Shown: one piece after another, positions 1 through 55,227 of the stretch
How positions within the stretch are numbered: the first letter of the stretch is position 1
Layout: each line of letters opens with the position of its first letter
Virus record (IMG/VR): IMGVR_UViG_3300034073_001024
Span: 1 to 55,227 of that record
DNA length: 55,227 bases
Direction: 5' to 3' (one strand)
Source of the DNA: a virus
Position numbers and translations under genes: made by a program
The notes under the pieces: model-generated
Database searches by the model: none
Told to the model about the DNA's origin: nothing
The model's input: only the letters and a program-made list of their open reading frames with translations

Positions 1-127
1 CGGCTTCTGCTGCTGCAGGGCGATGCGGGTTCGATTCCCGCCTGGGTGCTGCTTAGACTAGCGATATGACGATCGCCGATGACCTAGAGGCATTTTTCAG
101 CTTTGATGCTGTGACGGTGACGAATGG
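1..127. repeat. Terminal direct repeat, copy 1 (circle closure)
   Basis: These 127 bases are identical to 55101-55227. The length equals a common largest assembler k-mer (127), so this is most simply the overlap left when a circular contig is written linearly. The repeat holds the 3' part of a tRNA-like element and the start of the first head-tail gene. A genuine short terminal repeat of the virion DNA is less likely, because the lambda-type large terminase suggests cohesive ends. Confidence 0.95.
54..59 (+). promoter_or_regulatory. TAGACT hexamer, candidate late -10 element
   Basis: TAGACT lies 12 bases before the first tail-side start codon. The same hexamer occurs in four other late plus-strand gaps (16321, 49303, 54581, 55009). 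It matches the general -10 pattern TANANT, but no shared -35 box is visible at the usual distance. Assignment to the phage sigma factor is inference. Confidence 0.3.
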
Positions 128-497
128 TATTGTCACCAGCACGGGACTGCTTGATATGCCGTCAGAAATCATCGCTGATGGTGCAGTGCTAACAACTGAT
201 TACAAGCTGACGGTAAGAGCAGGAGATTTCGGCGGACTGCTGTATGGCGATGGGCTGACTGTTAACGGCATCAACTACACAGTGCGTAATGTGATGCTGG
301 TAGATGATGGGCGGATTGCTGAAATCAGCTTGATGAAGATCGCGCCACCTGCTGAAGCACCTGGCGGCAGACCGCGTGAATTTGGACTGCAGGATTTGGC
401 GGATGTGAATTTAATCAATCCAAGCCAAGGTGACATGCTGATCAACGATGGCACTGATTTCGTCAATATACCAGAGATCAACGGTGGCAGTGCATGA
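66..497 (+). CDS. Head-tail connector / head completion protein (gpFII-like)
   Basis: 143 aa. Residues 1-100 resemble small phage head-tail joining proteins: a beta-rich stretch with a turn of the form DGLTVNGINYTVRNVML, typical of adaptors that bind the capsid vertex or tail terminator. The C-terminal 40 residues (DLADVNLINPSQGDMLIND) match a short motif often found at the end of phage structural proteins. It is the first gene after the cyAbrB/tRNA-like insert, and its stop overlaps the next start (ATGA). Position in lambda order supports the role. The family name is inferred from context more than from a diagnostic motif. Confidence 0.6.
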   Translation: MTIADDLEAFFSFDAVTVTNGIVTSTGLLDMPSEIIADGAVLTTDYKLTVRAGDFGGLLYGDGLTVNGINYTVRNVMLVDDGRIAEISLMKIAPPAEAPGGRPREFGLQDLADVNLINPSQGDMLINDGTDFVNIPEINGGSA

Positions 498-1423
498 GAC
501 GGTACGGCATCCAATTAGAGCAGGGGAAATATGTAATATTGACTGAAGAGGGATACGCGCTGATGCTGGACCCCGGCACCTCAACCGAACGGCAGTATAT
601 TCGGCACCGCTATGACACCGGCACTAGCTGGGGCGCATCAAATGCAGTGCTGCGTGCTGGTGAACTTGGCATTGAATATGACGCTATTAGCTTGCGAGGC
701 AAGATCGGCGATGGCGTGACGGCATGGAATGACCTGCCTTATACGGAACTAGGACAGCAGCCTGGATTTCAGGCAGTGCAGTTTGACACTGCTGCTGATA
801 TTGGGGTTGGCACCGGCCAGATTGCATGGAATGCCGATGAGCAGACGCTTGACCTTGGCAAGGGTGGTGGCGTCACGCTGCAGATCGGTAGTGAGCAGCT
901 GATGCTGGTTCGCAACAGCACTCCGAACACCATCCCAAATGGCACTGCGGTGCGCTTTGTTGGTACGCTCGGCAACAGCGGCCGGCTGCTGGTGGCGCCA
1001 ATGATCGCTGATGGCAGCTTGCCGGGATATGTGTTTTTTGGTGTCACCACGCAAGCGATTGCGCCGGGTGTTGATGGTTTCGTTACGACCTTCGGCAAGG
1101 TAAGGCAAGTTGACACACGCCCATTTGAGGAAGGTGATGTGCTTTGGTGTGACCCAGCAGTGCCGGGTGGATTCACGCGGACTGAGCCTCAAGCGCCAAA
1201 CCTGAAGCTGCCGGTTGCTGCGGTGATCAGCAAAGCCACTAACGGCATTTTGATGGTGCGTGCTGACACCGGCCGCAGGCTGCAGGATCTGCACGACGTA
1301 GAGGCCAATGGCGGCAAGGTTGATCAGGATGTGCTCGGATGGAATGCAACGGCAGGACGATGGGAGCCGACCGATAGGCTGACGCTACTGGAGGCGCGAG
1401 TCTCGGCACTGGAGGCGCCATGA
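494..1423 (+). CDS. Structural protein with Mtd-N-like domain; possible head fibre or decoration
   Basis: 309 aa. Residues about 50-85 (AVLRAGELGIEYDAISLRGK, then IGDGVTAWNDLPY) match the N-terminal beta-prism motif of the phage major tropism determinant family. Residues 110-265 form a repetitive beta domain (LDLGKGGGVTLQIGSEQLML, later GFVTTFGKVRQVDT) seen in many phage virion proteins. The end has a short DLHDVEANGGKVDQDVLGWN motif and a brief coiled coil (LTLLEARVSALEA), suggesting a trimer. It sits between two head-tail joining genes, not with the tail fibres, so a head-attached fibre is an alternative to a tail adhesin. Confidence 0.55.
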   Translation: MRRYGIQLEQGKYVILTEEGYALMLDPGTSTERQYIRHRYDTGTSWGASNAVLRAGELGIEYDAISLRGKIGDGVTAWNDLPYTELGQQPGFQAVQFDTAADIGVGTGQIAWNADEQTLDLGKGGGVTLQIGSEQLMLVRNSTPNTIPNGTAVRFVGTLGNSGRLLVAPMIADGSLPGYVFFGVTTQAIAPGVDGFVTTFGKVRQVDTRPFEEGDVLWCDPAVPGGFTRTEPQAPNLKLPVAAVISKATNGILMVRADTGRRLQDLHDVEANGGKVDQDVLGWNATAGRWEPTDRLTLLEARVSALEAP

Positions 1424-1839
1424 CTAAACGTGAACGCATCTTGCAAGCTGTTGTTACAGCGCTCACGGGTACTGAGGAAGTCGGCAGCCGCATCTATCGC
1501 AGCCGCGTCGAGCCATTTGCGCGCGGCGAAAGCCCTGCAATTGTGGTGGAACCAATTGCAGATCAAGCGGAGCAGAACACCAGCCTGCCGACGCTGGACT
1601 GGAGCTTGGCAGTACGCGTTGCAATTATCGTTCGAGCAACGGTGCCAGATCAAGCGGCAGATCCAATCATTGAATCAGCACATGCCAAGATTATGGCTGA
1701 TTTAACACTCGGTGGTTATGCGATTGATGTGCAACCAAAACAAGTTGGTTTTGAGCTGATTGAAGCAGACCAGCCGGCTGGTGTGATCACGATGGATTAT
1801 CTTGTGAGGTATAGAACCGCTGTGGCAAGCCTACAATGA
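1420..1839 (+). CDS. Tail terminator-like protein (gpU position)
   Basis: 139 aa. An alpha/beta protein starting TKRERILQAVVTAL, with a middle strand LDWSLAVRVAIIVRA, resembling tail terminator or tail-completion proteins that cap the tail tube and dock it to the head. It is overlapped by its neighbours (ATGA upstream, ATGATG downstream) and lies directly before the tail tube gene, exactly where lambda gpU lies. The call depends mostly on size, fold impression and gene order. Confidence 0.6.
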   Translation: MTKRERILQAVVTALTGTEEVGSRIYRSRVEPFARGESPAIVVEPIADQAEQNTSLPTLDWSLAVRVAIIVRATVPDQAADPIIESAHAKIMADLTLGGYAIDVQPKQVGFELIEADQPAGVITMDYLVRYRTAVASLQ

Positions 1840-2063
1840 TGGATGAATACCACGGGCAGGGTGGCTCCTACATCCTTGACCCTGAAACAGGCAAGCGCAC
1901 CTTAGTGGGGCGCACTCTACCTTCGGTGACAAACGATGCCACTCCTGACACGCAAACGCCTGATCCTGCTGGAATCAGAGACAACCTACGGAACCGACCC
2001 GACACCAACCGGCGCGGACGCCGTGCTGGTGCGCGATCTGAACATCACCCCGCTGCAGAGTGA
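1836..2063 (+). CDS. Small conserved phage protein, overlaps tail tube gene
   Basis: 75 aa as read. The first 35 residues (DEYHGQGGSYILDPETGKR) are a recognisable small phage protein of unknown function that normally sits before the tail tube gene. The last 43 residues overlap the tail tube coding sequence by 128 bases in another frame and are Arg/Pro-rich, as expected of an out-of-frame extension. The functional protein may end near residue 40, with the original stop lost by mutation. Confidence 0.55.
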   Translation: MMDEYHGQGGSYILDPETGKRTLVGRTLPSVTNDATPDTQTPDPAGIRDNLRNRPDTNRRGRRAGARSEHHPAAE

Positions 2064-2871
2064 TGCAGTAAGCCGTGACCTTGTGCGGCCGTATCTTGGC
2101 GCATCGGAACAGCTGCTGGCCAATACCCGCGTCGAGGTTACCTTCAGCGTCGAACTTGCCGGCTCCGGCACTGCAGGCACTGCACCGCGCTACGGCAAGG
2201 CACTGCTGGCCTGCGGCCTGAGCGAAACCGTGGTGGCTAGCACTAGCGTCACCTACGGCCCGGTAAGCGCTAGCTTCGGCAGCTGCACCATCTATTACAA
2301 CATTGATGGTGTGCTGCATAAGGTAACTGGCGCACGCGGTACGTTCACGATCAATGGCACTGTTGGTGAAATTCCAACGATTGACTTTACCTTCACCGGT
2401 GTCTATAACGCACCGACTGATACGGCACTGCCTTCGGTGACGTATGCAGATCAAGCGACGCCTGTACTGTTCAAGGCTGGTAATACCAGCGGCTTCCAAC
2501 TTCTCGGCTACAGCGGATGCCTGCAATCCGTGAGCTTTGATATTGGCAATACGCTGATCTACCGCGAGCTTGTTGGATGCAGCAAAGAGGTGCTGCTGAC
2601 CGATCGCGCTGCTACTGGTAGCGCAACGATTGAAGCGCCGACCATCGCGCAGAAGGATTACTTCACTGCTGCGCAGGGAGATGGTGTGCTGGGCAACTTG
2701 CTGTTCCAGCATGGGCAGACTGCTGGCAATATCGTCAATTTCGCCTCTACGCGAGTCGATATTGGTGATGTCAGCTATGCTGACCAAGACGGCATCCACA
2801 TGCTGACCATCCCCTACACCTGCGTGCCAAGCACTGCGGGTAATGACGAGTTCTCGCTGATTTACACTTAA
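1936..2871 (+). CDS. Major tail tube protein (gpV-like)
   Basis: 311 aa, beta-rich, Thr/Gly/Ala-rich and nearly free of long helices, typical of siphovirus tail tube subunits that stack as hexamers around the tape measure. It opens LLTRKRLILLESETTYGTDP, a frequent start for tail tube proteins of this group, and holds paired strands such as ATIEAPTIAQKDYF in the second half. It lies between the tail terminator and the frameshifted chaperone genes, as in lambda. A hairpin directly after the stop probably limits read-through into the less needed chaperone and tape measure genes. Confidence 0.8.
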   Translation: MPLLTRKRLILLESETTYGTDPTPTGADAVLVRDLNITPLQSDAVSRDLVRPYLGASEQLLANTRVEVTFSVELAGSGTAGTAPRYGKALLACGLSETVVASTSVTYGPVSASFGSCTIYYNIDGVLHKVTGARGTFTINGTVGEIPTIDFTFTGVYNAPTDTALPSVTYADQATPVLFKAGNTSGFQLLGYSGCLQSVSFDIGNTLIYRELVGCSKEVLLTDRAATGSATIEAPTIAQKDYFTAAQGDGVLGNLLFQHGQTAGNIVNFASTRVDIGDVSYADQDGIHMLTIPYTCVPSTAGNDEFSLIYT

Positions 2872-2888
2872 TCGGCGACTGCGCAATC

Positions 2889-2908
2889 AAGGGGGCGATG
2901 CCCCCTTT
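2889..2908 (+). terminator. Hairpin terminator after tail tube gene
   Basis: AAGGGGGC pairs with GCCCCCTT around a GAT loop, and the run of T is short. It lies 18 bases after the tail tube stop, a usual place for partial termination that lowers expression of the chaperone and tape measure relative to the tube. An in-frame ATG at 2898 lies inside the hairpin, so 2931 is preferred as the next start. Confidence 0.7.
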
Positions 2909-2930
2909 CCTTCCCATTTTCACCTACGCG

Positions 2931-3278
2931 ATGTCTTTTGTCCTTTCTGTTTCCGCTACCTACAAGTGGCCCGTTACCGTTGAAATTGCCGCTGATGGTG
3001 GTGGACGTCACAAATTTACATTTGACGCAGAATTCAAACGCCTTCCATCTGATGAGGTAAAGCGACTCTTGAATCCAGAGGATGGAGATGACGCACCAAC
3101 CGACGAAGATTTTTGCCGCGATAACGTCGTGGGATGGTCGGGAGTCAAGGATGATGAAGGTTCTGATGTGCTTTTCAGTCAAGAGTCGCTGAATAAACTT
3201 CTTCAGATCCACCCAGTTCCTGCCATGATCGTTAAGGCATGGATTGATAGCATTTCCGGGGCAAAACAAAAAAACTAA
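2931..3278 (+). CDS. Tail assembly chaperone, short form (gpG-like)
   Basis: 115 aa from ATG 2931. An acidic protein starting SFVLSVSATYKWPVTVEIAA. It belongs to the tail chaperone class that coats the tape measure before tube polymerisation. It ends in GAKQKN, whose codons form the slippery run A AAA AAC directly before the stop. Translation can therefore either stop here or shift back one base into the T domain. An upstream ATG (2898) would lie in a terminator hairpin and is less likely. Confidence 0.8.
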   Translation: MSFVLSVSATYKWPVTVEIAADGGGRHKFTFDAEFKRLPSDEVKRLLNPEDGDDAPTDEDFCRDNVVGWSGVKDDEGSDVLFSQESLNKLLQIHPVPAMIVKAWIDSISGAKQKN

Positions 3279-3589
3279 TAGATGCCGCCAAGTACTGGTC
3301 AAATGGCGGCGTAATTGACGAATCAAATGATGACGCATCTGCTTTTGGTATTGAGCTACCAAAAGCAGATGACGTCATTAATTGCTTTGAAGTTTGGCCA
3401 GAGAATTGGGACATTGTAATGATGTGGTTGCGTGTTTCCACGCAATGGCGTGCTAGCGCTAGCGGAATCATTGGGCTTGATTACGGAGTGCTTCCATGGA
3501 TATTTAAGCTATATGAAGTTAGCGAAGAAAAGGAGATGTTAGAGGGATTGCGGCTGATGGAGCAGACGTGTTTAGAATGTATGTCATAG
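2931..3589 (+). CDS. Tail assembly chaperone, frameshifted long form (gpGT-like)
   Basis: Product of a -1 shift at 3269-3275. After decoding AAC the ribosome re-reads the C and continues CTA ATA GAT. The added 105-codon T domain runs 3275-3589 and reads LIDAAKYWSNGGVIDE..., with W-rich segments PENWDIVMMWLRVSTQWR and GIIGLDYGVLPW. This is the pattern of T domains, which recruit the tail tube to the tape measure. The T frame has no suitable start of its own, which supports frameshifting. It ends 14 bases before the tape measure start. Confidence 0.8.
3269..3275 (+). promoter_or_regulatory. -1 ribosomal frameshift slippery heptamer (A AAA AAC)
   Basis: The heptamer fits the canonical X XXY YYZ form in the G reading frame and is followed at once by the G stop codon TAA. 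The downstream open frame is exactly in the -1 register. Tandem tRNA slippage on A-runs of this kind is the known mechanism for siphovirus G/GT genes. Confidence 0.85.
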
Positions 3590-3602
3590 GAGGCTGCGTG
3601 CA

Positions 3603-6600
3603 ATGGCAATGAACATGGATGCGGTGCTCCGCATTGCCGCAAAAGTCCAAGGTTTAAATGATTTTAAGGCGCTTTCTGATCAGCTTTTAAATGTCAACAA
3701 GGCATCTACAGATAGCCAAGCTGGCTTTCAGCGTTTATCAAGCGAGTCAAGCCGATTAGCACAAGAATCAGTCCGTGCGGCCAATAGCGCTAAAATTCAA
3801 TCCGCATCGCTTCGGGAGCTTGGAGCAAGTGCTCGCACAAATGCAACCGAAATACGACGTAGCAGCGGAGAAGCGCAATCATTTGGAGCCGTACTTCAAC
3901 GACTGCGCAGTCAATCAACTGGAGTTGTTGATGGAATCGTAAAGTCAGCATTTAATGCAGCAAGTGGAATTAATACGCTTTCCGCATCATTTACCCCAGT
4001 AAATGATCAAATCGACGCAAGCAAGGCAAATGTTAATCAATTTTCCGATTCGCTGCAGCAGTTAAGTGGTCAGTCCGCTAGCGCTTTGAGCGGTATTGGC
4101 AAGTCTGCAATCAATGCAGCCAATGGAATCCATGAGCTGCAGGTATCTTTAGATCCGACGGACCAGCAGATTGCATTGGTTCGACAAGAGCTAATTGAGT
4201 TTGAGGCAAGTTCCAAGAAAACAGAAAGGTCAATTGCGCAGCAAATTCAAGTATTTAAGAATTTGCGAAGTCAAGCAGAATTAAATGGTGAAATTTACAA
4301 ACAACTTACGGCAGATATTGACCGCTTGCGTGCAACAACATCGGCGATTGATGCCGCAGGATCCAAAGGCGCGCAAGGTATTGAAAAAGTAACTACCGCA
4401 AGTAAATCAAGCAGTGCGGCATTAAAGGATCAAATTAAAACACTGGAAAGATTGCGGCGCAAGCTAACAGAAAGCAGTGAAGGCTATAAGGTCATTGGCA
4501 GGGAAATTGATAACCTCAAGGCAAAATCTGCTGCGCTTGATTTACCAAAATTCACGGCCCCTAGTGCAGCCGCTGCTGCATCAGGCACAGTCGGAGCGAT
4601 CCGCCAGCTAGTTGACCTGCGGCGAGAGCTATCAAAAACAAATGCAGGTCGCGTTGTACTTGCTGGCGAGGGGACAGCAATTGCAGGCTTGACCGGAACT
4701 ATTGGTGCAGCTGGTGCAGCTGGTATTGGCGGTGCAGCCGGTGGGTTGAGCGGCATTGCTAGCCAGCTGGATGTTATTGCAAACAAGGCATCTGCTCTGC
4801 CGGGAGTGCTCAAGCCTCTAGGCGGGCTGCTGGCAACTCCTGCTGCTGCCGCTGGTGATGCTATTGCTAATTGGGGCGCAAGCCTAGCTGCGGCTCAGTC
4901 AAAACTTGCTGCGCTGTCTGGCCCGTTTGAGGCAATTGGCACAGCGATTCAATCAATTGGCCCAGAAACGACGTTAGCGGCTGGTGCGGCATCACTTGCG
5001 ATTGCATCTGTTTATGACGTATTAAAGCGTCGAGCAGATGAAGCTCAGCGCGATTTAGAGGAGTCTTTTAAAGGTATTTCAGATGACGTGCAAAGAACAC
5101 TGCAGCAGTTAGCGCGTGTTTTTGATGCGGTTCCAGCTGCTCGCCTTGCTGCTCAACGTGAATTACGTGATCGCAATTTAGCGCGACTTGGTGAAGCACA
5201 ACCCGGCTCAATTGAAGCGCGACGCGCTGCAAATGCTGTTGTATCGGCCGAACGTGAAATCACCAAAATTCAAGGGGAACAAAATAAGCTGCTTGATGCT
5301 GCACGCGCAAGGGAAAGCGAAAAGCTTAAACTTCAAAAAGAACAGCGCGATGCAGTAACGCAAAGGCTTAACCTTCAAAAAAGGTTAACGCAAGAAACGA
5401 TTAAGGAGCGCGAGGAATTACGGCAATCAAATGCAATAGCTAAATCAATCAGACGCAACCAAGAACGCACCGCGTCAGAGAAGCAGCGCCAAGCTGAGTT
5501 GGCAGAAACCATCAAACAGCAGCGCGATATCGCACGCAGCCGACTTGACATTCAACGCAAATTAACAGAAGAAGCTCGTAATGAGCGCAATGAATTAAGG
5601 CAATCAAACGCAATTGCCGGATCTATTCGCCGCAATCAAGAGCGTCAAGAGCGCGCCGCCGCTGCTCAAGAAAGGATTAGGCGTAATGCTGCCGCTGCGT
5701 TTCCGCGATCTACGATGCTTGCATTGCCGGCTGCTGGGCAGACGACGGCACCTGGCACCGGCCAAGCCATCAGCGGTGGCGCAAGGTTGTCACGGTCTAA
5801 CATTGAAACTGCTGGAACACGCGATGTAATTGGCACTGCAATGAGCAGCTTGCCAAAAGCGTTAGAACAGGCAAATGCAGCAGCAACAAAAACCAAAGGT
5901 GCGCTAAGGGATGTATTCATTGAAATCACAAAAGCAGAGCAGGCAAGCAATGGAAGTATTAACAGCTTGCAGAGGCAGCGTGCCGCATGGCAAGCATTGC
6001 AAAATGCCGTAAATCCAGCAGCTCCTGCTTATGAAAATGCACGACGCAATGTAGAGCGCCTTGATAATCAACTGCAGCGACTTACCAGGACCCAGCAAAA
6101 GGCGGCTGTAGCGCAGGAGCCTAGGGGCGGTATTGGAGTCGCCGGTAGCGCATTAGGATCACTTGCGCTTGGCGGCGGCTTGCAGGGTGCACTTGGCGCA
6201 GCAGCAGGTGAGCTGATGTTTTCTGGTGGCGCTGCCAAATTTGCAGCTGGCGCTGGCATTGCTGCGGTAGCGGCGGTTGGTGCATTGGCTGCAACTGTTG
6301 GCATTGAGGCAGAAAATGCTGAAGTTCGGCTAAAGTCGCTTACTGATCAATTTGGTGAATATACGCAAGCGCAAGCCGCCGCGGCGCGTATTGCAAAAAC
6401 ATTGAGAATGAGTCAAATAGAATCAGCTGATTCGTTCAGTCAGCTTTACGCTGCATTGAGGCCGACTGGTGTCACCATTAAAGAAATCGAGGATGCATTT
6501 ATTGGATTTACAGCAGCTGCAAGGGCAAGCGGCACAACTGCGCAAGAGTCCACAGCGGCGATGCTGCAACTGAAGCAAGCACTAGGATCTGGCGTGCTAC

Positions 6601-8483
6601 AGGGTGATGAATTACGTTCAATACGCGAACAAGCGCCACTTGCGGCGCAAGCTATAGCCAAGGAAATGAATGTTAGTGTTGGCGAATTAAAAAAACTAGG
6701 AGAACAAGGAAAAATTACAACAGATATTGTACTGCGAGCTTTGGCGGCGCTAAAGAACCAAAGCCTCGATAAGTTAAACAAACAACTAAACACAAGCGGT
6801 CAAGCATTGCAAGACCTAAGCAATGCAACAAACGACTTTGGCCGCACGATTGCAAGGGTTTTTGGCCCTACTTCTGTTGCAATTGTTCGCAGCCTTGGAA
6901 ATGCAATACGCGAAGTCAATGCAGTAATGGGCGCATTGACCGGCGACAATGGCGCCATGGGCAGAATTGAAGATATGCAACGTGCACGCGCGCAAGCTGA
7001 GCGTGATACAAATGCTCGTCAATTTGGATGGTTTGATTTCCAGGGAAGAGAGCAATTTTTTCGCCAACGAACTCAGCAACTATTTCGCCAGTACCAAGAA
7101 GAACGTGCTGCTGCAGCTGAGCGCTCCGCGCCACCACCGACAGCAGCGCAAGAAGCAGAAAGGCAAAGAGCTGCGCGCGACCGTGAGCAAGCACGTCAGA
7201 GTGCAAATGCCGACAAGCAAAATAAAGATAAGCGCGATGCAGAAAAAACGCAATCACGCATGAATGAATTGCTCAGCGATAATTTGCGCCTTAATACTGA
7301 GCTTGGCAACATTGGAAAAGATCGCCTCAGTCAAATCAGAGCCGAGCATGATCTAATTCCGCAATTACTGAAGCTAGAGCTTGCTGATCTTAATGCAACA
7401 CTAAAAGGCGATGAATTGAGGCAAGCTAGGATCAATACGATTCTAGAGGCTAGAACAAGGGCGCTTCAACTTGAGCAAGAGTTCAAAGATGTCACAAACG
7501 AAATTAACAATCTCCTTGGCCAATCAAAAGAATTAAGCTTTAAGGTTTTTAGTGGATTCAGGCCGGAGGAATCACCACTTAGCAAAGAACTGTTAGCTAT
7601 CAATCAGGAACTGGTTAATGCTGATAAAGCCGCTGAAGATTTACTTAAGCGCTTGTCTGAACTTGGCGGCACAAATCCAGAAACCGCCACTGCGCGCACA
7701 TCAATAGGAAACCTGCGCGGCGCAATTGCAGGAGTCAATCCAGTTGCGGTCGCAAGTCAGCGTATCACGCAGGGTGATGTAGATGCGCTGCAGCAAGAGA
7801 TACAAGGGCTTCAAAATTACGGCAGAGAGCTGTCCACTATTGAGCAGCTTGCGATTAAATATGGCGAAGAATGGAGCAAAATTGACCCATCTGTTCGATC
7901 GTCGTTAGAAACGCTTGCCAAGCAGCGCGACGCATTGCAAGCAAATGTAGATAAAACACGCGAGTGGAATAATGTTTTGAACCAAGCTGGAACCACAATC
8001 GGCGGGGTGCTGCAAGATTTAATTACAGGTACAAACGACTGGCGGTCTAGCCTTAATAGCGCATTGAAGTCACTTGCAAATCTTGTATTCCAGCAAGCAT
8101 TGGCGGGACTTGCCGGTAAAGACGGCATCGGTGTATTTAGCTTTTTGTCGGGAAGTTTAGGTGCTGGCACCAAAAAATTCGCCAATGGCGGAGTAGTCAA
8201 TAGCCCAACGATGTTTAGGTTCGCCGATGGCGGCACCATGCGCAATGGCTTGATGGGCGAAGCAGGCCCCGAGGCGATCATCCCACTCAAGCGCGGGCGT
8301 GATGGCAAGCTAGGTGTTGCCGGTGGCGGCAGCAGCACCAGCATTACAGTCAACGTAGACGCAAGCGGCAGCAGTGTTCAAGGCAGCGACCAGCAAGCTA
8401 GTCAGCTTGGCCGTGCTATCGCTGCTGCCGTGCAACAAGAGCTGATCAAGCAGAAACGACCTGGAGGGCTGCTGACGCGATGA
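3603..8483 (+). CDS. Tape measure protein
   Basis: 1626 aa. It sets tail length and is ejected with DNA. The N-terminal half is helical and Gln/Ser/Ala-rich. Coiled coils (about residues 480-700) carry a visible duplication ending in RQSNAIAxSIRRNQER. Gly/Ala-rich hydrophobic stretches at about 350-450 and 840-895 could cross a membrane. Residues about 900-1060 (SLTDQFGEYTQAQAAA, then GVLQGDELRSIREQAPLAAQ) match the tape measure N-domain family. The C-terminus (FADGG, GLMGEAGPEAIIPL) is the classic tape measure ending. AGGAGG (3588-3593) precedes the start. At roughly 0.15 nm per residue the tail would be about 240 nm. Confidence 0.92.
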   Translation: MAMNMDAVLRIAAKVQGLNDFKALSDQLLNVNKASTDSQAGFQRLSSESSRLAQESVRAANSAKIQSASLRELGASARTNATEIRRSSGEAQSFGAVLQRLRSQSTGVVDGIVKSAFNAASGINTLSASFTPVNDQIDASKANVNQFSDSLQQLSGQSASALSGIGKSAINAANGIHELQVSLDPTDQQIALVRQELIEFEASSKKTERSIAQQIQVFKNLRSQAELNGEIYKQLTADIDRLRATTSAIDAAGSKGAQGIEKVTTASKSSSAALKDQIKTLERLRRKLTESSEGYKVIGREIDNLKAKSAALDLPKFTAPSAAAAASGTVGAIRQLVDLRRELSKTNAGRVVLAGEGTAIAGLTGTIGAAGAAGIGGAAGGLSGIASQLDVIANKASALPGVLKPLGGLLATPAAAAGDAIANWGASLAAAQSKLAALSGPFEAIGTAIQSIGPETTLAAGAASLAIASVYDVLKRRADEAQRDLEESFKGISDDVQRTLQQLARVFDAVPAARLAAQRELRDRNLARLGEAQPGSIEARRAANAVVSAEREITKIQGEQNKLLDAARARESEKLKLQKEQRDAVTQRLNLQKRLTQETIKEREELRQSNAIAKSIRRNQERTASEKQRQAELAETIKQQRDIARSRLDIQRKLTEEARNERNELRQSNAIAGSIRRNQERQERAAAAQERIRRNAAAAFPRSTMLALPAAGQTTAPGTGQAISGGARLSRSNIETAGTRDVIGTAMSSLPKALEQANAAATKTKGALRDVFIEITKAEQASNGSINSLQRQRAAWQALQNAVNPAAPAYENARRNVERLDNQLQRLTRTQQKAAVAQEPRGGIGVAGSALGSLALGGGLQGALGAAAGELMFSGGAAKFAAGAGIAAVAAVGALAATVGIEAENAEVRLKSLTDQFGEYTQAQAAAARIAKTLRMSQIESADSFSQLYAALRPTGVTIKEIEDAFIGFTAAARASGTTAQESTAAMLQLKQALGSGVLQGDELRSIREQAPLAAQAIAKEMNVSVGELKKLGEQGKITTDIVLRALAALKNQSLDKLNKQLNTSGQALQDLSNATNDFGRTIARVFGPTSVAIVRSLGNAIREVNAVMGALTGDNGAMGRIEDMQRARAQAERDTNARQFGWFDFQGREQFFRQRTQQLFRQYQEERAAAAERSAPPPTAAQEAERQRAARDREQARQSANADKQNKDKRDAEKTQSRMNELLSDNLRLNTELGNIGKDRLSQIRAEHDLIPQLLKLELADLNATLKGDELRQARINTILEARTRALQLEQEFKDVTNEINNLLGQSKELSFKVFSGFRPEESPLSKELLAINQELVNADKAAEDLLKRLSELGGTNPETATARTSIGNLRGAIAGVNPVAVASQRITQGDVDALQQEIQGLQNYGRELSTIEQLAIKYGEEWSKIDPSVRSSLETLAKQRDALQANVDKTREWNNVLNQAGTTIGGVLQDLITGTNDWRSSLNSALKSLANLVFQQALAGLAGKDGIGVFSFLSGSLGAGTKKFANGGVVNSPTMFRFADGGTMRNGLMGEAGPEAIIPLKRGRDGKLGVAGGGSSTSITVNVDASGSSVQGSDQQASQLGRAIAAAVQQELIKQKRPGGLLTR

Positions 8484-9181
8484 GTATCTTCACTTATACA
8501 CCAGATCGTCCGGCCACAGAAAGCTCTAGCCCGCGGACACGAATTACGCGATTTGGCACTGCAGAACACCGCGCAACATTTGGTATCAATCCATTTCGTG
8601 ATACATGGAACGTAAGTTTTAGCAATCGCAGCATTGATGACATCAGTGAAATACATGCATTTTTGAGCGATAGCGACGGCCGCGCATCATTTACGTGGAC
8701 GACACCATTTGATGAGACTGCACAGTTTGTATGCAGCGAATGGACAGCAAAGGTTGAATCTTGCAACTATCGCACGATAGAAGCTGAATTCGAACTGCGT
8801 TATGACGCAGGAACAGAAGGCATTGCGGCGCCAGCTGGTGATGCGATAACGTTTATTTGGATTCCAGATTTTACAGCCGACCTGCGATATAAAACCAATG
8901 CGCAAACGATGCAACTTGGTGATGGCTATACGCAACGCTTTAAGTTTGGCTTAAATGCACAAGAGGAAGGGTGGTCATTGCAATTCCGCAATCGCACCAA
9001 TGCTGAACGCAACGCGATTCGTGCATTCCTTAGGCAAGCATGTGGGCGCACTGCATTCAACTGGACTGATCCGCTGTCTGGTATTACTGGCAGATATGTA
9101 TGCGCTGAATGGAGCGCAACATACAATAACCATAACAACAATGACCTGCAGATGACGCTGCGGAGGGTATTTGAACCATGA
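8480..9181 (+). CDS. Minor tail protein, tandem gpM-like domains
   Basis: 233 aa made of two related halves. Residues 25-110 and 140-233 share the pattern (N/Q)-x-S/R-F-x-N-R-(S/T) ... FLxxxxGRxxFxWTxP ... (F/Y)VC(S/A)EW, the hallmark of lambda gpM-type minor tail proteins that help form the tail tip. Lambda gpM has one such unit, so this is a fused duplication. Starts by ATGA overlap with the tape measure and overlaps the next gene (ATGA). Confidence 0.75.
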   Translation: MSIFTYTPDRPATESSSPRTRITRFGTAEHRATFGINPFRDTWNVSFSNRSIDDISEIHAFLSDSDGRASFTWTTPFDETAQFVCSEWTAKVESCNYRTIEAEFELRYDAGTEGIAAPAGDAITFIWIPDFTADLRYKTNAQTMQLGDGYTQRFKFGLNAQEEGWSLQFRNRTNAERNAIRAFLRQACGRTAFNWTDPLSGITGRYVCAEWSATYNNHNNNDLQMTLRRVFEP

Positions 9182-10398
9182 GCAGCGAGCTTCTGCGAGG
9201 CGAATCACTTGCATCGCCCGGCACGTTGTTAGCGCCGAGCGGGCACTATCGCCTGCAGATGCAAAACGATGGCAACCTTGTCATCTATGATCGCTTTGGT
9301 GTTGCAAGATGGGCAACAAATACAGACGGCAATGGGCCGAGCACGCTAACACACCAACTTGATTCAAACATTGTCGTTAGGCGCAATAGCGATAACTTAA
9401 TTACCTATGCGTCAAATACATATCTAGGAGGCGCCGGCAATCTTGGCAGCCTTGTTTCCAGCAGCCTAAAGCTACAGGATGACGGCAACCTTGTCCTGCG
9501 CACTGAAGATGGCGAAGCGATATGGGCGAGCAATACAGCATCGCCGTCGTTTATACCACCAATTGCGATCACATCAGAACTGCAAGAAGTTGCACCAAGT
9601 GCAATTATTGAGCTGTTTGAGATTGAGCTAAATGCTGCGCAGCATGGCGTTAATGACACCTACCGTTTCCATGCTGGCAGCAACCTTGAGCTGAATGGTG
9701 ATGTGATCTGGAACGGCAATAGCTATTTGCGGTTTCCAGTTGAAGCGGATGGTTTTGAATACAGCGGCAATGGCCAGTTGCCACGGCCGACAATTCGGAT
9801 CAGTAATATCCTCAGCACCATCACAGCGCTACTGCTGACGCTACCGGATGGACTGGAGGGTGCTAAGGTAACGCGGATCCGCACGTTAGCGCGATACCTT
9901 GATGCCGTCAATTTTCCGCCAATTGTTGATGGGCTGCTGACGCAAAACGATGACCAGATCATCACGCAAGCAGGCGACTTACTGCTATCAACAAGCCCCG
10001 GCACGATTAACCCGCTGAATACACAGCAGTTTGATCCGATTACAACGCAACTCGGCCAGTTGATTTTGATCTCCGACCCACCGGATGGTATTGAGGCATC
10101 ACCCGATCCAACGGCTGAATTTCCGCGCGAGATCTATTTCGTTGATCGTAAGGTTGTCGAGAATCGCGACCTAGTGGAATTTGAGCTAGCGGCTGCATTT
10201 GACCTTGCAGGCATCCGCGCACCAAAGCGTCAGTGCATCGCTAACGTCTGCCAGTGGGTGTATAAGTCGGCAGAGTGTGGATACACTGGTGGATTGCCAA
10301 CATGCGATAAGACATTGGATGCGTGCAAAGCGCATTTTGGCGACAATGCAGAGCTGCCGTATGGCAGCTTCCCAGGTATCGGAGCATATACGACATGA
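9178..10398 (+). CDS. Minor tail protein gpL-like with N-terminal bulb-type lectin domain
   Basis: 406 aa. Residues 1-125 carry B-lectin repeats: [22 protein letters not shown] and [10 protein letters not shown] fit the QxDxNxVxY mannose-binding pattern. Residues about 140-400 are a lambda gpL-type protein ([33 protein letters not shown]) ending in a Cys-rich part (C-x4-C-x9-C-x7-C and a later C) that in gpL binds an Fe-S cluster. The lectin fused to a tail-tip hub could help binding to cell-surface glycans. Classic Tyr positions of the sugar site are partly kept, so binding is plausible, not certain. Confidence 0.8.
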
Positions 10399-11114
10399 CC
10401 TGGAAAGACGCTGCAATGGATCATGCTCGTGGTGATGTACCACGCGAGGCATGTGGCCTTGTGGTGGTGGTCAAAGGCCGCGAACGTTACTGGCCGTGTC
10501 GCAACCTATCGCGTGGCAATGATCAGTTCATCCTTGACCCTGCCGATTATGCAGCCGCCGAAGATGCCGGCGAGGTCATCGCAGTGTTCCATTCCCACCC
10601 AAGCACGCCACCAGCTCCAAGCCAACCAGATTTGATGGGCTGCGAAGCCAGTGGGCTGCCGTGGTTCATCTTCAATCCGAATACCGGCATCTGGGGCGAA
10701 TGCAAACCAAGCGGCTTCAGGGCGCCGTTGATCGGTCGGCAGTGGACATGGGGCATCAGCGACTGCTGGACCTTGGCGCGTGACTGGTACGCCGAGCATG
10801 GCCTGCAGTTGCGGGACTGGAAGCGACCGCTGACACCAGAGCAGTTTGAAGCGGCACCGATGTTTGATGGCTGCTGGGCTGCGGCTGGATTCCATGAACT
10901 GAAGGAAAATCAAGAATTGCAGAAAGGCGACTTTTTGCTGATGAACATTTCAGGTATTGGCTTGAATCATTGCGCCGTTTACATTGGAGACAACATGGCG
11001 CTGCATCACATCCGAGGGCGATTGAGCAGCCGTGATCTATATGGCGGGTGGCTGCAGAAATGCACGGGTAGGCGGCTGCGACATCCTGATTTTCCTACAA
11101 TGGGAGGACGGTGA
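10395..11114 (+). CDS. Tail tip peptidase, JAMM plus NlpC/P60 (gpK-like)
   Basis: 239 aa. The N-terminal half has a JAMM metalloprotease signature ([24 protein letters not shown] followed by S/x and D). The C-terminal half is NlpC/P60-like with the catalytic Cys in [18 protein letters not shown] and the His in [14 protein letters not shown]. Lambda gpK has both domains and cuts peptidoglycan peptides during entry. ATG 10395 overlaps the gpL stop, so I start here and not at an upstream ATG inside gpL. Confidence 0.88.
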
Positions 11115-11710
11115 GGAAGATGATGCTGCGCAAGATTCGCGTTTACGGTCAGCTCGCCAAGTTTCTCGGCCAGCGTGTGTTTGAGGCTGATGTGGCCAGC
11201 GCTGCTGAAGCTGTGCGGTTTCTTGTGGCGAATTTTCCGCAGCTTGAGAAGCACATGGCGAATCAGCATTATCGAGTCAGTGTTGGCAGCTATGACCTGA
11301 CGGTGGATGAGCTGCATGACCCTGCGGGGCGGCAAGAGATCAAGCTTGTGCCGGTGTTGACAGGTGCGGGCGCTGCTGGCCGGATTGTTGCGGGTGCGGC
11401 ATTGATTGCCCTTGCGTTCGCCAGTGGAGCAGGATTATTTGGCGCTGCTTTTGCCAAGAATATCGGCCTGTTTGCAGTTGTAAAAGGCGTTGGCGCCAGC
11501 CTTGTGCTCGGCGGCGTTGCCCAACTGCTGACCCCAGCACCACGAACACCAGACGGCCCTGATAGCGAGAAAGACCCACGCAAGAGCTATAGCTTCAGCG
11601 GCATCCAGCAAACCAGCCGGCAAGGCGTGCCAGTGCCTGTTGTTTATGGCGAGACCATTGTGGGCTCCGTTGTGATCAGCGCCGGTATTGACACCATGCA
11701 GGTGGCGTGA
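11111..11710 (+). CDS. Tail assembly protein (gpI-like)
   Basis: 199 aa. N-terminal ubiquitin-like part ([20 protein letters not shown], with residues 10-80 forming the beta-grasp fold typical of gpI), then a Gly/Ala-rich hydrophobic segment (about 85-140) and a C-terminal tail near [20 protein letters not shown]. This segment leads into J in many lambda-like phages. GTG at 11111 overlaps the upstream stop. ATG at 11120 is an alternative start. Confidence 0.8.
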
Positions 11711-14700
11711 CGATGGCGGCGATCTACGGCTCTGGCGGTGGCGGTGGCAAAGCGGGTGGCGGCGGCCAGGCGCGGACACCGCGTGTTCGTGATGACAACC
11801 TTGACTCAAGGCAATACGCAAAAGTCCTTGACCTAATCTGTGAAGGTGAAATTCAAGGATTGAAAGATGGCCTGAAGTCAATCTTTCTTGACGACACACC
11901 GCTGCAAAATGCAGATGGATCGTTCAACTTTCAAGGCGTGTCAGTTGACACGAGGACCGGCACGCAAAATCAGTCGTACATTCCGGGGTTTGATAGCGTT
12001 GAAGACATCCGCCCTGTTGGTGTTACCGTCAACCGTGAAGCGCCGGTAACGCGCACGATCACAGATAGCAATGTGGATGCTGTTAGCGTCACCATCGGCG
12101 TGCCGCAACTACAGCAGCAAGAGGCAAAGACTGGTGACATCGGCGGCTTCAATTTTGAATTCAGGGTTGAGGTGCAATATAACGGTGGTGGCTTCAACAC
12201 CGTATTGCAGCAGACGATCAAGGGTCGCACGGCTGATTTATTTCAGCGGTCGTTTCTGATCAACCTTGACGGACCTGCGCCGTATGACATTCGCCTGGTG
12301 AGGCTATCACCGGATGATGATGAATACACCGGAAATAAGTACAGCAGTCGTGTTAGTACATTTAACTGGACAAGTTACACGGAGATCACATACGCAAAGC
12401 TGCGCTACCCAAATAGCGCACTGGTTGCGTTGCGTGTTGATGCAGAACAGTTCAATTCAATTCCATCACGCGCATATCACATCCGTGGCGCAAAAGTACG
12501 CATACCAAACAATGCAACCGTTGATCAAGCCAACGGCCGATTGATCTATAACGGCATTTGGAATGGTGGATTCACGGCTGCGCAATGGTGCAGTGATCCT
12601 GCATGGATCTTATGGGATCTACTGATCAGTGCACGCTATGGACTGGGCGATCACATCCAAGAATCGCAACTGGATAAGTGGGCATTCTTTTCTGCTAGTC
12701 GATACTGCTCTGAACTTGTACCGAATGGTTTTGGCGGATTAGAACCGCGCTTCTCTTGTAACGTCAACATTCAGACGGCAGAAGAAGCGTACAAGCTGAT
12801 CAATGATATGTGTTCAGTGTTCCGGGCGATGCCGTTTTGGAGCACTGGTGCATTAACGATCAGCCAAGATAAACCAGCGGATACAAGTTATCTGTTTACG
12901 CTGGCCAATGTCACAGAGGAAGGTTTCAGCTATCAAGGAGCTAGCCGCAAGACGCGCCCTACGGTTTGCGTTGTTAGTTACCTCGATCTCAATACGCGCG
13001 ACACCGCCTACGAGGTAGTTGAAGATCAAGAGGGTATTCAGAAATACGGCGTTATCAAGACCGAGATAGACGCCTTTGCCTGCACCAGCCAAGGCCAAGC
13101 GCATCGCATCGGCGAATGGCTGCTGTATTCAGAGCGGTACGAAAGTGAAGTAATCAGCTTCACTGCATCCATTGATGCTGGTGTAATCGTCAGGCCTGGG
13201 CAGATTATTGAAGTTGCTGATCCCGTAAAAGCTGGCGCACGCCGTGGTGGAAGAATCAGCGCTGCCACTGATACAACCATAACGGTAGATAATACTGATG
13301 GCCTTGTAGCAAGCAATGCACAGCTGTCGGTGATCATGCCGAACGGTAGCGTCGAGACACGTAATATCAGCGCCATCAGCGGCAATCAGATTACGGTAAG
13401 CGCTGCGTTTTCATTTGTTCCAAATGTTAATAGCGTTTGGGTTTACCAAACTAGCAATATCCAAACATCAACATGGCGTGTCCTTACGGTACAAGAGCAA
13501 GACGGGACCAACTATGCAATCAGCGCCATTGGCTACAATGCTAGCAAATACGACTACATCGAGCGCGGCGTAGCACTGCAGCAGCGTGATATTACTGACC
13601 TGAACATCTTGCCGCCGCCGCCGTCTAATTTAACGGCAGAGGAAGTTTTATATGACGCTGGCAATGTTGCACGCGCCAAGCTACTGACCAGCTGGCGGCA
13701 GGTGCCTAGTGTTACGTCGTATCGCATTGAATGGCGCAAGGATGACAACAACTGGACAACAGTAACGCAGTCTAGGCCGGACTTTGAGATTCTTGATACT
13801 ACGCCAGGCGTCTACGAAATTAGAGTGTTCAGCCTTAGCGCATTCTTAAGGTCATCAACGGATGCGGCAATCGTTACTGTTCAGACATTTGGCAAGACAG
13901 CGCCACCCGCTACGCCAACAGGCATCAGCATTATCCCCAATAGCGAAACAACTGCAATCCTGAGCTGGGATCGCAGCGAAGAACTTGATGTGATCATTGG
14001 CGGCAGGGTATTGATTCGCCATAGCGTGCAAACTGTTGGTGCGTTGTGGCATGAAAGCCAAGATATTGTTGCGGCCGCCGCTGGATCTCAAACGCAAAAG
14101 CAAGTGCCATTGCTTGAAGGCACGTATCTGATCAAGTTTGAAGATGACAGCGGCAACCGCTCTGCGGTGCCTGCAACAGCTGTTATTGACCTGCCAACAC
14201 CACAGCCGAGACTATTGGTGCGCAGCTACCGCGAAGATCAGGAATCGCCGCCATTTTCGGGCAATGTTACCAATATGGTCTATAGCCCAGTGCTAGATGG
14301 CTTGATCCTTGCGCTTGGCACTCCGGTTGATAGCTTGCCGGGGCTTTGGGATGACCTTGCTACAGACGGTGACTGGGATGGCCTAAGCAGTAGTCTCGGC
14401 AGTGGTGAATATGAATTCGGCAGCACCTATGACCTTGGCGGTGTCTTTGACCTAAACCTACGCCGCTACTTTGTGACGCGGCCGTACCTTGTCAGTGACT
14501 TGTGGGACGACAGGCAAGGTTTAATTGATGATTGGACAAGTGATATTGATGGCGACGCACCGGATCAAGTTAATGCAGTGCTGTATGTGCGTTCAACCAA
14601 TGATGACCCAGGTGTGTCGCCAACATGGAGCGAATGGCGCGAATTTGCAAATGCCATCACGCGCGGTCGTGCATTCCAGTTCAAAACCATCGCCACTAGC

Positions 14701-15003
14701 TATTCGGAATCGCAAAACATCATCATCGACGAACTTGGCGCTGAACTAGAGCTGCAGCAGCGCACTGAATCAGCTGGTGGCATCACAAGTGGCGCGGCAC
14801 CGTATGCGGTGACGTTTGATAACCCATTCTTTGCGGCACCTGCTGTAGGCGTCGGCGCTTACAATATGGAGGCAGGGGATTACTATGTGGTGACAGCGTT
14901 GGGCCGGACTGGCTTTACGGTCACCTTCTACGACAGCAGCAACACCGTGATCAGTCGAGACTTCACTTACTTCGCGACAGGCTACGGCCGGGAGATCGTC
15001 TGA
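11707..15003 (+). CDS. Tail tip host-specificity protein (gpJ-like)
   Basis: 1098 aa. The Gly-rich start (GSGGGGGKAGGGGQARTPRV) and early segment LDLICEGEIQGLKDGLKSIF are diagnostic for the J family, which forms the trimeric tail tip and contacts the receptor. The middle (SDPAWILWDLLISARYGLGD) is the conserved J core. Residues about 635-830 hold two fibronectin III-like modules (PPPSNLTAEEV, TPTGISIIPNSETTAILSWD). The last about 250 residues vary and probably recognise the host. GTG 11707 overlaps the upstream stop; ATG 11713 also possible. Confidence 0.92.
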   Translation: MTMAAIYGSGGGGGKAGGGGQARTPRVRDDNLDSRQYAKVLDLICEGEIQGLKDGLKSIFLDDTPLQNADGSFNFQGVSVDTRTGTQNQSYIPGFDSVEDIRPVGVTVNREAPVTRTITDSNVDAVSVTIGVPQLQQQEAKTGDIGGFNFEFRVEVQYNGGGFNTVLQQTIKGRTADLFQRSFLINLDGPAPYDIRLVRLSPDDDEYTGNKYSSRVSTFNWTSYTEITYAKLRYPNSALVALRVDAEQFNSIPSRAYHIRGAKVRIPNNATVDQANGRLIYNGIWNGGFTAAQWCSDPAWILWDLLISARYGLGDHIQESQLDKWAFFSASRYCSELVPNGFGGLEPRFSCNVNIQTAEEAYKLINDMCSVFRAMPFWSTGALTISQDKPADTSYLFTLANVTEEGFSYQGASRKTRPTVCVVSYLDLNTRDTAYEVVEDQEGIQKYGVIKTEIDAFACTSQGQAHRIGEWLLYSERYESEVISFTASIDAGVIVRPGQIIEVADPVKAGARRGGRISAATDTTITVDNTDGLVASNAQLSVIMPNGSVETRNISAISGNQITVSAAFSFVPNVNSVWVYQTSNIQTSTWRVLTVQEQDGTNYAISAIGYNASKYDYIERGVALQQRDITDLNILPPPPSNLTAEEVLYDAGNVARAKLLTSWRQVPSVTSYRIEWRKDDNNWTTVTQSRPDFEILDTTPGVYEIRVFSLSAFLRSSTDAAIVTVQTFGKTAPPATPTGISIIPNSETTAILSWDRSEELDVIIGGRVLIRHSVQTVGALWHESQDIVAAAAGSQTQKQVPLLEGTYLIKFEDDSGNRSAVPATAVIDLPTPQPRLLVRSYREDQESPPFSGNVTNMVYSPVLDGLILALGTPVDSLPGLWDDLATDGDWDGLSSSLGSGEYEFGSTYDLGGVFDLNLRRYFVTRPYLVSDLWDDRQGLIDDWTSDIDGDAPDQVNAVLYVRSTNDDPGVSPTWSEWREFANAITRGRAFQFKTIATSYSESQNIIIDELGAELELQQRTESAGGITSGAAPYAVTFDNPFFAAPAVGVGAYNMEAGDYYVVTALGRTGFTVTFYDSSNTVISRDFTYFATGYGREIV

Positions 15004-15941
15004 TGGCTCAACATGATTACGTTATTGCGAATCAGTCTGCGGCTGCATTTCGCGCTGATCTCAATAATGCGCTAGCTGCTGTTGTCACCCAAAACAGCGG
15101 GCCAGTTGAGCCCAGTGTCACCTACGCCTACATGCCGTGGGCGGATACGGCGACAGGGCTATACAAGATTCGCAATGCTGCAAATACCAGCTGGATCACG
15201 CTGTACCAGTTGAACGGCGAATTGATCTCAATTGCCGGGATGCGCAATCTGCTGATCAATGGCAACCCAACCATCAATCAACGCGGATATGTTTCCGGCA
15301 CTGCTACCAGCAGCGCTAATCAGTACACGCTAGACCGCTGGCGTGTTGTTGTATCCGGCCAAGCGCTTACATGGACCGATAGCAGCAACGTGCGCACTGT
15401 CACCGCACCGGCTGGAGGTGTTGAGCAGGTAATAGAAGGTGTAAGCATTCAAAATGGCACCTATACGCTGAGTTGGACTGGCACTGCGACAGCAACAGTG
15501 AACGGCAATTCTGTCGCCAATCGCGGCCAAGTGATCTTGACGGGCGGGGTCAATGCGATCGTGCGATTCAGTGGTGGCACTTTTTCGCTGCCGCAGCTGG
15601 AGGTTGGCGATTTTGCAACACCGTTTGAGCGCAGGAGCATTGGGCAAGAGCTGATGCTATGTCGCCGTTATTATCAGCAAGTTGACGCTGAATATAGATT
15701 TGATGGCATCTTGACCACTGGCGGCGGCAATATCAGCTACGGACAGACGTGGTTCTTTAACCCTGAAATGCGAGCAACGCCGACCCTGACAACAGTTGCT
15801 GAATCCGGGCAGAATTCCGGTTCGATCTCGTGGACGCCTAAAAGCAGCACCGGAGCGCTTGGCACTTGGGAATGGCAAGACACAAGCAGCACTCTTACTA
15901 GAACCAAGGCTGCAATTGTTGCAGCATCTGCGGAGCTTTGA
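15003..15941 (+). CDS. Tail fibre / minor structural protein
   Basis: 312 aa. Residues 1-75 (QHDYVIANQSAAAFRADLNN, then YAYMPWADTATGLYKIRNAA) are a widespread phage domain that joins a fibre to the tail tip. The middle (RNLLINGNPTINQRGYVSG) is a module of phage fibres and carbohydrate-binding shafts. A segment LPQLEVGDFATPFERRSIGQ closes that module. It follows J directly (TGATGG) and probably forms a side fibre. No catalytic motif seen. Confidence 0.7.
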   Translation: MAQHDYVIANQSAAAFRADLNNALAAVVTQNSGPVEPSVTYAYMPWADTATGLYKIRNAANTSWITLYQLNGELISIAGMRNLLINGNPTINQRGYVSGTATSSANQYTLDRWRVVVSGQALTWTDSSNVRTVTAPAGGVEQVIEGVSIQNGTYTLSWTGTATATVNGNSVANRGQVILTGGVNAIVRFSGGTFSLPQLEVGDFATPFERRSIGQELMLCRRYYQQVDAEYRFDGILTTGGGNISYGQTWFFNPEMRATPTLTTVAESGQNSGSISWTPKSSTGALGTWEWQDTSSTLTRTKAAIVAASAEL

Positions 15942-15943
15942 CC

Positions 15944-16189
15944 ATGACGTATCAGCTGACTGATTCCGGCTGCATTCTGCGCATTGCGGATAATGCCTTC
16001 ATTCCGACTGACCCCGAAAACATTGATTACGCCGCATACCTTAAATGGGTTGATGCAGGCAACACACCGCTGCCTGCCCCTGAGCCGCCGCCGCCGCCTG
16101 CACCGCTCACCACTGAGCAGAAGCTGGAAGCCGCAGGACTGACCGTAGCGGAGCTGCGTGAGCTGTTCGGTCTGCCGGAGGTGGACTGA
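15944..16189 (+). CDS. Small tail-associated protein
   Basis: 81 aa from ATG 15944. A first part (TYQLTDSGCILRIADNAFIP...AYLKWVDAGNTPLPA) resembles tail-fibre assembly or fibre-tip proteins that read a residue pattern ending in WxxxGNxPxPA. A Pro-rich linker with a run of five P leads to a helix (TTEQKLEAAGLTVAELRELFGL). It likely helps fold or attach the preceding fibre. A TTG at 15938 is a weaker start. Confidence 0.65.
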   Translation: MTYQLTDSGCILRIADNAFIPTDPENIDYAAYLKWVDAGNTPLPAPEPPPPPAPLTTEQKLEAAGLTVAELRELFGLPEVD

Positions 16190-16323
16190 TGGCCGTCAAA
16201 GCAAAGACCGGCACCGGTCGCATTGAACATCAGCCCGGTAAGCCGAAGCTCACTAGGCAAGGCAACAGTAAACGCAGCAAGCCACGTGGCTCGCGCAAAT
16301 TGCGTCACGGTCAAGGCCGTTAG
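16189..16323 (+). CDS. Small basic protein (44 aa)
   Basis: 44 aa, strongly basic: AVKAKTGTGRIEHQPGKPKL followed by a Lys/Arg/Ser/Gly-rich tail ending GSRKLRHGQGR. The ATG overlaps the stop of the previous gene (TGATG), and an unstructured Lys/Arg protein of this type is common at this position in cyanophage genomes. Function unknown; nucleic-acid or virion binding is a guess. Confidence 0.65.
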   Translation: MAVKAKTGTGRIEHQPGKPKLTRQGNSKRSKPRGSRKLRHGQGR

Positions 16324-16326
16324 ACT
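16321..16326 (+). promoter_or_regulatory. TAGACT hexamer, candidate late -10 element
   Basis: Begins with the stop codon of the preceding small gene and lies 20 bases before the fibre gene. It is followed by CCTATAGGAG, whose AGGAG is the fibre's ribosome binding site. Promoter activity is not shown by the sequence alone. Confidence 0.25.
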
Positions 16327-16346
16327 CACCCTATAGGAGTGCAATC

Positions 16347-19214
16347 ATGGCAAACGTAAGGATCACCGATCTGCCGCCGTATTCGGATCCAGATCCCGGC
16401 GATGTTTTGCCGATCGTTGATCTTGCCAATAATGTAACCAAGAAGGTGCCTGTATCGGCACTTACTGGCAATGTGGATACGTCTGGCATTGCTGTCAATG
16501 CTGCTGCAATTGCCGTCAATACTGCCAACATTGCAACCAATACTGCCAACATTGCAACCAATACTGGCAGCATTGCTGGGTTGCTGTCTCGGCTGAACAA
16601 GCTGCAGTACGAGAACTGCATCTATGTTGCGCTGAACGGCAGCGACCTAACTGGCACTGGTACGGTTGATTCACCGCTGCGCACCATTCGCGCTGCTGCT
16701 GCTGCTGCGCAGCCGGGTGACGTGGTATTTATCGCGCCCGGTACATACGTTGAGCCGATCCTGCCAATCCGCTGGAGGTACGACGTAACCGTATTTGGCG
16801 CAGGCCTGCGTTCGACGATCGTGCAGCCTGCCGCAGGGCAAGAATTCAATGACGTCTTCAAGGTTGACTCCGGCTTCTGGTGTTGGGGCATCAGCTTTGC
16901 GGGGCATCAGGCTGATGAAACACGCCAAGCATGGGCGATCTCGTTTGATGAGCTAGCTGATAACACCGCACGCGGCGCAAGCAGCATTGGTGCTTATATC
17001 CTGAAGTCGCCTTATATCCAGAACTGCACCAGTATCACCGCTGAAGATGATGCTGGCACAGCTGGTTCAGTATCCACCGGCAACACAGGCGGCGGCATCT
17101 TGGTTGATGGCACTAAGTGTGCGCTCAATACACCGATCCGCTCGATGGTGGTTGATAGCTACACGCAAGTCAACCTTGGCGGCCCTGGTTGTCTTGTCAT
17201 CAATGATGGCTATGCGCAGTTGGTGTCGTTCTTTGGTACGTTCTGCACGTATCACGTCCGCACTGAATCTGGCGGCCAGGTCAACCTAAGCGGTGGCGGA
17301 ACCACTGACTTCGGCATCTATGGCTTGATGGCTGATGGCTATAGCCCGTCGCCGCTTTATACAGGCGATGCCCGCGTAGCAGCCTATGGTGCACCGCGGC
17401 TTGAGAAGGTCGTAACCATTGACGTAAGTGCTGATGTCTTTACGTCTGTAGCGCATGGATTGGCTGCAAATGATCGCCTGCAGTTCAGTGCCACGCAGGG
17501 TGACCTGCCAACCGGCCTTGAACCTAATACCAATTACTACGTGATCGCCAGTGGGTTGACTGCTGATGCGTTTAAGGTGTCAGCAACGCTAGGCGGCGCT
17601 GCGCTTGATATGAGCGGCACCGCTACTGGCACATATCAATTCCTGCGGCAAGGTGACACTGAACTTGATGTGATCAGCTTCACGTCAAACCGCCTCGGTA
17701 CTGCATCACGTCCTAATGCGGGACAGCTGATGTTCCCGCAGCTTGTATTCCCGCGTAATGCAACAACTGAGCTGCCGGAAGCTAAGACCTTTGCCTACAC
17801 GCGCATCTCGGACTATGTGCTGACTTACACCGAAGCCGCAGCGCCGAATGGCCCTGAGCATGAATACGTCAGCGGCGGTACTGCTGTCATCGGTGGCACC
17901 AACTATGGCGTTGCTGATGCGGTGTATGACAAGGATACGGGTGTCGTCACGCTGACCACGACCACGGTGCTGCCCGCGGGTAACGGTAATGTCACCGTCA
18001 GCGGGCTGGTATTCATCTGCCCCACTAGTGCGTATGTGGTCACTAGCAGCATCCCAATTGATGCAAGCGGTAACCCAGTCGCCAATGATTCGCCAAGCCG
18101 CGCTGGTTATCGCGTGGTGTTCTACTCGGGCGTCAACGGTGGATTGAAGGATGCGATCACTGCTGGCCAGAAACTTGACTTCAGGAATCGCTCGCAGATC
18201 AGCGCACCATCTCATACGTTTGAGTTCGTCGGCAGCGGCACCAACTATTCCGCATTGCCGTGGAATGGTGGCGTCCCGGTCCCGGCTAATGCGATCGTTG
18301 AAACCAACAACGGCCGCGTTTATAGCAGTAACACCAATGAAAAAGGTGATTTCGCTGTTGGCTCGCAATTCACAGTTGATGGCACCACTGGCAGCGTCAC
18401 GATCAACACCGATGAATTCAACCTCAGCGGCCTGAACTTCATCGGTCCCTTCAGCCGCAATGGTGGCATCAGCAGCGTTGGTGTGCAGCTGCGTGAGGTA
18501 AGCAACAATACATCACTGATTGCATCAACTGGCGCACCGGATGGCAATACTGTCCCAACGCAATTTGCGGTCAAGGCATACGCGGATGATGCGTTCCTGC
18601 AGGATGTAACCGTCACTGCTGGCCCGCTGTCTGTTACGGACACCAGCACGCAGGATGGCCAGGGTTATTGGACACGCACGCGCAATATAACGCTGGCGGT
18701 TGGCACCACAGCCGGCACCGTAGCTGCTGGTGATGACCCGCGATTTGACGCGATCACACCAGGAGACATTGGCCTCGGCACCACCGATACACCCCAGTTC
18801 GCTGGCCTTGGCCTTGGCACTGCTGCTGTCGCCGGGTGGGAGCTGACGGTCAACGGCGGCACCTGCCAACTGCGCAGCAGCGTCTCTGCAGTGAGCGGTG
18901 TCTACACGCTTGACGTGCAGGCGGCAAATGAATTTGTCACTGCTGCGACGATCAACGCAGCGACAACAATCAACCTGTCAAACCTAAACACCATCCCGAC
19001 GGGTTATGTATGGCGTGGTGTTTTGAGCTTTGCTTACACAAGCGGTATTATTGAATGGTTCCTTGCGAATCGCAACGCAACCCCTTCGTATGAGGTCAAA
19101 TGGGATGGCGGCACAGCGCCAACGCCGACTGCAAACGAAACAGAAAGCGTTGTGATCACTGTTGTCGGCGGCGGCAACACGATTGAAGTTGCTGCACTGC
19201 AAGGGAGGGCTTGA
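16347..19214 (+). CDS. Tail fibre/spike with right-handed beta-helix
   Basis: 955 aa. The N-terminus (ITDLPPYSDPDPGDVLPIVD) is an adaptor-type fibre start. Residues 45-75 are a heptad-like NTANIATNTANIATN repeat encoded by a 21-base tandem repeat, likely a trimeric coiled coil. Residues about 90-330 (SPLRTIRAAAAAAQPGDVVF...GTYVEPILP) match pectate-lyase-like beta-helices, similar in style to large structural proteins of cyanomyoviruses. The C-terminal half has further beta modules (RSVSAVSGVYTLDV). No clear hydrolase residues, so adhesin and depolymerase both remain open. Confidence 0.75.
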   Translation: MANVRITDLPPYSDPDPGDVLPIVDLANNVTKKVPVSALTGNVDTSGIAVNAAAIAVNTANIATNTANIATNTGSIAGLLSRLNKLQYENCIYVALNGSDLTGTGTVDSPLRTIRAAAAAAQPGDVVFIAPGTYVEPILPIRWRYDVTVFGAGLRSTIVQPAAGQEFNDVFKVDSGFWCWGISFAGHQADETRQAWAISFDELADNTARGASSIGAYILKSPYIQNCTSITAEDDAGTAGSVSTGNTGGGILVDGTKCALNTPIRSMVVDSYTQVNLGGPGCLVINDGYAQLVSFFGTFCTYHVRTESGGQVNLSGGGTTDFGIYGLMADGYSPSPLYTGDARVAAYGAPRLEKVVTIDVSADVFTSVAHGLAANDRLQFSATQGDLPTGLEPNTNYYVIASGLTADAFKVSATLGGAALDMSGTATGTYQFLRQGDTELDVISFTSNRLGTASRPNAGQLMFPQLVFPRNATTELPEAKTFAYTRISDYVLTYTEAAAPNGPEHEYVSGGTAVIGGTNYGVADAVYDKDTGVVTLTTTTVLPAGNGNVTVSGLVFICPTSAYVVTSSIPIDASGNPVANDSPSRAGYRVVFYSGVNGGLKDAITAGQKLDFRNRSQISAPSHTFEFVGSGTNYSALPWNGGVPVPANAIVETNNGRVYSSNTNEKGDFAVGSQFTVDGTTGSVTINTDEFNLSGLNFIGPFSRNGGISSVGVQLREVSNNTSLIASTGAPDGNTVPTQFAVKAYADDAFLQDVTVTAGPLSVTDTSTQDGQGYWTRTRNITLAVGTTAGTVAAGDDPRFDAITPGDIGLGTTDTPQFAGLGLGTAAVAGWELTVNGGTCQLRSSVSAVSGVYTLDVQAANEFVTAATINAATTINLSNLNTIPTGYVWRGVLSFAYTSGIIEWFLANRNATPSYEVKWDGGTAPTPTANETESVVITVVGGGNTIEVAALQGRA
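16518..16581 (+). repeat. 21-base tandem repeat in fibre gene
   Basis: Unit AATACTGCCAACATTGCAACC occurs twice exactly (16518-16538 and 16539-16559) and a third time in degenerate form. The length is a multiple of three, so copy-number change would lengthen or shorten the fibre shaft without a frameshift. Confidence 0.8.
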
Positions 19215-19216
19215 TC

Positions 19217-20659
19217 ATGATCGGCGGACGTAGTGCATTGTTGGCGGCTGGGGCTGGATTGGGATATGGAAACTGGACCGGGAATTACGAGGATGTCTCA
19301 TTACTACTTAGAGGCAACACCACGCCTGGGCAACTTGTTATAGCGGACGAAAGCTACGCCCCTAAATCGCTAACAATTGCTGGAAACGCATCTATCAGCT
19401 ACAATCCAGTTAAATACGGAAGTACATCAATTTCTTTTGATGGCACTGATGACTGGATTGAAACAAACGCAACTAATGACTTTTATTTTGCTAACGAACC
19501 ATTCACAATAGAAGCCTGGGTGTACTTGAATCAGTTAGGAGCGGACTATGGCATATTTAGCTACATGAACAATGGTGGCGCGACTACACTGCGTGGCTAT
19601 GTGCTGAACATAGGAACAGACGGAGCAGTAGGCTTTGTAGATTACAATGGATCTGTCCAATTTTTGTTAGTTACACCGTCCCCTGTGATCACTCAAGTAA
19701 ATCAATGGTATCACGTCGCAGTCTGCAAAGAGGGCACCGGCACTAACCAGGTTAGGTTGTTTGTAAACGGACAAATTGTTGCTAGTGCAACAAGAAACGC
19801 CAATATCCCGGTGGGGATATCAGGATTGCCTGGAAGGATTGGTGCTTGGAGGTATTCTCCAGCTAGGCGATCATTAAACGGATACATAGATGATCTGCGG
19901 ATTACAAAAGGCGTCGCGCGTTACGTAGCAAATTTCACACCTAGTGAACTGCCATCAAGCAATGATGATCCACTGTTTAGTAACGTTACTTTATTGATGA
20001 AAGATGCCATAGCTCCATTGCTTGCAGCAGATGAAAGCCCAACACCTAAAACAATAACGGATACTGGTGATGCAAGCATAAGCACAACTGTCTTCAAATA
20101 TGGGACTAGCTCATTGATGTTTGACGGAAATGGAGACTGGTTTGAAACAAACGCAACGACTGACTTTGATTTTGGCAACAACCCATTTACTATAGAAGCA
20201 TGGGTTTATGCCATTACATTGAATCATGTTGCAAGCCCGGCTATTTTTAGCAATATGAACAACGGAACCGCTGCAACTCTTGGCGGTTATGTGCTTGCGG
20301 TTGACTCCACAGGAAATTTACTTTTTAATGACTACAACCAAGCAGCCACTTCATTTAGCTTGACTTCGCCCGCGGGCGCAATTACGACAGGGCAATGGTA
20401 TCACGTCGCAATCTGCAAAGCAGGTACTGATACCAATCAAGTCAAATTATTCGTCAATGGACAAATTGTTGCTAGTGGAACAAGAAATGCAAATATCCCG
20501 GTAGCGGTATCAGGATTGCCTGGAAGGGTTGGAGCTTGGAGATATTCGGTAGAGCAGCGCCCGTGGAACGGTTACATCGACGACTTGCGCATAACAAAAG
20601 GCTTCGCACGCTACACCAAAAACTTCCTACCGCCTCCGGCGGAACTACCTGCCATCTAA
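19217..20659 (+). CDS. Tail-associated protein with two LamG/ConA-like lectin domains
   Basis: 480 aa. Two laminin-G-like jelly rolls (about 70-240 and 310-470) each contain FTIEAWVY, QWYHVA, (V/K)LFVNGQIVAS and NGYIDDLRITKG, the hallmarks of concanavalin-like glucanase/lectin folds. The two copies are still similar at DNA level near 19770-19840 and 20458-20530, so the duplication is recent. Base composition is more AT-rich than its neighbours. Likely a receptor-binding fibre tip. ATG 19217 is chosen over TTG 19211. Confidence 0.75.
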   Translation: MIGGRSALLAAGAGLGYGNWTGNYEDVSLLLRGNTTPGQLVIADESYAPKSLTIAGNASISYNPVKYGSTSISFDGTDDWIETNATNDFYFANEPFTIEAWVYLNQLGADYGIFSYMNNGGATTLRGYVLNIGTDGAVGFVDYNGSVQFLLVTPSPVITQVNQWYHVAVCKEGTGTNQVRLFVNGQIVASATRNANIPVGISGLPGRIGAWRYSPARRSLNGYIDDLRITKGVARYVANFTPSELPSSNDDPLFSNVTLLMKDAIAPLLAADESPTPKTITDTGDASISTTVFKYGTSSLMFDGNGDWFETNATTDFDFGNNPFTIEAWVYAITLNHVASPAIFSNMNNGTAATLGGYVLAVDSTGNLLFNDYNQAATSFSLTSPAGAITTGQWYHVAICKAGTDTNQVKLFVNGQIVASGTRNANIPVAVSGLPGRVGAWRYSVEQRPWNGYIDDLRITKGFARYTKNFLPPPAELPAI

Positions 20660-20662
20660 GCC

Positions 20663-21199
20663 ATGTTGATTCACGCCATCGACGATCAAATCGTCACCTA
20701 TCCCGACTCCATGGATGCACTGCGCAAGGCGCATCCGAATGTGTCCTTCCCAGTGCAGCCCACTGACGAAGACCTCGCAGCCTTCAATCGCTACCGAGTT
20801 ACCAGCACACCGCAACCAGCGCATGATGCACGCACCGAGCGCGTAGACGAAGCTGATCCGGTACTGACCGAAGACGGCTGGCAGCAGGCGTGGACCGTAC
20901 GTGATGCCACGGAAAACGAGATCGCCGAATACGACGCTGCGCACGCACCCGAGCCTGACTGGATGGGGTTCGGCATTGAGCTGATCACCCACGAAGTGCT
21001 AGGCACCTGGTACAACACGCTGCCGATGGGTCTCGCCAACGGACTGAGCATTGGTCTCAAGGATGCCAGTCAGGGTGACCCCCGATTGTTTGTCGGCATC
21101 TGGCAGAAGCTCACGGTGCCAGCGGAGGTGACCGCTGCGCTGGGTGAACTGATGGTGTCGCACCACCTGCCGGCGGAATTTATCGCAGGGCTAGCATGA
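20663..21199 (+). CDS. Tail fibre-associated protein, unknown function
   Basis: 178 aa. Acidic N-terminal half (SFPVQPTDEDLAAFNRYRV) of the kind found in tail-fibre assembly proteins, then a helical C-terminal half (GLANGLSIGLKDASQGDPRL, later AALGELMVSHHLPAEFIAGL). No enzymatic motif. It follows the fibre cluster and precedes the lysis genes. Confidence 0.55.
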   Translation: MLIHAIDDQIVTYPDSMDALRKAHPNVSFPVQPTDEDLAAFNRYRVTSTPQPAHDARTERVDEADPVLTEDGWQQAWTVRDATENEIAEYDAAHAPEPDWMGFGIELITHEVLGTWYNTLPMGLANGLSIGLKDASQGDPRLFVGIWQKLTVPAEVTAALGELMVSHHLPAEFIAGLA

Positions 21200-21218
21200 A
21201 ACAAGCCAATCGTGCGTC

Positions 21219-21461
21219 ATGATTGAAATCGCAGCTGCCGCCACTGGTGCCGCCTTAACGGCAGCCGCGATGTGGGTAGGCAACGTCTCAAGCCGATCCA
21301 GAGATGGGCGTGATCACGTCGTACGGCTGACGGTCGCAGTGGAAACCGTCGCCACACGATTAGAGGAGATTCACGTTGATATGAAAGCCGACAAACAGCA
21401 GATGTATGAACTACTGAGCGGTCTTGATCGTAGGGTCACACGACTAGAGGCAAAAGAATGA
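21219..21461 (+). CDS. Small membrane-anchored coiled-coil protein (lysis cassette)
   Basis: 80 aa. An Ala-rich N-terminal membrane segment (residues 3-22) followed by a charged coiled coil (LEEIHVDMKADKQQMYELLS...LDRRVTRLEAKE). One membrane helix plus a long soluble helix fits an accessory lysis protein or pinholin partner. Three such small membrane genes precede the endolysin. Role inferred from position. Confidence 0.55.
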   Translation: MIEIAAAATGAALTAAAMWVGNVSSRSRDGRDHVVRLTVAVETVATRLEEIHVDMKADKQQMYELLSGLDRRVTRLEAKE

Positions 21462-21700
21462 CGCCAACCGTAACTGCTATTGTCCTGCGCCTACTTGTTG
21501 GGTGTTACGGCTACATGCTGCTGATGGCGAGCGCTAATGTCATCAGTTGCGAATTGCGCAAGCCTGGGCAATGTGGCAATCAATGGACGCAAGCGTTCAC
21601 CGTAGCTGGTGGTGCTGCATCTACCATGTGGGCATATATCACAGACTCACCTAGCGCACAGCGCCCCAGTCGTAAGCGCAACGATCCACCTACCACCTAA
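21458..21700 (+). CDS. Small membrane protein, putative holin
   Basis: 80 aa, two hydrophobic segments (about 6-27, IVLRLLVGCYGYMLLMASAN, and 46-60) joined by a short loop, and a charged, Pro/Arg-rich tail (SPSAQRPSRKRNDPPTT). This is the layout of class II holins. Start overlaps the upstream stop (ATGA). Holin families are too diverse to assign by eye. Confidence 0.5.
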   Translation: MTPTVTAIVLRLLVGCYGYMLLMASANVISCELRKPGQCGNQWTQAFTVAGGAASTMWAYITDSPSAQRPSRKRNDPPTT

Positions 21701-21704
21701 GACT

Positions 21705-22004
21705 ATGTTCATCATTGATGCCGCCATTGCTTTTGTGATCCTTGGAATCACAGAGGTCTTCATCAAACCGCTGGCGATTGCTTTCATTCAACGCTCGACG
21801 CAGCGCTTCCTTCCGGCTGTGTTCAACCGTTTGGATGACGTGATGCCGAAGCTGCTCGCCGAAGCGACACCTGAACAGATGACAGGTGAGATCGCCTCTG
21901 CCATTGCTGCAGCTACGGGACAACCGGCCACTGCGCAGCAGATCAAGCAGGTGGTGAAGCTCTACAACCCGATCAAGGCTGCACTGCGTAATGTTGCTGA
22001 CTGA
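21705..22004 (+). CDS. Small membrane protein of the lysis region
   Basis: 99 aa. One N-terminal membrane helix (FIIDAAIAFVILGITEVFIK) and an amphipathic remainder (AIAAATGQPATAQQIKQVVK). It lies 3 bases before the endolysin. Holin, antiholin or spanin-like roles are possible. Confidence 0.5.
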   Translation: MFIIDAAIAFVILGITEVFIKPLAIAFIQRSTQRFLPAVFNRLDDVMPKLLAEATPEQMTGEIASAIAAATGQPATAQQIKQVVKLYNPIKAALRNVAD

Positions 22005-22007
22005 GCG

Positions 22008-23174
22008 ATGACCGTACGCCTCACTGATCTGTTCAAGCATTACAAGCACGGCACACCGCATCAGATGGCGGCCGTCGCTGAACTTGAAGCAGCACTGCTA
22101 GCAGCTGCGCCGGAGGTATTCGACCGCAGCCAATCGTGGTATCGCACCTGGCAGCAGGCTGGCAAGCTGCATAATTATGCTTCAGCCATAAGTCTGATAA
22201 AAGAGTTTGAAGGTTGCCATCTCAGCGCATACCCAGACCCGCTGCATGGCTGGGATGTAGCAACCATCGGCTACGGCACCACACGCTACCCCGATGGTCG
22301 CAAGGTGCAGCGCGGCGACAAGATCACGGTGCTTGACGCGCAGGAGCTACTGGAGCTGGAAGTCGAGCGCATCGCCGCTAAGCTGCGCGCTTCGGTGCCA
22401 CATTGGGGCGCCATGCGGCAAGGGCAGCAGTGCGCATTGATCAGCTTCGCCTACAACCTCGGCGCTGGGTTCTATGGCTCCGCAGGATTTGAGACCATCA
22501 GCAAACGACTGCGCGAAAAGGATTGGGAGCAGGTGCCAGCGGCGCTTGAGTTGTACCGCAATCCCGGCAGCAACGTGGAGGCCGGCCTGCTTCGTCGTCG
22601 CCGTGCGGAAGGTGCACTGTGGCGCGATGGTCAACCGGAGGTGCAACAGCAGGGCGTGATGCTGCAGGTGCCGTATGAGCTGCAGCACGACAACCGCTCA
22701 GGTGCGGGTTACCGCGAATGCTTCAGTTCCAGTGCCGCGATGGTGGCGCGGTTCTACGGCGAGGCGGCGAACGATGATGCGTACAATGCCATCCGCCAGC
22801 GCTTCGGTGATACCACCGACGCAATGGCGCAGGTGAAGGCGCTCAACAGCCTTGGCCTAGTGGCGCAGTTCCGCACTAACGCAACTGTGGAGCTGCTGGA
22901 AGCTGAGCTAGAAGCCGGCCGGCCGGTGATGGTTGGTTGGTTGCATCATGGCCCCGCATCGCGACCTACAGGCGGCGGGCATTGGAGCGTAGTGGTCGGC
23001 ATGACGCCAAAGGCATTTATCCACAACGACCCCAACGGTGAGGCTGATCTGGTCAACGGCGGCTACATCAATACCACCGCCGGGCATAATGTTGCCTACA
23101 GCCGTCAGAACTGGCTGCGGCGATGGCTACCGGATGGACCATCCTCGGGATGGTGTATCACGGTGCGCAGTTAG
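22008..23174 (+). CDS. Endolysin: GH24 lysozyme plus C39-like peptidase
   Basis: 388 aa. Residues about 60-205 are a T4-type muramidase: catalytic Glu68 in LIKEFEGCHLSAYPD, then GWDVATIGYGTT and the helix QGQQCALISFAYNLGAGFY. Residues 215-388 form a C39-like papain-fold peptidase, with Cys in GYRECFSSSAAMVARFYGE and His in GGHWSVVVG, followed by NDPNG. The first 55 residues are a helical extension of unknown role. The pair would cut both glycan and peptide parts of the wall. No signal peptide, so export depends on a holin. Confidence 0.9.
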   Translation: MTVRLTDLFKHYKHGTPHQMAAVAELEAALLAAAPEVFDRSQSWYRTWQQAGKLHNYASAISLIKEFEGCHLSAYPDPLHGWDVATIGYGTTRYPDGRKVQRGDKITVLDAQELLELEVERIAAKLRASVPHWGAMRQGQQCALISFAYNLGAGFYGSAGFETISKRLREKDWEQVPAALELYRNPGSNVEAGLLRRRRAEGALWRDGQPEVQQQGVMLQVPYELQHDNRSGAGYRECFSSSAAMVARFYGEAANDDAYNAIRQRFGDTTDAMAQVKALNSLGLVAQFRTNATVELLEAELEAGRPVMVGWLHHGPASRPTGGGHWSVVVGMTPKAFIHNDPNGEADLVNGGYINTTAGHNVAYSRQNWLRRWLPDGPSSGWCITVRS

Positions 23175-23198
23175 CCTGTAACCAGCCGGCCACATTGA

Positions 23199-23516
23199 GT
23201 GGATCACTGCATTGATGGCTCTAACCTCATTCCAAAACGCAGTGCAAAGCAACGATTTAGGCAGCAGATCTTTGAGGCATGGAACTATCAATGTGCATAT
23301 TGTGGCATATCGGCGGATACATTAGATCACGTCAAACCAAGACATAAAGGCGGCGATACAATCACCACAAACCTTGTGCCGGCTTGTAGGGACTGCAATC
23401 GCCGCAAAGGTAGCGATGACTGGCAAGAATGGTTCAAGGCGCAGGAGTCGTACCTTCTGGATCGTGAGCAGGCTGTAATGCGCTGGATTCAATCATCTGG
23501 TGATAAAACACCCTAG
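23199..23516 (+). CDS. HNH endonuclease
   Basis: 105 aa from GTG 23199. Compact HNH nuclease: CAYCGISADTLDHVKPRHKG...TNLVPACRDCNRRKGSDDW, with both zinc CxxC pairs and the DH/N/H core. It ends the plus-strand transcript after the endolysin. It could be a free-standing homing nuclease or assist DNA packaging; distance from terminase favours the first. No good ribosome binding site. Confidence 0.8.
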   Translation: MDHCIDGSNLIPKRSAKQRFRQQIFEAWNYQCAYCGISADTLDHVKPRHKGGDTITTNLVPACRDCNRRKGSDDWQEWFKAQESYLLDREQAVMRWIQSSGDKTP

Positions 23517-23572
23517 CTTGCCATTCCTGGCGGTGATCTTTGCACATACCAGCCACGCAAACGCGCCATGCA

Positions 23573-24475
23573 TCACCGCAGCGCTGGATAGTTGGTTCCA
23601 AGTGGTGTGCCCTCCATCGGATCTTTTAAGAGCATCTTCAACCTATCAATGCCGCGCTTGCTTGCGCCTTCCAGCGTCTGCTTAGATACGTTGTACTGCT
23701 GCTCCAGTTCCCGCCACGGTACTGGGTTACGGCTATACCGTGCAGCGATCACATCACGCGTGCGTTCATCTAGGTAGGCATCGCAATATTGACGGATGAT
23801 GTCTAGTTGCCAGTCGTTCTCCGGATCATAGGTATTCGGATCAGCGATCAGATCCATCAGTGCCGAGTGATCCTCGCAGCCTTGCGCTGGTTTATCAAGG
23901 CTTGATACCTTATACGACTGCAACAACGTTTGCGATATTGCAGTGGGTTCCATATCAAGAATGCTCGCAAGATCTTGCAATGTTGCTGTGCGGCCATGTT
24001 CACGGCTGAATTGCTCAGCAGTCTTATGCAGTTTGATCAGTAGATCATGCACGCCAACTGGCAACCTGATGATCGGGTCATATTGCACCAATGCGCGGCC
24101 AATCGCCTGACGAATCCACCAGTAGGCATAAGTTGAAAACTTATAGCCGCGTGTGCAATCAAACAGCTCCACCGCACGCGCAAGGCCCATGTTGCCCTCC
24201 TGAATGATGTCCATCATCTCCAGCGTTTGCGTTGCGCGGCGGCGATATTTACGCGCGATATGCACTACCAGCTGCAGATTGGATTGAATAAACCGCTGCC
24301 GTGCGCGTTCACCACTGCGCAGCTCGCGGCGTTCTTCAGTGGTCAGTGGTCTGTCGTAATCCTTAAGTTCCCGCCAGCGTTGCACGCGGCGCCCAAGCTG
24401 TATTTCTTGCTGCGGTGTGAGCAGTGGATACCGGGCGATACTGTTGAGGTAGTCGCTAACGAGATCAGTTGACAT
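23573..24475 (-). CDS. RNA polymerase sigma factor, cyanobacterial group 2-like
   Basis: 300 aa. Region 1.2 (SDYLNSIARYPLLTPQQEIQ), 2.1-2.4 (SNLQLVVHIARKYRRRA, DIIQEGNMGLARAVE, FSTYAYWWIRQAIGRALVQY), region 3 and region 4 (LDERTRDVIAARYSRN, NVSKQTLEGASKRGI) are all present. The core-binding parts are well kept. DNA-reading residues differ: RQAIGR replaces RQAITR in 2.4, and KQTLEGAS replaces the usual RERVRQIE in the 4.2 recognition helix. It probably redirects host polymerase to phage promoters. It lies last in the early region, fitting a middle/late switch. Confidence 0.92.
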   Translation of the reverse strand: MSTDLVSDYLNSIARYPLLTPQQEIQLGRRVQRWRELKDYDRPLTTEERRELRSGERARQRFIQSNLQLVVHIARKYRRRATQTLEMMDIIQEGNMGLARAVELFDCTRGYKFSTYAYWWIRQAIGRALVQYDPIIRLPVGVHDLLIKLHKTAEQFSREHGRTATLQDLASILDMEPTAISQTLLQSYKVSSLDKPAQGCEDHSALMDLIADPNTYDPENDWQLDIIRQYCDAYLDERTRDVIAARYSRNPVPWRELEQQYNVSKQTLEGASKRGIDRLKMLLKDPMEGTPLGTNYPALR

Positions 24476-24722
24476 GGGTGAGAATCCGTTGGTTCATTCG
24501 ATTGAAGCACAATTCCACGGTGCAGCCAATGCTTCCATGTTGCGGCAGTTGCACGCTGATGGGCAATACACTGCACTACTGGAATATGCACTGCTGCTAG
24601 CGGAGCAAGAAGCAAGCCAGCGGTCACAAATCCAGTGGTTGATTCGTGAAGCCGCTAGCGGTGGTGTACCACCTGTGCAGCAGTGGCATCTGGAGGTTGC
24701 TAGGGAGTTGAGCGGTGGTTAA
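24474..24722 (+). CDS. Small helical protein nested between two minus-strand genes
   Basis: 82 aa on the opposite strand from both neighbours. Its ATG overlaps the sigma factor ATG head to head (CATG), and its TAA overlaps the dCTP deaminase stop tail to tail, so it exactly fills the gap. The sequence is protein-like: ALLEYALLLAEQEASQRSQI...WLIREAASGG forms a good amphipathic helix. Unknown function. The same 240 bases must also carry any promoter of the sigma gene, so mutual regulation is possible. Confidence 0.6.
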   Translation: MGENPLVHSIEAQFHGAANASMLRQLHADGQYTALLEYALLLAEQEASQRSQIQWLIREAASGGVPPVQQWHLEVARELSGG

Positions 24723-25225
24723 GTGACAGAACCCATCACACTGCCGTGGCCATTGTAGTGGCCTGTTACCGCATAGCTCAGCTCCGGCATGGCGCTCATG
24801 CGGATGAACACCATCTGGCCGATCTTCAAGCCTGGATACAACGGCAGCGGTAGGATCTGCCGTGCATTTTTCAGCTCCAACGTCAGCACACTACCGTGCC
24901 ACCCTGGATCGGCGTAACCAGCGTGGCTGTGCTCATACCCTTCGCGTGCACGGCTTGACTTCAAAAAGAACAAGCCGGCGATATCCTCGGGCATGTTGAA
25001 CCGCTCGATGGTTTCAGCCAAGATGAACTGCCCCGGTCGTAGCCAGTACGGGTCGTCAACAGTGCGATCTGCAATGCTGAGCGGCCGCATGTTCAAGTCC
25101 TCGGCCGATTCGATCATGATCGTGCCGCCAAGACGTAGGTCAAGGCTGGCGGGGTTGATCAATGCTGGATCGTAGCCTTCGACCATTCCGGCGTTGCGGA
25201 TTTCGTGATCGCAAAGAATCGACAT
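24719..25225 (-). CDS. dcd: dCTP deaminase / dUTPase-family protein
   Basis: 168 aa. Trimeric dUTPase-fold enzyme. Visible motifs are SLDLRLG, FFLKSSRAREGYEHSHAGYA and DPGWHGSVLTLELKN. The Glu in LTLELKN matches the deaminating Glu of dCTP deaminases, where dUTPases have Asp, so conversion of dCTP to dUTP (supplying dTMP) is favoured. Its start lies inside the previous gene by 86 bases. Confidence 0.85.
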   Translation of the reverse strand: MSILCDHEIRNAGMVEGYDPALINPASLDLRLGGTIMIESAEDLNMRPLSIADRTVDDPYWLRPGQFILAETIERFNMPEDIAGLFFLKSSRAREGYEHSHAGYADPGWHGSVLTLELKNARQILPLPLYPGLKIGQMVFIRMSAMPELSYAVTGHYNGHGSVMGSVT

Positions 25226-25445
25226 TGAGCTTTAAGTGCAAAGTGAATGGTCCGCCGCTGAGATCACTAGCATCATCTGGTTCAGCTAGAAACTCAGCAA
25301 ATTGAATGGTCTTGTACCGATGCCCGCAGAATTCACATTCGCGATATCTAAGATAATCGCCACCTTCAGAGCGATATGTGCGCAGCACGCTGGTGATCAG
25401 TGCATTGCATTGCGGGCATGGACATGAGGCGCGATTGAATGGCAT
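25140..25445 (-). CDS. NrdR-like zinc-ribbon protein
   Basis: 101 aa from ATG 25445. Residues 8-45 carry two CxxC-type pairs (CPCPQCNALITSVLRTY, YRECEFCGHRYKTIQ), the zinc ribbon of NrdR-like regulators; the ATP-cone of real NrdR is absent. It likely binds nucleic acid and may control nucleotide or early genes. The last 28 residues overlap the dCTP deaminase gene and are Arg-rich, so they may be a non-essential read-out. Confidence 0.65.
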   Translation of the reverse strand: MPFNRASCPCPQCNALITSVLRTYRSEGGDYLRYRECEFCGHRYKTIQFAEFLAEPDDASDLSGGPFTLHLKLNVDSLRSRNPQRRNGRRLRSSIDQPRQP

Positions 25446-25570
25446 CAGAAGGCTAAAATAAATCTGACCCTTTCTGGGCCATCGCGTAACCGCTGCGCCC
25501 GCCAGCGGTGAGACTGCCACCTCGGGAGGAGCAGTCAGCGGGCACCCTATTGGCGCTTGCGGTAGAGGCC

Positions 25571-25630
25571 TCAGCCGACGAGGATGCCGAGCAAGTAGCC
25601 GAGCGTGAGGCCGATGATGTAGGCAGTCAT
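25571..25630 (-). CDS. Tiny membrane peptide (19 aa)
   Basis: MTAYIIGLTLGYLLGILVG: almost the whole peptide is one membrane helix with GxxxG-like spacing. It lies 9 bases after the preceding gene in the operon. Very short, so a chance frame cannot be excluded. Confidence 0.35.
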   Translation of the reverse strand: MTAYIIGLTLGYLLGILVG

Positions 25631-25639
25631 TGGTTGCGC

Positions 25640-25819
25640 TCAGGGCTGGGTTTCAAGCTCGTTGGCGATGGCTGCCAGTCTCTGACGATCCACTGGGCAA
25701 TACGAGTAAATAGCAGCAGCACGAAGGGCGGCGGCAAGGGCGGTTGTCCGTTTAGTTGCCAATTCCCGCTGGTTGTACGCAGTAAGCACAGCTTGTGTAA
25801 TGGGTGAAAGCTCAGACAT
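25640..25819 (-). CDS. Small cyanophage-type protein (59 aa)
   Basis: SELSPITQAVLTAYNQREL...AAALRAAAIYSYCP...RQRLAAIANELE. The ALRAAA...I..EL pattern is one I associate with a small cyanobacterial/cyanophage protein family of unknown function. ATG 25819 is chosen; the longer upstream frame is not protein-like. Confidence 0.6.
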   Translation of the reverse strand: MSELSPITQAVLTAYNQRELATKRTTALAAALRAAAIYSYCPVDRQRLAAIANELETQP

Positions 25820-25868
25820 AGAAGTGGAAGCGACTTGTGGGCTTGAAGGGTCCATTTCGTCGTTGAAG

Positions 25869-26111
25869 CTAGAGGAAACGCAGGTCTTTGGTAAAGGATT
25901 CAATGACAACTCTTTGGGCTCGATCGATTGCATCTTCCCAGCCCTTTTTATAGGCAAGATCAAGCAAGGTGGCAAGCTTGGAACCTTGGGCAAATTCACC
26001 CAAGGCCACTGACATTTTGATACCATCGCATCGAAACGTTGCCACTCCCGAGGGATCGTTGGGATTGTCAGATCCTTCCCACGAAAAATTGACGAGGCTT
26101 TTGTTAGACAT
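25869..26111 (-). CDS. Unknown small protein (80 aa)
   Basis: From ATG 26111: SNKSLVNFSWEGSDNPNDPS...FRCDGIKMSVALGEFAQGSKLATLL...KGWEDAIDRAQRVVIE. A mixed alpha/beta protein with no family I recognise. A TTG 30 bases upstream would give a longer form, but that stretch contains a possible promoter (TTGACT, 17 nt, TTTTCT). AT-richer than its neighbours. Confidence 0.6.
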   Translation of the reverse strand: MSNKSLVNFSWEGSDNPNDPSGVATFRCDGIKMSVALGEFAQGSKLATLLDLAYKKGWEDAIDRAQRVVIESFTKDLRFL

Positions 26112-26207
26112 CAGAAAAACAGTCTTGAGATAATCAGTCAAGCGGTTCTTGTAATGCGTTGAAAGTCAGTATCTAAAGAAAGCCATGATTAGGGGAGGCG
26201 ATTACTC

Positions 26208-26426
26208 CTATGGATGTAGGCATTTTTCAATCGCATCGTCAATCGCGGATGAGTCGGTAACGGCGTCATCGAATTTGCCCCATACAGCCCAGCGAAAGGC
26301 GTCGTAAGACTTTTTGTCAGGGTTGTAAGTTATGGAAAAGACTTCGCAAGAGGCATTAGTCATACCCTGCGCTGTCATTAGAGCGTTGAACTCGCTCGTT
26401 GCACTTCGGTGGATGATTTGCTTCAT
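26208..26426 (-). CDS. Unknown small protein (72 aa)
   Basis: KQIIHRSATSEFNALMTAQG...ASCEVFSITYNPDKKSYDAF...DSSAIDDAIEKCLHP. A compact alpha/beta protein in the early operon. No known motif. Confidence 0.6.
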   Translation of the reverse strand: MKQIIHRSATSEFNALMTAQGMTNASCEVFSITYNPDKKSYDAFRWAVWGKFDDAVTDSSAIDDAIEKCLHP

Positions 26427-26445
26427 GGGTGATTAGAGGTAATGA

Positions 26446-26583
26446 CTACTTGCCCCATCGGGCGAGGACGGCGCGGGCGCGTAGACATAGCTCATCTTCG
26501 TCTGGAACCTTGACCCAGTTGGCATAGCCTTCGTTCTCAAGGGCTGCCAGAAGTTCAGCGCACAGTTGTTTGTAGTTGGCCAT
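26446..26583 (-). CDS. Small acidic protein (45 aa)
   Basis: ANYKQLCAELLAALENEGYA...DELCLRARAVLARWGK. The C(A)ELLxALE...LxxRARAxLA pattern is a frequent small protein in cyanophage early regions. Function unknown. Confidence 0.6.
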   Translation of the reverse strand: MANYKQLCAELLAALENEGYANWVKVPDEDELCLRARAVLARWGK

Positions 26584-26601
26584 GGTGGTTAGTGTGTAGA
26601 G

Positions 26602-26829
26602 TTACTGCCGCTCAGCGACCATCAGCAGCCGCCGCATATACCAATCAGCCTTAGCTAGATCTTCTGCGCGGTTGCCTTTGTGCTCAGCGCGCCATAGATA
26701 TTTGATGACGTTGCCTTTGCAATAGGCAATGAAACCATCATCACCAAGTGCAGCATGGATTGCATTGATGCACTCAATGCCGCCTCGTTTGTAATGTGGC
26801 GGGTGGTTTACGTTGTCCGGTGCAGTCAT
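26602..26829 (-). CDS. DUF3310 protein
   Basis: 75 aa: VNHPPHYKRGGIECINAIHA...GFIAYCKGNVIKYLWRAEHK...DLAKADWYMRRLL. This is the full DUF3310 signature (HPxHY, IE, F..GNxxKYxxR). It is common in phage early regions; role unknown, once linked to nucleotide kinases by gene fusion. Confidence 0.85.
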   Translation of the reverse strand: MTAPDNVNHPPHYKRGGIECINAIHAALGDDGFIAYCKGNVIKYLWRAEHKGNRAEDLAKADWYMRRLLMVAERQ

Positions 26830-27116
26830 TCAACCCAGCTCCATTGGTGGCGGTTACAAATGCGCCAGATTTGTTTGATGCTCATGCCGTAATGCTTGGC
26901 GAGTTGTGGATATGTACTGCCAGCTGCACGCATTGCACGCATCCGGCGCACATCATCCGGTGTCAGCACTGCAGCGGGGTTGCTTTCACCACGCTTGAAC
27001 TGGCCGGTGGTTGGTGCAGCAAGAGATCGCCGCGCAAAGCACAGCAGCTGGTGATCAGCTGGAACATGCTTCGCCAGCTCCGCTGCAAGTTCCATCGCTA
27101 GCGCATGATGATTCAT
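26826..27116 (-). CDS. HTH DNA-binding protein
   Basis: 96 aa from ATG 27116. The C-terminal half (LTPDDVRRMRAMRAAGSTYP, QLAKHYGMSIKQIWRICNRH) is a helix-turn-helix like those attached to HNH homing nucleases, preceded by a KRGESNPAAV linker. No nuclease domain is present, so it may be a stand-alone regulator or a remnant. Its end overlaps the DUF3310 start (ATGA). Confidence 0.65.
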   Translation of the reverse strand: MNHHALAMELAAELAKHVPADHQLLCFARRSLAAPTTGQFKRGESNPAAVLTPDDVRRMRAMRAAGSTYPQLAKHYGMSIKQIWRICNRHQWSWVE

Positions 27117-27237
27117 AGAGCCCGGTATAAGTCGCGTGCAGTGGATGGTTGGGATCATTCCGGCCGTCTTGTTCATACAGCCGGTCAAGCTCGTCCTGAC
27201 GTGCTTGCTGTTCAATCGGGTTGCAGTCCTTGTTCAT
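27055..27237 (-). CDS. Unknown small acidic protein (60 aa)
   Basis: NKDCNPIEQQARQDELDRLY...DGRNDPNHPLHATYTGLYES. Acidic helical start and a DGR...HP.H..YTGL motif that I associate with cyanophage proteins. It overlaps the following HTH gene by 62 bases and the preceding gene by 26, so one of these starts may be wrong. Confidence 0.55.
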   Translation of the reverse strand: MNKDCNPIEQQARQDELDRLYEQDGRNDPNHPLHATYTGLYESSCASDGTCSGAGEACSS

Positions 27238-27370
27238 CGGTCAATTTCAGTAGTTGAAGGATGTGCGCGGCAAATGCCGCATGGGTCATTACTGCATGGG
27301 TGCCGGGAGGACGCCCGTAGGACGCCTCCCACCACTCTTTGAATGCATCTTCAAGAGCGGCTTGGTTCAT
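27212..27370 (-). CDS. Unknown small protein (52 aa)
   Basis: NQAALEDAFKEWWEASYGRP...THAVMTHAAFAAHILQLLKL. The ALExAFxxW..SYG.PP....V.T..AF pattern recurs in cyanophages. Its ATG overlaps the SSB stop (TGATGA), showing translational coupling. Confidence 0.65.
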   Translation of the reverse strand: MNQAALEDAFKEWWEASYGRPPGTHAVMTHAAFAAHILQLLKLTDEQGLQPD

Positions 27371-27774
27371 CAGAAGGGGATGTCTTCGTCGGCAGGGGTA
27401 GCGGCTGCGCCACCACTAGCGGGCGGGCGCGCAGTTGACGGCGCAGAGTTATCAGATTTGCTGCCAAGCAGTTGCAATCGCTCAACTTTTACGACGGGCT
27501 TGCTGCGTTTTTCTCCAGTGTTTCGATCAGTCCATTGCTCAATCGTCATTCGACCAACCACGCCAATCAGCGCGCCTTTGCGCACATAGTCGGCGGCCAC
27601 CTGAGCTTGCTTGCCCCAGACCTCCAGGTTGAACCAGTCGGGGTCTTCGTCGCGATTACTAGTGGCTTTGTTTACCGCAATGGTGAGGTTGGCCACCATG
27701 CTTCCGGATTCGAAGTAGCGCACCTCGGGATCGCGGCCGGCACGGCCGACGAGGGTGATGCAGTTGATGCTCAT
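27370..27774 (-). CDS. ssb: Single-stranded DNA-binding protein
   Basis: 134 aa. OB-fold start INCITLVGRAGRDPEVRYFE, core LTIAVNK...DWFNLEVWGKQAQVAADYV and GRMTIEQWTDRNTGEKRS, then a Ser/Pro/Ala linker and the acidic tip DEDIPF. This is a complete bacterial-type SSB. The tip would recruit host and phage replication/recombination proteins. It shares the operon with the Bet-type annealase and exonuclease. Confidence 0.93.
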   Translation of the reverse strand: MSINCITLVGRAGRDPEVRYFESGSMVANLTIAVNKATSNRDEDPDWFNLEVWGKQAQVAADYVRKGALIGVVGRMTIEQWTDRNTGEKRSKPVVKVERLQLLGSKSDNSAPSTARPPASGGAAATPADEDIPF

Positions 27775-27778
27775 CAGT

Positions 27779-27991
27779 TCAAGGATTCAGTGGAATGATG
27801 CCGTGCGTCTGCTCAAAAGCAAGCACAGCGGATAGTGCATACCGCACACGCTTTTCACCAGCTGGTGTTGCAATGCGCGGTAGCTCATAATGCGGAGGAC
27901 CGTTCCCCCGCGAACGCTGGGATTTGATCGTGGATGGCTTGAGGCCCCAGCGCGCTGCAAGCTGTTCGGTGGTGAGATACGGTTCAGTCAT
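27779..27991 (-). CDS. Excisionase/MerR-like HTH protein
   Basis: 70 aa from ATG 27991. LTTEQLAARWGLKPSTIKSQ is a winged-helix HTH_17 motif, followed by a wing-like PRIATPAGEKRVRYALSAVL. This family includes excisionases and small regulators. With no integrase, a regulatory role is more likely. Confidence 0.7.
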   Translation of the reverse strand: MTEPYLTTEQLAARWGLKPSTIKSQRSRGNGPPHYELPRIATPAGEKRVRYALSAVLAFEQTHGIIPLNP

Positions 27992-28778
27992 CAGCAAATG
28001 GATCCTCCTCCGGCACTTCAGGATGCAGTGTTGCTTCGCGTTCCATCGCAAGCGTGCTCAGCTCGTCATATTGCTCAGGGCTGAGCTGCGACTGCCGCGC
28101 CCGCATCCGTTCGTTCACTTCCGCCAGCTTCTCCAGTGTGTCCGCCTTGGCGATAGCAGCCTTGCCGGCTTGGAACAGCTTGGCATCACCGGCCGGTTGG
28201 GCGGGCAATGCAGCGGGTGCAGGTGGCTGAGTGGTGACAGTGACGGGTTCTACCGTCTCGGATTGCTCCATCTCGTCGGTGGTGTAAACACCGCTGAGAT
28301 CAGCAGGGAACGCCTTACGTAGCGCCAATGCCTCGGAGCATTTGGCGATCATTGCGGCACCCATCTTGTTCCACAAGCCTTGACCGGCGTTGTAGTCAGC
28401 AAACCGCGCCACACCAACGAACGGGCGTGATGCACCACGGCGGTAGATGATGGTCTTGGCAGCTGCAGGTGGCTTGGAATCAAGCCATACATCACGCCAT
28501 TCGCCATCAGCGCCGCACCAGAATGTTTCGGAGCCATCAAGCTGGCCGGTGCGTTCAGCGATGCTGCGCAGGCCGTCGATGCCGGCTTGGATGGTCATCT
28601 TGCCGCCGTTGCCGCCGCGCTTGATGGCATAGATCTGTTTCGAGAACGGATCCAGCCCAGTGCGTTGGCACGCATAGGCAAACAGTCGCAGTTCATCCTG
28701 ACTGCAGCCCGGCGCAATGGTGCTGCTGATCAGTTGCGTTTGTTCTGGTGTCCAGTGGGTTAAAGCGGAGGAGGTCAT
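27984..28778 (-). CDS. bet: Bet/RecT-family single-strand annealing protein
   Basis: 264 aa. Core motifs of phage Bet proteins: ELRLFAYACQRTGLDPFSKQ, IYAIKRGG, MTIQAGIDGLRSIAERTGQL, and later GAAMIAKCSEALALRKAFPA with DLSGVYTTDEM. It anneals complementary strands during recombination and concatemer formation. The C-terminal third is a Pro/Ala linker and an acidic helix. Directly downstream of its exonuclease partner (stop and start adjacent). Confidence 0.93.
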   Translation of the reverse strand: MTSSALTHWTPEQTQLISSTIAPGCSQDELRLFAYACQRTGLDPFSKQIYAIKRGGNGGKMTIQAGIDGLRSIAERTGQLDGSETFWCGADGEWRDVWLDSKPPAAAKTIIYRRGASRPFVGVARFADYNAGQGLWNKMGAAMIAKCSEALALRKAFPADLSGVYTTDEMEQSETVEPVTVTTQPPAPAALPAQPAGDAKLFQAGKAAIAKADTLEKLAEVNERMRARQSQLSPEQYDELSTLAMEREATLHPEVPEEDPFADD

Positions 28779-29573
28779 TTAGAAATCATCAGAGGTGAGA
28801 ACAGTGGAATTAGGGTTGAGCGCCCACTTCGGCAGGCTCAGCGTTTGCACGTCATCGCCATAGCCTGGCCACTCATTTGTGGCGCGGCAATCGGCGATCA
28901 CGCGCATATCACGCTGCCGCAGTTCATTGCCAAGCTGCAGCGCTTCGGCGTCAAGTTCATACACCGCAACCGGATGCGGGTATGCCTTCTCAACCGCAAT
29001 GAAAAAGAACCGCTCAGCGCCAAGGCCGCTCAGGTAGTGGGACGCCTGCACATGATAGCGGAAGGTTGCCACCGATTTGGCGAAGCCACGCGGTGATGCG
29101 TCGGTGGTGGTTTTGAGATCCACCACGGCGCTGCCATTGAGCCAGTCCGGCCGGCACTTGCAGCGCAGGCCGGTATCAAGATCATCCCACCAGAAGGACT
29201 GCTCAGCTTGCCCGTGGCGCAGCAGTTCCGCTGCTGCTTGGTGGCTGCGTACAGCGCCGGCCATTGCCAGCGCCAGCTCCATGTCGCTGCCGGTGACAGC
29301 TTCAATGCCAGCAGCAGCCATCTCGGCGGCTTGCTCCTTGCCGGCCTTGGTGTTACGCGGTGCGCAGATGCCATAGCGCTTGCTCAACTCATCGGGCTCC
29401 AGCACGGCGCAATGCACCAGTGAGCCCAGCCTCATCACAGCAGTCGGCTCCGGCCGCTGCCGCTGTGGATCCAGGAAGCGGCTCCAGTAGTGGTATGGGC
29501 TCTGCGCGACGGCGTGGAGGTGGCTAGCGCTGATCGCCGGATCAGCGTGATACTGCTCGTTGGTGATGGTCAT
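28779..29573 (-). CDS. PDDEXK exonuclease (RecE/RecB-like)
   Basis: 264 aa from ATG 29573, preceded by a GAAAG site. TITNEQYHADPAISASHLHA and the motif RLGSLVHCAVLEPDEL identify the phage exodeoxyribonuclease VIII-like family. The catalytic core is CRPDWLNGSAVVDLKTTTD (D...D-x-K) with a helix YHVQASHYLSGL (QxxxY). It makes 3' single strands for the annealase. Confidence 0.9.
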   Translation of the reverse strand: MTITNEQYHADPAISASHLHAVAQSPYHYWSRFLDPQRQRPEPTAVMRLGSLVHCAVLEPDELSKRYGICAPRNTKAGKEQAAEMAAAGIEAVTGSDMELALAMAGAVRSHQAAAELLRHGQAEQSFWWDDLDTGLRCKCRPDWLNGSAVVDLKTTTDASPRGFAKSVATFRYHVQASHYLSGLGAERFFFIAVEKAYPHPVAVYELDAEALQLGNELRQRDMRVIADCRATNEWPGYGDDVQTLSLPKWALNPNSTVLTSDDF

Positions 29574-29776
29574 TCTTTCGGGCTCCATTCGTCGCACCAG
29601 TCAGTTGAGGCAACACTGGGCCAGTGGCTGCGATCCTCTCCAGTGGGTTGAGGTGGATGACAGTGGCACTCGTGGCGAGAAATTTCTCTTGCGAAATATG
29701 ATTGCTCAAAAGACTTGCGCAGCACGTGGTATCGACAGTTGCCGCACTGCTGTTCGTCAAGCGGGGGGTAGGTCAT
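29570..29776 (-). CDS. Small Cys-rich zinc-binding protein
   Basis: 68 aa: CGNCRYHV...HECHCHPPQP...WPSVASTDWCDEW. CxxC and a later C..W/P pattern fit a small zinc knuckle found in many phages. The ATG of the exonuclease overlaps its stop (ATGA-type). Confidence 0.7.
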   Translation of the reverse strand: MTYPPLDEQQCGNCRYHVLRKSFEQSYFAREISRHECHCHPPQPTGEDRSHWPSVASTDWCDEWSPKE

Positions 29777-29963
29777 CGGTCCAATCAGGGGTAAGCGTGG
29801 GTGAGCTGATCAGCCAGCCGGGCATCAGCTCCATTGCGGCGCGGATCGCCGCTGCCGGTGACACCGCCACCAGCTGCAGCGTGCGTGGTTGCTTGCCGTG
29901 CTGGTAGGCGGTGATGGTGTAATGGCTCACCGGTGATGCAGCGTCGTCTGTGGCCCGAAGCAC
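29757..29963 (-). CDS. Unknown small protein (68 aa)
   Basis: SHYTITAYQHGKQPRTLQLV...VSPAAAIRAAMELMPGW. A short alpha/beta protein with an AIRAAxELxPG motif that recurs in phage small proteins. Overlaps the next gene by 20 bases. Confidence 0.6.
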   Translation of the reverse strand: MLRATDDAASPVSHYTITAYQHGKQPRTLQLVAVSPAAAIRAAMELMPGWLISSPTLTPDWTDDLPPA

Positions 29964-30106
29964 TGCTCCAGCTGCGGGAACGCCTCCAGCAGCTTGCGGC
30001 GGTTATCGGGATCAGCCACCAGGCCAGCCTCTGCCAGCTTGGCCATGAAGCCACCGCCGTGGCGGATGGCGGTTTGGAGCGTTTGGAAGGTTTCGTTAGG
30101 GGTCAT
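29927..30106 (-). CDS. Unknown small protein (59 aa)
   Basis: TPNETFQTLQTAIRHGGGFM...KLAEAGLVADPDNRRKLLEA...FPQLEQCFGP. Helical, with the AIxxGxxFxxKLxxAGLxxDPxN pattern I associate with cyanophage early proteins. Its start overlaps the preceding stop (ATGA). Confidence 0.65.
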   Translation of the reverse strand: MTPNETFQTLQTAIRHGGGFMAKLAEAGLVADPDNRRKLLEAFPQLEQCFGPQTTLHHR

Positions 30107-30231
30107 TTCCGCACCACCTGCTGCGTGCCGCTATGGGTGGGCTTGTGGTGTGCGCCGGAATCGACGCCGATCATGGCGAATACTGCCGCTGCAATCAGCA
30201 GGCAGATCGCATTGTTGATGCGGTTGAGCAT
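30103..30231 (-). CDS. Small membrane or secreted peptide (42 aa)
   Basis: LNRINNAICLLIAAAVFAMI is a membrane helix or uncleaved signal, followed by GVDSGAHHKPTHSGTQQVVR. Stop and next start overlap (ATGA). Function unknown. Confidence 0.6.
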   Translation of the reverse strand: MLNRINNAICLLIAAAVFAMIGVDSGAHHKPTHSGTQQVVRK

Positions 30232-30260
30232 GGCTCCGTGGTTGGGATTACTGCCGGCAT

Positions 30261-30292
30261 TTGGTGCGGCTGCCGGTGGGCCGCGTGGATCA
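30261..30292 (-). repeat. Post-stop hairpin element, copy A
   Basis: Minus strand reads TGA, TCCAC, then GCGGC and, after a 9-base loop, GCCGCACC. It directly follows the stop of the 30290-30595 gene. It belongs with copies at 33391, 34151 and 40208. Confidence 0.7.
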
Positions 30293-30595
30293 CGCCAGGC
30301 GTGCAGCCAGTGCCACCAGCTGTGCCTTCACAGCCTTACGCGGTGCGCTTGCCATAGCGCGCAGCTCCTTGCACGTGAGCTGTTCCAGCTCGCTGGCCAG
30401 ATCAAACAGCGGATGGACAGCAGGCGCCGGCATCTTCGGGCGTGGTGCCAGCACAGCAGTCACGTCATCATTCAGGCGGTGCAGCTGCTCGCCGCACCAG
30501 TAGCCAGCGGCATAGACCGCAGCGATGACAGCAGCAACCTGGCGGGCATAGCGCTCGATGTACGGCGCCCAGTCGGTGGTGATAACAGTGGTCAT
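30290..30595 (-). CDS. Small membrane-associated protein (101 aa)
   Basis: Starts TTVITTDWAPYIERYARQVA, then AVIAAVYAAGYWCGEQLHRL (membrane-like helix) and LNDDVTAVLAPRPKMPAPA. The AGxxxGxxLHxLND motif is one I associate with cyanobacteria and their phages. The C-terminal half is a basic helix (KELRAMASAPRKAVKAQLVA). First gene after promoter 30634-30662. Confidence 0.65.
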   Translation of the reverse strand: MTTVITTDWAPYIERYARQVAAVIAAVYAAGYWCGEQLHRLNDDVTAVLAPRPKMPAPAVHPLFDLASELEQLTCKELRAMASAPRKAVKAQLVALAARLA

Positions 30596-30633
30596 GGTTC
30601 CTTGCCGGGGTGAGGGATGGCCGGCTTGCGTTG

Positions 30634-30662
30634 ATGGTAGCACCCTAAGCGGCGGTGTGCAA
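30634..30662 (-). promoter_or_regulatory. Early sigma70-type promoter
   Basis: On the minus strand TTGCAC and TACCAT are separated by 17 bases, and the spacer contains CTTAGGGTG. The promoter at 40632-40660 shares both boxes and the spacer motif (CCTAGGGTG). It drives the gene starting at 30595. Confidence 0.7.
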
Positions 30663-30665
30663 CCT

Positions 30666-31010
30666 CTAGTAGGAGATGAACACCCGAGCAATCCCGTCAA
30701 GCGGAACACCCAGGCGGTGAGCAGCGCCAGCGCTGAGATCCAGCGAGTTGCAATCGCAGCGGTCCAATACCGGCACCGTGAGCACACGCCCTTGGTGGCT
30801 GACGCGCACCGGCGTGCCGCAGGGGAGGTACCGATGCGCTGCGGATACGCCCCAGTGCTGGTATGTCTGGCCGCAATAGGTGGTGCGGCCGTGGTACCAG
30901 CTGTCGTACACCGTGGCCGTCACGTGCCGCCCGTGCGCGTGCACCGGCAGCGGCAGTAGCAGCATTGCAGCCAGCATTCGGCGGATCAGACCGCGTGGGT
31001 TTGTAGTCAT
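30666..31010 (-). CDS. RlpA-like secreted double-psi beta-barrel protein
   Basis: 114 aa from ATG 31010. A signal peptide (RRMLAAMLLLPLPVHAHG) precedes a DPBB domain: TYCGQTYQHWGVSAAHRYLP, CGTPVRVSHQGRVLTVPVLD, RCDCNSLDLSAGAAHRLGV. RlpA proteins are peptidoglycan transglycosylases at septa; the core Asp (VLDRCDC) is present, and a Cys pair may form a disulfide. An early, secreted wall-active protein in a phage is unusual. It ends a coupled micro-operon with a membrane peptide and a GYG-repeat protein. Confidence 0.75.
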   Translation of the reverse strand: MTTNPRGLIRRMLAAMLLLPLPVHAHGRHVTATVYDSWYHGRTTYCGQTYQHWGVSAAHRYLPCGTPVRVSHQGRVLTVPVLDRCDCNSLDLSAGAAHRLGVPLDGIARVFISY

Positions 31011-31021
31011 GAGTTCAGTGC

Positions 31022-31108
31022 CTACTTGTGAGCAAAAGAAGCTACGGTCATGCCAAATAGGCAGCCGATGACAAAAGACATTCCGAGTAATTGAACAGGA
31101 ACCATCAT
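31022..31108 (-). CDS. Tiny membrane peptide (28 aa)
   Basis: MMVPVQLLGMSFVIGCLFGM then TVASFAHK: a single membrane helix. A strong ribosome binding site (GGAGG) lies 5 bases upstream, and its ATG overlaps the stop of the GYG-repeat gene (ATGA). These two features make a real gene likely despite the size. Confidence 0.65.
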   Translation of the reverse strand: MMVPVQLLGMSFVIGCLFGMTVASFAHK

Positions 31109-31302
31109 TCACGCCTCCTGCTGCGGTTTGGTGAGCAAGTGCCATAGCCATATCCATTGCCATATCCATCGCCATAGCCATCGCCATCGCCATCGCCATT
31201 GCCATCGCCATAGCCATCGCCATAGCCATTGCCATATCCATCGCCATAGCCATAGCCATAGCCATCGCCATAGCCATCGCCCACTGGCATCATGATATTC
31301 AT
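31105..31302 (-). CDS. Gly-Tyr/Asp/Asn dipeptide repeat protein
   Basis: 65 aa. After NIMMPV the chain is about 23 consecutive G-x dipeptides with x = Tyr, Asp or Asn, then TCSPNRSRRRE. Start and stop each overlap neighbours as ATGA, the strongest evidence that this frame is the coding one. It could be a flexible, aromatic, acidic linker or a weak Ca2+ binder. I know of no family. It lies between a DUF6948-like gene and a membrane peptide/RlpA pair, hinting at an envelope role. Confidence 0.65.
   Translation of the reverse strand: MNIMMPVGDGYGDGYGYGYGDGYGNGYGDGYGDGNGDGDGDGYGDGYGNGYGYGTCSPNRSRRRE
31141..31280. repeat. Hexanucleotide microsatellite (GCCATA/GCCATC)
   Basis: About 23 units of six bases with sequence GCCAT(A/C/T) or TCCAT(C/T) on the plus strand. 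On the minus strand each unit encodes Gly plus Tyr, Asp or Asn. Copy changes keep the frame, so length variation between isolates is expected. Confidence 0.9.
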
Positions 31303-31604
31303 TTCAGCCCCCAGTTATCAGAGACTGGTACGCAAAAAATCTCTGCTCCGGCAGGCATGTCCACATCTGCAATAGGACGCAGATCTGCTTTCTCTGTTTC
31401 GATCATTTTGGCGAAACCAATAGATTCCCATTTGAACACATGTACGGCGCGGGATAGCTTGATTCGTCCATCTTCCCTGGTAACATCACCAGCAAAGATC
31501 CAGCCGCGATCAACTACCACTACGGCGCGGTTGCCTGTAGGAACGGAATCAGCGCGGACGTAAGTAACGCCGTTGATTTGAATTTGAGAGGCAGAAGTTC
31601 CCAT
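31299..31604 (-). CDS. DUF6948-like small phage protein
   Basis: 101 aa: VRADSVPTGNRAVVVVDRGW, IFAGDVTREDGRIKLSRAVH, VFKWESIGFAKMIETEKADL, AEIFCVPVSDNWGL. A beta-sandwich-like pattern ending in a GFAxM...IxVPV motif matches a small phage family. Function unknown. Its stop overlaps the GYG-repeat start (AAATGA). Confidence 0.6.
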   Translation of the reverse strand: MGTSASQIQINGVTYVRADSVPTGNRAVVVVDRGWIFAGDVTREDGRIKLSRAVHVFKWESIGFAKMIETEKADLRPIADVDMPAGAEIFCVPVSDNWGLK

Positions 31605-31648
31605 GGTTAAGGAATGAAGAAATGCAAGGCATGGTTAGCGACTCAGCC

Positions 31649-31756
31649 TTAATCGTCGAAGCTGCGCCGTCTTTTATGGTCGGAGCGAGGCCAAGTAGCA
31701 GCGCACATCCACCAGCCGATTAAAAAGCCAGCTGCAAAAGACGGGGACCAATTCAT
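31649..31756 (-). CDS. Small membrane peptide (35 aa)
   Basis: NWSPSFAAGFLIGWWMCAAT is a membrane helix, followed by a basic end (WPRSDHKRRRSFDD), so the C-terminus is likely cytoplasmic. One of several tiny membrane proteins in the early region. Confidence 0.55.
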   Translation of the reverse strand: MNWSPSFAAGFLIGWWMCAATWPRSDHKRRRSFDD

Positions 31757-31770
31757 TGCAGTGGTGAGGC

Positions 31771-31989
31771 TTATGGTCCAGTAATGCGGGGTGGTGGGAA
31801 TTGAGGCTTATCAGTGCGGCACCGAAACTTCCGCGGCGGTTCATCAAGCGGCCAATCAGCATCGCTGATGCTGGTCCGACGCGGCCGCAGAAACAGTGCA
31901 TCGAGGGTGCCCCGCAGCCACATGCCGAACGTGATCCCTAACGACAGGCCCCACGCCAGGCTGGCCGGGTCAAGGCGAGGGTCGCTCAT
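31771..31989 (-). CDS. Small membrane protein (72 aa)
   Basis: DPASLAWGLSLGITFGMWLR forms a membrane helix (GxxxGxxxG spacing), followed by a basic tail (LRPRRTSISDADWPLDEPPR). Start overlaps the upstream stop (ATGA). Confidence 0.6.
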   Translation of the reverse strand: MSDPRLDPASLAWGLSLGITFGMWLRGTLDALFLRPRRTSISDADWPLDEPPRKFRCRTDKPQFPPPRITGP

Positions 31990-32345
31990 CGCCCAGCCTC
32001 CCGCTCAAGCCCTCGGGCGCCCATTTCCCAGCCGCGCTCCCGCAACCACGCCGCCACCACGCGGATCACGGCGCGGGCTTCGGGTTTCCAGTTGATCGGT
32101 TCGTCGTCGTCGCCTGTAATTGCGTAAGCCACTCGCTCAACCAACGACCCATCGGGAACCATTTTGTTGACCTCCCCAATATGGTCAGATCGGTTGGTAT
32201 CACTGGCCTCCAGTGCCTCCACGCGGGAGCGGAGTTCCATGATGCAGCGAAAGGCGGAATTGCCATCCATTGCTTCAGTGTCAGCACGGGCCCAGTCGTA
32301 CCTGTCGGCACTCCACTGTCCAAGCGTTGCTTTGTGTTCAGTCAT
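31986..32345 (-). CDS. Early protein, paralogue of 32562-32984
   Basis: 119 aa. Shares with its paralogue the blocks (M)ELRSRVEALEAS, GSLVERVAYAI and EARAVIRVVAAWLRE..., a pattern I associate with a cyanophage family of unknown function. A central coiled coil and a C-terminal helix bundle suggest oligomers. Its start overlaps the preceding stop (TAATG). Confidence 0.65.
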   Translation of the reverse strand: MTEHKATLGQWSADRYDWARADTEAMDGNSAFRCIMELRSRVEALEASDTNRSDHIGEVNKMVPDGSLVERVAYAITGDDDEPINWKPEARAVIRVVAAWLRERGWEMGARGLEREAGR

Positions 32346-32565
32346 TAGGGTTCCTCGCTACTGGGGTGGGTCATTTCCACGAGAGTGATGGTTTTGTGAC
32401 GACGAATAAATAGCTTGTGCGGCCCGTCCTCTGAGTAGGTGAGCAGATAGCGCACGCCTTCTTTGAGGACCGACTCAAGATCATTAGCGGATCCACCAGC
32501 GACCCATCTCTCAATGGAGTCTTGTAACTCCCATTCGTAATGTTCGTCGGAGAGCTGTGGATCAT
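32345..32565 (-). pseudogene. Frameshifted small gene
   Basis: The ATG at 32565 has a perfect GGAGG site 7 bases upstream, but its own frame gives a non-protein-like 64 aa. From the next codons a different frame reads DPQLSDEHYEWELQDSIERW, ANDLESVLKEGVRYLLTYSE, DGPHKLFIRRHKTITLVEMT and ends at 32345 with TAATG coupling to the next gene. That frame lacks a start codon. One missing base just after the ATG (ATG-GAT to ATG-AT) would explain everything. Natural mutation or an assembly error. Confidence 0.65.
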
Positions 32566-32984
32566 TGCTCCACCTCCATCCGCAACCGCGTTGCAGCGAC
32601 GTGCAGCTCTTGCTGGTCGAGCCAGTCGGCGATGGTGTGGATGACGGCGCGGGCTGGCTTATCTGCGGTCACATAGGGAGCAAAAGTCTCGGCGATGCCA
32701 TTAGCCACCTGCTCCACCAGCGAATCAGAAGATTCCGGCGCATTTTGAGTCAGGCCCAGGCGGGTCCGATTGCTGCTAGATAAGGCAATCGCTCGCAACG
32801 CAGCCTCCAGTGCCTCTACACGGGCGCGAAGTTCGAGGGCACAGTTCGCCGCGTTCGTCTCGTTCTTGCCGAGTTTTTCTACAGCAGCCCACACCTCGGG
32901 CTTGGCGCGGTGGCGCAGCCACTTATCCCGAAGGCCTTCGCATTGCTTATCGAAAGCATCAAAAGCGTGGTGTTGTTCAGTCAT
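32562..32984 (-). CDS. Early protein, paralogue of 31986-32345
   Basis: 140 aa. N-terminal basic helix, then CALELRARVEALEAALRAIA, SLVEQVANGIAE and PARAVIHTIADWLDQQELHV. The order of motifs matches its paralogue downstream, so the two arose by duplication with a third gene between them. Function unknown. Confidence 0.65.
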   Translation of the reverse strand: MTEQHHAFDAFDKQCEGLRDKWLRHRAKPEVWAAVEKLGKNETNAANCALELRARVEALEAALRAIALSSSNRTRLGLTQNAPESSDSLVEQVANGIAETFAPYVTADKPARAVIHTIADWLDQQELHVAATRLRMEVEQ

Positions 32985-33181
32985 CTCATGCTCCGGTTAC
33001 GTTCTTCAACAGTCAGCGACGGGTGGCTGTCCCACGTGTCGGTGTCGGCGTCGTATTCAGTGACCACATCAATCACCGCAGCGATGGCGATGCGGCGCAT
33101 CTCAGGCAGTGCGTGCCCGTCAGTGGCGGCTTGCGCGTAGGCCTCGCTGTAGGCAGCGACGCACCGATTGAGCAGCGTCAT
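32981..33181 (-). CDS. Unknown small protein (66 aa)
   Basis: From ATG 33181: TLLNRCVAAYSEAYAQAATD, MRRIAIAAVIDVVTEYDADT. Helical. Overlaps both neighbours as ATGA. No family recognised. Confidence 0.6.
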   Translation of the reverse strand: MTLLNRCVAAYSEAYAQAATDGHALPEMRRIAIAAVIDVVTEYDADTDTWDSHPSLTVEERNRSMR

Positions 33182-33363
33182 GCCGGCACTCCGATGCCTT
33201 CGCCATGCAAGCGGCGGCGGTACAGCTCGCGCAAGTTGGCGCATTCATGCGCCTCATCCATGCGGCCGAGCCGCTTGTAGTAATTCATGCGCACCGTCTC
33301 CCAGCGCCAGCCGCTGTAGAGCAGCTCAACGGGGACGGTTTCGGTTGGTTGTTTACGTGGCAT
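33178..33363 (-). CDS. Unknown small protein (61 aa)
   Basis: PVELLYSGWRWETVRMNYYK, RLGRMDEAHECANLRELYRR. The YSGWRWExVRxxYYxRxGRxDE pattern is one I associate with cyanophages. Basic/aromatic helical protein of unknown function. Confidence 0.65.
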   Translation of the reverse strand: MPRKQPTETVPVELLYSGWRWETVRMNYYKRLGRMDEAHECANLRELYRRRLHGEGIGVPA

Positions 33364-33390
33364 GGGCTTGAGCGGTAGGGATTGGGTGCC

Positions 33391-33426
33391 GGATTGGGTG
33401 CGGCTCCGGCGGGCCGCGGTGGGTCA
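33391..33426 (-). repeat. Post-stop hairpin element, copy B
   Basis: 32 bases (33391-33422) are identical to copy D at 40208-40239. Minus strand: TGA, then CCGCGGCCCGCCGGAGCCGC, where GCGGC pairs with GCCGC. The TGA here is not the annotated stop of the upstream gene (33464) but closes a neighbouring frame. Confidence 0.8.
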
Positions 33427-33463
33427 GTCTTCCATTTCCTTCAGCTCATCCATCAGCTGTGAC

Positions 33464-33784
33464 TCACCCGCAATACTCCATCAGCGCCCAGCTGTAGCCG
33501 ATCTGTTCCAGCTGGGCGCTGTCGAGCACGACGCCCTCCGGTGGTCGGCTGTGCAGTCTCATGCACAGAAACTGATCACCCGGTTCCGGCTGCACGGTGA
33601 GCCGATTTGCGGCCACTGGGATCCTCAGCGCTGCGCTCATCGCGGCGGCGCTGGATTCGTGCCCCACGGCACTGGCGTGCTCACCAGCTGCAATCAGACG
33701 GGCGCGCTCAGCGCTAACGGTGCTCATCCTCCACTCGCCATCGGCGCCGTGAGGGATGACGGTTGTGCTCATCAAATAAAGCAT
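33464..33784 (-). CDS. DUF1874 (STIV B116-like) protein
   Basis: 106 aa. LYLMSTTVIP, AVGHESSAAAMSAALRIPVA, ANRLTVQPEPGDQFLCMRLH, SRPPEGVVLDSAQLEQIGYS match the SAxGHxxTA...NR...GD...RxxEG signature of DUF1874, a small alpha/beta protein of viruses and plasmids from bacteria and archaea, possibly DNA-binding. An alternative +1 frame after GGG TGA continues ESQLMDELKEMED to the TGA at 33424. Confidence 0.75.
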   Translation of the reverse strand: MLYLMSTTVIPHGADGEWRMSTVSAERARLIAAGEHASAVGHESSAAAMSAALRIPVAANRLTVQPEPGDQFLCMRLHSRPPEGVVLDSAQLEQIGYSWALMEYCG

Positions 33785-33805
33785 TGGTCTGTAGTGGTGA
33801 GGTGA

Positions 33806-34123
33806 TCAGTCGCGGTGGCCACCGATGCGGTTGCCGTCGCCAGCGCCGCCAGGGCGATACGGTGCTGGGTTGGCGGCCCGGTGAGCGCGCGCTTCCGCAA
33901 TGGCGGCACGCTCCTCTGGCGTGCGGCGCGCATCAAATGCAGCCACATGGGCGGCGTGCTCGGCTGCGCGCTGGGCGCGGATCTCGGGCGTGATCTGCCG
34001 GATGTAGGTGATCCGGCGTGGCGTCTTGGCGCCGCCCTGGGTGATGGCGATCACTGCGCCGTGATCGCGTGGTCCGCAATACTCCCAACCCCTCGGGAGT
34101 TTGCGGTTTGGGATGGACTTCAC
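33806..34123 (-). CDS. Unknown basic protein (105 aa)
   Basis: PNRKLPRGWEYCGPRDHGAV then a long Ala/Arg helix (PEIRAQRAAEHAAHVAAFDA, RRTPEERAAIAEARAHRAAN) and a Gly-rich tail. It could bind nucleic acid. No family recognised. Confidence 0.55.
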   Translation of the reverse strand: MKSIPNRKLPRGWEYCGPRDHGAVIAITQGGAKTPRRITYIRQITPEIRAQRAAEHAAHVAAFDARRTPEERAAIAEARAHRAANPAPYRPGGAGDGNRIGGHRD

Positions 34124-34150
34124 GGTTGGTACGGCTTGGGTGAGGTGCCG

Positions 34151-34181
34151 GGATAGGCTCCCGGCGGGCCGTGGGGGATCA
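34151..34181 (-). repeat. Post-stop hairpin element, copy C (diverged)
   Basis: Minus strand after the TGA of the 34179-34352 gene: TCCCCCAC, GGCCCGCCGGGAGCC, TATCCCGG. The centre GGCCCGCCGG is shared with copies B and D, while the outer stem is changed. Confidence 0.6.
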
Positions 34182-34352
34182 GTCCTCTAGCAGGGACTGA
34201 TTAGCCCACCAGCAGGTTTTGAGGACCGCCTTGGCGCGCGCCTCTTCGGCTTCGCGCTCAAGTCGGTCCTCCTCCCTCCAGCGCTTTGCGCGAGCGATTT
34301 CCCACAGGTTGCGCTCGGCTTCGGTCTTGAAGCGTTTCTTGGTGCGGGGCAT
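34179..34352 (-). CDS. Small charged helical protein (57 aa)
   Basis: From ATG 34352: PRTKKRFKTEAERNLWEIAR, AKRWREEDRLEREAEEARAK. Almost entirely Arg/Glu/Lys helix. First gene after the promoter at 34399-34426. Unknown function. Confidence 0.6.
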   Translation of the reverse strand: MPRTKKRFKTEAERNLWEIARAKRWREEDRLEREAEEARAKAVLKTCWWANQSLLED

Positions 34353-34398
34353 GGTTCTCGGTTTGGGGTGAGGCGGCGACTGGTGCGCCGGTGAAAGA

Positions 34399-34426
34399 AT
34401 CATACACCATGCGCAACCCAGCGCAA
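34399..34426 (-). promoter_or_regulatory. Early sigma70-type promoter
   Basis: Minus strand TTGCGC, 16 bases, TATGAT, about 45 bases before the ATG at 34352. A second TTGCGC lies inside the spacer. It overlaps the end of the SNase gene. Confidence 0.55.
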
Positions 34427-34726
34427 CCAATCACGCATCAGCGCCGATGCGTCTCGCCCGTTCACTTCAACATGGGCCAGCCAGCGGCCGAAGCTGTCTT
34501 GCTTGACGGTGGTGACGGCTAACGGTTGATCGGTCACCAATGCACGCAGCCGCTCCGTTGCTTCACGCCACAGCGGCTCACCGCGTTCCGGTGTATCCAG
34601 CTCCAGCAGTCGCAGCCGTTGGCGTGTCGTGAACCGGAAGCCGACGTCAATGATCACGTCGATCGTGTCACCGTCGATCACGCGGTCAAGCGTGACGTGC
34701 TCATACCGCCAGGATTTGCTCTGCAT
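34400..34726 (-). CDS. Thermonuclease-like SNase-domain nuclease
   Basis: 108 aa from ATG 34726. VTLDRVIDGDTIDVIIDVGF, RLRLLELDTPERGEP, ALVTDQPLAVTTVKQDSFGR. It keeps the staphylococcal nuclease core: D in DGDT, R and E in RLRLLELDTPE, and the later Arg in SFGRWLAHV. It is shorter than secreted nucleases and has no signal peptide, so it works inside the cell, perhaps on host DNA or RNA. Confidence 0.85.
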   Translation of the reverse strand: MQSKSWRYEHVTLDRVIDGDTIDVIIDVGFRFTTRQRLRLLELDTPERGEPLWREATERLRALVTDQPLAVTTVKQDSFGRWLAHVEVNGRDASALMRDWLRWVAHGV

Positions 34727-35045
34727 CTTCCACGCTCCTAGCCACACCAGCAATGCCACCAGCGGCTTGCACCGCTTCCATCCATTGTCGCTGTTCTGGG
34801 CGCAGGCGGCCGGTGGCGCTCTTGACTTCTATTGAGGTGAACACCGCCACCTGCTGGCCGATCATCTCGGGCGTGATGGTGATGGTGCGCCAGCCGATCA
34901 GGTCGCCGCTGCCTGGTTGTAAGCCATACCGCACCGGCACACCGCGTTGATCACGCAAGACGCCACAGTTATTCCTGTAGAGGCGGCAGTCACCGCGGCT
35001 GCACGCTACGCGGATGTGTTGCTGGATTGATTGTTCGCTGGGCAC
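34701..35045 (-). CDS. VRR-NUC domain nuclease
   Basis: 114 aa. RLYRNNCGVL, VRYGLQPGSGDLIGWRTITI, AVFTSIEVKSATGRLRPEQR, QWMEAVQAAGGIAGVARSVE. These are the GSxDLIG, E-x-K and EQxxW motifs of stand-alone phage VRR-NUC proteins (Holliday-junction or structure-specific nucleases). Overlaps the SNase start by 26 bases. Confidence 0.88.
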   Translation of the reverse strand: MPSEQSIQQHIRVACSRGDCRLYRNNCGVLRDQRGVPVRYGLQPGSGDLIGWRTITITPEMIGQQVAVFTSIEVKSATGRLRPEQRQWMEAVQAAGGIAGVARSVEDAEQILAV

Positions 35046-35069
35046 TGCGGGGATGCGACTGGCGGCAGG

Positions 35070-35384
35070 CTACGCACTCCTCCGTTGCCAATTGGCAACC
35101 AAGTCAACCAGCTTGCCGTGTTTATCCGCCAAGTCGTCGTGCGCCGTTTCGAGTTGATCAATCCTGTCGCACAAGGAGATCACAAGATCCGACAGATCAT
35201 TGTGCTTGCTATGGATGTCTAGTCCGCCGGACTGTTGAGCCAGCCCGGCTTCAATCCATCCGCGCAACAGTGCGGCAACAGTGCGGCGTTCGGACTGAGC
35301 GTAGGCCCGAAGCTGTTCCAAGAGTTCAGACGGCAGCTCAAAGCTCAGCTGGCTGCCCTTGCGATTGCGAATTGATGCAGTCAT
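35070..35384 (-). CDS. Ribbon-helix-helix protein with coiled coil
   Basis: 104 aa from ATG 35384. QLSFELPSELLEQLRAYAQS, RRTVAALLRGWIEAGL is an RHH (CopG-like) DNA-binding fold. The C-terminal half is a coiled coil (LVISLCDRIDQLETAHDDLA). Likely an early-gene regulator. Its start overlaps the helicase stop region. Confidence 0.7.
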   Translation of the reverse strand: MTASIRNRKGSQLSFELPSELLEQLRAYAQSERRTVAALLRGWIEAGLAQQSGGLDIHSKHNDLSDLVISLCDRIDQLETAHDDLADKHGKLVDLVANWQRRSA

Positions 35385-36760
35385 CCAACTTGCCTCCGTT
35401 GTTGTTTGTGTTGACGTGCCGCGTAGACATGCTTCGCCCATGCGGTGGGGTTTTTGTAGCCGCGTTGGTGGCCGAGGGCGATCAGATCCTGGAGGCTCTG
35501 CGCGCTGCCTTGTTCGCGGCGCTGCTCACGGCGTTGCAACTCCACCAGCTCGCCATCAACCACCTTCAGCTCACGCGCCTCCTGCGGTGCAAACACATGC
35601 CCGCATTCGCGGCAGATCTGTGCAGTGCTGGCGCTAGTGGCGAAGCACTTGGGGCATACCTTCACGCTGGGTGCGGTTTCGCGGTCGCGTTTCTTGATGC
35701 CATCCAAGCTCCATTCACGCTCCTCTAGGTGGTGGCCAAGGCGAAGCGTATTGCCGACGTGATCGAGCACCACCGCAGCAGGCTTGCCCGGTGCTGGCCG
35801 CAGGCATCGGCCGATCATCTGCAGGTGCAGGCTGACGCTCTGCGTTGGCCGCAGCAGGATGCAGCCGCCGACGCTTGGCACGTCCACGCCTTCACCGATC
35901 AATGCGCAGCTGGTGAGCACCTTCAACCGGCCGGTTTCCAGCGCCTGCAGCAGATCGCGCCGCTGCTCGCCGGTCATGCTGCCGTCGATGCTGGCGGCTG
36001 GCACGCCTTGGCTGATAAACAGCTGCGCCACTGCTTCGGCATGGGCCACTGAGCAGCAGAACGCAATCGCCGTCCGCCCGCTCAGGTGTTTGCGGTAGTG
36101 GCTGCAGCAGTCGCCCATGATCGTCGTCACCCGCTGCTCCGCTTGCTTGGCATCGAAGTCGCCCATCCGCTTACGCAGCCCGGCAGCATCAAACCCAGGT
36201 GGTGCCAGCACACGGGCAGCCGCTAGGTAGCCGTTGTCCGTGAGCCATTTGGCAGTTGGCCCTTGCACCATCACCTCATACCACTCGCCGAGGCCGCGGC
36301 CGTCACCGCGAATTGGAGTCGCAGTAACGCCCATCAGCTTGGCGGCAGAGAAGTGGCTGATCACATTGGCCCATGTGCCCGCATTGCTGTGGTGGCACTC
36401 ATCAACCACCAGCAGCTGGAAGAAATCACGCGGCAGCTTGTGCAGCCTGCGGGCCAGTGTCTGCACGCTGGCAACCTGCACGGCATGGCTTAGGTCCATG
36501 CTTCGGCCGGCGGCGATGCGACCATGCCTGACGCACATACGCTGCAGGCTGCGGCTGGCTTGATCCAGCAGTTCCGCGCGATGTACCAAGATGCACACGC
36601 GGTTGCCTTTCTTGGCGGCTGATTGGGCAATGTGGCTGAAAATAACCGTCTTGCCGCCACCGGTGGGCAGCACGGCCAGAACGCTGCGCTTGCCCAGTTG
36701 GTACTGCCCGCGTATCTCTGTGACCAGCTGTTGCTGGTAGGGGCGGAGTTGAATAGACAT
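35381..36760 (-). CDS. DEAD/DEAH-box helicase (SF2)
   Basis: 459 aa. Q-motif-like start SIQLRPYQQQLVTEIRGQYQ, Walker A LPTGGGKTVIF, DECH box (VVDECHHSNAGTW), motif III VTATPIRGDGRG, and motifs V/VI (GEGVDVPSVGG, QMIGRCLRPAPGK). The C-terminal part has a zinc ribbon (CPKCFATS...CRECGHVF). Similar helicases act in phage replication or recombination. Its ATG lies directly after the stop of an HNH gene whose upstream sequence carries a second copy of this N-terminus. Confidence 0.92.
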   Translation of the reverse strand: MSIQLRPYQQQLVTEIRGQYQLGKRSVLAVLPTGGGKTVIFSHIAQSAAKKGNRVCILVHRAELLDQASRSLQRMCVRHGRIAAGRSMDLSHAVQVASVQTLARRLHKLPRDFFQLLVVDECHHSNAGTWANVISHFSAAKLMGVTATPIRGDGRGLGEWYEVMVQGPTAKWLTDNGYLAAARVLAPPGFDAAGLRKRMGDFDAKQAEQRVTTIMGDCCSHYRKHLSGRTAIAFCCSVAHAEAVAQLFISQGVPAASIDGSMTGEQRRDLLQALETGRLKVLTSCALIGEGVDVPSVGGCILLRPTQSVSLHLQMIGRCLRPAPGKPAAVVLDHVGNTLRLGHHLEEREWSLDGIKKRDRETAPSVKVCPKCFATSASTAQICRECGHVFAPQEARELKVVDGELVELQRREQRREQGSAQSLQDLIALGHQRGYKNPTAWAKHVYAARQHKQQRRQVG

Positions 36761-37414
36761 CTACCAGGCTCGCTGCTTTTGCGTGGCAATGCGATCCATT
36801 GGCCATTGGCGGTCAATTCGATGTTTCATTGCCGAATAAGAAAGATTGAACTCTCTAGCCCAGTCCGCGATGCTCATTGTCATTCCGCGCCAAGTGATCA
36901 TGTGATTTCTGGTTGTGTTATTCATCTGCATCAGTGGCGTAACGATACGGCAATTCGACGGCGAATAATTACCATCAACATTGATTCGATCAAGTTGCAT
37001 TCCTTTTTGATAGCCAGCCGCCAAAGCCCATCGGTAGAAATTATGGCGACCTTCAATGTTTAGCCATTCATCGCAGACCTTGATGCCGCGTGCGCCGTAG
37101 CAGTACCATCTGTCACTTCGCGGATCGGTGCATCGCTTGATCATGTTTTGATAGCAGTCTTTAAGTGGCCGGCGAAGCTCAAGAGGGATGTATTTGTTTT
37201 CTTTGCGACCCTTATTGCAGTTGTTGATTGCAGCTTCAATAGAGCCACAGCCGCAACTTGCAACTGTTCCATTGCGCAGCAATGCTGTTCTGACTATGTT
37301 TTCGCCACCGCAATCGCATTTGCAGTACCAATGAGCGCCATTTTTGCTGTAAGCAAAGCGCTCAACAACAAGTCGTCCAAAGCGCTGCCCGGTCAGCTCG
37401 ATTCTTTGGCCCAT
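36761..37414 (-). CDS. HNH homing endonuclease inserted before the helicase
   Basis: 217 aa from ATG 37414. Starts GQRIELTGQRFGRLVVERFA, a zinc-finger entry motif (WYCKCDCGG...VASCGCGS), then NMIKRCTDPRSDRWYCYGAR, GIKVCDEWL, the HNH core LDRINVDGNYSPSNCRIVTP and a C-terminal HTH (SIADWAREFNLSYSAMKHRI). It belongs to the phage HNH family often found in introns or free-standing next to conserved genes. Base composition is AT-richer than its neighbours, a sign of transfer. Confidence 0.85.
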   Translation of the reverse strand: MGQRIELTGQRFGRLVVERFAYSKNGAHWYCKCDCGGENIVRTALLRNGTVASCGCGSIEAAINNCNKGRKENKYIPLELRRPLKDCYQNMIKRCTDPRSDRWYCYGARGIKVCDEWLNIEGRHNFYRWALAAGYQKGMQLDRINVDGNYSPSNCRIVTPLMQMNNTTRNHMITWRGMTMSIADWAREFNLSYSAMKHRIDRQWPMDRIATQKQRAW

Positions 37415-37528
37415 ACAGCCTACGTTGCAGGATTGATGGATCCTAGCACAAGCCCGCGCGCCAGACGCATAGGCCTGGTGCAGATCAGTGAGTGCCTTCT
37501 GCTGGCGTGGTCGGAGTTGGATTGTCAT
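37415..37528 (-). pseudogene. Duplicate 5' fragment of the helicase gene
   Basis: 38 codons open in frame with the HNH gene: TIQLRPRQQKALTDLHQAYA aligns with SIQLRPYQQQLVTEIRGQYQ of the helicase (36760). The similarity ends where the helicase reaches its Walker A region. The start overlaps the methyltransferase stop (ATGA), the position expected for the original helicase start. It looks like the old 5' end, cut off when the nuclease moved in. Confidence 0.7.
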
Positions 37529-38487
37529 ATCATCAGCTCCGCTTGCTCGGTGTCACCTTCGGCCACGGCGGAAGCCTCAAGGTTGCGCACCGCTTGGCGG
37601 TAGTAGCTGGGTTTCAGTTCAATGCCAACGCCGCGCCGGCCGGCTTGAACTGCGCCGTAAACCTCAGAGCCGACGCCCATAAACGGGGTGAGCACTGTCT
37701 CGCCCGGGTTGCTCCACATCACTACAGCGCGATCAATCACATCCAATTGCAGCGGGTGCACGTGCTTCTCGTCTTCGCCATCCTTGGCAGAGCGAAATGG
37801 AAGCACATTGTCGATCCTGATGTCATCCCACACGCTTGAGGCGTATTGGCGCCAAATCCACTGGCTGTACTGATTCTTCTTTTGATCGCCACTCATGCCG
37901 CGATAGGGCATCACATCAGCTGGAATGTTGCGCTCGCCGCTGTAATGCAGCAATCCGACATCATGAGTAACCGGCACAGGATTTTCGCCCTTGCGGCGGA
38001 ACATCAGCAAGTAATCAGCGTTTGCGATGCTGTTGCGCGTTGAGTCTTCGCAGAGAGTCTTATGGTGCAAACTCTTCATCATGGTTCGATTGCGCACCAT
38101 TAGCGGTTCTTTCCAGATCACGCGGCGGCCGCCGTAGGCAAACCCTCGGGCCTCATGCTCGCGAATGATGCGACCGGGTAAGTCAAACATCGAATCGCAG
38201 CCTGCATTGCTCAGTGGGATGTCCATGCAATGCACAGCTGAAATGCGGCCAGGCATTGTGATCCGCTTGATTTCATCAATGCAAAAACCGTAGTGATCAA
38301 AAAACTCGTCATAGTTAATGCAGTTCGACATATCGCGATCATCGCTGCTGTATTGATACAGGCCAGCAAACGGCGGTGAGTACACCGTGAGATGCACCGA
38401 CGCATCGCGCAGTTCCTTCATCACCTCGATGCAGTCGCCGTTGTAGATCGCGTAACGATCAGTCAGCAGTTGATCTTTTACAGCCAT
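37525..38487 (-). CDS. DNA methyltransferase (N4-cytosine/N6-adenine, beta order)
   Basis: 320 aa. Catalytic motif SPPF (VYSPPFAGLYQYSSDDRD) comes first and the AdoMet motif near the end (VLTPFMGVGSEVYGAVQAGR), then GVGIELKPSYYRQA. This order is the beta class. SPPF fits either N4mC or N6mA, so the base is not certain. A central variable part (100-200) likely reads the target. It is coupled to the SNF2-like helicase upstream and may protect phage DNA from restriction. Confidence 0.9.
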   Translation of the reverse strand: MAVKDQLLTDRYAIYNGDCIEVMKELRDASVHLTVYSPPFAGLYQYSSDDRDMSNCINYDEFFDHYGFCIDEIKRITMPGRISAVHCMDIPLSNAGCDSMFDLPGRIIREHEARGFAYGGRRVIWKEPLMVRNRTMMKSLHHKTLCEDSTRNSIANADYLLMFRRKGENPVPVTHDVGLLHYSGERNIPADVMPYRGMSGDQKKNQYSQWIWRQYASSVWDDIRIDNVLPFRSAKDGEDEKHVHPLQLDVIDRAVVMWSNPGETVLTPFMGVGSEVYGAVQAGRRGVGIELKPSYYRQAVRNLEASAVAEGDTEQAELMI

Positions 38488-39911
38488 TGGGGAACCTTGG
38501 TGTTGTTGGTGTAGAGATTGGTGCGATTGACTGTTGTGGCATCATTCATCTGAGCCACCAGCTGCTCAAACATTTGTGCGGCGCGGTCAGCCTTGGAGCG
38601 CATATTGGCCAAAACTCGCGCTTCGCCTTCGGTTGCAATTACATCAACCACAACAGGACGCTTCTGGCCAAATCGCCAGCAACGCCTCACGGATTGATAA
38701 TGCTGCTCATAGCTATGGCTAGCGAAAGTGACAACATGGGCGCAATGCTGCCAGTTAAGGCCCCATGCGCCAATCTTTGGCTTGATCACCAAAACACGCT
38801 GGCGGCCATCAGCAAAAGCGTCGTACAGCTCAATCTTTCGCGCATCCGGTGTTCGGCCGGCGATCTGAGCGGCGTCGGGAATCAGCTGCTCCAGTAGGTC
38901 ACCTTCTGCGTTGGTGTGGCACCAAATCACAGCCGGCTGGTCATGGTCAACCAGCTGGGCGGCAAACTCGCAGCGTTCGTTGATCGTGCGCTTTCGTTCT
39001 TCGCGTTCCTCGCCAAGGCCGAATGCTGGAATCGAGAACAGCATCCCTTCTGGCGGTGGCGCAGCGATCACGTGATCACGTTCGGTCAAGGCAGGCAGAA
39101 TGAACCGCTCATCACTGAAGCCAAGGTCTGACGGATACCGGCACGCTCTTGCCCAGCTAGCAACCCAGCGCCAGAAGTGCTCGCGCGCGTGATGTTTCAG
39201 TCGCCACTGGCCAATGGTTTGCGATACGCGAAAGGCAAGCTTTTTGTAATAGTTTGCATTTGCCTCAAGCATTGCCTCGGCTTGCTGTTGCAATCGCTCC
39301 TCACGTTTCTGTCCCTTGTCGTCAAGCTGCGCAAAAAATCGCCGCAGCATATCGCTATAGGACAGCTCGCCAAGCGCCTCAGATGAGTTGCCTAGCTCGG
39401 TGTAGTCATTCGGCGCCGCTGTTGCTGTCGCCAGCAAGCGATACGGCATCTTGGACATAAACCGAGTGATCGCTTTCCGCGTTGATCCATTGAATGACTT
39501 AAGGATGCTGCTCTCATCGCAAACGACAGCGCCGAAATCATCTGCATTGAACAGATGCAACTTGTCGTAATTAGTAACCACAATCCGGCCCGGCACGCTG
39601 CCGTCGCTGCTGCGGTGGCATTCGATGCCGAACTTTTCGCCTTCGCGGATGGTTTGCGCTGCTACAGCCAATGGCGTCAAGATCAGCACTGGCCGATCGG
39701 TGTAGCGAGCCACGTTTTCGGCCCAGGTGAGCTGCATGGCCGACTTGCCGAGTCCGCAATCAGCGAAGATCGCCGCGCGGCCTTTGCGTACCGCCCACTC
39801 CACCAGCGATCGCTGAAAATCAAACAGCTGGTCAGGCATGAACACCGGCTCAAAGCCATGCTCAGCGCCGACCTGTAGCTTTCGATCTAGGAACTCCTCG
39901 TAGCTCGCCAT
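38478..39911 (-). CDS. SNF2-type DEAD-box helicase
   Basis: 477 aa from ATG 39911. Motif I FADCGLGKSAMQL, Ia LILTPLAVAAQTI, II VVCDESSILK, III LLATATAAPNDYTELG; the C-terminal domain has IKPKIGAWGLNWQHCAHVV and YQSVRRCWRFGQKRPVVVDV. This subfamily is typical of phages and prophages and is regularly found beside a DNA methyltransferase, as here (overlap 10 bases). Translocase for DNA modification or recombination is likely. Confidence 0.9.
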   Translation of the reverse strand: MASYEEFLDRKLQVGAEHGFEPVFMPDQLFDFQRSLVEWAVRKGRAAIFADCGLGKSAMQLTWAENVARYTDRPVLILTPLAVAAQTIREGEKFGIECHRSSDGSVPGRIVVTNYDKLHLFNADDFGAVVCDESSILKSFNGSTRKAITRFMSKMPYRLLATATAAPNDYTELGNSSEALGELSYSDMLRRFFAQLDDKGQKREERLQQQAEAMLEANANYYKKLAFRVSQTIGQWRLKHHAREHFWRWVASWARACRYPSDLGFSDERFILPALTERDHVIAAPPPEGMLFSIPAFGLGEEREERKRTINERCEFAAQLVDHDQPAVIWCHTNAEGDLLEQLIPDAAQIAGRTPDARKIELYDAFADGRQRVLVIKPKIGAWGLNWQHCAHVVTFASHSYEQHYQSVRRCWRFGQKRPVVVDVIATEGEARVLANMRSKADRAAQMFEQLVAQMNDATTVNRTNLYTNNTKVPQWL

Positions 39912-40183
39912 CAAACCTCCGGGCAGCGCTTACGGGCAGCATCCATCGCAGCAGCGCCATCAATGCGGACGGTTTCACCGTGGCGCGTGACGGTTGCAGT
40001 CGGTGATGGCAGCTCCGAATCCCAGGCGTATTCGACGGCCTGGCGGATGGAATCACGCAGGCTGGTGCCTTGCAGCCGCAGCAGGCAGAACCGTGCCGCA
40101 TACAGCTCAGGGTCAATCGCACCGGCATGAGCGGCCGGTAGCAGCAGTGCCGCCGCAGCGGCAGCGAGGGTGAATCGTCTCAT
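39911..40183 (-). CDS. Small secreted protein (90 aa)
   Basis: From ATG 40183: signal peptide RRFTLAAAAAALLLPAAHAG, then a mature part of about 68 aa (LYAARFCLLRLQGTSLRDSI, RQAVEYAW) with Cys near both ends. The AARxCxLRxxG pattern is one I associate with cyanobacterial/cyanophage secreted proteins. Role unknown. Directly upstream of the helicase (TGATG). Confidence 0.65.
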   Translation of the reverse strand: MRRFTLAAAAAALLLPAAHAGAIDPELYAARFCLLRLQGTSLRDSIRQAVEYAWDSELPSPTATVTRHGETVRIDGAAAMDAARKRCPEV

Positions 40184-40207
40184 TGGTTGAGCAGTTGGGA
40201 TTAGCCG

Positions 40208-40245
40208 GGATTGGGTGCGGCTCCGGCGGGCCGCGGTGGAGGTCA
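40208..40245 (-). repeat. Post-stop hairpin element, copy D
   Basis: Bases 40208-40239 equal 33391-33422 exactly. It begins directly after the TGA of the 40243-40608 gene on the minus strand and lies in the gap before the secreted-protein gene. Stem GCGGC/GCCGC. No T-run follows, so it is not a standard intrinsic terminator. Confidence 0.85.
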
Positions 40246-40608
40246 ATCCACCAGTTCGGTGATGATGCCCAGTCGCTTGGCATTGCGCCAGATCTCGCGG
40301 GCTTCTTCCACGTTGTCGATCGCGCGGTAGTAGCTGTCGCGGCCCCACTCCTTGTATTGACCGCTGATTTTCCAAGTCCGGCGGCGCAGCTCAGCGCCGC
40401 TAAACCGGCCGTTGTTGACCCATACGGTCAGCACGACATCTGAGCAGTTGCCGATGAAGGCGTTCAGATCACGCAGGTTGCCGCTGGCGCCACAGGCGAA
40501 GCAGTCGCCGTTCTGCACGTGGCTGTAATGCGGCAGTTTGCCGGTGCCATTGCAAAACGGGCAAGTGACCGTTGCGTTATGGAGCTTGCGGGGTGCGGTG
40601 GCGGTCAT
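40243..40608 (-). CDS. Zinc-ribbon protein (121 aa)
   Basis: From ATG 40608: ATVTCPFCNGTGKLPHYSHV, NGDCFACGASGNLRDLNAFI is a four-Cys zinc ribbon of DnaJ/primase style. The second half (SGAELRRRTWKISGQYKEWG, YYRAIDNVEEAREIWRNAKR) is helical and basic. Probably nucleic-acid binding. The longer frame to 40740 would cross the promoter at 40632-40660 and is rejected. Confidence 0.65.
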   Translation of the reverse strand: MTATAPRKLHNATVTCPFCNGTGKLPHYSHVQNGDCFACGASGNLRDLNAFIGNCSDVVLTVWVNNGRFSGAELRRRTWKISGQYKEWGRDSYYRAIDNVEEAREIWRNAKRLGIITELVD

Positions 40609-40631
40609 GACTCTCGGTTCGGGATGTGCAA

Positions 40632-40660
40632 AGCATACCACCCTAGGCAGCCGTGCGCAA
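40632..40660 (-). promoter_or_regulatory. Early sigma70-type promoter
   Basis: Minus strand TTGCGC, 17 bases containing CCTAGGGTGG, then TATGCT. It lies about 25 bases before the ATG at 40608 and resembles the promoter at 30634-30662 in both boxes and spacer. Confidence 0.75.
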
Positions 40661-40730
40661 CCGGGGTCGGCGGATGCTGTGCGGTTCAGCTCGCCGCAGC
40701 CGGTTAGGTGGCCGATGATCTTGGGGTGGG

Positions 40731-41033
40731 TCATTGGCACAGATGGCGGCGATGCAGGTTTGCGCTAAGGCTGAATTGAACCGGATCCCTGCCCTCGTAC
40801 CGATCAAACAAGACCTCTTGATTGGTTTCGTAGCAAGCCAGCAGCCGGTTACGCCCATCGAGCAACTCACCGTTGCGCCACAAGGTGATGGGCTGGGCAA
40901 GACCGCGCTCTTTGATGTCGGCGCACAGCTCTAAGAACTCTTGCTCCGGCAGCATGGGAAAGATGTCGGCCGCCGGGTGAATGCTGGTGATCTCTGGATA
41001 ATGCTCAAGGATCTCCCTCAGCTCAGGTGCCAT
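40731..41033 (-). CDS. ParB-like nuclease-fold protein
   Basis: 100 aa from ATG 41033. FPMLPEQEFLELCADIKERG, LAQPITLWRNGELLDGRNRL is the ParB/Srx N-terminal fold with the conserved LDGRNRxxA motif; no HTH follows. Such short ParB-like proteins in phages may act as nucleases or CTP-binding clamps. First gene of the early minus transcript, directly after the divergent promoter. Confidence 0.75.
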   Translation of the reverse strand: MAPELREILEHYPEITSIHPAADIFPMLPEQEFLELCADIKERGLAQPITLWRNGELLDGRNRLLACYETNQEVLFDRYEGRDPVQFSLSANLHRRHLCQ

Positions 41034-41039
41034 AGGGCA

Positions 41040-41087
41040 TTGCGTCAAGTGCCTGCTGAGCCTAGCAGCGACCGCTAGGCTGTGCAA
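41040..41087. promoter_or_regulatory. Divergent promoters around a palindromic operator
   Basis: Minus: TTGCAC (41082-41087), 17 bases, TAGGCT (41059-41064). Plus: TTGCGT (41040-41045), 17 bases, TAGCAG (41063-41068). The palindrome AGCCTAGC-7-GCTAGGCT (41059-41081) covers both -10 regions. A bound protein would block both directions. The RHH protein encoded at 41105 is the natural candidate. Confidence 0.65.
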
Positions 41088-41104
41088 GCCCACCGCTACT
41101 GCCA

Positions 41105-41266
41105 ATGGAGCTAGCGCACCCGTTATCGGTTCAGTTCACACCAGAGCAGCTGGCATGGCTGGACAGTCGCCGCGTCGCCGGCTTGTCGCGTAGTGCCGTC
41201 TTGCGCCTTGTAGTCGAGGAGGCCATGCGCCACGAGCAAGCGGCGACGCGGAGCGTCAAGCGATGA
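41105..41266 (+). CDS. Small ribbon-helix-helix protein
   Basis: 53 aa: ELAHPLSVQFTPEQLAWLDS, RRVAGLSRSAVLRLVVEEAM. The strand plus two helices with a GLSRSAVLR turn match RHH repressors of Arc/CopG type. Its ATG lies 24 bases after a palindrome in the divergent promoter, so autoregulation and control of the early genes is likely. Its stop overlaps the primase start (ATGA). Confidence 0.7.
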   Translation: MELAHPLSVQFTPEQLAWLDSRRVAGLSRSAVLRLVVEEAMRHEQAATRSVKR

Positions 41267-43782
41267 GCGACATCAAAGACCTCGCCCGCGGCAAGTGGCC
41301 TGATCTGCTGGCGCAGCTGGGTGGCCTGACCGCAGAGCAGCTGACCGACACCCACCAGCCGTGCCCGTGTTGTGGTGGCACCGACCGTTACCGCTTTGAT
41401 GACATCGACGGCAGCGGCTCTTGGTACTGCAATCAATGCGGCGGGAAGGATGGCGCCGGCGGTGGTGGCACCGGCATGGATCTGCTGATGCGCCGCAATG
41501 GCTGGAGTTTTGCCGAGGCTGCTAAGCGGGTTGAGCAGCACCTTGGTATTGCCAGGCCGAAACCAGCTCCACCGCTGCCGCGCGGCAAGCAGTTTTGGCA
41601 ATACAGCAGTGACTTCTATGTTGTCCGCAAAGACAAGCCGGACGGAGACAAAGACATCCTCCCACTTTGGTGGGATGGCAGCAGCTGGAAGTGGAAGGCG
41701 CCGCCTGCGCCGCGTCCGTTGTACGGCAAGCGTCAGCTGACGCTCAAGCCCAATGCGCCGGTGCTGGTGGTTGAAGGCGAAAAGGCCGCTGATGCTGCCG
41801 CATCGCTGTTCCCGCAGGCAGTGGTGATCACATGGCCCAGTGGTTGCAAGGCAGCCGGCAAAGCTGACTGGTCGCCGTTGGCCGGGAGGAAGGTAACCCT
41901 ATGGCCTGATGCGGATGCTGTTGGCCGTGATGCAATGGCCAAGCTGGCCATCCGCTTGCTCAAACTTGGTGCTACGCAGGTGCGGATCGTGCAGCCGCCA
42001 GCTGATGTGCCCGAAGGCTGGGATCTAGCCGATGCCACATGGTCACCGGCCGAAGCTGCCGCCTACCTGCGCGCCAATCGCTCCGCACCAATCGAGCTGC
42101 CGGCGCTTGCGGCGCCTGATACCGAGTCCGACCGCGATCCAATACCGGAGCCGGCGCCGCTGCCAAAGCAAGGCGAAGCCTTTACGTGCCTTGGCTTTGA
42201 CAATGACGCCTACTTCTACCAGCCCAACAGCACCGGCCAGGTGATCCGGCTCGGTCGCGCCAGTCACACCGGCACCAACCTATGCGCCATTGCGCCAATC
42301 GAATACTGGCAGGCGCTCTACCCATCCAGGACCGGCACCGACTGGACATCAGCGGCATCCAGCTTGTTTGAGCTGCAGTCCCGCATCGGCATCTACGATC
42401 CGCATCGCATTCGCGGCCGCGGCGCATGGCGCGATCAAGGTCAGTCCGTACTGCACCTCGGTGATCGACTCATCATCGGCGACCGCTCCGTACCATCATC
42501 TACCGGCATTGACGGCAGCGCTTACATCTATCAGCGTCTTGCGCGCTTGACCGGGCCAGGTACAGCAAAGCCGCTCAGCCGTGACGACGCCTACATCCTT
42601 TGCGGTATCGCCGAGCGCTTCCGCTGGGAAGTGCCCGTATCAGGACTGTTGCTTGCTGGCTGGGTTGTGCTCGCGCCGGTCTGCGGTGCACTCGACTGGC
42701 GGCCGCATATCTGGATCACAGCCGGCGCCGGTTCCGGCAAATCCGCCATCCTTGAGCGCTACATCGCGCCATTGCTCGGTGACTTGTCGTTGCACGTATC
42801 CGGCAACACTTCAGAAGCTGGTCTCCGCCAGACGTTACGGGCCGATGCGCTGCCGGTGGTATTTGATGAGGCTGAATCCAACGAAAAGACCGATCAGCAG
42901 CGGATGCAGAACGTACTATCCCTAGCACGTGTCGCCAGTAGTGAATCACGCGCGCAAACAATCAAAGGCAGCGCCGATGGTGACGCACAGCGTTATGCCA
43001 TCCGAAGCATGTTTTGCATGTCGTCGATTGCAACAGCACTCAAGCAAGGTGCCGACAAATCACGTTTTGCGCAGCTCACATTACGCAATCCAGGAGATAT
43101 ACCAAAGGCGGAACGCATCGCCCATTGGGAACAGCTAGACCGTGATCTTGATCGCTACGTCACTGATCGCGTCGGGCAGCGATTGCAGGCGCGGACTGTA
43201 GCGATGATTCCAACAATACGCGAGTCAATTAAAGTCTTCACCCGTGCAGCTGCTGAAATCTTTGATAGCCAACGCCTTGGCGATCAATACGGCGCACTCC
43301 TCGGCGGCGCGTGGTCTTTGTACTCCGATGATGTAGCAACCCGCGATGAAGCGTATCAGCTGATTGAGCAGAACAGCTGGGAATCGTATTCGCAATCCAC
43401 TGAGTTGCCGGATGAAAAACGGTGTATTCAGATGATCCTTCAGCATCAAGTGCGCGTTGAATCTGATGATCGTATCTGCACCAGAACGCTTGGCGAATTG
43501 GTAGAGATCGCCGCATCGCGTCGCGTTGACCGTGAAGTGACTGCCACGCAGGCGCAAGACAGCATGTCTCGGGTTGGTCTCAAGGTGGACAACCAGCGGC
43601 AAGCGTTGCTGGTAAGCAACACCGCAGGCGCTATCGCCGCCATCCTTCGCGATACCGCATGGGCGCAGTGCTGGGCAACAGTGCTCGCGAGGCTGCCAGG
43701 TGCGCAGCGTGTCGGCTCCACTCGATTCAGTGGCGCTGGCACCGTCAGCCGCGCCATAGCGTTACAGATCGATGGTTTGTAA
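41263..43782 (+). CDS. Primase-helicase (zinc finger, TOPRIM, SF3/DUF927-like)
   Basis: 839 aa. N-terminal primase zinc finger (CPCCGGTDRYRFDDIDGSGS, WYCNQCGG), then TOPRIM (VLVVEGEKAADAAA...TLWPDADAVGRDA, with E and DxD). The C-terminal half (about 330-620) is an ATPase with Walker A ITAGAGSGKSAILERY and Walker B-like LPVVFDEAESNEK. It primes and unwinds phage DNA. The last codons hold the first iterons of the probable origin, so gene and origin form one replicon module. Confidence 0.9.
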   Translation: MSDIKDLARGKWPDLLAQLGGLTAEQLTDTHQPCPCCGGTDRYRFDDIDGSGSWYCNQCGGKDGAGGGGTGMDLLMRRNGWSFAEAAKRVEQHLGIARPKPAPPLPRGKQFWQYSSDFYVVRKDKPDGDKDILPLWWDGSSWKWKAPPAPRPLYGKRQLTLKPNAPVLVVEGEKAADAAASLFPQAVVITWPSGCKAAGKADWSPLAGRKVTLWPDADAVGRDAMAKLAIRLLKLGATQVRIVQPPADVPEGWDLADATWSPAEAAAYLRANRSAPIELPALAAPDTESDRDPIPEPAPLPKQGEAFTCLGFDNDAYFYQPNSTGQVIRLGRASHTGTNLCAIAPIEYWQALYPSRTGTDWTSAASSLFELQSRIGIYDPHRIRGRGAWRDQGQSVLHLGDRLIIGDRSVPSSTGIDGSAYIYQRLARLTGPGTAKPLSRDDAYILCGIAERFRWEVPVSGLLLAGWVVLAPVCGALDWRPHIWITAGAGSGKSAILERYIAPLLGDLSLHVSGNTSEAGLRQTLRADALPVVFDEAESNEKTDQQRMQNVLSLARVASSESRAQTIKGSADGDAQRYAIRSMFCMSSIATALKQGADKSRFAQLTLRNPGDIPKAERIAHWEQLDRDLDRYVTDRVGQRLQARTVAMIPTIRESIKVFTRAAAEIFDSQRLGDQYGALLGGAWSLYSDDVATRDEAYQLIEQNSWESYSQSTELPDEKRCIQMILQHQVRVESDDRICTRTLGELVEIAASRRVDREVTATQAQDSMSRVGLKVDNQRQALLVSNTAGAIAAILRDTAWAQCWATVLARLPGAQRVGSTRFSGAGTVSRAIALQIDGL

Positions 43783-44052
43783 CGCTTCGCCAGAGGTGCG
43801 TTACAGGGCAAACCCACTGCGCCGCAGCACTTGTAACGGTTCAGGGGCTTGTAACGCTTTTCAGATATATATCCCCCTAGAGATAAGGAGCACTACCTAC
43901 CCACTTACTAAGGTTGCAAGGGTAGGCCCCAATCTTTTATATATATTTCTCTGTTACATGATACAAACAACAAGACAGGCCCTGAGACTGCCTGCGCTGG
44001 TGTGGATCTCGGCGTAACGCTTTTTGTAACGCTCCGGCCCCAAACCGTTACA
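43759..44052. other. Iteron array with AT-rich segment: candidate replication origin
   Basis: Nine copies of TGTAACGC or close variants occur in both orientations, at 43759, 43778, 43798, 43832, 43850, 43952, 44013, 44025 and 44045. Between them lie AT-rich segments (GATATATATCC at 43864, CTTTTATATATATTTC at 43934) suited to unwinding. The 315-base stretch 43783-44098 has no gene. The location right after the primase-helicase and before the sliding clamp fits an origin; binding protein unknown. Confidence 0.65.
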
Positions 44053-44098
44053 ACCCAGTCCACCACTAGAAACAGCACCGTTGCACCGCGATTCTCAA

Positions 44099-44407
44099 AT
44101 GAGACTCACCAATCACGCACGAGACCGATTCATCCGCGAGATGGAGGACCGGCTGACGCCGGACCTCCTGTACCATTGCTTCACCGGTGAAGGCGATGCC
44201 AATCGCCTCGCTCGTGTCGCTTCACTCGATCACGTACTGCAATCGGCACTACTTGAGAAGGTGGAACGGCAATGGCCTGAAAGGCTGCAATCCATCGCCG
44301 CCGAGCGTCGCGCCGAATGGCTGCGCTCCAAGGCCATCACATCTGCGTACGTGACCCAATGCCTGAAATCAAGTTCAACCTCACCGACGACCAGCTGGCG
44401 CACCTGA
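44099..44407 (+). CDS. Unknown early/replication-region protein (102 aa)
   Basis: From ATG 44099: RLTNHARDRFIREMEDRLTP, LYHCFTGEGDANRLARVASL, LLEKVERQWPERLQSIAAER. Helical and charged. Codon pattern is good up to about residue 85; the last part overlaps the next gene. No family recognised. Confidence 0.6.
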   Translation: MRLTNHARDRFIREMEDRLTPDLLYHCFTGEGDANRLARVASLDHVLQSALLEKVERQWPERLQSIAAERRAEWLRSKAITSAYVTQCLKSSSTSPTTSWRT

Positions 44408-44649
44408 ACCAGCAGGCTGCTGCCGCTGGCATCCCACGCGCGCACCTGATCCGTGATCGCGCATTGGCGCCCGCTGCTGGTGTTGCAAGGTTGCGGACGG
44501 TTGAGTATCATTCCCTCGTTGCTGATGCCTGCCGCTTCATGCGCGGCGACCTCTCGCGGCAACACGTGGAAACACTCGTCGCTTATGTCCTCACCCAACT
44601 CGACAAGCGTCAGCGTGAAGCAGCAGCCGATCGTAACCCGGTTGCATGA
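44359..44649 (+). CDS. RHH-like small protein (96 aa)
   Basis: From ATG 44359: PEIKFNLTDDQLAHLNQQAA, AGIPRAHLIRDRALA is a ribbon-helix-helix-like start, followed by LVADACRFMRGDLSRQHVET and LVAYVLTQLDKR. Possible DNA-binding regulator near the origin. Confidence 0.6.
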   Translation: MPEIKFNLTDDQLAHLNQQAAAAGIPRAHLIRDRALAPAAGVARLRTVEYHSLVADACRFMRGDLSRQHVETLVAYVLTQLDKRQREAAADRNPVA

Positions 44650-44797
44650 CACGCTGGAGCAGGCTGCGGCCTATGCCGCTGCCATTGCAGACAATGCAAC
44701 CGATGACCAGCAACCGATACCACTGGAGCTGGTTGAAGACTTCTCATCTCAATGCTCTGATCTGATCGCTGTCCTCGCCTCTGTCGCCACACGATGA
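44585..44797 (+). CDS. Unknown small protein before clamp (70 aa)
   Basis: Good protein-like part: IVTRLHDTLEQAAAYAAAIA, LELVEDFSSQCSDLIAVLAS. The stop overlaps the clamp start (ATGA). The true start may lie inside the shown frame, since the first residues overlap the upstream gene. Confidence 0.5.
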   Translation: MSSPNSTSVSVKQQPIVTRLHDTLEQAAAYAAAIADNATDDQQPIPLELVEDFSSQCSDLIAVLASVATR

Positions 44798-45837
44798 AAT
44801 TCACCACCTGCACCGCTGACCTCGACCATGCGCTGCGTGCTATTGCGCCGGCCATTGGTGTGCGCAGCTCGCATCCGATCCTGGATTGCTGCTTGATCCA
44901 AGCCAACGCCGATGGCACTGCTGTGGTTACCGGCTTCAACCTGGACCTTGGCATCACCTGCACCATCCCGGCTACTGTCACCACTGCCGGCGCCGTAGCG
45001 CTGCCGTATCGCCTGCTGGCTGGCCTCGTGAGCCGACTGGAGGGCGATGAGGCTGTAACCCTCGCAGATGGCGCCCTGAGCGCTTCCAGCGGCTCCTACA
45101 GCCTCGCAGCGCAGTCAGCCGAGGATTACCCCGCTCTGCCGGCTGTAGAGGCCGCAGAGACGCAACTGGAGCTGGCTGGTGCTGTACGTGCTTGCATGGT
45201 GGCTGTCAGCACCGACGCGGCAAAGCAGATGCTCACCGGCATCCACCTCGGCGATGGTCACCTGAGCGCAACTGATGGCCACAGGCTGATGCGTTGCGCT
45301 GTTGACCTGCCGGATGGGTTGGCCATGACGCTGCCGGCCACCACCATGAAGCTGCTGGCGGATCACAGCTGCAGCGTGGTAGCAGCCAAAGGTCAAGCCG
45401 TGATCACCACCGATGAAGGCATCCGCGTTTACAGCCGCGTGCTCGATGGCACCTACCCGAACGTGGCGCAGCTGATCCCAGCCAGCTTTGAGCACACGAT
45501 GATCTTCAACCGGCACCGGCTGACGCGGGCGCTGGAGCGGGTTGCCATCATCGCAGAGGCCACCAACGGCGTGGTGAAGCTGACCGCAGCGGATGGGAAG
45601 CTCACTATCACCGCCGAAGCTGATGCCAATAATGGCCGCGAGTCGTTGGCATACGATGGCACCGGCAATGGCATGTGGGCATTCAATGTGGCCTACTTGC
45701 TTGATGGACTCAAGGCATTCCGCTCGGCGGAGTCGGTTGAGCTGAACTGCAATGCGGCTACTACGCCGGTGGTATTGCGGCCCGCGGGTGACGATGGGCG
45801 CACCTACCTCGTGATGCCCGTGCAAGTGCGCAGCTAA
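44794..45837 (+). CDS. dnaN: DNA polymerase III sliding clamp (beta subunit)
   Basis: 347 aa, slightly shorter than bacterial clamps. Three-fold repeated clamp domains are recognisable: KFTTCTADLDHALRAIAPAI, VSTDAAKQMLTGIHL...LSATDGHRLMRCAVD, and FNRHRLTRALERVAIIAEAT. The C-terminus (YLVMPVQVRS) keeps the shape of the partner-binding pocket (VMPM in bacteria). No phage polymerase is present, so the clamp must work with host Pol III or replace the host clamp. Confidence 0.93.
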   Translation: MKFTTCTADLDHALRAIAPAIGVRSSHPILDCCLIQANADGTAVVTGFNLDLGITCTIPATVTTAGAVALPYRLLAGLVSRLEGDEAVTLADGALSASSGSYSLAAQSAEDYPALPAVEAAETQLELAGAVRACMVAVSTDAAKQMLTGIHLGDGHLSATDGHRLMRCAVDLPDGLAMTLPATTMKLLADHSCSVVAAKGQAVITTDEGIRVYSRVLDGTYPNVAQLIPASFEHTMIFNRHRLTRALERVAIIAEATNGVVKLTAADGKLTITAEADANNGRESLAYDGTGNGMWAFNVAYLLDGLKAFRSAESVELNCNAATTPVVLRPAGDDGRTYLVMPVQVRS

Positions 45838-45846
45838 CCTATAGGC

Positions 45847-46668
45847 ATGGCTGGACTGTCCGTTGACATTGCTTCTGAGCTGCCGAACATGATTCGGTGG
45901 ACAGATGCAATGTCACGGCAGTTGCCTTGGATGGTGGCCAAGGCAATGACAGAAAGCAGCAAAAAGGCGCAAAATGCGATCAAGGCGCAAGCGCCGCAGA
46001 AAATTGATCGGCCGACGCCTTTTACGCTGAATAGCACATTCGTTAAGTTTGCATCACCTCGCAAACTTGAATCATCCGTTGGCTTTAAGGACTTCGCTAG
46101 CAAGGGCACGCCTGCCGCGAAATATCTACAGCCAATCGTCAAGGGCCAACCGCGTAATGCCAAGCGTTCTGAGGTGTCGTTACGCCGAGCTGGTGTTTTG
46201 CGCGGTAATGAATTCATTGTGCCCACCGGGGTTCATCCGCTACGACTTAACCAGTACGGCAACCTCAGCGGCGGTAAATACACTCAAGTGCTTAGCCGCC
46301 TCCGTGCGCTAGGTGAGCAGGGCTACTTCGGTAACGTCTCACAGTCCGGCCGCAGTCAACGCAAACGCTCCGCTCGTGATTACTTCGTCGGTCGGCCTGG
46401 TGGCCTGCCACGCGGCATTTATGCCCGTGTCGGTCGCCGGCCATCAGGCAAGGGCGGCAAGGGCAGCAAGAAGGGCGGGCGCCCCGCCGCCACCCGCCTC
46501 CCGTCAGGCTTCCACACGGTCTTCTACATCACTAAACAGCCCAACTACCAAGTCACCTTCCCTGTTGACAGGATCTTGATGAATACATGGCAAAACAACT
46601 TCCCCGTGCAGATGCGTAAGGCGATCGAAGCTGAGCTGCAATATCAGGCGATGCGTGGGCGGCGGTGA
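45847..46668 (+). CDS. Putative head-tail/minor tail protein (gpZ-like)
   Basis: 273 aa, very basic. An N-terminal helix (MIRWTDAMSRQLPWMVAKAM) and the segment DRPTPFTLNSTFVKF...AAKYLQPIVKGQPRNAKRSE resemble phage minor tail proteins of the Z/neck group, with a Gly/Lys/Arg stretch (PSGKGGKGSKKGGRPAATR) before a hydrophobic end. In lambda such genes lie after the capsid; here it precedes the terminase, so the role is uncertain. Confidence 0.45.
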   Translation: MAGLSVDIASELPNMIRWTDAMSRQLPWMVAKAMTESSKKAQNAIKAQAPQKIDRPTPFTLNSTFVKFASPRKLESSVGFKDFASKGTPAAKYLQPIVKGQPRNAKRSEVSLRRAGVLRGNEFIVPTGVHPLRLNQYGNLSGGKYTQVLSRLRALGEQGYFGNVSQSGRSQRKRSARDYFVGRPGGLPRGIYARVGRRPSGKGGKGSKKGGRPAATRLPSGFHTVFYITKQPNYQVTFPVDRILMNTWQNNFPVQMRKAIEAELQYQAMRGRR

Positions 46669-46885
46669 TCACTGCCGCGTCAGCTGTCGCTTCTGCTGGC
46701 ATGACCACAAGACAAGGGTATCACGGCATCGTTGTATGACGATAGCGGGTCCCTCCCCATCTAGGGTTTACGGGTATATGCGATCGTCGTCCAGAATCCA
46801 GCGCCAGCCCCGAAACCTCCTAAACCACTGCGCCGCAGCGAGTCTCAGTTAGACCAACCCTAAGACGGTTTAGGAGAGTTTAGCA
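46669..46885. other. Intergenic region: candidate cos/packaging site with CTAAACC repeats
   Basis: The 217-base gap before the small terminase has an inverted repeat ATCGT-6-ACGAT (near 46731-46747) and an array of CTAAAC(C) motifs in both orientations: 46764, 46820, 46867, 46877, 46890 and 46901. It also has CCACTGCGCCGCAGC (46825-46839), shared with the origin region. A lambda-type terminase needs a cos site and this is the natural place. The cut site itself is not visible by eye. Confidence 0.5.
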
Positions 46886-47455
46886 GTGATTAAACTACCA
46901 CTAAACCCATTCAACTCTGTGCTGGTTACGTTCGCTGAGTTTGCAGCAATTCGCGGCTGCTCAAAAGGTGCCGTGACCCATGCAACCAAAAGCCGGATCG
47001 CTGATGCGGTGGTGGTCAAGGATGGCCGCAAGTGGCTTGATCGAGACAAGGCACTAGAGCTGTGGAATAAGAACACTGCCGCCACGCACGCCAGCAAGGT
47101 GTCTGTTGCTGACCCAGTGGACGACCCGCCACCGCGTGATGCAGCGGAGCTGAAGCGCCGCGTGAAGGGATTGCCGGATGATGCAATCCCAGATCTCAAT
47201 GAAAGCCGTGCAAGGCGCGAGCACTACCAAGCTGAGCTGGCGAAGCTGCAAGTATCACAACAACGCGGCGACCTTGTACCTGCTGATCAAGTGCGGAAGG
47301 ATGCGTTTCAGATGGGCCGTGCAGTACGTGAAGCGCTGAGCAACTTGGCGGATCGACTCAGCCATCAACTTGCCGGCGAGACCGACCCTGCACGCATCCA
47401 TGATGCACTGACGCAAGAGCACCGTGCTGCACTGCTGGAGTTGTGCAATGAGTGA
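46886..47455 (+). CDS. terS: Terminase small subunit
   Basis: 189 aa from GTG 46886, GGAG 10 bases upstream. N-terminal winged HTH (VTFAEFAAIRGCSKGAVTHA, DGRKWLDRDKALELW), a Pro-rich linker, a coiled coil (NESRARREHYQAELAKLQVS) and a C-terminal helix pair (FQMGRAVREALSNLADRLSH) match Nu1-like small terminases, which bind cos. The CTAAACC repeats at its 5' end could be its binding sites. Confidence 0.8.
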   Translation: MIKLPLNPFNSVLVTFAEFAAIRGCSKGAVTHATKSRIADAVVVKDGRKWLDRDKALELWNKNTAATHASKVSVADPVDDPPPRDAAELKRRVKGLPDDAIPDLNESRARREHYQAELAKLQVSQQRGDLVPADQVRKDAFQMGRAVREALSNLADRLSHQLAGETDPARIHDALTQEHRAALLELCNE

Positions 47456-49298
47456 AGCATGGCGCGAAGGGTTCCTGCATGGCTTGCGACCCGAGGAACC
47501 GCTGACCGTATCGCAGTGGGCGGATAAGTATCGCAAGCTAAGCAGCAAGGCAAGCGCTGAACCGGGACCGTGGCGCACCAGCCGTACGCCGTATCTGCGT
47601 GAACCGATGGATTGCTTGAGCAGCGACAGCCCAATTCAGCGTGTTGTGATGATGTTTGCGGCCCAGACCGGCAAAACTGAAGCAGGGAGCAATTGGCTTG
47701 GTTATGTCATTGATCATGCCCCTGGCCCGATGCTATGCGTTCAGCCAACAGTGGAAATGGCAAAACGCCTTAGCAAGCAACGACTAGAAAGCATGATCAC
47801 TGAAACGCCATGCTTGTCCGACAAGATTGCGCCACCACGCAGCAGGGACAGCGGAAACACAATGTTCAGTAAGGAGTTTCCAGGCGGGATCATGCTGCTC
47901 ACCGGCGCCAATAGCGCTACGGGTTTGCGTTCTGCACCGTGCCGTTATTTGTTTGCTGATGAGGTTGATGCATTTCCAAGTGATGTTGACGGTGAAGGCG
48001 ACCCGGTAGCACTGGCCGAACGCCGTACGACAACATTTGCAAGGCGGAAGATACTGCTTACCAGTACGCCAACTGTAAAAGACTTCAGTCGCATTGAAGC
48101 CGAATACGACCGCAGTGACCAGCGGCGTTATTTTGTGCCGTGCCCATCATGCGGCGAGATGCAATGGTTGAAATGGCAACAGTTGAAATGGACTGAAGGT
48201 AAGCCGAGCAGTGTGCGGTATCAATGTGAGCATTGCGGCGAACGATTTGAGGAGGTGAATAAACCGCGAATGCTGGCGAATGGCGAATGGCGCGCTACAG
48301 CACCAAGTGACGGCAAGACCGCTGGCTTCCATTTAAGCGGCCTTTATAGCCCACTTGGATGGTGCAGCTGGGAGCAGCTGGTGGATGACTTCTTGCGCGC
48401 TAAAGGCGATGCACCAGCGCTTAAAGCGTTTGTCAATACAAGACTGAGCGAAACATGGCAAGAGGATTATGCGGCATCTGTCAGCGCCGATGGATTGATG
48501 GCCAAACGATTGGCGTATGAACCCGCTACCTGCCCTGATGGAGTGGTGCTGCTCACCAGCGGCGTTGACGTGCAGGACAACCGATTGGCAGTCAGTGTAT
48601 GGGGATGGAGCGAAGGCGAAACGGGCTGGTTGATTTGGCACCAAGAGTTAATGGGCGATCCAACGCAAGGTGAAGTGTGGCAGCAATTGGATCAGGTGCT
48701 GGCAACGGAATGGGCAGCGCCAAATGGTAAACATCTGAAGATTACGCAGATGGCAATTGACAGCGGCGGCCATTGTACGCATGAGGTTTACAACTATGCG
48801 CGTGAACGTACAGCCAGCGGAGTTGTGGTGATCAAGGGCAGCAGCCGCCGCAATAGTGCAGCGGTCGGCAAGGGCAGCAAGGTGGACGTGAATTGGAAAG
48901 GTCGTGTACTTAAAAAGGGCGTGACGTTGTATATGCTCGGCACTGACACGATCAAGACGACACTGTTCGGCCGAATGAAGCACGACGATGGACCAAGCCA
49001 ACTGCGGTTTGGTATGGCAGCGGATGAGGAGTATTTCAGGCAACTCACAGCTGAACGGCAAACGCTGCGCTACCACCGCGGATTTCCGATTCGTGAGTGG
49101 ACAAAGAAATCTGGCGACCGCAATGAGGCGCTGGACTGTGCGGTGTATGCCTATGCGGCGATGTTGATCTTCAGCCGTAAGATGAACCGTGCAACGATGT
49201 GGGAACAGCTGCGCCGTCAGATGGAAGACGGTAAACCAGCACCACGGCGCCGTACGCAGCAACCACAAGCCGCCAGCGGCTTCGTCACCAATTGGTAG
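47448..49298 (+). CDS. terL: Terminase large subunit, lambda gpA family
   Basis: 616 aa from ATG 47448. ATPase motifs FAAQTGKTEAGSNWLGY (Walker A-like) and RYLFADEVDAFPSD (Walker B), a zinc ribbon CPSCGEMQW...CEHCGERF, and nuclease residues in TSGVDVQDNRLAVSVWGW. The gpA family makes staggered cuts at cos and packs DNA into proheads. Overlaps the small subunit by 8 bases. Confidence 0.95.
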   Translation: MSEAWREGFLHGLRPEEPLTVSQWADKYRKLSSKASAEPGPWRTSRTPYLREPMDCLSSDSPIQRVVMMFAAQTGKTEAGSNWLGYVIDHAPGPMLCVQPTVEMAKRLSKQRLESMITETPCLSDKIAPPRSRDSGNTMFSKEFPGGIMLLTGANSATGLRSAPCRYLFADEVDAFPSDVDGEGDPVALAERRTTTFARRKILLTSTPTVKDFSRIEAEYDRSDQRRYFVPCPSCGEMQWLKWQQLKWTEGKPSSVRYQCEHCGERFEEVNKPRMLANGEWRATAPSDGKTAGFHLSGLYSPLGWCSWEQLVDDFLRAKGDAPALKAFVNTRLSETWQEDYAASVSADGLMAKRLAYEPATCPDGVVLLTSGVDVQDNRLAVSVWGWSEGETGWLIWHQELMGDPTQGEVWQQLDQVLATEWAAPNGKHLKITQMAIDSGGHCTHEVYNYARERTASGVVVIKGSSRRNSAAVGKGSKVDVNWKGRVLKKGVTLYMLGTDTIKTTLFGRMKHDDGPSQLRFGMAADEEYFRQLTAERQTLRYHRGFPIREWTKKSGDRNEALDCAVYAYAAMLIFSRKMNRATMWEQLRRQMEDGKPAPRRRTQQPQAASGFVTNW

Positions 49299-49302
49299 CG
49301 TT

Positions 49303-49308
49303 TAGACT
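49303..49308 (+). promoter_or_regulatory. TAGACT hexamer, candidate late -10 element
   Basis: Located just after the large terminase stop and before the gpW-like gene, in the same relation to gene ends as the other copies. If active, the transcript would start near 49315, and a GTG at 49331 would then be a possible start. Confidence 0.25.
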
Positions 49309-49309
49309 G

Positions 49310-49903
49310 TTGATAACAACAGGCACCGCCGTGATTGCGCCGCCTTCAAAAATCAGGGCAGGCGATACCGTGCGGTGGCGTGCGGATGAAACTGTTGATA
49401 ATCTCGGCAATGCTGTCACCAGCACCAACTGGAGCCTGCAGTATTTCTTCCGCAGTAACACCGCAGGGGAAGGTGCGACTATAACTGCCACTGCTGCGGC
49501 AACAGGATGGGAGGCGGCGATACCTGCTGCCACCAGCGCTGCATTTGATGCTGGGCAGTGGTTTTGGCAGGCAATTGCCACTAGCGGCGACGATCGCCTT
49601 ACGCTCGGCGCTGGGCAGATCACGGTGCTGGCGGCACTGGATTACGCTGGTACGCCAGATGCGTTTGATGGCCGCACACAAGCTGAGCAAGACTTGGCGG
49701 CAGTGCAGGCTGCAATCCGTGCATTGATCAGCGGCGGTGGCGTCAAGGAATACACCATTGGCAGTCGAAGCATCAAGAAATATGAGCTGAAGGATCTTGT
49801 GGTGATTGAAAGCCAGCTGAAGGCGCAAGTCAAACGTGAACAAGCGGCGCAGCTGATGGCAAATGGACTTGGCAACCCTCATAACTTGTTTGTAAGATTC
49901 TGA
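49310..49903 (+). CDS. Head-tail joining protein, gpW-like C-terminus
   Basis: About 197 aa; the start is uncertain (TTG 49292, TTG 49310 or GTG 49331, no ATG available). The N-terminal 120 residues form a beta domain (AGDTVRWRADETVDNLGNAV, LQYFFRSNTAGEGATI). The last 70 residues (AVQAAIRALISGGGVKEYTI, GSRSIKKYELKDLVVIESQL) match lambda gpW, which closes the portal. Position between terminase and portal agrees. Confidence 0.7.
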   Translation: MITTGTAVIAPPSKIRAGDTVRWRADETVDNLGNAVTSTNWSLQYFFRSNTAGEGATITATAAATGWEAAIPAATSAAFDAGQWFWQAIATSGDDRLTLGAGQITVLAALDYAGTPDAFDGRTQAEQDLAAVQAAIRALISGGGVKEYTIGSRSIKKYELKDLVVIESQLKAQVKREQAAQLMANGLGNPHNLFVRF

Positions 49904-49904
49904 T

Positions 49905-51431
49905 ATGGGACTCCGCACGCGACTGTTTAAGGCACTGGGCTTTGAGCCAATCCGCAGGCAGCGGCGCGCGTATCAAGGTGCACGCGTCAGTCGGCTGACC
50001 GCTGATTGGGTCACCAGTGGCACCAGCGCTGATGCGGAGATCAAGTCAAGCATTAAGACACTGCGCAACCGCGCAAGACAGCTGTGCAGGGACAATGATT
50101 ACGCCCGCCAAGCATTACGCAGCATTCAGAATAATGTGATCGGCCAAGGCATCAAGCACCAACCGCAGGTGCGGATGCAACGCGGTGGTAAGTTGGATGA
50201 AGCGCTCAATGCGCGCATCACTGATGCATGGCGCAAGTGGAGCCACAAGAGCCGGTGTGATGTACGCGGGATTCTTGGCTTCCATGATATGGAACGCCTG
50301 CTGTGCCGCAGCCTGGCGGAGTCTGGCGAGGTATTTGTACGACTGATCCGCAGGCCATTTGGCGATTCACGCGTGCCATTTGCACTGCAGGTGCTTGAGG
50401 CTGATTATTTAATCGATGATGATGTGCCGATGGCAGCAGCTGGTAATACAGTGCGTATGGGCATTGAAGTAGATGAATTTGAGCGGCCTGCTGCTTACCA
50501 CTTTTATACAACCCACCCCGGCGACACCCACCAAGGCTATCAACGCAATAATCGCAACCGCATTCGTGTGCCGGCCGAGGATGTTATCCACTTGTTCCTA
50601 CCCGAACGTCCTGGGCAGTCGCGCGGTGTGACGTGGTTTGCGTCGGCTTTGATGCGGCTGCACATGCTGCAGGGTTACGAGGAAGCCGAGGTAGTGCGCG
50701 CTCGCGCCAGTAGTGCACTGATGGGTTTCATCCAATCACCCGAAGGTGAACTGGTTGGTGATGAGGTATATGAAGGTGACCGCGTTAGTGAGTTTACGCC
50801 TGGTGTATTCAAGTACCTTGCACCTGGTGAATCTGTCACAGTACCGGATCTCAACGCACCAGACGGGCAACTGGAACCGTTCACGCGATCAATGTTGCGC
50901 GCTGTTGCAGCTGGCATTGGCACCAGCTTTGAAAGCATCAGCAAGAACTTCTCCGAAAGTAACTACAGCAGCAGCCGACTCAGCCTGCTTGAGGAGCGTG
51001 ATACGTATCGGGTGCTGCAGCGGTATTTTGTTGAGAATTTCCATCAGCAAGTCTTTGAAGCATGGCTTGAGATGGCAGTGCTGAGCGGTGAACTCGACCT
51101 GCCGGGGTATGAGATGAATCCAGACCGCTACCGCGCCAGCAGATGGATACCACGCAGCTGGGAGTGGGTGGACCCGCAGAAGGAGGTCGGAGCGTATAAA
51201 GATGCTGTGCGGTGCGGGTTTAAGACACTTGGTGATGTGATCAGCGCGCAAGGCGGCGATCTTGAAGAAACACTGACTGCCAGACAGGCTGAACTTGCAA
51301 TGCTGGATGAGCGTAATATTGTGACAGATACTGACCCGAGTGAGGTGAGCGTCAATGGCTCGGCGCAGCCGGACCCTGTGCCGTTTCCTGATACGCAACC
51401 ACCGGAGGTGAGCGATGGACAGCAATCGTGA
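49905..51431 (+). CDS. Portal protein, lambda gpB family
   Basis: 508 aa. RARQLCRDNDYARQALRSIQ, NVIGQGI, LAESGEVFVRLIRRPF, DVIHLFLPERPGQSRGVTWF, GTSFESISKNFSESNYSSSR. These are the conserved blocks of lambda-type portals, the dodecameric ring through which DNA is packed. The C-terminal about 60 residues are acidic and Pro-rich. Overlaps the next gene by 17 bases. Confidence 0.92.
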   Translation: MGLRTRLFKALGFEPIRRQRRAYQGARVSRLTADWVTSGTSADAEIKSSIKTLRNRARQLCRDNDYARQALRSIQNNVIGQGIKHQPQVRMQRGGKLDEALNARITDAWRKWSHKSRCDVRGILGFHDMERLLCRSLAESGEVFVRLIRRPFGDSRVPFALQVLEADYLIDDDVPMAAAGNTVRMGIEVDEFERPAAYHFYTTHPGDTHQGYQRNNRNRIRVPAEDVIHLFLPERPGQSRGVTWFASALMRLHMLQGYEEAEVVRARASSALMGFIQSPEGELVGDEVYEGDRVSEFTPGVFKYLAPGESVTVPDLNAPDGQLEPFTRSMLRAVAAGIGTSFESISKNFSESNYSSSRLSLLEERDTYRVLQRYFVENFHQQVFEAWLEMAVLSGELDLPGYEMNPDRYRASRWIPRSWEWVDPQKEVGAYKDAVRCGFKTLGDVISAQGGDLEETLTARQAELAMLDERNIVTDTDPSEVSVNGSAQPDPVPFPDTQPPEVSDGQQS

Positions 51432-53979
51432 ATTGACGCCTGACTTAAGTGCAACACAAGCACTCGTGTATGAGGCGCTTGAAGATGTAACCGATGACAT
51501 CGGTCAGTTTGGGCAAGATGCCGGCCCGCATGGCGCGCATTATATGGATGCAAGTCCATTCGCCGATAAGGGTGTGGTGTGCTCAAATTGTGCGTTTTAC
51601 GCCGGACCGCGTGCGTGTGAAATCGTCAGCGGCGACATCGCACCGGAAGGCATTTGTAAGTTCTGGATCATCCCGGAACGGCTGATGATTGAATCACCGG
51701 AGGCTGCAACCGGCCGGCCGTATCCAAATGAACATGCCGCACGGCTGAAAGATCCAGCGCAGTATGACCGCTTGCGGCGACGCAACGATGCTGGCGGCAA
51801 AGGCGTTGACTTTATCTTTGGCATCAAGGCCGGCCAGCCGGTTGAATTGCAAGCTGTTCGATTCCGCTCTGCGCAGTTCACTGCAGCCGAGGCACGCAAA
51901 TGGCTGAGTGATCGTGATTACAGCCCAATTGAGTTTGAAGAAGCTACGGGTGATCGTAGACTTGTGGAAAATGTAAGCAGACAAATGGAGGCCGGTGATT
52001 TTGTCGAATGGGATTCATCTGGTGGTATGGCACGCGGCCGGATTGATCGCATCGTGACGGAGGGCAGCATTGATGTACCGGGATCCAGCGTAACGATCAA
52101 CGCTAGCGAAGATGATCCTGCTGCATTGATCACGGTGTACCAGGAATCTGACAACGGGTGGGAAGCTTCTGATGTAAAGGTTGGCCATCGCGTATCAACG
52201 CTGAAAAAGATCCCAGCGCTGCGTTTCATGGAAGGCAAGCGGTATCACCGCAGCGAGGCAACGCGGTTTGATGCGGTCGAGGATCGAATTTACGAATTTC
52301 CATTCAGCTCTGAATATCCCGTGCAGCGGTACTTCGGCAATGAAGTGCTGAACCATGATGCACAAGCTGCTGATCTTAGCCGCTTGAATGATGGTGCACC
52401 GCTGCTGTTTAACCATGATCCCGATAAGGTGATTGGTGTTGTTGAGCGCGCGTATATTGATGACAAGAAACGTCGCGGTTACGCGCGTGTGCGGTTCAGC
52501 CGCAATGCATTTGCGCAGGAAATCCTGAGCGATGTTAAGGATGGCATTCTCAGGAATGTCTCCTTTGGTTATTCCATCGACAAGATGGAAGAACGCAGCG
52601 GTGATTTTATTGCTACTGCGTGGTCACCTTTTGAGGTGTCGCTGGTTTCAATCCCGGCCGATCCGGGTGTCGGAATCGGCCGGTCTCTTGAGACCGAACA
52701 AGCTGCTCCGGCAGCACCAAACCCTGATCCCATTTCTGAAATGGAAAACGCTACCCCTGATCTGGCGGTGGTGCGAGCCGAAGCCGCTGAGGCCGAACGC
52801 TCCCGCATCGCTGGTATCAATGCACTGTGCGATAAGCACAACATGGCTGATCTTGGCCGCCAGCTGATTGAATCCGGCCGTTCAATCGATGAGGCTCGCG
52901 CGGCAGTTCTGGAGCAAATCTCTGCCAAACCCATGGAACAGATCAAGACTGCCGACATCACCTCTAACGATGTTGGCCTTTCCGATAAGGAAACCCGTTC
53001 GTTCAGCTTCGCTCGTGCGCTGAACTATCTGGCTAACCCCAGTGATGCTAATGCACGCCGCGCCGCTGAATTTGAGATTGAAGTCGGCAAGGCTGCTGCT
53101 CAAAAATACGAGCGCTCCTCGAATGGCATCGTGATCCCTAACGAGGTGCTGCGTCGTGATCTGGTGGTTGGTACGCCGACCGCTGGCGGCAACCTTGTGG
53201 CTGATGAACTGCTCGCTGGTAGCTTCATCGACCTGCTGCGCAACCGCCTGGCGCTGGCCCAGGCTGGAGTGACCATGCTGACCGGCCTGCAAGGCAACAT
53301 CAGCATCCCCCGTCAGACTTCTGCCGCTACTGCTTACTGGGTTGGTGAAAACACTTCCCCGACCGAAAGCCAGCAGGCGATCGACCAGGTGAACATGACG
53401 CCAAAGACTGTGGGCGCCTATGTGGATTACAGCCGTCGACTGCTGCTGCAGTCCAGCATCGACGTGGAAGGCATGATCCGCAGTGATCTTGCTCGCGTGA
53501 TTGCTCTTGAACTTGACCGCGCTGCGATCTACGGCACTGGCTCCAGCAATCAACCGCTTGGACTTGCCAATACCACCGGCATCGGCAGCCAGACCATTAC
53601 CAGCTTCGGCACCTTTGCTGAATATATCGGCATGGAAACCGATGTGGCAGCCGCTAATGCCGATGCTGGCAGCCTGCGTTATATCATCAACGCATCCGCC
53701 CGCGGTGCACTGAAGAGCACCGAGAAAGCTGCCAACACCGGCATGTTTGTGTTTGAGGATGGTGAAATCAATGGCTACCCTGCCATTGTTTCCAACCAGC
53801 TGCAGAACAATGATGCCCTGTTTGGCGACTTCTCCATGCTGATCATGGGCATGTGGTCGGGCCTGGATCTGACCGTTGATCCGTATGCTGGCGCTACCGC
53901 CGGCACCGTCCGCGTGATTGCTCTGCAGGATGTGGATGTTGCCGTGAAGCAACCTAGCGCCTTCTGCCTGGGCACCTGA
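51415..53979 (+). CDS. Fused HiPIP-like/XkdF-like/Tudor-like domains, prohead protease and major capsid protein
   Basis: 854 aa in one chain. Cys56, 59, 68 and 81 (CSNCAFYAGPRAC...C) have HiPIP-like spacing. Residues 100-185 (YPNEHAARLKDPAQYDRL) resemble XkdF-type phage proteins; 193-263 (GDFVEWDSSGGMARGRIDRI) a Tudor-like DUF2945 fold. A prohead protease (about 282-420) has His in LFNHDPDKVIGVV and Ser in NVSFGYSIDKM. A helical delta-like linker (430-510) leads to an HK97 capsid protein (FARALNYLANPSDANARRAA, IPNEVLRRDLVVGTPTAGGN). The protease would cut itself away during maturation. Confidence 0.9.
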   Translation: MDSNRELTPDLSATQALVYEALEDVTDDIGQFGQDAGPHGAHYMDASPFADKGVVCSNCAFYAGPRACEIVSGDIAPEGICKFWIIPERLMIESPEAATGRPYPNEHAARLKDPAQYDRLRRRNDAGGKGVDFIFGIKAGQPVELQAVRFRSAQFTAAEARKWLSDRDYSPIEFEEATGDRRLVENVSRQMEAGDFVEWDSSGGMARGRIDRIVTEGSIDVPGSSVTINASEDDPAALITVYQESDNGWEASDVKVGHRVSTLKKIPALRFMEGKRYHRSEATRFDAVEDRIYEFPFSSEYPVQRYFGNEVLNHDAQAADLSRLNDGAPLLFNHDPDKVIGVVERAYIDDKKRRGYARVRFSRNAFAQEILSDVKDGILRNVSFGYSIDKMEERSGDFIATAWSPFEVSLVSIPADPGVGIGRSLETEQAAPAAPNPDPISEMENATPDLAVVRAEAAEAERSRIAGINALCDKHNMADLGRQLIESGRSIDEARAAVLEQISAKPMEQIKTADITSNDVGLSDKETRSFSFARALNYLANPSDANARRAAEFEIEVGKAAAQKYERSSNGIVIPNEVLRRDLVVGTPTAGGNLVADELLAGSFIDLLRNRLALAQAGVTMLTGLQGNISIPRQTSAATAYWVGENTSPTESQQAIDQVNMTPKTVGAYVDYSRRLLLQSSIDVEGMIRSDLARVIALELDRAAIYGTGSSNQPLGLANTTGIGSQTITSFGTFAEYIGMETDVAAANADAGSLRYIINASARGALKSTEKAANTGMFVFEDGEINGYPAIVSNQLQNNDALFGDFSMLIMGMWSGLDLTVDPYAGATAGTVRVIALQDVDVAVKQPSAFCLGT

Positions 53980-53981
53980 TC

Positions 53982-54200
53982 ATGAAGGTTGAGATCCTGC
54001 GACCCGTCATGATCTCAGGGGAGCCGGTTTCGGCCGGCTCTTTCGTTGAGGTCAGCCAAGCTGACGGCAATTTGTTGATCGGCAGCCATAAGGCTATTGC
54101 CGTTGCTGCTAAACCTGTCCCTGTTGAGGTGACAGAAGAACCGAAGCCAAAGCGTCGCGCGAAGGCTGCGGTTGAATGCACACTTCCCAGTGAGGATTGA
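53982..54200 (+). CDS. Small head-region protein (72 aa)
   Basis: KVEILRPVMISGEPVSAGSF, VEVSQADGNLLIGSHKAIAV then a basic tail (EEPKPKRRAKAA). Small proteins of this KV.ILRPV...G....G..VE type follow capsid genes in many phages (gpFI position). Role unknown, possibly DNA packaging. Confidence 0.65.
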   Translation: MKVEILRPVMISGEPVSAGSFVEVSQADGNLLIGSHKAIAVAAKPVPVEVTEEPKPKRRAKAAVECTLPSED

Positions 54201-54202
54201 TC

Positions 54203-54583
54203 ATGGCAATTCCTCAGCAAGGCTTAGAAAAGCTTGATTTGATCGCCGGCCATCCTACTGCCACTCGCACTGCTACTGGTCAAACCAGTGGCATTGATCT
54301 GCGGTTGTATGACGGTGATGTGATGCTCCTGCTGGATTCTGCGGCCGGCACCGGCACCAGCCCAACGCTGGATGTAACTATCGAGGATTCTGCTGATAAC
54401 AGCAGCTTTGCTGCGATCAGCGGCGCTGCTTTTGCGCAGGTTGGCGCCGCAGCATCAGCGCAGAAGTTGGTGATTAGCAAGGACAGCGCACGTCGCTATG
54501 TGCGGATCAAGTACACCATCGGCGGCACCACGCCAAGTTTTACCTTTTCCGTAAATGCCTTCGGCGCACGGAAGTACGGCTAG
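54203..54583 (+). CDS. Capsid decoration / head structural protein
   Basis: 126 aa from ATG 54203. VMLLLDSAAGTGTSPTLDVT, IEDSADNSSFAAISGAAFAQ, RRYVRIKYTIGGTTPSFTFS. A beta-sandwich with the LDxxxGTGxSPTLDVxIxDSADxSxF pattern seen directly after many HK97-type capsid genes. Likely binds the outer capsid surface. Confidence 0.65.
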   Translation: MAIPQQGLEKLDLIAGHPTATRTATGQTSGIDLRLYDGDVMLLLDSAAGTGTSPTLDVTIEDSADNSSFAAISGAAFAQVGAAASAQKLVISKDSARRYVRIKYTIGGTTPSFTFSVNAFGARKYG

Positions 54584-54586
54584 ACT
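54581..54586 (+). promoter_or_regulatory. TAGACT hexamer, candidate late -10 element
   Basis: Starts with the stop codon of the decoration-type gene. It lies before the terminator, so a transcript from here would be cut short; activity is therefore doubtful at this copy. Confidence 0.2.
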
Positions 54587-54607
54587 GTAAGCGGTGAGGA
54601 CACTGGT

Positions 54608-54640
54608 GCCCTGGGCTATGGTGACGGCTCAGGGCTTTTT
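54608..54640 (+). terminator. Intrinsic terminator at end of head operon
   Basis: GCCCTG (54608-54613) pairs with CAGGGC (54630-54635), followed by TTTTT (54636-54640). It separates the head genes from the cyAbrB cassette. The right arm also lies in the spacer of the next promoter. Confidence 0.8.
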
Positions 54641-54650
54641 CATGTATACT
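54621..54650 (+). promoter_or_regulatory. Promoter of the cyAbrB gene
   Basis: GTGACG (54621-54626), 18 bases, TATACT (54645-54650), about 30 bases before the ATG at 54679. The -10 box is one base from consensus; the -35 box matches TTGACA in four positions. It may also serve the tail genes downstream. Confidence 0.6.
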
Positions 54651-54678
54651 TTGCTGGTCCCGTTATTTACCCTACCTA

Positions 54679-55011
54679 ATGCTCAAGGGATCTGAACTGC
54701 TCGCCAAGGTGAAGGAGCTTGGCGATGCGCCTAAGTCTGAGATGGTACGCAGCTGTGGCTATGTAAGCACCAATAAGGACGGCAGCGAGCGGCTGAATTT
54801 CACTGCGTTCTATGAAGCACTGCTGCAAGCCGAGGGGGTTGAACTGACCAGCGGTAAGAAGCCTGGCCGCAAGTTGCCGTATCGCGCGAAGGTGCAATTT
54901 AACGGTGCACTGCAAGTTGGTGAAGCGTACCTTAAGCAGATAGGTGCTGCGCCTGGCGCTGAGTTTGAGATCAAAGTGAGCCGGAACAGTATTACGCTGA
55001 CTGCCGCATAG
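54679..55011 (+). CDS. Cyanobacterial AbrB-like transcription regulator (cyAbrB)
   Basis: 110 aa. GSELLAKVKELGDAPKSEMV, RSCGYVSTNKDGSERLNFTA, FYEALLQAEGVEL, then KPGRKLPYRAKVQFNGALQV, GEAYLKQIGAAPGAEFEIKV. These match cyanobacterial AbrB along the whole length: CGY, RLN.T.FY.A.L.A.G and the C-terminal swapped-hairpin part with G.YLKQ.G...G.EFEIK. Host cyAbrBs control carbon/nitrogen balance and other genes. It stands alone between head and tail blocks with its own terminator and promoter. Confidence 0.9.
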   Translation: MLKGSELLAKVKELGDAPKSEMVRSCGYVSTNKDGSERLNFTAFYEALLQAEGVELTSGKKPGRKLPYRAKVQFNGALQVGEAYLKQIGAAPGAEFEIKVSRNSITLTAA

Positions 55012-55014
55012 ACT
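55009..55014 (+). promoter_or_regulatory. TAGACT hexamer, candidate late -10 element
   Basis: Begins with the stop codon of cyAbrB. Together with the copy at 54 (also at 55154) it could supply transcription of the tail block. Confidence 0.25.
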
Positions 55015-55030
55015 GCAACGACCGCCGCTC

Positions 55031-55046
55031 TGCCTCATCTGAGGCA
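55031..55046. terminator. Short hairpin after cyAbrB
   Basis: TGCCTC and GAGGCA form a 6-bp stem with an ATCT loop. No T-run follows, so it is a weak terminator or an RNA-stabilising hairpin. Confidence 0.4.
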
Positions 55047-55074
55047 TCGGATCTCGCCGGACTGATCACCCGGC

Positions 55075-55149
55075 CACCCAGTCCGAGCCAATGGATAGGA
55101 CGGCTTCTGCTGCTGCAGGGCGATGCGGGTTCGATTCCCGCCTGGGTGC
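55075..55149 (+). tRNA. Degenerate tRNA-Arg(UCU)-like element across the circle junction
   Basis: 75 bases, the length of a tRNA without CCA. The acceptor stem is perfect (CACCCAG/CTGGGTG) and the T arm is perfect (GCGGG-TTCGATT-CCCGC) and directly adjoins it. The D region holds the tRNA-Arg-like AATGGATAGGAC. The anticodon stem does not pair properly around CTTCTGC, and the D stem is disturbed. It may be a decayed tRNA, a tRNA mimic, or a relic attachment site. No CCA is encoded. Confidence 0.4.
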
Positions 55150-55227
55150 TGCTTAGACTAGCGATATGACGATCGCCGATGACCTAGAGGCATTTTTCAG
55201 CTTTGATGCTGTGACGGTGACGAATGG
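55101..55227. repeat. Terminal direct repeat, copy 2
   Basis: Identical to bases 1-127. It shows that 55100 joins 1 in the circle. The partial gene at 55166-55227 is the same as the gene beginning at 66. Confidence 0.95.

Follow-up and report, generated by a model that had tools for sequence, protein, structure and literature searches.

A cluster of 7-bp repeats at the 3′ end of a phage primase-helicase gene (positions 43760-44085 of the window, i.e., the whole 55,227-nucleotide stretch analysed) is very probably, at about 0.92 by our estimate, an iteron-type replication origin that would be read by the C-terminal domain of the adjoining protein. The case is built from sequence comparison: relatives keep the cluster and its layout and change the repeated word, residue 821 of the protein changes in step with one base of that word, and in one natural pair of phages the C-terminal domain and the repeats have been exchanged together. 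To our knowledge, few phage origins have been located from sequence, and little is known of how iteron initiators acquire a different specificity; with many natural words and one residue coupled to them, the latter question becomes directly testable. If the reading is correct, the origins of many uncultured phages and proviruses could be read from their sequences. A search of a library of open-access papers returned no earlier report of this origin or of a one-residue-to-one-base rule.

In the proposed mechanism, the origin would consist of 7-bp iterons in both orientations that flank an AT-rich centre, lying 3′ of the primase-helicase gene and partly overlapping it. The C-terminal domain would bind the iterons, with helicase rings assembling on either side and the AT-rich centre being opened. 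Residue 821, in a C-terminal β-hairpin, would contact base pair 6, with Arg accompanying C:G, probably by way of the guanine on the other strand. Because the DNA-binding domain adjoins the origin, both could be exchanged as one specificity cassette, and close relatives would thus come to differ in origin type. Binding, ring assembly, melting, and origin activity, as well as the contact made by residue 821 itself, are what we infer from the comparisons below.

The repeat cluster and its surroundings

The window carries terminase and tail genes, and its first 127 bp recur at its end as a direct terminal repeat (1-127 and 55101-55227), so that the record is probably complete, with a genome of 55,100 bp. 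The features under discussion are the following, with the basis of each in brackets.

41105-41266: small ribbon-helix-helix (RHH)-like gene (sequence pattern)
41263-43782, plus strand: primase-helicase, 839 aa, proposed initiator (Pfam and fold matches)
43411-43779, plus strand: C-terminal domain, residues ~717-839, proposed iteron reader (model, cassette exchange)
43717-43719, plus strand: codon 819 (Ser), which goes with base 4 among Tyr, Trp, and His proteins (columns of the representatives)
43723-43725, plus strand: codon 821 (Arg), proposed specificity residue for base 6 (column screen, leave-one-out)
43760-43766, plus strand: iteron CGTTACA, overlapping the gene (exact word)
43778-43784, minus strand: iteron CGTTACA, overlapping the stop codon (exact word)
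43799-43805, plus strand: iteron CGTTACA (exact word)
43832-43838, minus strand: iteron CGTTACA (exact word)
43850-43856, minus strand: iteron CGTTACA (exact word)
43861-43950, no strand: AT-rich centre with two TATATATA runs, proposed unwinding element (A+T by 40-bp block)
43952-43958, plus strand: iteron variant TGTTACA (one mismatch)
44013-44019, minus strand: iteron variant CGTTACG (one mismatch)
44025-44031, minus strand: iteron CGTTACA (exact word)
44046-44052, plus strand: iteron CGTTACA (exact word)
44079-44085, plus strand: iteron variant CGTTGCA, at which locus L007 has an exact CGTTACA (one mismatch)
44359-44649, plus strand: small RHH-like gene (sequence pattern only)
44794-45837, plus strand: phage-encoded DNA polymerase III β clamp (Pfam DNA_pol3_beta domains, E 1e-19)

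Counted as an exact word, CGTTACA (TGTAACG on the other strand) occurs eight times in the 55 kb window, seven of them within 43760-44052 and the eighth at 12757. The sequence-only reading had reported at least nine copies in 295 bases, a figure reached only with one mismatch allowed, which gives ten copies over 43760-44085 (adding TGTTACA at 43952, CGTTACG at 44013, and CGTTGCA at 44079). The clustering itself stood up well: the densest 300 bp hold seven copies, against a maximum of two in 60 dinucleotide-preserving shuffles, where the maximum was at most one in 57 (exactly one in 56) and two in the other three. The repeats do run in both orientations with TATATATA segments between them, as had been noticed, and five exact copies lie to the left of the AT-rich centre (43861-43950), with three near and two exact copies to its right. 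Three successive 40-bp blocks at the centre have A+T fractions of 0.60, 0.53, and 0.70, compared with 0.35-0.47 in other blocks. The window's iterons are sparser than the sets found in relatives; in part of the left half, they follow one another at intervals of about 18-21 bp. The stretch had also been described as gene-free, which is only partly so, because the first iteron lies wholly and the second mostly inside the end of the primase-helicase gene (stop at 43782); the next plausible start is an ATG at 44099, which leaves a gap of ~316 bp after the gene.

Short G+C-rich spacers, some of them palindromic, separate the iteron groups (43812-43830 and 43975-44010); such spacers recur in several relatives despite the differing iteron word, some with GATCTCGG. 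Elsewhere in the window, CATCGCC repeats with steps that are multiples of 6 bp occupy 31167-31281, in or near a minus-strand ORF. Rfam gave no match, and a family search with the product of 44359-44649 was likewise without a match. The full-length β clamp gene close to the cluster has a counterpart in Synechococcus phage S-H1, where a β clamp adjoins the same module.

Cumulative GC skew, suggested earlier as a check on the origin, fits in the window, where its minimum lies 3.1 kb from the cluster; among 15 genomes of the family, however, no trend emerged, and only five have the minimum within 10% of genome length of the cluster (p 0.16). Across relatives, GC skew thus neither supports nor refutes an origin at this site.

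The primase-helicase and its C-terminal domain

The protein comprises a zinc ribbon, a TOPRIM primase, an AAA+ helicase of MCM/Cch-like type, and a putatively DNA-binding C-terminal domain; its Pfam matches are Zn_Ribbon_Prim and DUF6371, with Toprim matched in relatives. In a full-length AlphaFold2 model (mean pLDDT 84.9, pTM 0.52), the N-terminal part matches the TOPRIM domain of DnaG (4edg, Z 15.0). The top Foldseek match of the full model is SCCmec Cch (5dgk, E 1.2e-8), with 424 residues aligned over 306-839 (Z 14.5) in a loose overall fit (rmsd 8.4 Å). A sequence profile run against solved structures returned nothing useful, and 5dgk was not found by it at E ≤ 1.

Modelled alone, residues 685-839 reach a pLDDT of 87.6. 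The best VIA matches of the C-terminal domain are weak and include SaPIBov1 Rep (8tch, residues 452-552, Z 4.8), tied with the pCW3 relaxosome protein 5vfy (Z 4.8). Foldseek with this domain alone gave no match at E ≤ 0.001, and the P4 origin-binding domain was absent among the matches listed for it, an absence that carries no weight as evidence. In the full-length model, the C-terminal hairpin (815-835) includes residue 821 in one of its strands. Because the fold matches of the domain are weak, it is the coupling between residue and word, rather than the fold, that points to this hairpin as the likely reading element.

A conserved site with a changing word

The first set of relatives consisted of 73 loci in viral contigs together with phage S-H1 from GenBank, and DNA beyond the gene was available for 64 sequences, the window and S-H1 included. 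In nearly all 64, a repeat cluster directly follows the homologous gene, and its word differs between relatives; weak or mixed clusters were seen in L018-L020, L043, L044, L046, L052, L054-L056, and L078. Words were read by counting, because in many loci near-palindromes and dinucleotide runs led an expectation-maximization motif search astray, and word positions are numbered 1-7 on the window's CGTTACA. The main words are CGTTACA, CGTAACA, YGCAACA, CGTAAGA, CGTCAGA, CGTTAGA, CGTGAGA, YGTTAGG, CGTTCGG, and CGTAATG. In each of the 179 loci of the enlarged set (about 180 relatives), one word occurs five or more times at the same place, a threshold above the peak of four copies that shuffled regions attained in 3 of 200.

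Spacing is kept within a few base pairs in most classes despite the differing words. One example has three inverse copies ~9 bp apart at +46, +55, and +64, a pair, one inverse copy, and three forward copies. Counted from the stop codon, the sites of L026 (CGTAAGA) lie at -5, 4, 14, 46, 55, 64, 171, 180, 222, 234, 244, and 253, and those of L033 (CGTTAGA) at -6, 3, 15, 47, 56, 65, 150, 159, 202, 214, 224, and 233. The sequence-only reading had treated a lack of conservation of the repeats in related phages as grounds for giving up the origin; the word is indeed not kept and changes with the protein, but cluster position and spacing are kept, and that yardstick would wrongly have discarded the origin reading.

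Farther afield, Bdellovibrio phage phi1422, whose protein is ~33% identical, combines Arg at 821 with 11 copies of GGTAACA. Several other distant homologues (in the GenBank phages Dolphis, ST4, and Touem01, among others) have no convincing cluster adjoining the gene and so provide no test of the rule described below. In Acinetobacter phage Acjo_20 (L090), which has Arg at 821, GTTACA-type repeats lie upstream rather than downstream of the primase gene. The Synechococcus assembly HJ21-Hayes contains four copies of the module (L213, L214, L227, and L256), three with GTTACA and one with GTTCCA. Genes for terminase and sigma-70 region 2 occur close to two of these copies (L213 and L227); the four may be coexisting proviruses with distinct putative origins.

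Residue 821 and base 6 of the word

In an alignment of 53 proteins, the residue that precedes the invariant Phe822 varies with the word. Among 36 proteins less than 95% identical to one another, a screen of all 839 columns left residue 821 as the sole one dividing words with C at base 6 from the rest, being Arg when base 6 is C and His, Trp, or Tyr otherwise (base 6 called automatically). Over the 179 loci, which are related and thus do not count as independent events, Arg goes with C in 88/88, Trp with G in 38/38, Tyr with G in 30/32, and His with G or T in 15/15 (G in 11, T in 4). The rule, derived from the first loci, was next put to new loci that further scans supplied, 46 of which shared less than 90% identity with the first set and with one another. 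Of these, 40 fit, four have residues outside the rule, and two are misfits by automatic call, namely L276, where that call shifted the word frame by one base, and L178, whose cluster is a hybrid.

Two further tests were run on hand-curated data, with the weak-motif loci L089, L260, L261, L279, and L283 dropped from both. In leave-one-out prediction over 67 curated loci (L178, L262, and L276 dropped as well), residue 821 gave the correct call in 67/67, compared with 56/67 for the best other residue and 56/67 for the nearest relative. On a tree built from the helicase only, eight independent pairs differing in base 6 were compared: seven bore the rule out, none opposed it, and one showed no difference (sign test p 0.016); here L178 was kept, L262 was re-read as Arg to correct an alignment slip, and L276 was set to G to correct the word-frame error. 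The uncurated pair test on the first set gave 5/5 (p 0.0625). That one amino acid changes in step with the words suggests that the protein reads them directly.

L178 has Tyr, yet GTTACA (six copies) outnumbers GTGAGA (five). From ~0 to +260 after its gene, GTGAGA lies to the left of a TG/AG-rich centre and GTTACA to the right, and flank identity to L159 drops at the cluster centre; the locus is either a recombinant or an assembly chimera.

Base 4 follows a second residue in part of the family. Among the non-C representatives, Ser at 819 is confined to the six with G at base 4 and is present in every one of them; this association is suggestive only, because few lineages contribute to it. It does not hold in the Arg class, where the window itself has Ser819 with T at base 4. 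A search for a base-4 rule in the Arg class yielded no clear residue, partly because GTNAC words are nearly alike on both strands; word assignment does not fix the orientation of these near-palindromes, and base 6 is C either way.

Exchange of the C-terminal domain together with the repeats

L107 has Arg and CGTAACA, and L009 has Tyr and CGTAAGA/CGTCAGA. Their DNA is mostly ~77-91% identical along the gene (67% in one bin) and 74-91% identical beyond +300. Nearer the stop codon, between -300 and +300, it is only 44-73%; this interval corresponds to the C-terminal domain and the repeats, and a second comparison of the pair agreed. Only these two elements were thus exchanged between the phages. 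The small protein encoded next after the repeats is nearly identical in both and hence does not explain the differing words; by the same token, the downstream RHH protein, named by the sequence-only reading as a candidate binder, is unlikely to be the reader.

We consider it likely that these patterns reflect a code that is widespread in the family, in which residue 821 would set base 6 (Arg for C, Tyr or His for G, Trp for G followed by another G, and His also for T) and residue 819 would partly set base 4. Domain and origin would swap as one cassette, giving co-infecting relatives private origins.

Alternative explanations

Short inverted repeats are typical operators, and small RHH-like genes (41105-41266 and 44359-44649) flank the region, so the array might instead comprise sites for a small regulator that controls transcription of the replication genes. 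We regard this as very improbable: the downstream protein hardly differs between L107 and L009, whose repeats do, in several loci a different gene, or none of this kind, comes directly after the repeats, no sigma-70 promoter-like site was found in 43600-44200, and the word follows a residue of the helicase. Iteron arrays serve as centromeres too, and related modules occur in cyanobacterial genome assemblies, as would suit a plasmid-like prophage in which the cluster serves partition or incompatibility and the small proteins bind it as a centromere. This reading is harder still to credit, given that no partition ATPase was found among the searched genes adjoining the cluster and that the coupling is with the primase-helicase rather than a partition protein.

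A subtler alternative accepts an origin read by the C-terminal domain but has residue 821 hitchhike with the cassette while another residue makes the contact. The domain and the repeats do move together, and the related loci are not independent, which makes the idea worth weighing; we nevertheless think it unlikely. Distant lineages across the tree show the same pairing of residue and base, every other column does no better than the nearest relative (56/67), and seven of the eight independent pairs agree with none opposing. Moreover, Trp and GG are retained in L143 and L156 despite changes at base 4 and residue 819.

Comparison with known systems

An iteron origin adjoining the primase-helicase, as first proposed from the sequence, is well supported comparatively, but its framing as plasmid- or P4-like and not lambda-like needs correction. 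The lambda origin also uses iterons, inside its O gene, which weakens the contrast; the differences are that only two of the window's iterons overlap the gene end and that the window protein has its own helicase domain, whereas lambda relies on host DnaB loaded through P. The likeness to P4 holds in part: alpha is likewise a one-chain zinc-ribbon primase-helicase with repeats downstream of its gene (crr directly after alpha), the 8-bp repeats of P4 occur in both orientations, many ~9-10 bp apart, and there is short DNA similarity to the window in the zinc region. However, ori and crr of P4 lie ~4.5 kb apart, whereas the window has a single cluster plus the further copy at 12757, and the C-terminal sequences look unrelated.

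Covariation and modular swapping of a DNA-binding domain and its iteron origin are already known for RepA of the PLE satellites of Vibrio cholerae, as described in the portions of PMC8263062 considered here. PLE differs in having a distinct N-terminal RepA_N domain and three repeats of ~30 bp, and those portions of the paper contain no residue-to-base rule that we could find. SCCmec Cch (5dgk) shares the fold over the helicase and C-terminal domain but has no primase part, is only 12-13% identical, and gave no profile sequence match at E ≤ 1. DUF927 likewise had no match to the window protein at E ≤ 1 and was absent among the best 25 of 49 families matched over 51 family members.

The closest anatomical match of the cluster is the SaPI/PICI origin, which lies immediately 3′ of the initiator gene, with two sets of short iterons flanking an AT-rich region (PMC6092414). 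The window's cluster, a putative origin, similarly sits directly 3′ of the gene end at 43782, as in relatives, and its two iteron sets flank an AT-rich region. The window differs in being a tailed-phage genome with terminase and structural genes rather than a satellite, and in having a TOPRIM/zinc-ribbon primase fused to its helicase, where the primases of SaPIbov1 and SaPI5 are of the AEP type (PMC7581432); classification of the element as a PICI was rejected on these two grounds. The SaPI/PICI Rep recognizes its origin via its C-terminal domain (PMC7581432). For the window protein, the fold resembles Cch (Z 14.5) and, weakly, SaPIBov1 Rep (Z 4.8), and the coupling between residue 821 and the word argues for C-terminal recognition here as well.
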